A stretch of DNA of 34,336 bases from Desulfuromonadales bacterium (GTDB taxonomy: Bacteria; Desulfobacterota; Desulfuromonadia; Desulfuromonadales; Syntrophotaleaceae), in NCBI GenBank assembly GCA_030613545.1, contig JAUWLU010000009.1, positions 1 to 34,336 on the forward strand, in the 5' to 3' direction. Numbering within the stretch: the first letter of the stretch is position 1; every line of letters starts with the position of its first letter. Position numbers and translations under genes: made by a program. The notes under the pieces were generated by a model. The model saw only the letters and a program-made list of their open reading frames with translations, had not been told where the DNA came from and ran no database searches. Shown in pieces: positions 1 to 34,336 of the stretch.

Positions 1-25
1 AACAATCTCACAGCCGATTAAACTT

Positions 26-175
26 GATGCTTTCGCAAAAAGTCATGAGATGGCTAAGCAAAAATTTCGACCTACAAGGCCTAGTGGTTTTTCAGGGGTG
101 AAGGCATTCATAGGGTATGTCGAAGTCCTGAAAAAGCGCTGCAACGCAGTAGGGTGGACTTTTTGCGACGCCATC
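26..175 (+). repeat. MITE-like 150-bp element, copy 1
   Basis: First of six near-identical 150-bp copies. The left end is GATGCTTTCGCAAAAAGTC and the right end, read inward on the other strand, is GATGGCGTCGCAAAAAGTC, which match at 16 of 19 positions. An inner inverted repeat TTTTTCAGG / CCTGAAAAA surrounds a short hairpin. The copy is flanked by the direct repeat AAACTT (20-25 and 176-181), which I read as a target-site duplication. One frame is open for all 50 codons, but I regard it as non-coding. Confidence 0.9.
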
Positions 176-199
176 AAACTTCGATCAAATAAACAGCAA

Positions 200-244
200 T
201 ATAAAGAAACAGGCCCGCCGTTATCATAACGGCGGGCCTGTTTC
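200..244 (-). terminator. Rho-independent terminator after the ferritin-like gene
   Basis: Positions 206-223 and 227-244 form a perfect 18-bp stem with a 3-base loop, GC-rich in the middle. On the minus strand the stem is followed by a short T-rich run (TTTATAT). It lies about 45 bases past the stop of the minus-strand ferritin-like gene, so it most likely ends that transcript. The stem is symmetric, but the plus-strand side has no T-run. Confidence 0.75.
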
Positions 245-288
245 GGACTGCCTGAACCATTCACTGCCTTAGACGATCCAGCACTCGA

Positions 289-804
289 TCACAGATCCGT
301 TTCACGCCCAAAGGCCTGAAACTCTCCCAGGCTGCTGAATTCTGCCCAGGCGAGATATTGATTGGGAGCATTGACGAAATTGTAGATGTTTTCAACAATA
401 TTGAAATGATTTTCCTCTTCCTTGGCAATGCGCAGCAACAGCTGTTTTATCTCGCCATCGATTTCGCGCTTCGCCGCATCGGTATACAGTCGCACACCTT
501 CCGCTTCGAGTTTCAGGGCATACCGATAAGATTCGAGATTACTCCTTAGCGAAGGCATATCCTGTTTCTCGGCAAGAATTTTCTCAAAGATGTTCTTGGC
601 TTTTTCCAACGCCTTCGAATCGGTCACGGCATCGGGCTCTTGCTGTTCTTTCAGAGCCTGAAATATCTGCCTGTGGCGCTGTTCGTCGTCAACCAGGTCG
701 GTAAATATTCTTTCTATGCCGGGGATATGACTTTCAGCCGCCAATTTTCGGTAAAAGATTTCGGCATCCGTTTCCATCTGTATAGCGAAGTCGTAAACAT
801 TCAT
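289..804 (-). CDS. Ferritin-like di-iron protein (rubrerythrin-type domain)
   Basis: A 171-residue protein with two repeats of the ferritin-like helical pair: ETDAEIFYRKLA near residue 11 with DDEQRHRQ about 35 residues later, then LEAEGVRLYTDAA with KEEENHFNIVENI. The Glu and ExxH residues are the expected di-iron ligands of the rubrerythrin/ferritin-like superfamily (COG1633-like). There is no C-terminal rubredoxin domain, so it is not a classical rubrerythrin. Such proteins are linked to peroxide reduction or iron handling in the cytoplasm of anaerobes; the exact reaction here is unknown. The frame is open upstream to about 999, but the start at 804 is chosen because AAGGAG lies just upstream and the family homology begins there. 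A strong terminator follows. The 198-base gap to the AsmA-type gene suggests its own promoter, though I could not place one with confidence. Confidence 0.85.
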   Translation of the reverse strand: MNVYDFAIQMETDAEIFYRKLAAESHIPGIERIFTDLVDDEQRHRQIFQALKEQQEPDAVTDSKALEKAKNIFEKILAEKQDMPSLRSNLESYRYALKLEAEGVRLYTDAAKREIDGEIKQLLLRIAKEEENHFNIVENIYNFVNAPNQYLAWAEFSSLGEFQAFGRETDL

Positions 805-1002
805 CTGACGCTCCTTCGGTGCTGAAAGCCCGGCCAACTGGCTGCCAGCGGAATCCGTTTTTGATAAGTCAAGGGAGCGCGGCTCGATCATGCCCCCCCC
901 AAACCGCCCTCGGTGCATTACACAGTGCAAGCATAGCGTATTTTCTGCCCCTTGCGACCCTCTTGCTGATGCCCCTACTTTTTGGTACACGCCGCACAAG
1001 GC

Positions 1003-3387
1003 TTACTGACCGAACAGCCCCTTGATGACCCCTTCCAACAGCTTCTTTTCCTTTTCGCGAGGATCTTCCTGTTCGGCCGGCACCTCTTTGCCAAAAAGCT
1101 TTTCTTGCAGGATTTCCTGCAGTTTTTGCTCGGCTTTCTCCTTTAGGGCGCCTTTGATCGCCGCGCTGTCCAAGGCAAAACTCGGGCGGGCAACGGAACC
1201 CTTGATCTTAAGGGGGACCTGCCCCCAGCCATCGGCATCGACCAACAACTGGGCAAAGCGACCGCTGCTATCCAATTTCTCGGTCAGGTCGGGCGACAAG
1301 CGAAGATCTAGACCGAGGTTCAGGGTACCATCGAGGCCAACATCGCCGCGCGGCGCCAGACGCAGATCCTGACTGATCAAATTACTGGTCAGATCGAGGC
1401 GGCCTTGATTGATGGCGAAACGGCCGTTAGCCTGATCAAAGCCCATAACACTCAATTCCGGCAGACCGAGAAAGTCCGACAGCCCTTTCACCAGAGTACT
1501 TCCGGTCAGACGCCCTTCTTGCAACAGCAACTCCCCCTGACCGCTGAGATGTTTGCGCAAAACCGTCAGGTCAGTACCCTCTCCAGCCAGATCGAGATCA
1601 AGATTTAGCAGACCGAACACCGTTCCGGCCGCTTTGGGAGCAAAGGCACTGAGCAGCGGATCAGCCTGAATTCCGCGGGTGGTAAGTTGTGCCCGATAGG
1701 CAAAACCGGGACGTCCCAGATCGATGCTGGCCGTTTTCCTGAATGATCCGCCTGCCACCTGGCCCGTCAACTCCTCTAACTGGAACAGATTATTTTCCAA
1801 TCGATAGCGCGCCTGCAGACCGTCGATGATTAGCCCTCGATACAAGGCCTGTTTGATAGTAGCAGTGCCGGAAAGTGTGATCGGCAGATCCAGAGGACCC
1901 ACTTGCGCAGACAGCGACGATCCTGCGGCCGAACCCGACGGAGCCGAGTCGGACGGCGAAGCCTTTGCTGGCAGCAGTTGATCGATGAGCAGGCGATCGC
2001 TACGAACATTGACAACAGCCACGACCGGCAGCTTAGTGATGGAATGAGCTTCGCAGTCCAGCTGCAGCCGGTTATCACCGGCCACCAGCACCAGGTTTTC
2101 CGTCAGTAACGAATCACCTTTGATGGTAATCAACCCGGTCAATGCCGGCTTGAGTGCGCCGACCTGCGCCTGCACCCCGTCCAGACGCAATTCGCCATCG
2201 CGCAGCAACTCCTTGGGACGCTCAGGAATACCCGCCAGATGGACTCTGGCGGTAATCAGGCCGGCCGGCTCAAGGGGCACCAGGTCCTTGACCAGCCCAG
2301 CGGGCAAAGCCGCCATAGCTTGGGCGATATTCAGCTCATTTAGGCGCAGGTTCAGGTTCAGGTTCAGGGACCTTTCTGGCCCCTGCTGGATCTCGCCAGC
2401 CACATAAAGCGGTATCTCGTTTAAAGCCAGCCGCCCATGGTCAATAACCAATTGCTGGCTTGCCCGGTCAAATCGAAGCTTGTAATCGGCATCTATTTGA
2501 GCACCTTTAAAAGGCGCCTGGGGCAAGGCATTCAATTGCAGGTCTACATTCTGCAACCTCACTCGACCTTCGCTGGCCAGCTGTTTCTGCCGGCTGGACA
2601 GCTGCAGATCCAAGTCGATTTTAGCCCCTTCCAGACGACCGGGTAGCTGGTCGCGGAAATAGGGGGCAAAGGGCATGACATCCAACCCGGACAGGACCAC
2701 CTTGGCCTCGGCTGATGCCTTGGCCAGATTGACCCGTCCGTCCATGGACAGCGGCGCTCCGTTCAGAGTGGCCGATAACTGCACAGAAAAGTCCTGGTTA
2801 AGGGAAAACTGGCTCACCTGCAGCAAAAGATTATCGAGTTGATAACTGAGGGGGGCGACGTCCACCTGTTGATCGGAAAACCAAATCGTGCCTTGACGAA
2901 CAGCCATTTGGGAGACCAGAAGGTTAATGTCGCCGTCTGTGGTATCTACTGCGGATTGAAGAGGTTCTTCCTGTTCCGCTGCAGATTCTTTGCCGGCCAC
3001 CTGGACCAGATCGCTGAAATTAAAGGTGCCGTCGGCCAACCGTTCCAGCCGAATCTGCGGATTATCGATAGAGATTTCGTCGATCTCGACCCGCATGCGA
3101 AACAGGGGCCAGAAGCGATAACGCAGGGTCATCTGTTCGGCTGCGATGAAGGCATCATTCCCCTGTCGTTCCATGACTACTATTTTTTTCAGAACAATGC
3201 CGGAAAAGAGACTGATATCAACCTGCTCGATCTCTACCTGGCGACTCAATGCCCTCTCTACCCGTGGTAGCAGCAGCCCCTTGATCCGTTCGGGGGTCAC
3301 CAGAACCCTGGCCAGCACAACCAGGGAGACCAGCCCCACGATCACGACCGCGGTAATTGCCGTAAAAATTTTCCCAGAGGTAGTCAT
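1003..3387 (-). CDS. AsmA-family protein
   Basis: A 794-residue protein with one N-terminal membrane segment (about residues 7-27, hydrophobic ITAVVIVGLVSLVVLARVLV) followed by a long, beta-rich periplasmic region. The pattern after the anchor (VERALSRQVEIEQVDISLFSGIVLKKI, then repeats such as IDNPQIRLERLADGTFNFSDL) is typical of the AsmA / TamB-like superfamily, and the C-terminal half resembles the AsmA_2 region (dynamically repeated D-L-G-L-D-L strands). Members are thought to help outer-membrane assembly or inter-membrane lipid transport; the specific role here is not known. GGAG sits 8 bases before the ATG. An in-gene 6-bp tandem repeat (GGTTCA type, near 2348-2370) encodes an LNLNLNLR stretch. 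It stands alone between the ferritin-like and EVE genes, and its C-terminus is Lys/Glu-rich. Confidence 0.85.
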   Translation of the reverse strand: MTTSGKIFTAITAVVIVGLVSLVVLARVLVTPERIKGLLLPRVERALSRQVEIEQVDISLFSGIVLKKIVVMERQGNDAFIAAEQMTLRYRFWPLFRMRVEIDEISIDNPQIRLERLADGTFNFSDLVQVAGKESAAEQEEPLQSAVDTTDGDINLLVSQMAVRQGTIWFSDQQVDVAPLSYQLDNLLLQVSQFSLNQDFSVQLSATLNGAPLSMDGRVNLAKASAEAKVVLSGLDVMPFAPYFRDQLPGRLEGAKIDLDLQLSSRQKQLASEGRVRLQNVDLQLNALPQAPFKGAQIDADYKLRFDRASQQLVIDHGRLALNEIPLYVAGEIQQGPERSLNLNLNLRLNELNIAQAMAALPAGLVKDLVPLEPAGLITARVHLAGIPERPKELLRDGELRLDGVQAQVGALKPALTGLITIKGDSLLTENLVLVAGDNRLQLDCEAHSITKLPVVAVVNVRSDRLLIDQLLPAKASPSDSAPSGSAAGSSLSAQVGPLDLPITLSGTATIKQALYRGLIIDGLQARYRLENNLFQLEELTGQVAGGSFRKTASIDLGRPGFAYRAQLTTRGIQADPLLSAFAPKAAGTVFGLLNLDLDLAGEGTDLTVLRKHLSGQGELLLQEGRLTGSTLVKGLSDFLGLPELSVMGFDQANGRFAINQGRLDLTSNLISQDLRLAPRGDVGLDGTLNLGLDLRLSPDLTEKLDSSGRFAQLLVDADGWGQVPLKIKGSVARPSFALDSAAIKGALKEKAEQKLQEILQEKLFGKEVPAEQEDPREKEKKLLEGVIKGLFGQ

Positions 3388-3476
3388 TGGCTACTCCATA
3401 AAAAAACATACCGATTAACGATTATTGCCTGCCACTGACCGAGGACCAAGGTGATCTCACTGAGCCCAATAAGCTG

Positions 3477-3995
3477 CTAAACAGCCAAAGGCTCGTCCAG
3501 ACCGGTCATGAGCAAAACGGCCTGCCACTGCTCCCGGGTAACCGGCTGCACAGACAAGCGATTGCCCTTTTTCAGCACGCCCATGGCGGCCAGCACAGGA
3601 TGCTGAGCTAAATCTTGCCGTGTAATGGGAGCCGGCAGCGAAGCCAGGTATTGAACATCGACCATGTACCAGATCGGTTTAGCTTCTGTTGCTCGAGGGT
3701 CGAAGTGGTCGGCGCCGGGGTCAAGGGCTGTATGATCGGGATATCCCTCGCGGACCACCCGCGCCAGGCCGACAATGGCCGGTTGCGGAATATTGCTGTG
3801 ATAGAATAATACACCGTCCCCGTACTTGATGGCATCTCGCAACAGATTGCGGGCTTGATAATTGCGGACCCCGTCCCACGGTTCGATGCCTTCGGGACGA
3901 TTCTTCAAATCGTTCAAAGAAAAACAGTTCGGCTCCGACTTCATCAACCAATAGTTGCGCTCTGTATTCTCACCAATATCTTTTTTATTACCCAT
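3477..3995 (-). CDS. EVE domain-containing protein
   Basis: A 172-residue protein whose core begins at about residue 14 with NYWLMKSEPNCFSLNDL and continues with WDGVRNYQARNLLRDAIKYGDGVLFYHSN and PAIVGLARVVREGYPD. This is the EVE domain (thymocyte nuclear protein 1 / YTH-PUA-like fold), a pocket for modified bases in DNA or RNA. The substrate is not known here. The family usually starts only 1-3 residues before NYWLMKSEP; this ATG adds about 12 residues. The ATG is immediately next to a copy of the 150-bp element, and the ATGGGT that opens the gene is itself the duplicated target site. No Shine-Dalgarno sequence is visible in the element end. The leader has therefore been displaced by an insertion, and expression may be altered. 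An internal start at residue 17 (TTG) or 18 (ATG) is possible. Confidence 0.85.
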   Translation of the reverse strand: MGNKKDIGENTERNYWLMKSEPNCFSLNDLKNRPEGIEPWDGVRNYQARNLLRDAIKYGDGVLFYHSNIPQPAIVGLARVVREGYPDHTALDPGADHFDPRATEAKPIWYMVDVQYLASLPAPITRQDLAQHPVLAAMGVLKKGNRLSVQPVTREQWQAVLLMTGLDEPLAV

Positions 3996-4145
3996 GATGG
4001 CGTCGCAAAAAGTCCGCTCTACTGCGTTGCAGCGTTTTTTCAGGACTTCGACATACTATATGTATGCCTTCACCCCTGAAAAACCACTACGCCTTGTAGA
4101 TCGAATTTTTTGCTTAGCCATCTCATGTCTTTTTGCGAAAGCATC
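3996..4145 (-). repeat. MITE-like 150-bp element, copy 2 (inverted)
   Basis: The only copy of the six in reverse orientation within the window. It is flanked by the direct repeat ACCCAT (3990-3995 and 4146-4151). The left repeat is the complement of ATGGGT, the first two codons of the EVE gene. A TAG in the frame that is open in other copies argues that the element does not encode a needed peptide. Confidence 0.9.
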
Positions 4146-4235
4146 ACCCATGACAGTCATCCAGGAGACCATATACGGACTTGCCATGAACCGACTGCAA
4201 AATCGTCTGATCGGCCCGTCAAGCCCGACACCCTC

Positions 4236-5657
4236 CTAGCTCTTAACAAAGGCGCTGGCAGCGGCGGCCAGTTCCTTTAGTTGCTGGGCACTGCCGGTTT
4301 CGCAATAGACGCGCACCACCGGTTCGGTGCCCGATTTGCGGAACAGCATCCAGGATCCGTCTTCGAAAAAGAATTTGGCGCCGTCGATATCGACCATCCG
4401 CTCGACCTGCCGGCCGCCGATAACCGACGGCGGGGAAGCGAGTTTAGCGGCGAGCCCCGACTCCAATTCGGGCGACAGGCGGATATTGCTGCGGCAGGTA
4501 TGAAACTCGCCCACCCGCTGATAAAGATCGGCGAGCAGTTCCCGCAACGATTTCCCTTCTACCGCGACCATCTCGGCCACCAGCAGGCAGGCCAGAATAC
4601 CGTCTTTTTCGGGAACGTGGCCGGCAATGGTCAAACCGGCACTCTCTTCACCGCCGATAAGAATCTTGCCATCGCGAATGAACTCACCGATATACTTGAA
4701 GCCGACCGGCGTTTCGTAGACCTGCTGGCCATGGAATCGTGCCACCGCATCGATGAAGTGAGACGTGGCGACCGAACGTGCCGCCGCTCCCTGCAGTCCT
4801 CGAGTACGAAGCAGATAATCGTAGAGCAGTGCCAGGATATAGTTCGGTTCGATAAAGGCGCCGTCTCCATCGACAATCCCGTAGCGATCCGCATCGCCGT
4901 CGGTAGCCAGACCGAGCCGCACGGACTGGTCGGCTTTGATCCGGTCGATAAAATCACCGATATAGTTCTGCGCCGGTTCGGGTGGGAAACCACCGAAGTA
5001 AGGGTCCCGATGATCATTCATAATCATCACCGGCACACCGGCATCGCGCAGCATGCGGTCGAGATAGCCTCTTGACGTACCATACAGGGGATTGACGGCG
5101 ATGGAGATGCGAGAGGCGGCGATCGCTTTGAGATCGACCAACTCGGCCAGCGCCTCACAATAGGCAGGACGAGGATCTATTTCCTTGACCATGCCGTTCT
5201 GAAAAGCGATATCGAGGGGCATCACCTTGTAACAGATTTCTCCCAGCATGGCATTGGCGCGCTGCTCAATATCCTGGGTCGTTTCCGGCAACGCCGGGCC
5301 ACCCCAGGCGGGGGAAAATTTGATACCGTTGTATTCGGCCGGATTATGACTGGCGGTAAAGTTGATGGCCCCGGCAGCCTGACGCCGCAAGAGTTCAAAA
5401 GAAATAACCGGAGTTGGCGTATCCCGATTGCACAGAAACGCAGGAATGCCGGCACCGGCCAGAACAGCAGCTGTTTCCCGAGCGAACCGCTCACCCATGA
5501 AACGGCTATCGTTGCCTACCACGACCCCCTGTGCTGCATTGCCGACAGCGTGAAGATGGTCGGCGATAGCCTGAGTAACGACCCGAACGTTGTCCAGAAC
5601 AAAATCTTCGCACAAAATGCCCCTCCATCCGGAGGTGCCGAACCTGATGCGGAACAT
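4236..5657 (-). CDS. Phosphoglucomutase / phosphomannomutase family protein
   Basis: A 473-residue alpha-D-phosphohexomutase that should interconvert hexose 1- and 6-phosphates in the cytoplasm, feeding polysaccharide or glycogen metabolism. All four family motifs are visible: the phosphoserine loop TASHNP with Ser103, the metal-binding DGDADR at 253-258, the sugar-binding GGEESAG at about 335-341, and the C-terminal phosphate-binding RKSGTEPVVR. The N-terminus FGTSGWRG is also typical. GAGGAG precedes the ATG. Sugar specificity (glucose or mannose) cannot be decided from the motifs; the GEESAG form fits phosphoglucomutase/PMM enzymes rather than GlmM. It sits between the EVE gene and a small cysteine-rich gene, with intergenic gaps of 90 bases plus one element copy on one side and 159 bases on the other. 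Confidence 0.9.
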   Translation of the reverse strand: MFRIRFGTSGWRGILCEDFVLDNVRVVTQAIADHLHAVGNAAQGVVVGNDSRFMGERFARETAAVLAGAGIPAFLCNRDTPTPVISFELLRRQAAGAINFTASHNPAEYNGIKFSPAWGGPALPETTQDIEQRANAMLGEICYKVMPLDIAFQNGMVKEIDPRPAYCEALAELVDLKAIAASRISIAVNPLYGTSRGYLDRMLRDAGVPVMIMNDHRDPYFGGFPPEPAQNYIGDFIDRIKADQSVRLGLATDGDADRYGIVDGDGAFIEPNYILALLYDYLLRTRGLQGAAARSVATSHFIDAVARFHGQQVYETPVGFKYIGEFIRDGKILIGGEESAGLTIAGHVPEKDGILACLLVAEMVAVEGKSLRELLADLYQRVGEFHTCRSNIRLSPELESGLAAKLASPPSVIGGRQVERMVDIDGAKFFFEDGSWMLFRKSGTEPVVRVYCETGSAQQLKELAAAASAFVKS

Positions 5658-5788
5658 AAATTCTTCTCCTCGGCGTCAACTAAAACAAGCCATCAACAAA
5701 ACCTGCACAACCGATTTATCGATCCATCCTGCTCCTTGAAAGCATACCATGGCCATAGCTTAACCTGTTGAAATAAATACAAACTGCT

Positions 5789-6076
5789 TCACTGACTGGG
5801 TTCATCGCAGGAAATCGGCGGTCGATAATTAGCGATGTCGAGAACGTATGGACAGTCGGCGGGCAAAAATCCGCGAGCTGCCAGTTCCGGAGTCAATCGC
5901 ACACAGCCAGGTCGACGTTTATTCCGGTCGGCATAGACGGTACATCGGCGGCTTTCAAGGTCAAGCTTTTCACAGGGGATATCGGTATAGTAAATATCCC
6001 CTTCAAATTCGATCTTTTCATAACAACAGCGAGCACAACACCGGCATTTTGCCTCCCACTCTTCAACAGCCGTCAA
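5789..6076 (-). CDS. YkgJ-type cysteine-rich (zinc/iron-chelating) protein
   Basis: A 95-residue cysteine-rich protein with the pattern CRCCARCCYE at residues 11-20, then IPCEKLD near 34-40, RRCTVYADR, RPGCVRL and DCPYV. This is the CxxCxxCC family (YkgJ / UPF0153), proposed to bind Zn or an Fe-S cluster; no reaction is established. The frame stays open upstream to about 6313, but that extension would run through the divergent promoter and has no family similarity. I chose the TTG at 6074-6076 because GGAG lies 8 bases before it and homology starts at once; the start is inferred. It is divergent from the PxxKW cysteine-rich gene with 160 bases between them. Confidence 0.7.
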   Translation of the reverse strand: MTAVEEWEAKCRCCARCCYEKIEFEGDIYYTDIPCEKLDLESRRCTVYADRNKRRPGCVRLTPELAARGFLPADCPYVLDIANYRPPISCDEPSQ

Positions 6077-6153
6077 AACAAAAACTCCCTTCGACACCCA
6101 ATGAGGAGACCTCTGGCCCCCTCTGCAAAACTGCACTGGAAATGATTTTCCAA

Positions 6154-6182
6154 TTGACAAATTTTCTCCACATGCATAATAA
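6154..6182 (+). promoter_or_regulatory. Sigma-70-type promoter for the PxxKW gene
   Basis: TTGACA (6154-6159) is separated by exactly 17 bases from TAATAA (6177-6182). This is close to consensus and gives a leader of about 45 bases to the ATG at 6237. It is the best promoter in the window. Confidence 0.75.
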
Positions 6183-6236
6183 TGCCACTCTTTAGAGGAA
6201 AAAAGAACATTTGTAACATAAAGGAGGCAATACCAG

Positions 6237-6518
6237 ATGAAGTGTGAAACCGTTCTCCCCGGCACTGAGTGTACCTTCTGGACCAAGTGCGGTTGTGTCT
6301 TTGAAGGAAACACCTGCCAGCCCGTCGTAGAAGAATGTCAGGGCTGCGAGCGGATCGTCGACAGCAAGGTCGGCCAGGTCTGCTCAGCCTACCCGGCCCC
6401 CGCGCATAAATGGAGCGCCGGTCTGTGCAATTTCGCTACCCACAAAAAAGTGGAAATCAAGAGCGCCGACGTGAAAGTCAACCCCCTCAAGGCGTCCAAA
6501 AAGGCCGCTGGCAAGTAA
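6237..6518 (+). CDS. PxxKW-family cysteine-rich protein
   Basis: A 93-residue protein with nine cysteines (positions 3, 12, 18, 20, 27, 34, 37, 49, 64), including CxC and CxxC pairs, followed by PAPAHKW (the P-x-x-K-W signature near residue 58 is AHKW preceded by Pro) and a Lys/Ala-rich tail. The family is small and found mainly in sulfate- and metal-reducing deltaproteobacteria; its function is unknown, though the cysteine spacing suggests metal or Fe-S binding. No signal peptide is seen, so it is probably cytoplasmic. Expression signals are unusually complete: near-consensus promoter, an AAAGGAGG ribosome site, and a strong terminator 30 bases after the stop. This points to a monocistronic, well-expressed gene. 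It is the only plus-strand gene in the first 23 kb. Confidence 0.85.
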   Translation: MKCETVLPGTECTFWTKCGCVFEGNTCQPVVEECQGCERIVDSKVGQVCSAYPAPAHKWSAGLCNFATHKKVEIKSADVKVNPLKASKKAAGK

Positions 6519-6550
6519 AAAGTACGGGGTTTTAGCGATTGAAACTGCAA

Positions 6551-6584
6551 AGGGCAGGCGCGATGCGCCTGCCCTGTTTTTTTC
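6551..6584 (+). terminator. Rho-independent terminator after the PxxKW gene
   Basis: GGGCAGGCGC (6552-6561) pairs perfectly with GCGCCTGCCC (6565-6574) over a 3-base loop, followed by TG and seven T. It ends the plus-strand transcript before it meets the convergent TPR gene. Confidence 0.9.
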
Positions 6585-6628
6585 TACTGGCAGTCGCCAG
6601 ACTGCCCTGCCTTCCGAAAAACCGCCCT

Positions 6629-7420
6629 TCAAGACATCTCGGCCTTTAATCCTTCAACCAGCGCAGCAACTTCGGCACGAATGTCCCGCCCTAAGGTCGA
6701 ATGCTCGCAGTCCAAAAATTTCTGATAGTTGTGCAATGCCTCGCGAATTTCGTCGAGATCGAGGCAGATATTACCCAGGGTCACATAGGCCTCGGCCAAC
6801 TCGGAATCGAGAGCGATGGCTTCGCAACAAGCCTCCTTGGCAGCAGACAAATCACCCCGTTCATGGTGAATTTCGGCCAAACTCAGATGGACCCGAGCCT
6901 CCCGCGGATCAAGTTGCAGAGCCTTCTGGTAACAGGACAGAGCCTGCTCACTGTCTTCCTGAGCGAGAAAGGCATCCCCCAGGCAGTTACAGAGAAAGGC
7001 TGAATCGCCGTCCAGCTTAGCGGCTTTTCGGTAGCTCTCGATGGCATCGACAAAGCGCTGCTGCTGATAATGCACCAGACCGATACTGGCCCAAGCCTCC
7101 CCTTCTTCAGCGTTCACCTGCAGAATTTTACGGTAGCATTCCAGAGCCCGATCTGTGTCATCAAGCTCAAAGAGCAAATCTCCCAGGGCAAACAGCAGCT
7201 CAACCTCCTGCGGATGCTCTTGAAGGGCTTGACCCAGTACGGAAACAGCCTCTTGAGTCTTGCCAACCTCGGACAGGGCTTCGGCCAACAGCTGAGACAA
7301 TTCCGCATCCTGCGGCGAACTGTTAAGTGCCTGGCGAAGCAAACGGATGGCCGCCGGCCAATCCTGATTATCCAGCGCCACTCTGGCCTGTTGTTCACAA
7401 TCGTTCATTGGATATTCCAT
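6629..7420 (-). CDS. Tetratricopeptide repeat protein
   Basis: A 263-residue protein composed almost wholly of TPR units of about 34 residues, e.g. AWASIGLVHYQQQRFVDAIESYRKAAKLD, then AFLCNCLGDAFLAQEDSEQALSCYQKALQLDP, ARVHLSLAEIHHERGDLSAAKEA and AYVTLGNICLDLDEIREALHNYQKFL. TPRs are protein-protein scaffolds; no partner is evident. There is no signal peptide or membrane segment in the chosen form. The ATG at 7420 was preferred over a second ATG at 7408 and an upstream TTG near 7453 that would overlap pgsA; the ribosome site is weak for all. It follows pgsA by 29 bases, so it is probably the last gene of the mutL-miaA-hfq-pgsA unit. Confidence 0.85.
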   Translation of the reverse strand: MEYPMNDCEQQARVALDNQDWPAAIRLLRQALNSSPQDAELSQLLAEALSEVGKTQEAVSVLGQALQEHPQEVELLFALGDLLFELDDTDRALECYRKILQVNAEEGEAWASIGLVHYQQQRFVDAIESYRKAAKLDGDSAFLCNCLGDAFLAQEDSEQALSCYQKALQLDPREARVHLSLAEIHHERGDLSAAKEACCEAIALDSELAEAYVTLGNICLDLDEIREALHNYQKFLDCEHSTLGRDIRAEVAALVEGLKAEMS

Positions 7421-7449
7421 GGTAGTTCTCGGTTCAACCCACCCCAGAA

Positions 7450-8001
7450 TCAACCCGGCAGGGATGGATCATCGGGCAGGGTGCGCAACCGTCGAAAAAT
7501 ATAGTGGCCACCGGAAAAAATCGTCAGCAGTCCGGTCATAAAGAACAGCCAGACGAGCCAGGGGGCCGGCCAACCTGTCACAGCAAGCAGCAGAACTACC
7601 GCTACGGTAAGAAGCTGTAAAAATGTGGCCTGCTTTCCCCAACGACTCGGTTCAACCTTAAGCTCCCAACCACAGAAAAAAATGATCGCAGCGCCTAGGA
7701 TCATGAACAGATCTTTGAAAAAAACCACCACCGCCAGCCAGGCGGGCATCAGGCCAATAAAGGCCAGCGAGAGATAACAGGCCAGAGTCAGCACTTTATC
7801 GGCCGCCGGATCGAGGTAGAGCCCGAGCAGCGTACACTGGTTGAGCAACCGGGCAAAGAGCCCGTCGAGCAGATCGGTAACCGCCGCCAGCAGGAATAGC
7901 GCCAAAGCCAGTTCAAATTGACGGTAAATAATCGCGATGGTCAACAGCGGCGTCAGAAACAACCGCGACAGGGTCAGTGAATTAGGGATATTCAAGATCA
8001 T
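7450..8001 (-). CDS. pgsA: CDP-alcohol phosphatidyltransferase (PgsA-like)
   Basis: A 183-residue integral membrane protein with about five or six hydrophobic helices. The family signature D-G-x2-A-R-x8-G-x3-D-x3-D is complete at residues 46-68 (DGLFAR ... G60 ... D64 ... D68). It opens with ILNIPNSLTLSRLFLTPLL, the usual start of PgsA enzymes, which make phosphatidylglycerophosphate from CDP-diacylglycerol and glycerol-3-phosphate at the inner membrane. A related CDP-alcohol transferase, such as a eukaryote-type cardiolipin synthase, cannot be excluded from the motif alone. GGGGA lies upstream of the ATG. It is separated from hfq by 155 bases holding two small hairpins. Confidence 0.8.
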   Translation of the reverse strand: MILNIPNSLTLSRLFLTPLLTIAIIYRQFELALALFLLAAVTDLLDGLFARLLNQCTLLGLYLDPAADKVLTLACYLSLAFIGLMPAWLAVVVFFKDLFMILGAAIIFFCGWELKVEPSRWGKQATFLQLLTVAVVLLLAVTGWPAPWLVWLFFMTGLLTIFSGGHYIFRRLRTLPDDPSLPG

Positions 8002-8017
8002 ACCCAGTCCCCTATCG

Positions 8018-8056
8018 TGAGCGCATTACCGCGCTCATCGCCTCGCAATGGAGGCG
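8018..8056. other. Two small hairpins between hfq and pgsA
   Basis: TGAGCGC (8018-8024) pairs with GCGCTCA (8031-8037), and CGCCTC (8039-8044) pairs with GAGGCG (8051-8056). Neither is followed by a T-run, so they are not simple terminators. They would lie in the leader just ahead of pgsA on the minus strand. I see no other feature in this 155-base gap. Confidence 0.35.
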
Positions 8057-8156
8057 GTCACTACACACCCTGGTCTGAACGCCGGAATAATGTAACCTGC
8101 TCAGGCGGGAATCAGTCCTCGAAAATGCCTGGTACTCCATGCTGTGAGGCAGCGAA

Positions 8157-8390
8157 TCAATCCCTGCTGCCGTGTAGACGGAAGGAGCCATCGGCCGAGG
8201 TGATCGAAGAGATGGCATGTTTATACAACAGAAGGTCGCCGCCGCATTCAACCAGCACACAGAAGCTGTCGAAAGACTTGATAAAGCCTTCCAGTTTTTG
8301 CCCCGACATCATCATTATAATTATACGAACACGCTCTTTACGAGCCTGGTTGAGATACTGATCCTGAATATTAAACGGGGTCTTAGCCAT
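8157..8390 (-). CDS. hfq: RNA chaperone Hfq
   Basis: A 77-residue Hfq. The Sm1 motif is in YLNQARKERVRIIIMMMSGQKLEGFIKSFDSFCVLVE and the Sm2 motif is LLLYKHAISSI, nearly identical to the canonical YKHAIST. The Q8-type residue and F/Y pocket residues on the proximal face (NIQDQYLN, FDSF, YKH) are present. It lacks the long flexible C-terminal tail of enterobacterial Hfq, as is normal in this group. It forms a hexameric ring that pairs small RNAs with mRNAs. AAAGGAG precedes the ATG, and the gene starts 10 bases after miaA, the conserved miaA-hfq order. Confidence 0.97.
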   Translation of the reverse strand: MAKTPFNIQDQYLNQARKERVRIIIMMMSGQKLEGFIKSFDSFCVLVECGGDLLLYKHAISSITSADGSFRLHGSRD

Positions 8391-8400
8391 GGCCGCTCCT

Positions 8401-9351
8401 TTATTTAGACATTATAAAATGATCAATCAACTTCAATACCTTAGCAAACTCTCTCGGGGAATCAAGCCAAATTATTTCTTTATTCTGCCCGAACCAGGTC
8501 AACTGGCGCTTGGCATAGCGACGTGAATTGCGCTGAATCAGGGTTATAGCGTCCTGCAATGACGCATCACCGGCCAAATGGTTTACACATTCCCGGTAAC
8601 CAATGGTCTTCAATGCCTTGAGATCGGACCTGTAGCCGCGCGCCAACAGCGACTCGGTCTCCTTCAGCAAACCGGCCTGCATCATTGCATCAACCCGCCG
8701 GTCGATGCGATCATACAGCCAATCGCGCTGCGGCGCCAAACCAATGGTTAAAACCCGAAAAGGACTTCGCACAGCGGCATGCCGACCCTGCAGATCGGAC
8801 AATCGTTGGCCACTTTGATAAAAGACCTCCAGGGCCCGTATAATTCGCACCTGATCCAGAGGGGTAAGCCGCGCAGCCATGACCGGGTCGACAGTCTGCA
8901 GCCGGACATGCAAGCTACCGGGACCCTGCTTGAGCTCCCACTCTGCCAACTCCTGACGCAGCGCCGGATCGGCGCCGGGCGCATCAACCAGGCCGCGCAG
9001 CAATGCCTCGATATAAAATCCGGTACCCCCTACAACCAGAGGCAGGCGCCCCCGGCCAGCGATGTCTTTGAGGGCGGCGCGACCCCTCAAAAAAAAGTCG
9101 GAGGCCGTAAAACCCTCATCGGGGTCGACCACATCGATCAAATGATGGCGAACCTTGGTTCGCTCCTCGACGGTCGCTTTGGCCGTGCCGATATCCATTC
9201 CCCGATACACCTGCCGCGAATCGGCTGAGATAATTTCCAGCGCACAATGCTCCGCAAGGTGCAAAGCCAGGGCTGTCTTGCCCGTAGCGGTGGGCCCGCA
9301 AATCACCACCAGGGAGAGGGGATGTTCGCCACCATTGCCATCGCTCATCAT
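8401..9351 (-). CDS. miaA: tRNA dimethylallyltransferase MiaA
   Basis: A 316-residue enzyme that transfers a dimethylallyl group to N6 of A37 in tRNAs reading codons beginning with U. The P-loop GPTATGKT is at about residues 19-26, and the characteristic DSRQVYRGMDIGTAK follows near 43. VVGGTGFYIEALLRGL and the C-terminal TIGYRE and RRYAKRQLTWF motifs are all typical. Length matches the family. Its start overlaps the mutL stop by four bases (ATGA), which implies translational coupling. Part of the mutL-miaA-hfq cluster. Confidence 0.97.
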   Translation of the reverse strand: MMSDGNGGEHPLSLVVICGPTATGKTALALHLAEHCALEIISADSRQVYRGMDIGTAKATVEERTKVRHHLIDVVDPDEGFTASDFFLRGRAALKDIAGRGRLPLVVGGTGFYIEALLRGLVDAPGADPALRQELAEWELKQGPGSLHVRLQTVDPVMAARLTPLDQVRIIRALEVFYQSGQRLSDLQGRHAAVRSPFRVLTIGLAPQRDWLYDRIDRRVDAMMQAGLLKETESLLARGYRSDLKALKTIGYRECVNHLAGDASLQDAITLIQRNSRRYAKRQLTWFGQNKEIIWLDSPREFAKVLKLIDHFIMSK

Positions 9352-11150
9352 GTCCTCTTGAACATGCGTTCAATTTCAGCCAGGGAAAGACGTTGCACAA
9401 CGGGCCTGCCGTGGGGACAATGGCCGCTGAAATCGACCTGATCGAGCTCCTGCAGCAGGTAGTCGATTTCCGTCCTGCTCAGCTGCTGATTGGCGCGAAT
9501 GACCCGATGACAAGCCATAAGGACCAACAGCTGTTCAATCCGTTCCTCCACCAGGGAACTGCCGCCAAAAGAAGTAAGTTCGGCAACAACGTCGCGAATC
9601 AGCTTTTCTGCTTCGGCATCCCCAAGGATCTGTGGAATCCCCTTGAGGACAAAAGAGTTGCCGCCAAAACGCTCCAGCTCGAAACCAAAGCGCTGCAACC
9701 CAGCTTCGTGTTCCTCGAGGGATGCTGCTTCACGGTGGTCAAAATCGAGCACCAGGGGAAAAAGCAATCCTTGCCGCTCCACTCCGCGGTCACGGTACTG
9801 GCCTCGCAATTTTTCGAAACCGATGCGCTCATGGGCAGCATGCTGATCGATAAGCAGCAGATTCTGTTTATCCTGACAGAGAATATAACTATCGCAGAAT
9901 TGGCCAATAACCCTGAGGCTGGCATAATAACCGCCGGGCTCGTTCAACGGGGAAACGGTCAGCAGACCTGCCGAGTCGAGCGCATCGTTTAGCTCTTCTT
10001 GCTGCGGTGCAGTATATTTGGCCCTGCCCTCCCCCACGGCCGCCGGTTGGTCGATAACCGGTTCGGCGGCGATCAAAGGGCGGGATTGTGGGGGCCAGCC
10101 CGCTTCGTCGGTAGCAGAGGAAGAAGGCCTGACGAAGGCTGGGGCAACCGGCCGAGGACTGGCAGAACGCAGGGTCTCCTGCAAGGTCTGAACGATAAAA
10201 TCATGCACAACGGACTGATCGCGAAACCGGACCTCATGTTTGGTTGGATGCACGTTGACATCGACCTGCTCCGGTGCCATTTCGAGAAACAGTACAACTA
10301 CCGGATGACGCCCTTTCAGCAACAGGTGGCGATACCCCGCCCGCAGGGCATGTTGTACCAGCCGATCACGGATATATCGGCCATTAATAAAGGTGAACTG
10401 ACTGCCTGTCGCGGAACGGTTGAGGGACGGCTGACTTATCAGACCATGCAGTCGCATGCCCCCCAGGTTCCCTTCCACCAGCAACAGATCTTTCAGCACC
10501 GAGCGACCGAGCAGACCGGCAACACGCTCGGTCAGATTTTTCTGCCGATTGAGATCGATCTGCCGGCGGCCATTATTGACCAGTTGAAACTGAACCTGCG
10601 GGCAGGCCAAGGCCAGTTTGGTGATCGTGTCACTGATGTGGCCGGCTTCCGTCTCATCCCGGCGTAGAAACTTGCGTCGAGCAGGGGTATTGAAAAAGAG
10701 GTTTCTGACTTCGATAAGGGTACCGACCGGCATGCCAGTGGCCTCGGCATGGCGCACCGTTCCTCCATCGACCTGAATTTCCCAGCCCTCAAGCACTTCG
10801 GCGGTTCGAGTGCGAAGCCGCAACCGGGAAATGGCGGCAATCGATGGCAGAGCTTCGCCACGAAAACCGAGAGTCTGCAAATGAAAGAGATCGGCCTCGC
10901 TACGCAGCTTGCTGGTAGCATGCCGCTCGAGGCAGAGAAAAGCATCTTCCCGATCCATACCGCAGCCGTTATCGGTTATACGAATCAGCCGCTTGCCACC
11001 CGCTTCGATTTCGACAACGATTTTGCTGGCATGGGCGTCAAGAGCATTTTCAACCAACTCCTTGACCACCGATGCCGGGCGCTCTACCACTTCTCCGGCG
11101 GCAATCTGGTTACAGAGTTGTTCCGGCAGTATGCGGATTTGCTCCTTCAT
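9348..11150 (-). CDS. mutL: DNA mismatch repair protein MutL
   Basis: A 600-residue MutL. The GHKL ATPase domain (residues 1-330) shows IAAGEVVERPASVVKELVENALDA with Glu31 and Asn35, DNGCG at 60-64, GFRGEAL at 95-101 and FFNTPARRKFL. A poorly conserved linker (about 335-405) leads to the C-terminal dimerisation domain. This domain keeps the metal-dependent endonuclease motif DQHA-x2-E-x4-E at 435-446 and CPHGRP near the end, as in MutL of bacteria that lack MutH-directed repair. It therefore should nick the error-containing strand itself. Translationally coupled to miaA. The ExeA-like gene upstream is separated by a terminator, so mutL probably has its own promoter in the short gap. Confidence 0.97.
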   Translation of the reverse strand: MKEQIRILPEQLCNQIAAGEVVERPASVVKELVENALDAHASKIVVEIEAGGKRLIRITDNGCGMDREDAFLCLERHATSKLRSEADLFHLQTLGFRGEALPSIAAISRLRLRTRTAEVLEGWEIQVDGGTVRHAEATGMPVGTLIEVRNLFFNTPARRKFLRRDETEAGHISDTITKLALACPQVQFQLVNNGRRQIDLNRQKNLTERVAGLLGRSVLKDLLLVEGNLGGMRLHGLISQPSLNRSATGSQFTFINGRYIRDRLVQHALRAGYRHLLLKGRHPVVVLFLEMAPEQVDVNVHPTKHEVRFRDQSVVHDFIVQTLQETLRSASPRPVAPAFVRPSSSATDEAGWPPQSRPLIAAEPVIDQPAAVGEGRAKYTAPQQEELNDALDSAGLLTVSPLNEPGGYYASLRVIGQFCDSYILCQDKQNLLLIDQHAAHERIGFEKLRGQYRDRGVERQGLLFPLVLDFDHREAASLEEHEAGLQRFGFELERFGGNSFVLKGIPQILGDAEAEKLIRDVVAELTSFGGSSLVEERIEQLLVLMACHRVIRANQQLSRTEIDYLLQELDQVDFSGHCPHGRPVVQRLSLAEIERMFKRT

Positions 11151-11186
11151 GACAACCTTCTGGAACGGGCAGAACAGCTAAGGCGT

Positions 11187-11219
11187 AAAAAAGGGAGCGG
11201 TCAATACTTCGACCGCTCC
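11187..11219 (-). terminator. Rho-independent terminator after the ExeA-like gene
   Basis: GGAGCGGTC (11194-11202) pairs with GACCGCTCC (11211-11219) over an 8-base loop. On the minus strand the stem is followed by C and six T (the A run at 11187-11192). It lies 26 bases past the stop of the ExeA-like gene and separates it from mutL. Confidence 0.85.
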
Positions 11220-11244
11220 GCGAACTCGAATATGCTGTAACGGC

Positions 11245-12147
11245 TCACAGCTTGTGTTCAAGAGAATCGAGCAGGTTCTCGATTTCCGCCAAATCGGCGT
11301 GATTTTCCGATTGAGCCAAATCGGCCAAGGGCTCCTTGAGTAAACCGAAGTCCCCGGCGACACTATGCACGACTGTGACATCGACGTGCTCCATCTTGCG
11401 CATGAAAGCTTCAAACAGGCAGTTGTCGCAGATGGTATTGATCAGTCGCGGCACACCACCGGTAAAGCGATGAATGGCCGGAATAGCATCGTCAACAAAG
11501 ATGGTCCGTTCGGCACCGGCAATCCGCAACCGGTGATTAATGTAACTGGTCGTGGTATCAACGGTAAAGGAATGCAGCTGATATTTAACCGCCACGCGCT
11601 GGGCCAGCGGTTCGTCGAGACGCAGGCAATCCTCGACTTCGGGCAAACCGAAGAAGACGATATTGAGCAGCTTTTTGGAAGGGATCTCCAGATTAAGCAG
11701 CCCACGGAACTCTTCCATAAGCTCCCGCGTTTGCAGCATCTGGGCCTCATCGATCAGGACCACGGCCCGACGCCCCGACTCCTCGATCTGCAGCAACCGG
11801 TCGTAGAACTGTTTGAGCAGCGTGAGTCGATCGGATGCCGGTGCCTCGACGCCGAGCTGCATGGCAATACGGGTTAAAATCCATTCGGGAGTGATGCCTG
11901 AATGGACCATTACCAGCAAAGACGATTCATAGCGATCTTCGGGCAGACAGTCGAGCATGCGCCGCGCCAGGGTCGTTTTGCCGGTGCCGATGCCCCCGAT
12001 CAGAACCGCCAGCCCCTTATTGGAGTCGACAGCGTACATTAGGCGCTGCAGCGATTGACGGTGCTGCTCACTATTGAAATAGAAACGGGCGTCAGGAGCG
12101 TTGGAAAAAGGCTCCCGCTCGAACCCAAAATGCTCAGCGTAACTCAT
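11245..12147 (-). CDS. ExeA/GspA-like AAA ATPase
   Basis: A 300-residue AAA+ ATPase starting MSYAEHFGFEREPFSNAPDARFYF, the standard opening of the ExeA / GspA / MshM group. Walker A is GGIGTGKTT at about 51-59, Walker B is VVLIDEAQML near 133, and the sensor-2-like GVPRLIN occurs near 232. It has no transmembrane segment and no C-terminal peptidoglycan-binding domain, so it is the short form. Relatives load secretin or pilus machinery across peptidoglycan, or act as transposition/repair ATPases (TniB/MuB-like fold). The neighbouring gene is a TPR protein, not a transposase, which favours an envelope role, but this is inference. The start was moved inward to the ATG with AAGGGG upstream. The last gene of a two-gene unit. 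Confidence 0.85.
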   Translation of the reverse strand: MSYAEHFGFEREPFSNAPDARFYFNSEQHRQSLQRLMYAVDSNKGLAVLIGGIGTGKTTLARRMLDCLPEDRYESSLLVMVHSGITPEWILTRIAMQLGVEAPASDRLTLLKQFYDRLLQIEESGRRAVVLIDEAQMLQTRELMEEFRGLLNLEIPSKKLLNIVFFGLPEVEDCLRLDEPLAQRVAVKYQLHSFTVDTTTSYINHRLRIAGAERTIFVDDAIPAIHRFTGGVPRLINTICDNCLFEAFMRKMEHVDVTVVHSVAGDFGLLKEPLADLAQSENHADLAEIENLLDSLEHKL

Positions 12148-12258
12148 CGGCAAAACCCCTTGCAAAACAGTCTGACATTCTTGGCTAATTTCCTTTGAAT
12201 ATCCCTTTATGGATACTGGGGCGTTTCCGCATTGGAAACGAGTCGCGGCAGGCTGGGA

Positions 12259-14376
12259 TTAGATGTAAGAAACCCGGCTCTTACCCGAACTGTTGCCGGA
12301 AGGGGTTCCCCCATTGTCGTCATCAAGCCCGAGCTCCTTGCGCAACTGACGTATCTGGTCGTCAACGTTGCGGAAAAAGGGGTCGACATCGGCAACACAT
12401 TGAAAGCTGTCGAGAGCCTCCAGGGGCTGTCCCCACTCCACATACAAGAGTCCCAACTCATAATAGAGGCTGATGCGTTCGCTCTCTTTGAGAGTGTCGT
12501 AAGCCAGGCCTTCCCTGAAGGTCGAAACCGCTTCGTCAAAGGCCCCCTTCTGTACCAGGCAAACCCCCTTGAGGGTCAGGCAATCGATGCGCCGCTGCGG
12601 ATCGACCTTCACCTTGTCGAACTGGCTGATGGCATCGTCGAGCAGGCCCATCTCCTTGTAAGCAATGCCGAGATTGTAGTGCGTTTCGAAATCCTCGGCA
12701 GAAACCTGATTTTCCAGACCCTTTTTAAATTCGCTGAAAGCACCGTCGAGACGCGAGCGTTCCCGATCTTCCAAGCCCTGCAAGGCGCCGGTCACACTGC
12801 TGGATGCAGTACCAGGTACCGTCTTGACCTGAGCGGCCGCCACCGGGGCACCGCCGTCGTTGGCAATTTTGTCGAGCAATTGCTGAGCTTGAGGACAATC
12901 ACCCAGCCGATCGAGCAAAGACTGACACTTTTGTGAGGCCTCTGCCAACAGACCCTGCTGGAAGTAGAACTCCGCTTCTTCCACCTCGCTGGATACGTCG
13001 ATGGTGGACCGGCCAGGTTGCTCATTGACCGCCGTATCCAATGGCGTATCGGCTGGCACGGCTGCTTCATCGAGACCAAACTCGATACCATCCAGATCGA
13101 GATCGTCGAATTCGAGGCCACCCCCCTGGGGCATCTCCTGTTTAGATTCCTGGTCCGCCTCTGCGGGCGATCCCGCCTCTATCTCAAAGGTCGACAGCTG
13201 ATCCTCATCGCCGGCAGAGGAGAATGGTTCCTCTTCCAGGTCCAGCTCACCAAAACTGGTCGGCTCCGTCGGCCCAGCAATATCGCCTACGACAACATCT
13301 TCTACGGCTGGCCCTTCGTCCTGCCGCGAAGACATCAAATCAAACAACTTGCCGCCTTCACCGGTCTGTTCGTAAATGGCCTGCAGCGAAGCAACGGCCT
13401 GTTCATTGGCCGGCAACTGCTCCTTGATCAATTCGTAGAACTCTTTGAGGTCTGCCGCACGCCCTTCGGCAAAAAAACCTTCCTTGAACTGTTCGAGCTC
13501 GCTCAGAGCCTGCTCCGTCTTTTCGCCAGCCAATAGCGCGCAGGCGTAACCCTTGCGCCAATCGAGATTGTCAGCATCAATCTTCAACAGCTGACCGTAG
13601 GTGGCTATTTCACTGGCATGATCGGCCAGAGCGCGATAGCCCTTGGCCAGCAACAGCAGTGCCTCGCTGTGCTGCGGATCTTCTTTCAGTACTTTTTGCA
13701 ACAGCTCGATACTGCACCCCGCCTGGCCACAGGCAAGAAATCCCCTGGCCAGTTCGACCTTAAATGGAGCGGAAGTCGGGCAACAGGCAAGTCCCACGTC
13801 TTGAATCTTTTCCACTGCGCGCAAATCAGCACTTGGCATAACACGCTGCAGTATCTCCACCAAGCACTCGGACGCCCTTTCCTGCTGTTGGGTCTGACTG
13901 TACGCTTCAGCCACCTGCAGAGAGATGCCTAAATTATTCGGGTCCAGGTCTTTCATCTGGCCCAGCACCTTGACCGCCTCATCCAGTTCCCCTTGGCGGC
14001 GGTAAAGATTCAGCAGGTTGCGATATTCGGTCAGGGCATTGCCGATCAATCCCTGTTTTACATTGAGTTCTGCCAGCCGCTGATAGAGTTCAGGCCGGGA
14101 GGCATCGACCTTCTGCATCTGTTTGTAGACGGCCAGGGCTTTGAGAAAGAACCCGTTATCCCCGTAGTGCTGGGCCACCCCTTCATAGGTTTCCAGGGCC
14201 TTTTCCGCCATATGGCCACGGCTGTAAAGTTCCGCCAGTTTCTGCCGATTGCGAATGTCCTTGGCATCGCCTGCAACTATCTTCTCGTAATCCTTGATAG
14301 CCTTGCCGATCTGGCCTTTAAGCAGATTTTTCTGCGCCGCCGCTAAGAGTTTTTCCTTTTTTAACAATGCCTTCAC
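12259..14376 (-). CDS. Large TPR protein with acidic linker
   Basis: A 705-residue protein in three parts. Residues 1 to about 345 are TPR-like helices (AIKDYEKIVAGDAKDIRNRQKLAELYSRG, AVYKQMQKVDASRPELYQRLAEL). About 350-460 is an acidic, low-complexity linker rich in Asp/Glu (LEFDDLDLDGIEFGLDEA). The C-terminal part carries more TPRs (THYNLGIAYKEMGLLDDAISQFDKV, LYYELGLLYVEWGQPLEALDSF) and ends in a Ser/Gly-rich tail KSRVSYI. There is no signal peptide. The function is unknown; the layout resembles TPR partners of pilus or secretion ATPases. The start codon is GTG at 14376. Between this gene and the ExeA-like gene lies a 7-bp-stem hairpin (12222-12240) without a T-run. Confidence 0.8.
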   Translation of the reverse strand: MKALLKKEKLLAAAQKNLLKGQIGKAIKDYEKIVAGDAKDIRNRQKLAELYSRGHMAEKALETYEGVAQHYGDNGFFLKALAVYKQMQKVDASRPELYQRLAELNVKQGLIGNALTEYRNLLNLYRRQGELDEAVKVLGQMKDLDPNNLGISLQVAEAYSQTQQQERASECLVEILQRVMPSADLRAVEKIQDVGLACCPTSAPFKVELARGFLACGQAGCSIELLQKVLKEDPQHSEALLLLAKGYRALADHASEIATYGQLLKIDADNLDWRKGYACALLAGEKTEQALSELEQFKEGFFAEGRAADLKEFYELIKEQLPANEQAVASLQAIYEQTGEGGKLFDLMSSRQDEGPAVEDVVVGDIAGPTEPTSFGELDLEEEPFSSAGDEDQLSTFEIEAGSPAEADQESKQEMPQGGGLEFDDLDLDGIEFGLDEAAVPADTPLDTAVNEQPGRSTIDVSSEVEEAEFYFQQGLLAEASQKCQSLLDRLGDCPQAQQLLDKIANDGGAPVAAAQVKTVPGTASSSVTGALQGLEDRERSRLDGAFSEFKKGLENQVSAEDFETHYNLGIAYKEMGLLDDAISQFDKVKVDPQRRIDCLTLKGVCLVQKGAFDEAVSTFREGLAYDTLKESERISLYYELGLLYVEWGQPLEALDSFQCVADVDPFFRNVDDQIRQLRKELGLDDDNGGTPSGNSSGKSRVSYI

Positions 14377-14409
14377 CCACTCGGTTAAAGTGATTAAATA
14401 TCCCCGCTA

Positions 14410-14438
14410 ACTTAAACTAGGAGCGAGCGCCCTGTCAA
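14410..14438 (-). promoter_or_regulatory. Sigma-70-type promoter for the TPR/ExeA-like pair
   Basis: On the minus strand TTGACA (complement of 14433-14438) is followed after 17 bases by TTAAGT (complement of 14410-14415). The leader to the GTG start at 14376 would be roughly 25 bases. The rest of the 188-base gap up to 14564 shows nothing else I can name. Confidence 0.5.
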
Positions 14439-14564
14439 GAACGGGAATAGGCTTTTTCCCTGCAGCCAAGCCCCTTTACATGAATACGAGCCCCTTGCAG
14501 CGCAAATCCTCTCCATGCCACACAATAGGGCTTTTGGCTTTCCAGCGGCTCGGGGCAGAAAAGA

Positions 14565-15275
14565 CTACAGTTTCTTAAGACGCTTCACCTCGGCGGCTGT
14601 TAACTGCCGATATTGCCCGACCCGCAATCCCTCAAGAAGAAGAAAGGCCAGGCCAATACGCTTGAGACGGCTTACCGAATGGCCGACCGCCTCACACATC
14701 CGTCTGACCTGACGGTTGCGCCCTTCATTAATGGTCAGTTCCAGCCAGGTATGGCTTCCTGAAGAACGAACCTTGGCGACCTTGGCCGGAGCGGTAAGAC
14801 CATCATCCAGTTTCACTCCCTCTTCGAGCCGCTGCCGCGAGGCGGCGGTCAGCGCGCCGCGCACCCGCACCAGATAGGTTTTGGCAACCTGATGGCGTGG
14901 ATGGGTTAACCGCGCCGCCAGATCACCGTCGTTGGTCAACAGCAGCAAGCCTTCGGTATTGAGGTCCAGGCGCCCGACGGGAAAGACCCGCACCTTGACA
15001 TCCCGCAGCAGATCGCTGACCACCTTGCGGCCCTGAGGGTCACAAGCCGTTGTGACATAACCGGCCGGTTTATTGAGCAGCAGATAGACTTTCGGCTGTT
15101 CCAGCCGCAGCGGCCGGCCATCAACTTCGATTCGATCCCGCTCGGCATCGGCTTGATCTCCGAGGCCGGCAGGCCGGCCATTGACGGTAATCCGCCCGGC
15201 GGCGATCCAGCGCTCAGCCTGCCGCCTCGATGCGAGACCGGCAGCGGCGATCAATTTCTGTAACCGTTCTTTCAT
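14565..15275 (-). CDS. rluB: 23S rRNA pseudouridine synthase (RluB/RsuA family)
   Basis: A 236-residue pseudouridine synthase of the RsuA/RluB/RluE/RluF group. An S4 RNA-binding domain occupies residues 1-60 (MKERLQKLIAAAGLASRRQAERWIAAGRITVNG). The catalytic motif VGRLDLNTEGLLLLTNDGDLA carries the nucleophilic Asp near residue 103. LTINEGRNRQVRRMCEAVGHSVSRLKR is the conserved C-terminal block. The position after scpA-scpB is typical of rluB, which modifies 23S rRNA helix 80; RsuA or RluF specificity cannot be ruled out. The start codon lies only 5 bases from a copy of the 150-bp element. Its first two bases belong to the duplicated target, so the native ribosome-binding region has been displaced. 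Confidence 0.9.
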   Translation of the reverse strand: MKERLQKLIAAAGLASRRQAERWIAAGRITVNGRPAGLGDQADAERDRIEVDGRPLRLEQPKVYLLLNKPAGYVTTACDPQGRKVVSDLLRDVKVRVFPVGRLDLNTEGLLLLTNDGDLAARLTHPRHQVAKTYLVRVRGALTAASRQRLEEGVKLDDGLTAPAKVAKVRSSGSHTWLELTINEGRNRQVRRMCEAVGHSVSRLKRIGLAFLLLEGLRVGQYRQLTAAEVKRLKKL

Positions 15276-15280
15276 TTATT

Positions 15281-15430
15281 GATGCTTTCGCAAAAAGTCA
15301 TGAGATGGCTAAGCAAAAATTTCGACTTACAAGGCGTAGTGGTTTTTCAGGGGTGAAGGCATACATATGGTATGTCGAAGTCCTGAAAAAGTGCTGCAAC
15401 GCAGTAGGGCGGACTTTTTGCGACGCCATC
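15281..15430 (+). repeat. MITE-like 150-bp element, copy 3
   Basis: Flanked by the 7-base direct repeat ATTTATT (15274-15280 and 15431-15437), inserted between scpB and rluB within the presumed operon. The left repeat overlaps the first two bases of the rluB start codon. Open in the same 50-codon frame as copies 1, 4 and 6. Confidence 0.9.
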
Positions 15431-15470
15431 ATTTATTACATCCGGTTTTAAGGAAGATATTCGCCGCCCA

Positions 15471-16067
15471 TTACAGGGGACCATCTTCCAAGGAGATCTG
15501 CTCTTCGGCAGGCACGTCCATATCGGCGAGCATGTCCGGGGGCAGATCGTTAAATTCCTTAAGGGTGGGTAAACCGGTCAGATCACGCAAACCGAACAAC
15601 TCGAGAAATTCCCTGCTGGTCCCATAGATGAGCGGTTTCCCGGGGATATCCTTTTTGCCGAGAATACGAATCAGACGTTTGTCGAGCAGAGTTCTGACCA
15701 CTCCCCCCGAATCGACCCCGCGCAGATAGTCGATTTCGGCACGGGTAACAGGCTGCCGATAAGCAACAATAGCCAAAGTTTCCAAGGCCGCCCGGGAAAA
15801 TCGAAAAGGCCGGCTTTTACGAAAACGTCGTATCCATTCGGCATGTTCGGGGCGGGTTCGGAACTGAAATCCACCATCGACCAGCTGCAGGGCAAAACCA
15901 CGGCTACTGTGCTCATAGTCCTCTTGCAGCTCTTGCAAGAGGACTGTCGCCTGCGCCACCTCGATTTCGAGGGTCAGGGCAATACGATCGGGCCGTACCG
16001 GCCCGTCGGCGACCAGCAACAAGCCTTCGATGACCGCTTTGATCTCAGCTGTAGCCAAGGGATTCAT
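15471..16067 (-). CDS. scpB: Segregation and condensation protein ScpB
   Basis: A 198-residue winged-helix kleisin-associated protein. IKAVIEGLLLVADGPV opens the first winged helix; ETLAIVAYRQPVTRAEIDYLRGVDSGGVVRTLLDKRLIRILGKKDIPGKPLIYGTSREFLELFGL is the highly conserved second one. It dimerises and binds ScpA to form the SMC-ScpAB condensin complex that organises and segregates the chromosome. The ATG overlaps the scpA end by 23 bases, so the two are translationally coupled. The C-terminal tail is acidic. Copy 3 of the element follows the stop by 40 bases. Confidence 0.96.
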   Translation of the reverse strand: MNPLATAEIKAVIEGLLLVADGPVRPDRIALTLEIEVAQATVLLQELQEDYEHSSRGFALQLVDGGFQFRTRPEHAEWIRRFRKSRPFRFSRAALETLAIVAYRQPVTRAEIDYLRGVDSGGVVRTLLDKRLIRILGKKDIPGKPLIYGTSREFLELFGLRDLTGLPTLKEFNDLPPDMLADMDVPAEEQISLEDGPL

Positions 16068-16806
16068 CCTGCTGCAAGCTGTTGTCGTCGACGCCGTCGA
16101 CGCCGTAGAGCCAGATGGAGCTGTCCCGGCTGTTCTGCATCAACCGGGCAAGGCGCATTTTTACCAGCTCCAGCATGGCCAGGAAAGTCACTACCACTTC
16201 GTTGCGACTGACTACACCGGCCAGCAAATCGGCAAAAGCCAGACTGCTACGTTCGCTCAGAGTGGCAAGGATCTGATTGATGCGATCCGTTACAGAAAGA
16301 CGCTCGCGGCTGATCTCGTGAACGCTTTCATCGCCATTATCCTGCACCAATTGGCGAAAAGCTGCGACCAGTTCAAAAAGACCGACCGGCTCCCATTCCG
16401 CCTCATCGCCCCCATCGCCCTCCGGTTCCGGAGCGCTACGTACAAAAACATCTCTTCCCAGAAGGGGCAGGGCATCGAGGGAGATGGCGGCGTCTCGATA
16501 TCTCTGGTACTCCAAAAGCCGTTGCACCAGTTCGGTTCGCGGATCGGGTTCGGTCTCCTCTGCCGCCTCTTCCTCATCTCGGGGTAAAAGCATCCGTGAC
16601 TTGATGAGCAACAGGGTGGCCGCCATCACCAGAAATTCGCCGGCCAAGTCGAGGTTCAGGCTCTTCATAACCTCGATAGTCGCCAGGTATTGGGCGGTAA
16701 TTTCCGCAATGGGAATATCGTAAATATCCATCTCATGCTTTTGGATGAGATGGAGCAGCAGGTCGAGAGGCCCTTTGAAACTATCGAGATCTATCTGGTA
16801 AGGCAT
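16045..16806 (-). CDS. scpA: Segregation and condensation protein ScpA
   Basis: A 253-residue kleisin. The N-terminus YQIDLDSFKGPLDLLLHLIQKHEMDIYDIPIAEITAQYL is the SMC-neck binding region and is strongly conserved. The middle part is acidic (DEEEAAEETEPDP near 83-95) and variable, and the C-terminal winged helix (VVSRNEVVVTFLAMLELVKMRLARLMQ) would contact the SMC head. It bridges SMC dimers in the condensin complex. It starts 10 bases after the M50 protease gene and overlaps scpB. Confidence 0.96.
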   Translation of the reverse strand: MPYQIDLDSFKGPLDLLLHLIQKHEMDIYDIPIAEITAQYLATIEVMKSLNLDLAGEFLVMAATLLLIKSRMLLPRDEEEAAEETEPDPRTELVQRLLEYQRYRDAAISLDALPLLGRDVFVRSAPEPEGDGGDEAEWEPVGLFELVAAFRQLVQDNGDESVHEISRERLSVTDRINQILATLSERSSLAFADLLAGVVSRNEVVVTFLAMLELVKMRLARLMQNSRDSSIWLYGVDGVDDNSLQQDESLGYS

Positions 16807-16816
16807 AGCATGCTCA

Positions 16817-17500
16817 TCAGGAGCCTACCAAGGGAATGAAATGCTGCACGGCCGCAGCTTGCGGGCCGGCCAGCCACTGAGCGGCAAAAGAGACTGCCGG
16901 CAACAGCGCTTTGTCCCAGAGGGGCGTAACAAAGACCAGTACGATCAAAATGAAAAAGCCAAAGGGCTCAACCCGCGCCAGCCATTTAGCCTGAGCTTCG
17001 GGCAGCAGTCCGGTAATCACCCGTCCGCCGTCCAGAGGCGGAACAGGCAGCAGATTAAGTACCGCCAGCAGCAGATTAATATACAGGCTGAAACCCGCCA
17101 TCAGAATCAGCGGTTCACCGAGGGATGAGGCTAACGCCCCAAGCTGCGGCGCGGCAAGGGGCAGCATAAGCAGCAGGCGCAGCAACAGAGCGGAAAGGCC
17201 GGCCAGAACCAGGTTGGTGACCGGCCCGGCCAAAGCGACCCAGATCATGTCCTGGCGGGGCCGTTTGAAATTAAGGGCATTGACCGGCACCGGCCGCGCC
17301 CAGCCGAATCCAACCAGAAACAGCACCAGCAGGCCAAAGGGATCGATATGTTTAAGGGGGTTGAGAGTCAGGCGCCCCAACATGCGGGCGGTCGGATCGC
17401 CGAGGCGCTCCGCAACATAACCGTGGGAAACTTCATGCAGTACGATAGCCAGCAGGCCGGGCACCAGCATGACTGAAATTTTAACCAGCAATATATCCAT
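16817..17500 (-). CDS. Site-2 protease family (M50) membrane metalloprotease
   Basis: A 227-residue multi-pass membrane protein with the zinc motif HEVSHG (HExxH) near residue 25 and the second-site NLLPVPPLDGG around 165-175, where the Asp completes the metal site. LNPLKHIDPFG and AGPVTNLVLA are also typical of the short SpoIVFB/YwhC-like M50 group found next to scpA in many bacteria. It is expected to cleave a substrate within the inner membrane; the substrate is unknown. There is no PDZ domain, unlike RseP. I chose the ATG at 17500, with AGGGAAGG just upstream, over a TTG further out at 17539. Confidence 0.9.
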   Translation of the reverse strand: MDILLVKISVMLVPGLLAIVLHEVSHGYVAERLGDPTARMLGRLTLNPLKHIDPFGLLVLFLVGFGWARPVPVNALNFKRPRQDMIWVALAGPVTNLVLAGLSALLLRLLLMLPLAAPQLGALASSLGEPLILMAGFSLYINLLLAVLNLLPVPPLDGGRVITGLLPEAQAKWLARVEPFGFFILIVLVFVTPLWDKALLPAVSFAAQWLAGPQAAAVQHFIPLVGS

Positions 17501-17573
17501 AACCTTCCCTAAAAAGAGCTTGACCGCACATTCTAGCAAGTAGCAACAGCTAAGTCAATTTAGCCCTAAGACT

Positions 17574-17723
17574 GATGGACTCGCAAAAAGTCATGTGATG
17601 GCTAAGCAAAAATTTCGATCTACAAGGCGTAGTGGTTTTTCAGGGGTGAAGGCATACATAGGGTATGTCGAAGTCCTGAAAAAACGCTGCAACGCAGTAG
17701 GACGGACTTTTTGCGACGCCATC
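17574..17723 (+). repeat. MITE-like 150-bp element, copy 4
   Basis: Flanked by the direct repeat AAGACT (17568-17573 and 17724-17729), between the DHH-CBS-poly(A) polymerase gene and the M50 protease gene. The first ten bases vary from the other copies (GATGGACTCG instead of GATGCTTTCG) but the length is unchanged. Confidence 0.9.
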
Positions 17724-17764
17724 AAGACTGGGTCTGGGCAATGCGCCATAACAATTCGGCCTGC

Positions 17765-20422
17765 TCATTCGCTGCAGTGGCTGCCGTGCAGATAATGCTG
17801 ACGAACAAAACTTAATTCGTCCTGCCGGGTGACCAGCTCTCCATCGAGGCGGGCAGCGAGCAGGCGCTGAAAAATCTCTTTGTAGACAGGTCCCGGAGGA
17901 ATCCCCAATTGCTTGATATCGCTGCCAGACAGCTGGCTTTGAACGGAGCGCAGGTGGGTAAAGTAGCTGGAAAGGCAGCGCTGTACCTGCTCGTTACCGC
18001 TGCGGGCCATAGCATATAACAGCACCTCCGTGGCAAGAGGCTGAAACCAGCCATAGATTTCGCTGGGGCGAGGCGGGGCCGTGTGCATGCGCCGCCAGAA
18101 AATCAGGTTGATAGCCCGATGAACCGCCTCCCGCTCAACAGTAAAGATGTGCTGCAGGCGAGGCGCCACCGCCAGCCGCTGACAGAGGCTGCTCACCGCC
18201 CGGTCATCGAGGTCGGCCAGCAGGCACAAAAAGTAGACCAGCCAATGGCGGCAAGGTTCACCGGTAAAGAGCAGACGATGCCAGTCGATAGCCTGACGAG
18301 CACCGGCAAAAAGCTTCTTGACCCGGTTTTCAAGCAGCAGATCGGGGTGCAGATATTCGAGCAGGTCGAGATCTGCCATACGTAACACCGCTGGCAGGGG
18401 ATTGGCTTCCTTGAGAATCAGAACCAGTTCGTTCAAAACCCGCTGTCCACCGATCTTGTCCAGAAACCCCATGCGCATGGCGCTGCGCAGCAACTGTTCG
18501 GTATGCACTCCAATGCGAAAGCCGAGGCGCTGTTCGAAACGGATGGCACGAAAAACCCGAGTCGGATCTTCCACAAAGCTGAGATTGTGCAAGACTCGAA
18601 TGGCTTTTTCCTGCAGATCCCGCTGGGCACCGAAAAAATCGTAGAGCTCCCCGAAATGACTGCCGTTAAGAGCGATGGCCAGGGTATTGATGGTAAAATC
18701 CCGGCGATAGAGGTCGAGTTTGATGGGCGCATGCTCCACCGTGGGCAAGGCTCCCGGCTCAAGATAATACTCGGTACGGGCTGACGCCACATCGATCTTG
18801 AACTGGTCGGGAAAGATCAGTACCGCGGTGCCGAACTTGCGATGGGTACGAATGCGGCAATCGAAACGCCGGGCATATTCGGCGGCGAAGGCGATGCCGT
18901 CACCTTCGACAACGATATCGACATCGAGGTTCTGCTTGTTCAACAGCAGATCACGGACAAAACCGCCAACCGCAAAAACATCCAGGCCCAAATCCTGCGC
19001 GACCTGTCCCAACCGATTGAGAATCTCCTCGATGCGCGGCTCGAGCCGCGTTCGCAGCAGTCGCACGACATAACGCTTCTTCAATCCAAGACTGCTGCCA
19101 AGGGCCGGGGCATCGCTCATGCGACGGGAGACGGCGCCGGACACCATATGCCGCAGCAGATCGGTGCGGGTGATAGCCCCGACCAGCGCGCCCTCATCCA
19201 CCACCGGCACAAAACGCTGATTGCCATTGACGATCAATTCCTGCAACTCTTCCACCGGGGTGCCAGGCTCCACCGCGACAAAGTCGCTGTTCATGAATTC
19301 GCTCACCGGCAGTTCATCGAGCTGGTGATGGGCGGCCTTTTCCACCACCTGGCGAGTGATGATACCGACCACCCGCTGGCCATCCATGACCGGCAGGGCA
19401 TTGATATTGTAACGGGTCAGCAGTTCGCGCACCCCTTTGATGCTTACCGACTGGGGTACAGTCTTGACCGCGGTAAAGAGCAGATGACGAGCCTCCCAAT
19501 GGGGATTGACGTGGCGCTGCAGCACCTCCGTCAAGCGATCGAGAAACTGTACCAGGGTCATATCCCGCAACACCCCGGAGGCAGCGAAGCTATGGCCACC
19601 GCCGCCGAATTCATTCAGAATTTCACCGACATGAACCTCGGGAATACGCGACCGGCCGACCAGAAAAATCCGATCCCCCATGCGCACTGCCACAATCAGA
19701 GCATTGTGGCTCTCCATATCCTTGAGCTTGTGAGCCAATACGGCCAGATCGCCGACAAAGTGGTCGACAGAGGCGTGAGCAATGGCAATATCGATGCCGT
19801 TGACATTGAGAATGGAGCGGTTTTCGATGAGTTGATGAAGCAGGGCTACCTGTTTGGCGGTCAGCTCCTGGGTTAGGGAATCGGCCACCAGATTGAGATC
19901 GCCCCCCTGCTCCAGGAGATAGGCGGCAGCCTGATAATCCCTGCTGGTGGTGGAATTGAACAGCAGCTTGCCCGTGTCCTCGTAGAGGCCGAGCATCATC
20001 ATGGTCGCTTCGGCGGAACTGAGCTCAAGCCCCCTTTCCCTGAACAGATGGGCAAAGATGGTGACCGTCGAGCCGACCGCCTCGATCTTCTCCAGGGCAG
20101 GCTTGACGCCGAGTTGGCAGACCGGGTGGTGATCGTAGACATGGACTTCGACCCCGGGCCGCTCAAGAACCTCGGCAAAAGGACCGATCCGTTCAGCCTG
20201 GCAGACATCGACCAGAATCAGCCGGCGGATGTCGGCCAGATCGATGTCACGCACGCGCTTGAAAAGAGCCCCGTACTCGGGATTTTTCAGCAGATACTCC
20301 CGCAGGCTTCGCTCTTGGGCGCCGGCAAAGATCATTTCCGCCTGCGGATAGAGTTTTTTGGCCGCAATCATACTGCCAAGACAGTCGAAATCGGCGTTGA
20401 TATGGGTGGTAATGACGTCCAT
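17765..20422 (-). CDS. DHH / CBS / poly(A) polymerase-type tRNA nucleotidyltransferase fusion
   Basis: An 885-residue fusion. Residues 1-160 form a DHH phosphoesterase domain (HINADFDCLGS, VDVCQ, VYDHHP). About 200-310 is the DHHA1 part ending in GGGGHSFAASG. Two CBS domains span roughly 320-435. The class II nucleotidyltransferase head starts near 475 (FAVGGFVRDLLL, then LDVDIVVEGDG with catalytic Asp pair) and includes RRDFTINTLAIAL and the nucleotide-selecting EDPTRVFRAIRFEQRLGF. The C-terminal body binds RNA. In Aquifex and Geobacter, tRNA CCA addition is split between CC-adding and A-adding enzymes, and a protein of this layout is the A-adding type; whether this one adds A, CC or poly(A) cannot be decided here. 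It follows pyrD by 43 bases in the same operon. Confidence 0.88.
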   Translation of the reverse strand: MDVITTHINADFDCLGSMIAAKKLYPQAEMIFAGAQERSLREYLLKNPEYGALFKRVRDIDLADIRRLILVDVCQAERIGPFAEVLERPGVEVHVYDHHPVCQLGVKPALEKIEAVGSTVTIFAHLFRERGLELSSAEATMMMLGLYEDTGKLLFNSTTSRDYQAAAYLLEQGGDLNLVADSLTQELTAKQVALLHQLIENRSILNVNGIDIAIAHASVDHFVGDLAVLAHKLKDMESHNALIVAVRMGDRIFLVGRSRIPEVHVGEILNEFGGGGHSFAASGVLRDMTLVQFLDRLTEVLQRHVNPHWEARHLLFTAVKTVPQSVSIKGVRELLTRYNINALPVMDGQRVVGIITRQVVEKAAHHQLDELPVSEFMNSDFVAVEPGTPVEELQELIVNGNQRFVPVVDEGALVGAITRTDLLRHMVSGAVSRRMSDAPALGSSLGLKKRYVVRLLRTRLEPRIEEILNRLGQVAQDLGLDVFAVGGFVRDLLLNKQNLDVDIVVEGDGIAFAAEYARRFDCRIRTHRKFGTAVLIFPDQFKIDVASARTEYYLEPGALPTVEHAPIKLDLYRRDFTINTLAIALNGSHFGELYDFFGAQRDLQEKAIRVLHNLSFVEDPTRVFRAIRFEQRLGFRIGVHTEQLLRSAMRMGFLDKIGGQRVLNELVLILKEANPLPAVLRMADLDLLEYLHPDLLLENRVKKLFAGARQAIDWHRLLFTGEPCRHWLVYFLCLLADLDDRAVSSLCQRLAVAPRLQHIFTVEREAVHRAINLIFWRRMHTAPPRPSEIYGWFQPLATEVLLYAMARSGNEQVQRCLSSYFTHLRSVQSQLSGSDIKQLGIPPGPVYKEIFQRLLAARLDGELVTRQDELSFVRQHYLHGSHCSE

Positions 20423-20465
20423 AAGCGACTTTCGCAGGAACCTGGCAGGCGGTAAAGTGGTCGAG

Positions 20466-21416
20466 TCAGCAGCGCAGGGTGCCGATCAGTTCGCTGATGC
20501 CTGCCACCCCTTCTTCCTGACAAAACTGCTTCAGCCCATCGACAATGTTTATCATCGCCGCGGGATCGACAAAATTGGCGGTGCCGACCTGCACCGCATG
20601 GGCGCCGGCAATAAGAAATTCCAGGGCATCCTCGGCGGACATGATGCCGCCGACCCCGATCACCGGCAGACTCACCGCCTGCACCACCTGATACACCATG
20701 CGCACCGCCAGCGGCCGCAGCGCCGGACCGGAGAGCCCGCCGGTGCCGTTAGCCAGGCGCGGTCGGCGGCGGCGGATATCCACGGCCAGACCGGTCAGGG
20801 TATTGATGCAGCTGATGGCATCAGCGCCGGCCTCCTCGACGGCCCGGGCGATGACGGTAATGTCGGTAACATTGGGAGTCAGCTTGACGATCAGCGGCTT
20901 GTTGAAATGGCGGCGGACCAGGCTGACCACTTCGGCGGCGGCGCCAGGATCGGTACCGAAAACAATGCCGCCCCGTTTGACATTGGGACAGGAGATATTG
21001 AGTTCCACCGCAGCAATCTCATCGATCTGCGACAGGCGCTGCGCCGCCTGGCCGTACTCTTCCAGACTGTTGCCGAAAAAATTGACGATGACCGGCGTCT
21101 GCACCTCCTTCAGAAAGGGCAGTTTCTGTTCGACGAACGCATCCACACCGACATTCTGCAGACCGATGGCGTTCAGCATGCCGCCGTTGGTCTCAGCGAT
21201 GCGCGGAGTCGGATTGCCAGCCTTAGGGCGCAGCGAGAGGCCTTTGGTGACAATGGCCCCGAGGCGATTGAGGTCCATATAGGGACTATATTCCTCGCCG
21301 TAACCGAAGGTTCCCGAGGCCGGCATGACCGGATTCTTGAGTCGCAATCCGGCAAATTCCACCGCCAGGTCGGGGCCATCGGCCGTCGACCCTGCTGACA
21401 GCAGCATCTCACTCAT
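20466..21416 (-). CDS. pyrD: Dihydroorotate dehydrogenase, catalytic subunit (class 1B)
   Basis: A 316-residue FMN enzyme that oxidises dihydroorotate to orotate in pyrimidine synthesis. It shows [23 protein letters not shown], the catalytic cysteine in [51 protein letters not shown] and [21 protein letters not shown]. The Cys in NISCPN (Ser in class 2) and the adjacent pyrK identify class 1B, which passes electrons to NAD. The frame is open further upstream but the start at 21416 fits a GGGGAG site and overlaps the pyrK stop by 8 bases, implying coupling. Confidence 0.96.
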
Positions 21417-22266
21417 GGCTATGCTCCCCTTCGTTGACGCGCTTTTCCAACAGTTCCCAGTCGAGCTCCTCGGCTCGAAACACCGGCCCTTCCTTGCAGG
21501 TACAGAGATAGTGAGGCTGTTGTTCGCTATGGCCGGCGCCCTTGACCACACAGCCAAGGCAGGCCCCTACCCCGCAGGCCATAAAGGCTTCAAGAGAAAC
21601 CTGCAGCGCCACCTGACGCGGCTGGCAGATGCGGAAAACCGCCTCCAGCATCGGCATGGGGCCGCAAGCATATACCACCGCATCGGGGAACTTGCTCAGC
21701 TTGCGCTCCAGCACTTGAGTGACCGGCCCTTGTTCACCCAGGGTACCATCATCGGTCGATACGTAGGTTTCCACTCCGAGGCGTTCAAACTCCGTGACCA
21801 TCAGCACGTCCTTGCGAGAACGCCCGCCGATCAGCAACCTGACCTTGTTCTTTTTAACAAGTTCGCTGGCGAGCATATACAGAGGCACCAGGCCGATGCC
21901 GCCACCGACCAGGATCTGCTCCCTTCCGTCGTCCGCCAGCTCGAAGCCTCGGCCGAGAGGCCCCAGCACCTCGACCCGGTCCCCTTCGTGCAGCTCCCGC
22001 ATAATGGCGGTTCCTCTGCCGACGACCTTATAGAGAATTTCCACAAACTCCTTATCCGGCAGCCCGTCACAGTCGGAAGGCAGCGTCCCGGTCTGAAAAA
22101 TACCGAAGGGTCGGCGCAGCAAGGGCTCATCCGTAGCCTGAGCGCGAAACATGACAAACTGTCCCGGCTGGGCCAGGTCCGAAATCCCCGGGGCCAGAAT
22201 CTTCATGCGGTAATAATCGGGCGAAACTTCCTGGTTAGATAGAATTGTTGTTTTAATGTTTTTCAT
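21409..22266 (-). CDS. pyrK: Dihydroorotate dehydrogenase electron transfer subunit PyrK
   Basis: A 285-residue flavin/iron-sulfur protein that takes electrons from PyrD and reduces NAD+. The FAD-binding RRPFGIF lies at 51-57, the pyridine-nucleotide segment [15 protein letters not shown] at 118-132, [10 protein letters not shown] at 199-207, and the [2Fe-2S] cysteines at 231, 236, 239 and 255 or 257 ([14 protein letters not shown]). Length is slightly above the usual 250-260 residues, with the extra sequence around 57-72 and the C-terminal tail. It forms an operon with pyrD and is preceded by rimI with 46 bases between. Confidence 0.95.
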
Positions 22267-22312
22267 CGTGGCTACTCAGCAACTCCAGTAATGATAACAA
22301 AAGAATTCTCGA

Positions 22313-22795
22313 TCAATGTATTTGGCCGCCCATACCCGGATGAACAAGGCCCGTCGGCGTCAGCTGCAGAACCAGGGCATCTTCACCGTCGCTATAGTAA
22401 CGCAGGCGACGGTCGATCTGGCAAAAACCGAAGGACCGATAGAGAGCAATGGCGGCAACATTGGAAGGACGCACCTCCAGCAGGGCACGCTCGAGGCCGG
22501 CCCGCAGGTTTCTGGCCAGGACCTGCTCCAGCAGGGCACGGGCCACCCCGCTTCTGCGCATGTTCGGCGCCGTCGCGACATTGAGGATGCTCAGCTCCTG
22601 ACAAACCCGCCAGGCACAGAGAAATCCGGCCAGACAAGGCCCCCGCCACAACAGATCGATACGCGACAGTGGATTGGCCAGCTCATTTTGAAACATAGCT
22701 TCGGACCAGGGAGTACGGTGGCAGAGTTGCTCGACGGTCAGCACCTGGTCCAGGTCGGCCTCGGTCATGGGCCGGATTATGTTCTCAGAGATCAT
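22313..22795 (-). CDS. rimI: Ribosomal protein S18-alanine N-acetyltransferase (RimI-like)
   Basis: A GNAT acetyltransferase of 160 residues in the chosen form. IIRPMTEADLDQVLTVEQLCHRTPWSEAMFQNEL is the RimI-type N-terminus, and NVATAPNMRRSGVARALLEQVL is the acetyl-CoA motif A. LEVRPSNVAAIALYRSFGF and RRLRYYSDGEDALVLQL complete the fold. RimI acetylates the N-terminal alanine of ribosomal protein S18; related GNATs with other targets cannot be excluded. The start is uncertain: the frame is open to an ATG at 22864, which would add 23 hydrophobic residues, and neither start has a clear ribosome site. It is first in the rimI-pyrK-pyrD run. Confidence 0.8.
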   Translation of the reverse strand: MISENIIRPMTEADLDQVLTVEQLCHRTPWSEAMFQNELANPLSRIDLLWRGPCLAGFLCAWRVCQELSILNVATAPNMRRSGVARALLEQVLARNLRAGLERALLEVRPSNVAAIALYRSFGFCQIDRRLRYYSDGEDALVLQLTPTGLVHPGMGGQIH

Positions 22796-22955
22796 AGGAA
22801 GCGCGAAGCGTTCAGGCAACTGCACCAACGGCAGAAGAAACGCACGGAGAAAATTATCCGCCATGGCAAAAGAATCATGACAGACTGGCCAAAAGAGGTT
22901 AGAATACTCTTTGCGGGTCGGCGGCTTAAAGCATTGGGTCGACCCGCTTTACCGC

Positions 22956-22984
22956 ATCATAATTCACCCCCTGTACCGTGTAAA
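22956..22984 (-). promoter_or_regulatory. Sigma-70-type promoter for the rimI-pyrK-pyrD operon
   Basis: On the minus strand TTTACA (complement of 22979-22984) is followed after 17 bases by TATGAT (complement of 22956-22961). It points towards rimI and lies back-to-back with the purM promoter about 40 bases away. A GCGGGTCG ... CGACCCGC inverted repeat (about 22913-22947) lies near the expected start of this transcript; it could be a leader hairpin or an operator. Confidence 0.5.
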
Positions 22985-23023
22985 GAACCAATCTTCCTGC
23001 AGTTGCGGCAGGGGACTTTGGCG

Positions 23024-23053
23024 TTGACAAGGAGTGGCTGGTTGATTTAATAA
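23024..23053 (+). promoter_or_regulatory. Sigma-70-type promoter for purM
   Basis: TTGACA (23024-23029) is followed after 17-18 bases by TTAATAA (23047-23053). The leader to the TTG start at 23086 is about 26 bases and contains AAGGAG at 23071-23076. The ATG at 23053 would lie in the -10 box, which rules it out as a start. Confidence 0.6.
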
Positions 23054-23085
23054 TGGCCGCATTTATCTGCAAGGAGAGCCAAGAA

Positions 23086-24132
23086 TTGAGCAACGAAAAC
23101 AAAATGACCTACAAGGATGCCGGCGTCGATATCGATGCGGGCAATCGTTTCGTCAATATGATCAAGCCATTGGTCAAAGCGACCTCCAGGCCGGAGGTAC
23201 TGACCGATATCGGCGGTTTCGGCGGCCTGTTCTCCCTTCATGCCGACAAGTACGAGAAACCGACCCTGGCCACCGCTACCGACGGCGTGGGCACCAAGCT
23301 TAAACTGGCCTTTATGACCGACAAGCACGACACCGTCGGCATCGACCTGGTGGCCATGTGCGTCAACGACATCGCCGTACAGGGAGCGGAACCGCTCTTC
23401 TTTCTCGATTACATGGCCACCGGCAAACTGACTCCGGAAAAAGGGGTGGAGATCGTCAAAGGCATCGCCGAGGGTTGCATCCAAGCGGGGTGCGCTCTTA
23501 TTGGCGGTGAAACGGCGGAAATGCCTGGCTTTTACGCCGACGGGGAGTACGACCTGGCCGGATTCACCGTCGGTATCGTCGACAACAGCAAGATCATCGA
23601 TGGCTCCACCATTACCGTCGGTGACCGCCTGATCGGACTTGCTTCGAGTGGCTTGCACTCCAACGGCTACTCCCTGGTACGCAAGATATTGTTCGAGAAG
23701 ATGGGGCTGACCGTCGACTCCCAGCTTGACGAACTGGACAAGCCCCTTGGCGAGGAGTTGCTGACGCCAACCCGGATCTACGTCAAAACGATTCTCAACC
23801 TGTTGCGCGATTTTCCGATCAAGGGCATGGCTCATATCACCGGCGGCGGCATCGTGGAAAATGTACCTCGGGTTCTGCCTAAGAACTGCCAGGCGATCAT
23901 CGACAAGGACAGCTGGCCCAAACCGGCTATTTTTGAAATCCTTCGCCGCGGCGGCAACATCGACGAAATGGAGATGTATCGCACCCTCAATTACGGCATC
24001 GGCATGGTTCTGATCGTACCGGAGCAGGAGGTCGATGATATCATGGTGCGGCTTACCGGCCTCAAGGAACAGGCCTACCTAATCGGCCGCATCGCCAAAA
24101 GCGAAACCGACGAGAGCGTCGTACTGAATTAA
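23086..24132 (+). CDS. purM: Phosphoribosylformylglycinamidine cyclo-ligase (AIR synthetase)
   Basis: A 348-residue PurM, which closes the imidazole ring of AIR using ATP in purine synthesis. YKDAGVDIDAGNRFV, ATDGVGTKLKLAF, GIDLVAMCVNDIAVQGAEPLFFLDY, IGGETAEMPGFY, SSGLHSNGYSLVRKIL, HITGGGIVENVPRVLP and MYRTLNYGIGMVLIV cover the whole family profile. The start is a TTG: AAGGAG lies 9 bases upstream, the position aligns exactly with the E. coli PurM start (13 residues before the end of YKDAG), and the alternative ATG upstream falls in the promoter. Plus-strand operon with purN, interrupted by a palindromic repeat. Confidence 0.96.
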   Translation: MSNENKMTYKDAGVDIDAGNRFVNMIKPLVKATSRPEVLTDIGGFGGLFSLHADKYEKPTLATATDGVGTKLKLAFMTDKHDTVGIDLVAMCVNDIAVQGAEPLFFLDYMATGKLTPEKGVEIVKGIAEGCIQAGCALIGGETAEMPGFYADGEYDLAGFTVGIVDNSKIIDGSTITVGDRLIGLASSGLHSNGYSLVRKILFEKMGLTVDSQLDELDKPLGEELLTPTRIYVKTILNLLRDFPIKGMAHITGGGIVENVPRVLPKNCQAIIDKDSWPKPAIFEILRRGGNIDEMEMYRTLNYGIGMVLIVPEQEVDDIMVRLTGLKEQAYLIGRIAKSETDESVVLN

Positions 24133-24148
24133 CCTCGGGGGGGGCTAA

Positions 24149-24307
24149 TGCCCCGTGCGGCCAATCCTGTCTTCTAATTCTGGCCCTTTTCGGCGCTGCC
24201 CACGTTGCGCCAACTTGACTTAACGCACGGCTAGGCCTGCGTTGGCGACGCCTTGGCAGCACCAAAAATGCCTCAGAATTCATTGACATGACTAACCACA
24301 CGGGACA
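24149..24307. repeat. Long imperfect palindrome between purM and purN
   Basis: The two ends are imperfect inverted repeats of about 65 bases: CCCCGTGCGG on the left against TCCCGTGTGG on the right, continuing through AATTCTG, TTTTCGG/TTTTTGG, GCTGCC and CGCCAAC on each arm. It would fold into one long hairpin about 35 bases before purN. It shares no sequence with the 150-bp element. I see no clear target duplication, so the ends are approximate. Likely another mobile or REP-like element, or an RNA processing site. Confidence 0.65.
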
Positions 24308-24341
24308 GTTGGACCTGCCCTGAAATTTTCGGGGAATCTTT

Positions 24342-25001
24342 GTGAGCAACAAGCTACGCCTCGGTATTCTTGCTTCCGGCGGTGGCACCAATCTGCAGGC
24401 GATCATCGATCGTATTCAGGACGGCACCCTCAACGCCGAAATTGCCCTTATTCTCAGTAATAAGCCGGCCGCCGGAGCCTTGCAGCGCGGGCGGCAAGCA
24501 GGCATTCCGACCCTCTGCATCGATCAGCGGCACTATAAGGATCGGCTCGATTTCGACCGGGCCATGGTTGCCGCCCTGACCGAAGCCAAAGTGGAGCTGG
24601 TCGTGCTGGCCGGTTTCATGCGGCTGATCTCGGATGAGTTTCTCGACGCCTTTCCCAACCGCATCATGAACATCCACCCTGCCCTGCTGCCCGCCTTTGC
24701 CGGCCTGAACGCCCAACAACAGGCTCTGCAGCACGGCGCGCGGATAACCGGCTGTACCGTCCACTTCGTCGATGCCGGGGTCGATACCGGCCCTATCGTC
24801 ATTCAGGCGGCGGTGCCGGTGTTGGAGAACGACACCGCAGAGACCCTTGCGGCGCGCATCCTTCGCCAGGAACACCGCATCTATCCGGAGGCGATTCGCC
24901 TCTTTGCCGAAGGCCGCCTGCGCCTCGTCGAGCGCCAGGTCCACATCGTCCCACCTCTGGCCAGTCCCGACGAAACCCTCGTCAGCCCTCCTCTCAGCTG
25001 A
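24342..25001 (+). CDS. purN: Phosphoribosylglycinamide formyltransferase
   Basis: A 219-residue PurN, which transfers a formyl group from 10-formyl-tetrahydrofolate to GAR. ILASGGGTNLQAIID is the phosphate-binding start. VVLAGFMRLIS and NIHPALLPAF carry the catalytic Asn and His near 107-109, and TGCTVHFVDAGVDTGPIV carries the catalytic Asp near 148. The loop after LLPAF reads AGLNAQQQAL instead of the usual PGxxAxxQAL; a minor variation. Start is GTG with GGGGAA upstream. The C-terminus runs about 15 residues past the usual end. Confidence 0.95.
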   Translation: MSNKLRLGILASGGGTNLQAIIDRIQDGTLNAEIALILSNKPAAGALQRGRQAGIPTLCIDQRHYKDRLDFDRAMVAALTEAKVELVVLAGFMRLISDEFLDAFPNRIMNIHPALLPAFAGLNAQQQALQHGARITGCTVHFVDAGVDTGPIVIQAAVPVLENDTAETLAARILRQEHRIYPEAIRLFAEGRLRLVERQVHIVPPLASPDETLVSPPLS

Positions 25002-25038
25002 GCTCAAACAGACCATCCGTGCCCCTTCGGAGGACTTG

Positions 25039-25488
25039 ATGCCCAACCCGATTCTGGTCAGCGCCTGCTTGCTCGGCTTGCCTACCCGTTACGATGGCAG
25101 ACATAAAGGCAATGAGCATGTTCGCGAGCATCTCAGGGAAAAAGGGCTACAGGCCATCCCGGTCTGCCCCGAACAGTTGGCCGGTCTGCCGACCCCCCGC
25201 CCGCCATGCTGGTTTGCCAAGGGGGACGGTGAAGACCTATTGGCCGGCCAGGGTCGACTCGTTCGCTGCGACGGCATGGAGATGAACACCGCTTTTATCA
25301 GGGGCGCCGAGGTAACCCTGGCAATCGCTCGCCTGACCGGCTGCCGAACCGCCCTTTTCAAAGAAGGCAGTCCGTCCTGCGGCGTACGACGCATCTATCG
25401 CCAGCAACAGTCGGTTGCCGGCCAGGGAGTCGCCACCGCCTTGCTGCGACGCAGCGGCCTGCAGGTGTACGGAGAGGAAGACATTTAA
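25039..25488 (+). CDS. DUF523 domain-containing protein
   Basis: A 149-residue protein of the DUF523 (YbbK-like) family, function not established. ILVSACLLGLPTRYDGRHK is the hallmark N-terminus, followed by IPVCPEQLAGLPTPRPP and LFKEGSPSCGVRRIY. The conserved cysteines in SACLLG, VCPE and SPSCG suggest a metal or redox site. CGGAGG precedes the ATG. It lies 37 bases after purN in the same direction, so it is probably cotranscribed. Some family members are fused to a DUF1722 domain; this one is not. Confidence 0.9.
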   Translation: MPNPILVSACLLGLPTRYDGRHKGNEHVREHLREKGLQAIPVCPEQLAGLPTPRPPCWFAKGDGEDLLAGQGRLVRCDGMEMNTAFIRGAEVTLAIARLTGCRTALFKEGSPSCGVRRIYRQQQSVAGQGVATALLRRSGLQVYGEEDI

Positions 25489-25546
25489 CCGGCCGTCGCC
25501 GCCTTTTCCCTACTGTCTGTTCAGTTTAGCGTCAGGATGCTTAAAT

Positions 25547-26812
25547 ATGGCTGCGGAACATTACGATCTGATTGTCATTGGCGCGGGCCTGGCCGAACAG
25601 ATTGTCGCCACCCTGCTGGCCGGGCAAGGCTATCGTGTACTTTCGTTGCCGGCTGCGGCTCAAACCGATGAAGAGCAGTTGGCTTGCTGTCCGGCCCTGG
25701 ACAAGCTGCTGACAAACCTTGAAGGGGAGCATCTTCCACGGCACTCGACCGATTCCTGGCAACTGGTAACGGACGACATTCGCTTGGAACTGGGCGGCCC
25801 CCTGCCTTTGGCAGAAGAACTTCGGCGTGAATTCCCCGACCATCATTCATCGATCCAGGCCCTGTTGGCCCGCCTCGATGAATGGGGGCACAAACTGAAC
25901 CTGCTTCTGACCAGCACCGCGCCCGACTCGTCCTTGCGTGCCATCCGCTTCCTGACTCTTTATCGGCGCCAGTTAGGTCATAGCCTGCCTGCCCGTCGGC
26001 TGCAACAGCCCATTAAGGGGCTGCTGGCAACGCTCGGCGCCCCAGAACCACAGCAAGCCCTGACCCAGCTGTTATCCGGATTGTGCCTGGTGACGCCAGC
26101 CAGACTTTCCATCGCCGAGGCGGCCTTGAAATGGCACATCGCCACTCGTCCTCAACACATCTTGGTGCCGGAACTGACTCAACTGTTGACCGATCGCTAT
26201 GCCGCCGCCGGCGGCCAGAGCATCCCGCTGGATGAATTGAGCGAAATAAAATATACCGGCAAATGCCTGGATGGCGTCAGCTTGCTCAATGGAAGGTGCC
26301 TGAGCGCACGCCAGTTCCTGGTCGGTTCCTTGCCCGAGCACATCGAGCCGCATCCTGCTCTGGCATCGGCCCTGGCCAAGCCTCCAGACAAGCCACGGCG
26401 CTGGACCCTCACCGGCCTCCCCCTTCAGCGACCGCCGATGCTGGCCCGGCGGATCATACTGGCCGGCGAACCGGTCTTACGTCTGACCTGGCAGCAGGAA
26501 AGCCCATCAGCGGGCCAGGCTCTGGTTGAAGTATCCCGCCCCGCAGACCAAACCGTACCCAATACGGAATCGGTGCGTCGACAGCTGGCATCCCTGCTGC
26601 CCTTTACCGATTTTGAGCTGACCGAAACGGATTGCCCCTCGACCGTACCCGTGGTACACGACAGCTTCTGGCCGCGCGGTGGCCTGCCCCGACCGGCAGC
26701 TTCCAACGCCTTGTTTTGCCACGGGCCCCATCTGCTGCCATCGGTCGGCTTAAACGCCGACGCGATGCTTGGTCAAGCCGCCGCCGGCACCTTGCAGCAA
26801 CGCCTCGGCTGA
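25547..26812 (+). CDS. GDI/FAD-dependent oxidoreductase-like Rossmann protein
   Basis: A 421-residue protein that begins EHYDLIVIGAGLAEQIVATLLAGQGYRVLSL, a dinucleotide-binding beta-alpha-beta unit. The GxGxxG fingerprint is altered: Gly12, Gly14, then Glu17 where the third Gly is usual. This GxGLxE form is the one seen in Rab GDI/REP proteins rather than in most FAD enzymes. The rest is poorly conserved and I do not recognise a substrate domain; the C-terminal HGPHLLPSVGLNADAMLGQAAAGTLQQRL resembles the C-terminal FAD-contact helix of amine oxidase/phytoene desaturase-like proteins. It may have lost FAD binding or bind it differently. Likely cotranscribed with the DUF523 gene. Start by position of homology; the ribosome site is weak (AGGATG). 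Confidence 0.7.
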   Translation: MAAEHYDLIVIGAGLAEQIVATLLAGQGYRVLSLPAAAQTDEEQLACCPALDKLLTNLEGEHLPRHSTDSWQLVTDDIRLELGGPLPLAEELRREFPDHHSSIQALLARLDEWGHKLNLLLTSTAPDSSLRAIRFLTLYRRQLGHSLPARRLQQPIKGLLATLGAPEPQQALTQLLSGLCLVTPARLSIAEAALKWHIATRPQHILVPELTQLLTDRYAAAGGQSIPLDELSEIKYTGKCLDGVSLLNGRCLSARQFLVGSLPEHIEPHPALASALAKPPDKPRRWTLTGLPLQRPPMLARRIILAGEPVLRLTWQQESPSAGQALVEVSRPADQTVPNTESVRRQLASLLPFTDFELTETDCPSTVPVVHDSFWPRGGLPRPAASNALFCHGPHLLPSVGLNADAMLGQAAAGTLQQRLG

Positions 26813-26883
26813 TATCTCATCCATCGTCCTTTCTGTACTTGATTTATTGCAACCCGGCAAACGAACCGGGCGGGAAAAAAGGG

Positions 26884-26912
26884 TTGCAAAGGTCCGGAAA
26901 GCATGCTAATTA
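26884..26912 (+). promoter_or_regulatory. Sigma-70-type promoter for rpmB
   Basis: TTGCAA (26884-26889) is followed after 17 bases by TAATTA (26907-26912). The leader to the ATG at 26945 is about 25 bases and holds AGGAGG. Confidence 0.55.
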
Positions 26913-26944
26913 TAGCCGCTCTAAATTTCCAGGAGGTTATCAAA

Positions 26945-27133
26945 ATGGCCAGAGTTTGTGAGATATGTGGTAAGAGACCGACGACCGGCAATAATGTCAG
27001 TCATGCACAGAACAAGACCCGGAAGGTATGGTATCCAAACCTCCAGAAGATAAGAGCGCTGCACAAAGGCAAGGTACAGTCCATCAAAATCTGTACCCGC
27101 TGTCTGCGTTCCGGAGCCGTTACCAAGGCCTGA
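26945..27133 (+). CDS. rpmB: 50S ribosomal protein L28
   Basis: A 62-residue L28 with [34 protein letters not shown] at the N-terminus and the C-terminal block [12 protein letters not shown]. The CxxC pairs (CEIC and CTRC) make this the zinc-binding C+ form; many bacteria also carry a C- paralogue used in zinc limitation. AGGAGG lies 8 bases before the ATG. It has its own promoter and terminator, so it is monocistronic. Confidence 0.97.
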
Positions 27134-27169
27134 TCGGTCTAAAACGGACCATACAGCTTACGCATCAAT

Positions 27170-27201
27170 AAAAAAGGGGGAACTACGGTTCCCCCTTTTT
27201 T
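27170..27201. terminator. Bidirectional terminator between rpmB and ridA
   Basis: GGGGGAAC (27176-27183) pairs with GTTCCCCC (27188-27195) over a 4-base loop. Six A on the left and six T on the right make it a terminator on both strands, serving rpmB (plus) and the rel-ridA transcript (minus). Confidence 0.92.
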
Positions 27202-27225
27202 ATTGCCGAATGCGTTGCCGAATTA

Positions 27226-27615
27226 TCAGCAAACCCGCGCCACTCCCTCGATCTCCACCAGGGCCTTTTTAGGCAAAGCCGCCACCTGTACCGTGGCCCG
27301 CGCCGGTGCAGCATCGGCGCGAAAATGACGGCCGTAGATTTCATTGACGACGGCAAAATCCTGCAGATCGACAAGATAGATGGTCGTTTTGACTACCGCA
27401 TCGAAATCCAGTCCGGCCGCCTTTAATACCGCACCGATATTGGCCATGACCTGCTCGGCCTGGGCGGCAATCCCCCCCGTCACCAGCTCACCACTGGCGG
27501 CATCAAGAGCGAGCTGGCCGGAAAAAAACAGCCAGTCGCCGACCTTAACCGCCTGGGAATAGGGGCCGATCGCCGCTGGCGCGTCAGATGTGGCAATAAC
27601 CTGTTTGATTGTCAT
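27226..27615 (-). CDS. ridA: RidA family protein (reactive imine deaminase)
   Basis: A 129-residue RidA/YjgF/UK114 protein that should hydrolyse reactive enamine/imine intermediates from threonine and serine dehydration to 2-ketoacids. PAAIGPYSQAVKVGDWLFFSGQLALD and the C-terminal PARATVQVAALPKKALVEIEGVA are complete, including the Arg of PARATVQV that binds the substrate carboxylate and the final Glu. It works as a cytoplasmic trimer. GGGAGG precedes the ATG at 27615. The position after rel, at the end of the yicC-gmk-rpoZ-rel cluster, is common in this bacterial group. Confidence 0.95.
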   Translation of the reverse strand: MTIKQVIATSDAPAAIGPYSQAVKVGDWLFFSGQLALDAASGELVTGGIAAQAEQVMANIGAVLKAAGLDFDAVVKTTIYLVDLQDFAVVNEIYGRHFRADAAPARATVQVAALPKKALVEIEGVARVC

Positions 27616-27719
27616 AGCTCTCCCTCCCATCGCCTGATCACTTAAATACTCAACTGACCGGGTCGCCGATTTTGAGGCAGCTCAGGCTGGTTTTGGCCCC
27701 CTGCCATACACCGCCAATG

Positions 27720-29888
27720 TCAGCCTCGCATCCGCTCGACTTTAAAAACCCCTTTGACCTGTTGCAACGCCTTGGTTATTCGATTGAGATGTTCCCGGTC
27801 CTGCAGGTCGATAGTAAAGACGATCTGGGCCTTGCTATCGTCGGTGGTGTGAACGTTAGCCGAGATGATATTGGCCTCGCAGTTACTCACCTCACCACTG
27901 ATATTGGCCAGGATCCCCTTCTGATCGAGGCAGAATACCCTCACCTTGACCAGATGGGACGACTTTTTCTTCAGATCCCATTCCACCTCGATGCGGCGCT
28001 CGGGATCGCTCTGCAAAACACCGGGACAATCAGCGGCATGCACGGTAATACCACGCCCGCGGGTAATAAAGCCGACCACCGGATCGCCAGGCAGAGGATT
28101 GCAGCACTTGGCGTAACGCACCATGATATCGTCGAGGCCTTGAATCTTGATCGCGCTGGAAGGCTTTTTGTGAATCCGTTCCAGCACCCGGCCGATACGC
28201 CCCTTTTGCTTGGGTGCTTCGGGCTTGAGGCGATCTTCCGGCACGACCCGACCCACCACCTGGCCAAGGGAAAGCTTGCCATAACCGATGGCGGCCAACA
28301 GGTCGTCGCTGGCGTGATAGCCAAGCTCCTCCATGGCGGTCGCCATCTCCGCCGACTGCAGCGCCCGCTTCAGGCTGATACCGTATTTACGCAATCTTTT
28401 TTCGAGGAGTTCCCGACCGAGCAGCAGGCTCTTTTCATGCTGTTCAGTCTTGATCCACTGCCGTATCTTGCTGGCGGCCCGGGACGTCTTGACGAATTTC
28501 AACCAGTCCTTGCTTGGCTGCTGGCTGGTCGAGGTGATGACCTCGACAATGTCACTGCTGTGCAGTTCGGTCTTTAGGGGCACCAGCTTGCCGTTGACCC
28601 GAGCCCCGCTGCAGTGATTGCCGACATCGGTATGAACGCTGTAGGCAAAATCGATGGGTGTGGCCCCCCGCGGAAAAGCTTTAACAGTGCCCTTGGGAGT
28701 GAAGACATAGACTTCATCGGAAAACAGGTCGTCATTGAGAGCCTCCAGCAGGCCGATCTCATCGCTGTCCTCCTGCTGTCCCCCGAGAATCCGCTGCAAG
28801 GAACCTACCTGCTTTTTGGCCTCGGCGGCAGGAGCTGGCCCTGCCTGCTGCTCCTTGTATCGCCAGTGGGCAGCGATCCCCTCTTCGGCGATGCGATGCA
28901 TCTCCTCAGTGCGAATCTGTACCTCCATGCGCTCGCCAAAGGGCCCGATTACCGTCGTATGCAACGACTGATACATATTCGGCTTGGGCATGGCGATAAA
29001 ATCCTTGAACCGCCCGGGAACAGGCTTCCATGCCGCATGAATAACCCCGAGCACCGTATAGCACTCGGGCATGGTCTGCACGATCACACGAAAGGCGATG
29101 AGATCGTAAACTTCGTCGAAGCCGACCTGCTGGCGAACCATCTTGCGATGAATCGAATAGAGATGCTTATAGCGACCGTAGCAGACCCCCTTGATGCCAT
29201 GCCGACCGACTTTCTCCAGGAGCAGCCGCTTTACTTGATCGATGTAGCCGGAGCGATCCTTTTCGTTGCGGGCGACCTTATCCCGCAAATCGAAATAGAT
29301 CTCTGGCATGGCATAGCGCAGGGACAAGTCTTCCATTTCGCATTTCAACCAGCTGACACCGAGACGGTTCGCCAGAGGGGCATAGATTGCCAGGGTCTCT
29401 TTGGCAAAACGCCGCTGCTCGTCCGCGGCGACCTTCTCCATGGTGCGCAGATTGTGCAACCGGTCGGCCAATTGCACCAGAATAATGCGGATATCCCTGG
29501 CCATGGAAAGCAACATCTTGCGAAAGTTTTCGGCCTGCCGTTCTTCCTCTGCGGAGAAGACCAGCTTACGGAGGCTGGCCAGACTCTCGACCAGTTCACC
29601 CACCTCGGCACCGAACTGCTGGCGCAGCGTATCGACATCGACCAGTTGCTGGTCAACGATATCGATGAGCATACCGGCAACAAGGGTCGCCACGTCGGGT
29701 TTAAACCGGATTAGAATGTGAGCGACTTCCACGGCATGGGTCAGGCAGGTTTCGCCGGAATCACGATGCCGACCGCGATAGACCTTGACGCACAAAGCGT
29801 AAGCCTGCCGCAACTGATCGATTTCGGTGGCCGAATGATGATCGAGAAGCTGTTGAATGATGTTTTTAAACTGCTGGGATGGGCGCAT
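27720..29888 (-). CDS. rel: RelA/SpoT (Rel) protein with degenerate hydrolase motif
   Basis: A 722-residue long RSH protein with all domains. The HD hydrolase domain (residues 40-150) keeps His51 and ADRLHN (Asp142, Asn146), but the HDxxED motif reads IDIVDQ at 75-80, losing the metal-binding His and the Glu-Asp pair. The synthetase (about 230-345) looks intact: YGRYKHLYSIHRKM, YDLIAFRVIV with Asp262, RFKD at 293-296, MPKPNMYQSLHTTVIGP, EVQIRT near 322. The C-terminal half has a TGS domain (VYVFTPKGTVKAFPRGATPIDFAYSVH), the zinc-finger/RIS region (YAKCCNPLPGDPVVGF) and an ACT domain. It should make (p)ppGpp from GTP/GDP and ATP on starved ribosomes; hydrolysis is doubtful. Start uncertain (ATG at 29963 also open; neither has a clear ribosome site). 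Confidence 0.92.
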   Translation of the reverse strand: MRPSQQFKNIIQQLLDHHSATEIDQLRQAYALCVKVYRGRHRDSGETCLTHAVEVAHILIRFKPDVATLVAGMLIDIVDQQLVDVDTLRQQFGAEVGELVESLASLRKLVFSAEEERQAENFRKMLLSMARDIRIILVQLADRLHNLRTMEKVAADEQRRFAKETLAIYAPLANRLGVSWLKCEMEDLSLRYAMPEIYFDLRDKVARNEKDRSGYIDQVKRLLLEKVGRHGIKGVCYGRYKHLYSIHRKMVRQQVGFDEVYDLIAFRVIVQTMPECYTVLGVIHAAWKPVPGRFKDFIAMPKPNMYQSLHTTVIGPFGERMEVQIRTEEMHRIAEEGIAAHWRYKEQQAGPAPAAEAKKQVGSLQRILGGQQEDSDEIGLLEALNDDLFSDEVYVFTPKGTVKAFPRGATPIDFAYSVHTDVGNHCSGARVNGKLVPLKTELHSSDIVEVITSTSQQPSKDWLKFVKTSRAASKIRQWIKTEQHEKSLLLGRELLEKRLRKYGISLKRALQSAEMATAMEELGYHASDDLLAAIGYGKLSLGQVVGRVVPEDRLKPEAPKQKGRIGRVLERIHKKPSSAIKIQGLDDIMVRYAKCCNPLPGDPVVGFITRGRGITVHAADCPGVLQSDPERRIEVEWDLKKKSSHLVKVRVFCLDQKGILANISGEVSNCEANIISANVHTTDDSKAQIVFTIDLQDREHLNRITKALQQVKGVFKVERMRG

Positions 29889-29951
29889 GGCAAAGGGCCG
29901 AAGGAGCGGAACCGACTTGAAGATGCGGTACCGCCAGGACGTAAAGAGGAC

Positions 29952-29977
29952 CGGCCGGCACATTGAAGCACCGGCCG
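29952..29977 (-). other. Hairpin in the rel leader
   Basis: CGGCCGG (29952-29958) pairs with CCGGCCG (29971-29977) across a 12-base loop. It lies between the element copy and the rel start, and the loop would contain the alternative ATG at 29963. There is no T-run, so it is not a standard terminator; it could affect rel translation. Confidence 0.3.
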
Positions 29978-29997
29978 AAAAATGTAAGATCAGTTTT

Positions 29998-30146
29998 GAT
30001 GTTTTCGCAAAAAATCATGGGATGGCTAAGCAAAACTTTCGGTCTACAAGGCGTAGTGTTTTTCAGGGGTGAAGGCATACCTAGGGTATGTCGAGGTCCT
30101 GAAAAAACGCTGCAACGCAGTAGGGCGGACTTTTTGCGACGCCATC
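29998..30146 (+). repeat. MITE-like 150-bp element, copy 5 (149 bp)
   Basis: This copy has lost one G in the GTAGTGG segment, which breaks the 50-codon frame. Flanks are AGTTTT (29992-29997) and AGCTTTT (30147-30153), an imperfect direct repeat that suggests an older insertion. It lies between rpoZ and rel, and its last two bases form part of the rpoZ stop codon. Confidence 0.88.
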
Positions 30147-30351
30147 AGCTTTTGCTGATGGGGATCTCGTAGTCAACCTTGCCGGCGGCAACTTCCCGCA
30201 GGCCGAGGACGATCTTTTTATTGTTGCTTTTGTTCTCAATCAGCGGGTTAGCGCCCTTATAGAGCTGCTTGGTACGCTTGGCCGCAACCATAACGAGCAG
30301 AAAACGGTTGGGAATCTGCTTCAAACAATCTTCTACCGTGATACGTGCCAT
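30145..30351 (-). CDS. rpoZ: RNA polymerase omega subunit
   Basis: A 68-residue omega subunit. [33 protein letters not shown] is the conserved core that wraps the beta-prime C-terminus; [17 protein letters not shown] completes it. It helps assemble RNA polymerase and can contribute to a (p)ppGpp binding site, which fits its position next to rel and gmk. The C-terminus ends [11 protein letters not shown]. The TGA stop is made of one base from the flank and two from the element, so the present 3' end of the gene lies exactly at an insertion. Confidence 0.95.
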
Positions 30352-30430
30352 AGAATTATTTCCCTGTTATGTGTTGAAAAGGTGCCATTGTTGGATTTGC
30401 GATCAGAACGCCCTCAGCAAAGAACAAAGA

Positions 30431-31048
30431 TCAACGGCCTATTTCACCGAAAAGTCGCTGCACCTGGTCCTTCAAAATCTCGGTCCGGCAAGCCGCTGCC
30501 ACCAGGATGGCCTGCAGCTGCCGACTGGCCAGATCGAAGTCGTCGTTGATCACCAGATAATCATACCAGAACATTTCGCGCATCTCGATCCGAGCATTGC
30601 GCAGCCGTTGTTCAATGACTTCAGCGGCGTCCGTCTGCCGCCCTTTCAGTCGTCGCTCCAACTCCTGAAAAGAGGGCGGCAACACAAAGATGAAAATGGC
30701 ATCGGGGCAGCGTTCCTTAAGCTGAGCAGCCCCCTGGCAATCGATCTCGAGCAACAGATCGCAACCGGCGTCACGCACTTCTTCCAGACTGGCAAGGGCT
30801 GTTCCGTAACGATTGCCATGCACCAGCGCCCATTCGGCAAAGGCGCTGTCGGCCACCATGGCATCGAACTCGGCGTTGGAAACGAAATGATAATCCCGAC
30901 CGTCTACTTCCCCCACTCGGGGCGGACGGGTCGTATGGGAGACAGAGTGCCGCAGATTGGGTAAAATGTCAATTATCGCCTTACAAAGCGATGTTTTACC
31001 GGCCCCGGAGGGTGCGGATATTACATAAAGAAGACCTCTACGCTGCAT
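30431..31048 (-). CDS. gmk: Guanylate kinase
   Basis: A 205-residue enzyme that converts GMP to GDP with ATP. The P-loop SAPSGAGKTSLC is at about residues 11-22. SVSHTTRPPRVGEVDGRDYHFVS is the GMP-binding lid, and EWALVHGNRYGT and LEIDCQGAAQLKE follow. Guanylate kinase supplies the GDP/GTP that Rel uses, consistent with the conserved gmk-rpoZ-rel order. I chose ATG at 31048 with AGGA upstream over a GTG six bases earlier. Confidence 0.97.
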   Translation of the reverse strand: MQRRGLLYVISAPSGAGKTSLCKAIIDILPNLRHSVSHTTRPPRVGEVDGRDYHFVSNAEFDAMVADSAFAEWALVHGNRYGTALASLEEVRDAGCDLLLEIDCQGAAQLKERCPDAIFIFVLPPSFQELERRLKGRQTDAAEVIEQRLRNARIEMREMFWYDYLVINDDFDLASRQLQAILVAAACRTEILKDQVQRLFGEIGR

Positions 31049-31073
31049 AATCACTTCCTGTGATACGGCTGTA

Positions 31074-31170
31074 AGTGGCTAGTGGCAAGAGGGTAAAAAT
31101 CCGGCGAGCGGCACTCGGCGAGCGGGAAAATCTGACCACCGCCCCTAGCCGATAGCCGATAGCCGATAGC
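31074..31170. repeat. Short tandem repeats between gmk and yicC
   Basis: The 124-base gap is built from small repeats: AGTGGCT then AGTGGC (31074-31086), GGCGAGCGG twice (31103-31111 and 31117-31125), and AGCCGAT three times plus a partial copy (31147-31170). I see no promoter or terminator here. These look like slippage-prone filler of unknown role. Confidence 0.6.
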
Positions 31171-31172
31171 AT

Positions 31173-32051
31173 TTATTCGATATTCTGCACCTGCTCGCGG
31201 ATCTTTTCCAGTTCCGCCTTGATCGCCACCACCTGACGGGTCAATTCGACATCATTCGATTTGGAACCCATGGTGTTGGTTTCACGGTTCAGTTCCTGTA
31301 GCAGAAAATCCATCTGCCGGCCGACGGGTTCGTCGCTCTCGAGGAGCGTAGCAAACTGCTGCAGGTGACTTTTGAAGCGCGTCAGTTCTTCGCTGATGTC
31401 ACAACGGTCGGCAAATAGAGCGACTTCCTGCGCCACCCGCTGGGGATCGAACTCAAAACCCTTCTCCAGCCGTGCAAGGCGCTCCTGCAGCTTCAGCCGC
31501 CATTCCTGCGGAATCAGCGGCGCCCTCTGGGCCGCCCCGGTCAGCAGGCTCTCCAGGGTTGTGAAGCGCTCGTCCATATCCTGCCGGGTTGCCGTCCCTT
31601 CTGCCAGGCGCATGCCCTCAACAGCAGACAGGGCTTTGTCGAGTGCGGCCTCCAGGCAGTGGCGCACATCCTCCACGGCCGGCTCGGCCTCCTTGAGGGT
31701 AATCACATCCTTTTGCGCTGCCAGCAACTGCACGCTGACCCCACCGGTCAATTCGAAGGTACGCTCCATGCCTTCAAGCAACTGCAGATAATTATCCGCC
31801 AGAGCGCGGTTGAGTACCGGCACCTTGTCGGCATCGGAGGCGAAATCGAGGTTGACATAGACATCGATGCGCCCCCGTTTGAGCCGTGCCCCGACCTGTT
31901 TGCGCACCTCCCCTTCCAGGACCATCAGGGTACGGGGCACCTTGACAGTGACATCGCCATAGCGATGATTGACCGATTTAACTTCCACGGTGAGGGAGAT
32001 ATCGTTGCGTGAGGCCTGGCCCTTGCCATAGCCGGTCATGCTTTTAATCAT
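31173..32051 (-). CDS. yicC: YicC family endoribonuclease
   Basis: A 292-residue YicC/YloC protein. IKSMTGYGKG is the signature N-terminus, followed by EVKSVNHRYGDVTVKVPRTL, VRKQVGARLKRGRIDVYVNL and the C-terminal PVGRQMDFLLQELNRETNTMGSKSNDVELTRQVVAIKAELEKIREQVQNIE, which is near-universal in the family. YicC has been described as an endoribonuclease acting on small RNAs in E. coli. AAAGGA precedes the ATG. It heads the yicC-gmk-rpoZ-rel run; element copy 6 is inserted 28 bases upstream of its start. Confidence 0.93.
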   Translation of the reverse strand: MIKSMTGYGKGQASRNDISLTVEVKSVNHRYGDVTVKVPRTLMVLEGEVRKQVGARLKRGRIDVYVNLDFASDADKVPVLNRALADNYLQLLEGMERTFELTGGVSVQLLAAQKDVITLKEAEPAVEDVRHCLEAALDKALSAVEGMRLAEGTATRQDMDERFTTLESLLTGAAQRAPLIPQEWRLKLQERLARLEKGFEFDPQRVAQEVALFADRCDISEELTRFKSHLQQFATLLESDEPVGRQMDFLLQELNRETNTMGSKSNDVELTRQVVAIKAELEKIREQVQNIE

Positions 32052-32078
32052 GGATAATCCTTTGTCCGGTTAAATATT

Positions 32079-32228
32079 AATGCTTTCGCAAAAAGTCATG
32101 AGATGGCTAAGCAAAAATTTCGACCTACAAGGCGTAGTGGTTTTTCAGGGGTGAAGGCATACATATGGTATGCCGAAGTCCTGAAAAAGCGCTGCAACGC
32201 AGTAGGGTGGACTTTTTGCGACGCCATC
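32079..32228 (+). repeat. MITE-like 150-bp element, copy 6
   Basis: Flanked by the 7-base direct repeat AAATATT (32072-32078 and 32229-32235), between gmhB and yicC. The first base is A instead of G. The central hairpin is strongest here: GGCATAC and GTATGCC pair over 5 bases. Open in the 50-codon frame. Confidence 0.9.
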
Positions 32229-32243
32229 AAATATTGGGCGTCT

Positions 32244-32825
32244 TCAAAACGGCCGACGACAGATATAGTCGGCCGCCTGTTTCAGGTCGGCAAACCTTTT
32301 CGCCCGCTTTGACGCCACAGATTGCGCTGTCTCTTTACCATAGCCGGTAAGGACCAGTAACGATGAACAGCCGGCCCTTTCCCCCGCCTCGATATCGGCC
32401 TGTTTATCGCCGACCATATAGGACCGGGACAGGTCGATGCCATGTTCCCTGGCAGCCTGCAACAACAGACCCGGCTCTCCCTTGCGACAGGAGCAGACAC
32501 TTCGCCACTCACCGTAGCCGGCCGTAGGATGATGAGGGCAAACATAGAAGCCATCGACATGGGCTCCGGCTTCGGCCAGACGCTGGGCCAGATGGTGATG
32601 CAGAGCCTCGACGTCCGCCAGGGAGAAATAGCCGCGAGCCACTCCGGACTGATTGGTCACCACCAGCACCAGATAGCCGGCCCGGTTGAGCTGTTTAATG
32701 GCCTCGGGTGCTCCGGCAATGAACCGAAAATCCTCGATACGATGCAGGTAGTTCTTCTCCTCATTGATCGTACCGTCTCGATCGAGAAAGACCGCCGGCC
32801 GACCGGCTGAATCAATCCTGCTCAT
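32244..32825 (-). CDS. gmhB: D-glycero-D-manno-heptose 1,7-bisphosphate 7-phosphatase
   Basis: A 193-residue HAD-superfamily phosphatase. The catalytic FLDRDGT has Asp15 and Asp17, VVTNQSGVARGYF is the second motif, and YMVGDKQADIEAG the last. The zinc site CPHHP ... CSCRKGEPG, specific for GmhB, is complete. It removes the 7-phosphate on the way to ADP-heptose for LPS core. It overlaps the end of hldE by 14 bases, so the two heptose enzymes are coupled. Confidence 0.95.
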   Translation of the reverse strand: MSRIDSAGRPAVFLDRDGTINEEKNYLHRIEDFRFIAGAPEAIKQLNRAGYLVLVVTNQSGVARGYFSLADVEALHHHLAQRLAEAGAHVDGFYVCPHHPTAGYGEWRSVCSCRKGEPGLLLQAAREHGIDLSRSYMVGDKQADIEAGERAGCSSLLVLTGYGKETAQSVASKRAKRFADLKQAADYICRRPF

Positions 32826-34284
32826 AGCGATCGAGAATCCGCTCGATAATATTGGTCGTGGAGCGGCCGTCCACCAGGTCGATCAGCGCCACCCGGCCGC
32901 CGTAGCTTTCCACCAGATCTCGGCCAACCACCGTCTCAGGCGTGTAATCGCCGCCCTTGACCAGAATATCGGGCCGCAACATGCCGATCAGCTCCAGGGG
33001 CGTGTCTTCATCGAAGATCACCAGGTAGTCGATACAGGTCAACGCGGCCAGGATATGTGCCCGCTCCTGTTCGCCGATCAACGGACGGTTGGGGCCCTTG
33101 AGGCGGCGAATCGAGGCGTCCGAATTGAGTCCCAATACCAACAGATCGCCCTGTCGCCGAGCCTGCTGCAGATACTTGACATGGCCGACATGGAGCAGAT
33201 CGAAGCAGCCATTGGTAAACACGATGGTCTTGCCCCGTTGCCGTTCCGTTTCGAGAATTTGCTGCAACCGTTCGCGACGCTTGATCTTGGCATCCCCTTC
33301 GAGGAACTGATGGGAAAAAACTTCGCGAATCTCGTCGACACTGACCGTCGAGGTACCGACCTTGCTGACCGCAATGCCGGCCGCCAGGTTGGCCATGCGC
33401 GCGGCATCCTCGATGGGCAATCCGCAGGCCAGGCCAACCCCGATCAGTGACAGCACCGTGTCGCCGGCGCCGGTCACGTCGTACACCTCTTGCGCTTCCG
33501 TCGGTAAATGCACCTCTTGACCGTCCTGAAAAAAGATGCTGATCCCTTCTTCGCTGCGGGGCACCACCAGGGTTTCCAGTTCCAGATTCTTCAACAGGGC
33601 CTGGCCTGCCTGACGCAGGCTGGCCTGATCTGTGATGGCCACCCGAGAGGCCACTTCGGTCTCCCTGCGATTGGGGGTCAGCAGGGTCGCACCACGATAC
33701 TTCCGGTAATCGCTGCCCTTGGGATCGATAACCACCGGCAGTCCCTGCTCCTTGCCGATACGAATGATCTGCTGCAGCAACCCTTCGGTCAGCACCCCTT
33801 TGAGGTAATCCGAAATCAGAATCACATCGAACCGGGCCGCCTGCTCTCTGACATAAGCGGCCAGCGCCTGCTCCTGCTCGGCGGAGATCGGCTCCCGGCT
33901 CTCCCGGTCAAAGCGCATCATCTGCTGATGGCTGGCCAGAATACGGGTTTTGCGGCTGGTCTTGCGCTGCGGATCAAACAGCAGCCCGGTCGTGTCGACC
34001 TGAATTTTTTCCAGCATGCTGCGCACCAGGTCGCCATCCTGGCCGTTGCCGAGCACGCTGGCGACATGAACCCGGCAACCGAGGGTTACCAGATTGTTGA
34101 TCACGTTGCCGGCACCGCCCAGGCGCAAATCTTCGCTGGTAATATCGACTACCTGGACAGGCGCCTCGGGGCTGATGCGCTCGGTCTTGCCCCACAGATA
34201 TTCATCAAGCATCAGAGCGCCGACCACCAACGCCCGCACGGCGCCGATTCGGGCGAGAAACTGCTCCACTTCGCTACGATTCAT
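32812..34284 (-). CDS. hldE: Bifunctional heptose kinase / adenylyltransferase HldE
   Basis: A 490-residue fusion making ADP-heptose for LPS core. Residues 1 to about 320 are a PfkB-type kinase (ALMLDEYLWGKTERISPEAPVQVV, LGGAGNVINNL, ISDYLKGVLT, and the catalytic DVTGAGDT). About 345-490 is a nucleotidyltransferase with FTNGCFDLLHVGHVKYLQQAR, LGLNSDASIRRLKGPNRP and the C-terminal VALIDLVDGRSTTNIIERI. Full length for the family. It phosphorylates heptose 7-phosphate at C1, GmhB removes the 7-phosphate, and the second domain adds AMP. GGA lies 9 bases before the ATG. Only 52 bases of leader are within the window. Confidence 0.96.
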   Translation of the reverse strand: MNRSEVEQFLARIGAVRALVVGALMLDEYLWGKTERISPEAPVQVVDITSEDLRLGGAGNVINNLVTLGCRVHVASVLGNGQDGDLVRSMLEKIQVDTTGLLFDPQRKTSRKTRILASHQQMMRFDRESREPISAEQEQALAAYVREQAARFDVILISDYLKGVLTEGLLQQIIRIGKEQGLPVVIDPKGSDYRKYRGATLLTPNRRETEVASRVAITDQASLRQAGQALLKNLELETLVVPRSEEGISIFFQDGQEVHLPTEAQEVYDVTGAGDTVLSLIGVGLACGLPIEDAARMANLAAGIAVSKVGTSTVSVDEIREVFSHQFLEGDAKIKRRERLQQILETERQRGKTIVFTNGCFDLLHVGHVKYLQQARRQGDLLVLGLNSDASIRRLKGPNRPLIGEQERAHILAALTCIDYLVIFDEDTPLELIGMLRPDILVKGGDYTPETVVGRDLVESYGGRVALIDLVDGRSTTNIIERILDRYEQD

Positions 34285-34336
34285 TGGGTTTATTCCATTC
34301 CGCTTTACAATCTGAATTGGTTTTCAATCACTCCGT

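Follow-up and report, generated by a model that had tools for sequence, protein, structure and literature searches.

A Rel protein with a degraded hydrolase domain and a short hydrolase-type RSH form a predicted complementary pair in the Desulfuromonadales

The division of roles between RelA and SpoT is generally described as an event of the Beta- and Gammaproteobacteria. RelA[hS] of these groups combines a dead HD domain with intact synthetase, TGS, zinc-finger and ACT domains and leaves hydrolysis to a partner; its synthetase carries an EXDD motif, and the E. coli enzyme has, relative to the Rel studied here, two 3-residue insertions in the region between HD helices 6 and 7. A regulatory role has been shown for the E. 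coli RelA pseudo-hydrolase (PMC8012599). The converse arrangement, an intact HD domain with a dead synthetase, is found in SpoT[Hs] of the Moraxellaceae, including A. baumannii SpoT (PDB 7qpr; PMC9974481), which is paired with a hydrolase-dead synthetase, and the RelA and SpoT of this family are described as completely subfunctionalised (PMC3153485; PMC9974481). A. baumannii SpoT truncated of its C-terminal domains loses most of its activity (PMC9974481). Small alarmone hydrolases (SAH, Mesh1) are dedicated HD_4 hydrolases. In addition, Atkinson et al. (2011; PMC3153485) list divergent second long RSH copies of uncertain origin as RshD[HS]; the four delta-proteobacterial genomes that carry them include that of Pelobacter carbinolicus, which belongs to the same NCBI order as the bacterium studied here.

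The window, i.e., the whole stretch of DNA analysed, comprises 34,336 nucleotides of a Desulfuromonadales bacterium whose genome (2.85 Mb, 403 contigs) is 99.98% complete. All window features given below lie on the minus strand. The rel gene (27720..29963; TIGR00691, 684 bits) encodes a long RSH protein with an HD domain that is a putative pseudo-hydrolase, followed by synthetase, TGS, AH/RIS and ACT domains. Translation from the ATG ending at 29963 gives 747 aa and from the ATG ending at 29888 gives 722 aa; the latter is likely the true start, at which the relatives also begin. The HD_4 domain (29355..29804) appeared degraded as judged from its profile match, residues and dN/dS. A sequence-only reading of this DNA had pointed out IDIVDQ at residues 75-80 in place of HDxxED, with His51 and ADRLHN kept, and translation and alignment located the hexapeptide exactly there in the 722-aa protein (29649..29666), while the alignment bore out both His51 (29736..29738; RelSeq H53 equivalent) and ADRLHN (29451..29468; D144 and N148 equivalents). 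At the hydrolase positions, which we take to be R44, H53, H77, D78, E81, D82, D144 and N148 in RelSeq numbering, alignment to Rel, RelA, SpoT and the second RSH of the genome gave RHIDDQDN for the window Rel versus RHHDEDDN; the equivalents of H77, E81 and D82 are altered, with Asp standing at position 81.

The remainder of the protein is well preserved. The RelA_SpoT synthetase domain (28845..29177; profile match and residues) has every motif residue intact, including RFKD (29001..29012), the RXKD motif. The TGS His (28632..28634), also kept by alignment, matches the residue that contacts the tRNA 3'-CCA in Rel/RelA, a role described in PMC9974481 and PMC13376610. The window Rel has the full HD, synthetase, TGS, RIS and ACT architecture of bifunctional Rel[HS] and lacks the intact HD residues by which such an enzyme is recognised. 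Its HD helices persist in the structure prediction. Identity to class Rels was 51% in the HD and 72% in the synthetase domain, and the intact Rels of Desulfuromonadales showed 74-78% in both. Like RelA[hS], the window Rel would join a dead HD domain to intact synthetase, TGS, zinc-finger and ACT domains and rely on a hydrolysing partner, but it carries RFKD where RelA has EXDD and is without the extended loop of E. coli RelA. In a tree without any RelA row, it groups with the other Rels of its order, in a clade sister to the class, which indirectly argues against descent from the Beta/Gammaproteobacterial duplication that gave rise to RelA.

The gene order, ridA-rel-rpoZ-gmk-yicC, was as the same reading had claimed in placing rel within a yicC-gmk-rpoZ cluster. 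Upstream are rpoZ (RNA polymerase omega; 30145..30351), gmk (guanylate kinase; 30431..31054) and a yicC family gene (31173..32051), and downstream is a ridA/YjgF family gene (27226..27630), which is also there in G005, a family genome with the same order. The gmk-rpoZ cluster of E. coli holds spoT, whereas the present one holds the synthetase Rel, so that the positions are mirrored. An interspersed repeat of about 155 bases was also observed in the window (29990-30155, 32077-32236, 17573-17724, 15279-15431 and 24-176; 90-93% identity), one copy of which sits between rpoZ and rel; genome-wide, there are at least 40 scored copies and 248 first-look candidates.

A compensating enzyme, for which the sequence-only reading had proposed to search the genome, was found as a second long-type RSH with an intact HDVVED and an apparently dead synthetase. 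Since exactly two HD_4 and two RelA_SpoT matches exceeded the family cut-offs, no stand-alone small alarmone hydrolase or synthetase was found above these cut-offs in the genome, and a separate small alarmone hydrolase was ruled out. The second protein, hereafter the short RSH (481 aa; G000:C226:3506-4951, minus strand), was assigned an HD-pseudosynthetase-TGS layout from profile matches and alignment. Its HD domain reads FHPL...HDVVED...WDRMDN, with all eight hydrolase positions intact, and its synthetase domain is degenerate (33.6 bits versus 146 for Rel), having replacements at the Asp of YDLIAFR, the Glu of MEVQIRT, the GRxKH loop and RFKD (KLRD). All eight HD residues were kept in 48/48 short RSHs and the synthetase residues in 0/48. 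The protein stops after TGS, the C-terminal HEL, zinc-finger (ZFD) and ACT/RRM domains being missing; the TGS His is retained, and contact with tRNA through it is possible. A structure model built from 14 sequences was confident over HD and poor over TGS, and its best matches were B. subtilis Rel and the hydrolase-only A. baumannii SpoT, with the small hydrolases far behind.

The short RSH thus resembles SpoT[Hs] of the Moraxellaceae in its intact HD, dead synthetase and pairing with a predicted hydrolase-dead synthetase. It differs in ending shortly after TGS at 481 aa, compared with about 700 aa in A. baumannii SpoT, and in keeping the TGS His that the latter has lost, while from SAH and Mesh1 it is distinguished by the added pseudo-synthetase and TGS. 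Because A. baumannii SpoT needs its C-terminal domains for full hydrolysis, the activity of the short RSH, from which they are missing, could be low or differently controlled. With regard to RshD, the likeness is that of a divergent second long RSH; however, RshD was classed as [HS] in four genomes, and the accessible text of that work does not describe synthetase loss or decay of the partner Rel, whereas the short RSH is order-wide and predicted to be hydrolase-only. Near the short RSH, SbcD/SbcC-like exonuclease/ATPase genes and a UbiE-like methyltransferase gene, all named by eye, occur in both the window's genome and G005 (L236, L237), so that part of the neighbourhood is shared within the family. 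A divergent DksA/TraR-like zinc-finger ORF, also named by eye, adjoins the short RSH in G005 (L237:7183-7671, minus strand) and is not at that place in the window's genome.

Judging from these residues, the window Rel and the short RSH are a complementary pair, in which the HD domain of Rel would be unable to hydrolyse (p)ppGpp and that of the short RSH would do so. We consider it very likely that (p)ppGpp synthesis, regulated by the ribosome, is the sole activity of the window Rel, that its HD domain is a pseudo-hydrolase, and that the short RSH removes (p)ppGpp.

The distribution of the two proteins bears on this assignment. Searches with the short RSH as query gave two classes of matches, short RSHs at 64-100% identity and ordinary Rels at 32-36%. 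Among Desulfuromonadales genomes at least 90% complete, the short RSH was present in 86/88, including two fragments at contig ends that account for its seeming absence from G054 and G062; it was not found in G052, a 470-contig MAG with a decayed Rel. It occurred in none of 112 genomes from other families of the class, nor outside Desulfuromonadales among 296 genomes sampled from the phylum. At least one of six core HD residues was lost in 57 of 86 Desulfuromonadales Rels, in many differing combinations. No such loss was seen in 38 class Rels from outside the order, without the short RSH, in a sample that was part top-scoring and part hand-chosen, or in 23 single-RSH Rels from elsewhere in the phylum, a set of best matches rather than a random one. 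The RFKD motif was present as the sequence-only reading had stated, but as a mark of a bifunctional enzyme it did not hold, since every scored synthetase motif residue, RFKD included, was kept in all 122 readable class Rels, hydrolase-dead or not. In about a third of the order, the Rel HD domain is intact alongside the short RSH, and therefore the split is not obligatory. When the intact or decayed state was mapped by parsimony on a Rel tree built without the HD columns, with regain permitted, at least eight state changes were counted for the six core residues, nine with all eight residues, and seven if loss of two or more was required.

It might be supposed that the short RSH acts on another nucleotide and that an unrelated enzyme, e.g., a Nudix hydrolase, clears (p)ppGpp. 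HD_4 enzymes with other substrates do occur among the PDB matches, namely human MESH1, which acts on NADPH, and a (p)ppApp hydrolase, and the C-terminal domains are absent from the protein. The short RSH, however, has the domain layout of a long RSH as far as TGS, it resembles Rel and hydrolase-only SpoT more than the small hydrolases, and its distribution coincides with the decay of the Rel hydrolase, so that we regard such a role as very improbable. In within-genus comparisons by a simple counting method, in which the pairs are not independent, median dN(HD)/dS and dN(SYN)/dS were 0.068 versus 0.015 for decayed Rels (ratio 5.8) and 0.050 versus 0.032 for intact Rels of the order, with 0.024 versus 0.034 for class relatives without the short RSH (ratio 0.8) and 0.118 versus 0.020 for the window's own genus. 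The decayed HD domain is relaxed yet far from neutral, which fits the expectation for a regulatory pseudo-hydrolase. The earlier proposal that the hydrolase was lost and the synthetase kept is supported at the sequence level by the residues, by recurrence in relatives and by this domain-specific relaxation.

In three other genomes of the window's genus, the motif reads IDIVDQ, IDMVDQ and VDIVDQ, and in the sister genus H53 and D78 are gone as well. The two remaining genera of the family read HDILQQ or HDILQE with AERLH, and E81, D82 and D144 are missing there. Both the short RSH and a decayed Rel are carried by G005, which is a single contig of 3,665,893 bases, and the pair is present in the cultured type strain Malonomonas rubra DSM 5091, whose Rel reads NHHDEEDD. 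The Rel of G021 is divided between two frames (442 and 403 aa) that overlap, through a frameshift or an assembly error.

These data also allow us to weigh whether the altered HD domain of the window Rel could retain useful (p)ppGpp hydrolysis, with Asp substituting for Glu and the metal site completed by other residues. The equivalents of H53, D78, D144 and N148 are kept, the change at position 81 is from Glu to Asp, and the domain is still under purifying selection (dN/dS of about 0.12 in the genus). Against this, Ile or Val occupies the metal-ligand position H77 in the genus and Gln replaces D82, the additional loss of H53 and D78 in the sister genus fits a path of drift rather than a rewired site, and a pseudo-hydrolase with a regulatory effect on synthesis would be just as likely to show residual constraint (PMC8012599); we judge useful hydrolysis by this domain to be very improbable. 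An error of sequencing or assembly, for which the 403 contigs of this metagenome-derived genome might speak, has a negligible chance of explaining the motif and was ruled out, because the rel frame is open over 747 codons and the loss is common to independent genomes of the genus and family, including the single-contig G010 and G005; the IDIVDQ change is real and inherited, being carried by relatives in the same genus.

In the proposed mechanism, the window Rel would sense deacylated tRNA on the ribosome and then make (p)ppGpp, a mode of sensing that is most likely in view of the retained TGS His and C-terminal domains. The alarmone would be broken down by the short RSH, itself presumably without synthetase activity. 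The order-wide presence of this short hydrolase may have let the hydrolase of Rel decay repeatedly, and the HD fold was probably retained to regulate the synthetase, as in RelA.

Similar divisions were observed elsewhere in the phylum. Nine other families pair a second long RSH, whose HD is intact and whose synthetase is destroyed, with a Rel of decayed HD and intact synthetase; f33, f55, f80, f87, f91 and f104 share one kind of second copy, and f40, f63 and f96 another. In G471 (f52; L222, L209), hydrolase and synthetase residues are intact in both long RSHs, and thus a second copy by itself does not imply decay. The second RSH of G471 groups with a Bacteroidota Rel and could stem from transfer or contamination. 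The second copies cluster in one tree on very long branches, for which the tree program issued a long-branch warning, and the short RSH has a very long stem and shifts position once the other second copies are omitted, so that the three kinds may have one origin or several. Derivation of the short RSH by duplication of the order's own Rel was disfavoured (AU p = 0.0145), on a tree with that very long stem and unstable position. Taken together, it is probable that fixation of a hydrolase-only RSH at the base of the Desulfuromonadales relaxed selection on the Rel hydrolase, with at least eight independent losses, that two further Desulfobacterota family sets reached the same split, and that this division of labour is repeatable without an RXKD to EXDD switch.

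The system differs from the known RelA/SpoT pairs in its RFKD motif, shorter HD loop, mirrored locus, truncated hydrolase and number of repeats. No prior description of this pair was found in the open literature on relGsu, RshD and hydrolase-only or synthetase-only RSHs, although priority is not certain. For roughly two thirds of the order, to annotate these genes as bifunctional Rel is probably a mistake. The Desulfobacterota appear to present a repeat of the split in which every stage is extant, from an intact Rel beside a short hydrolase through single-residue losses to a fully decayed HD domain. They would therefore offer a natural gradation in which to ask why a dead HD domain persists under purifying selection even as its catalytic residues are lost, one that also bears on the link of RXKD/EXDD to the loss of hydrolysis, to which it shows no tie here, and on the control of a hydrolase without C-terminal domains.
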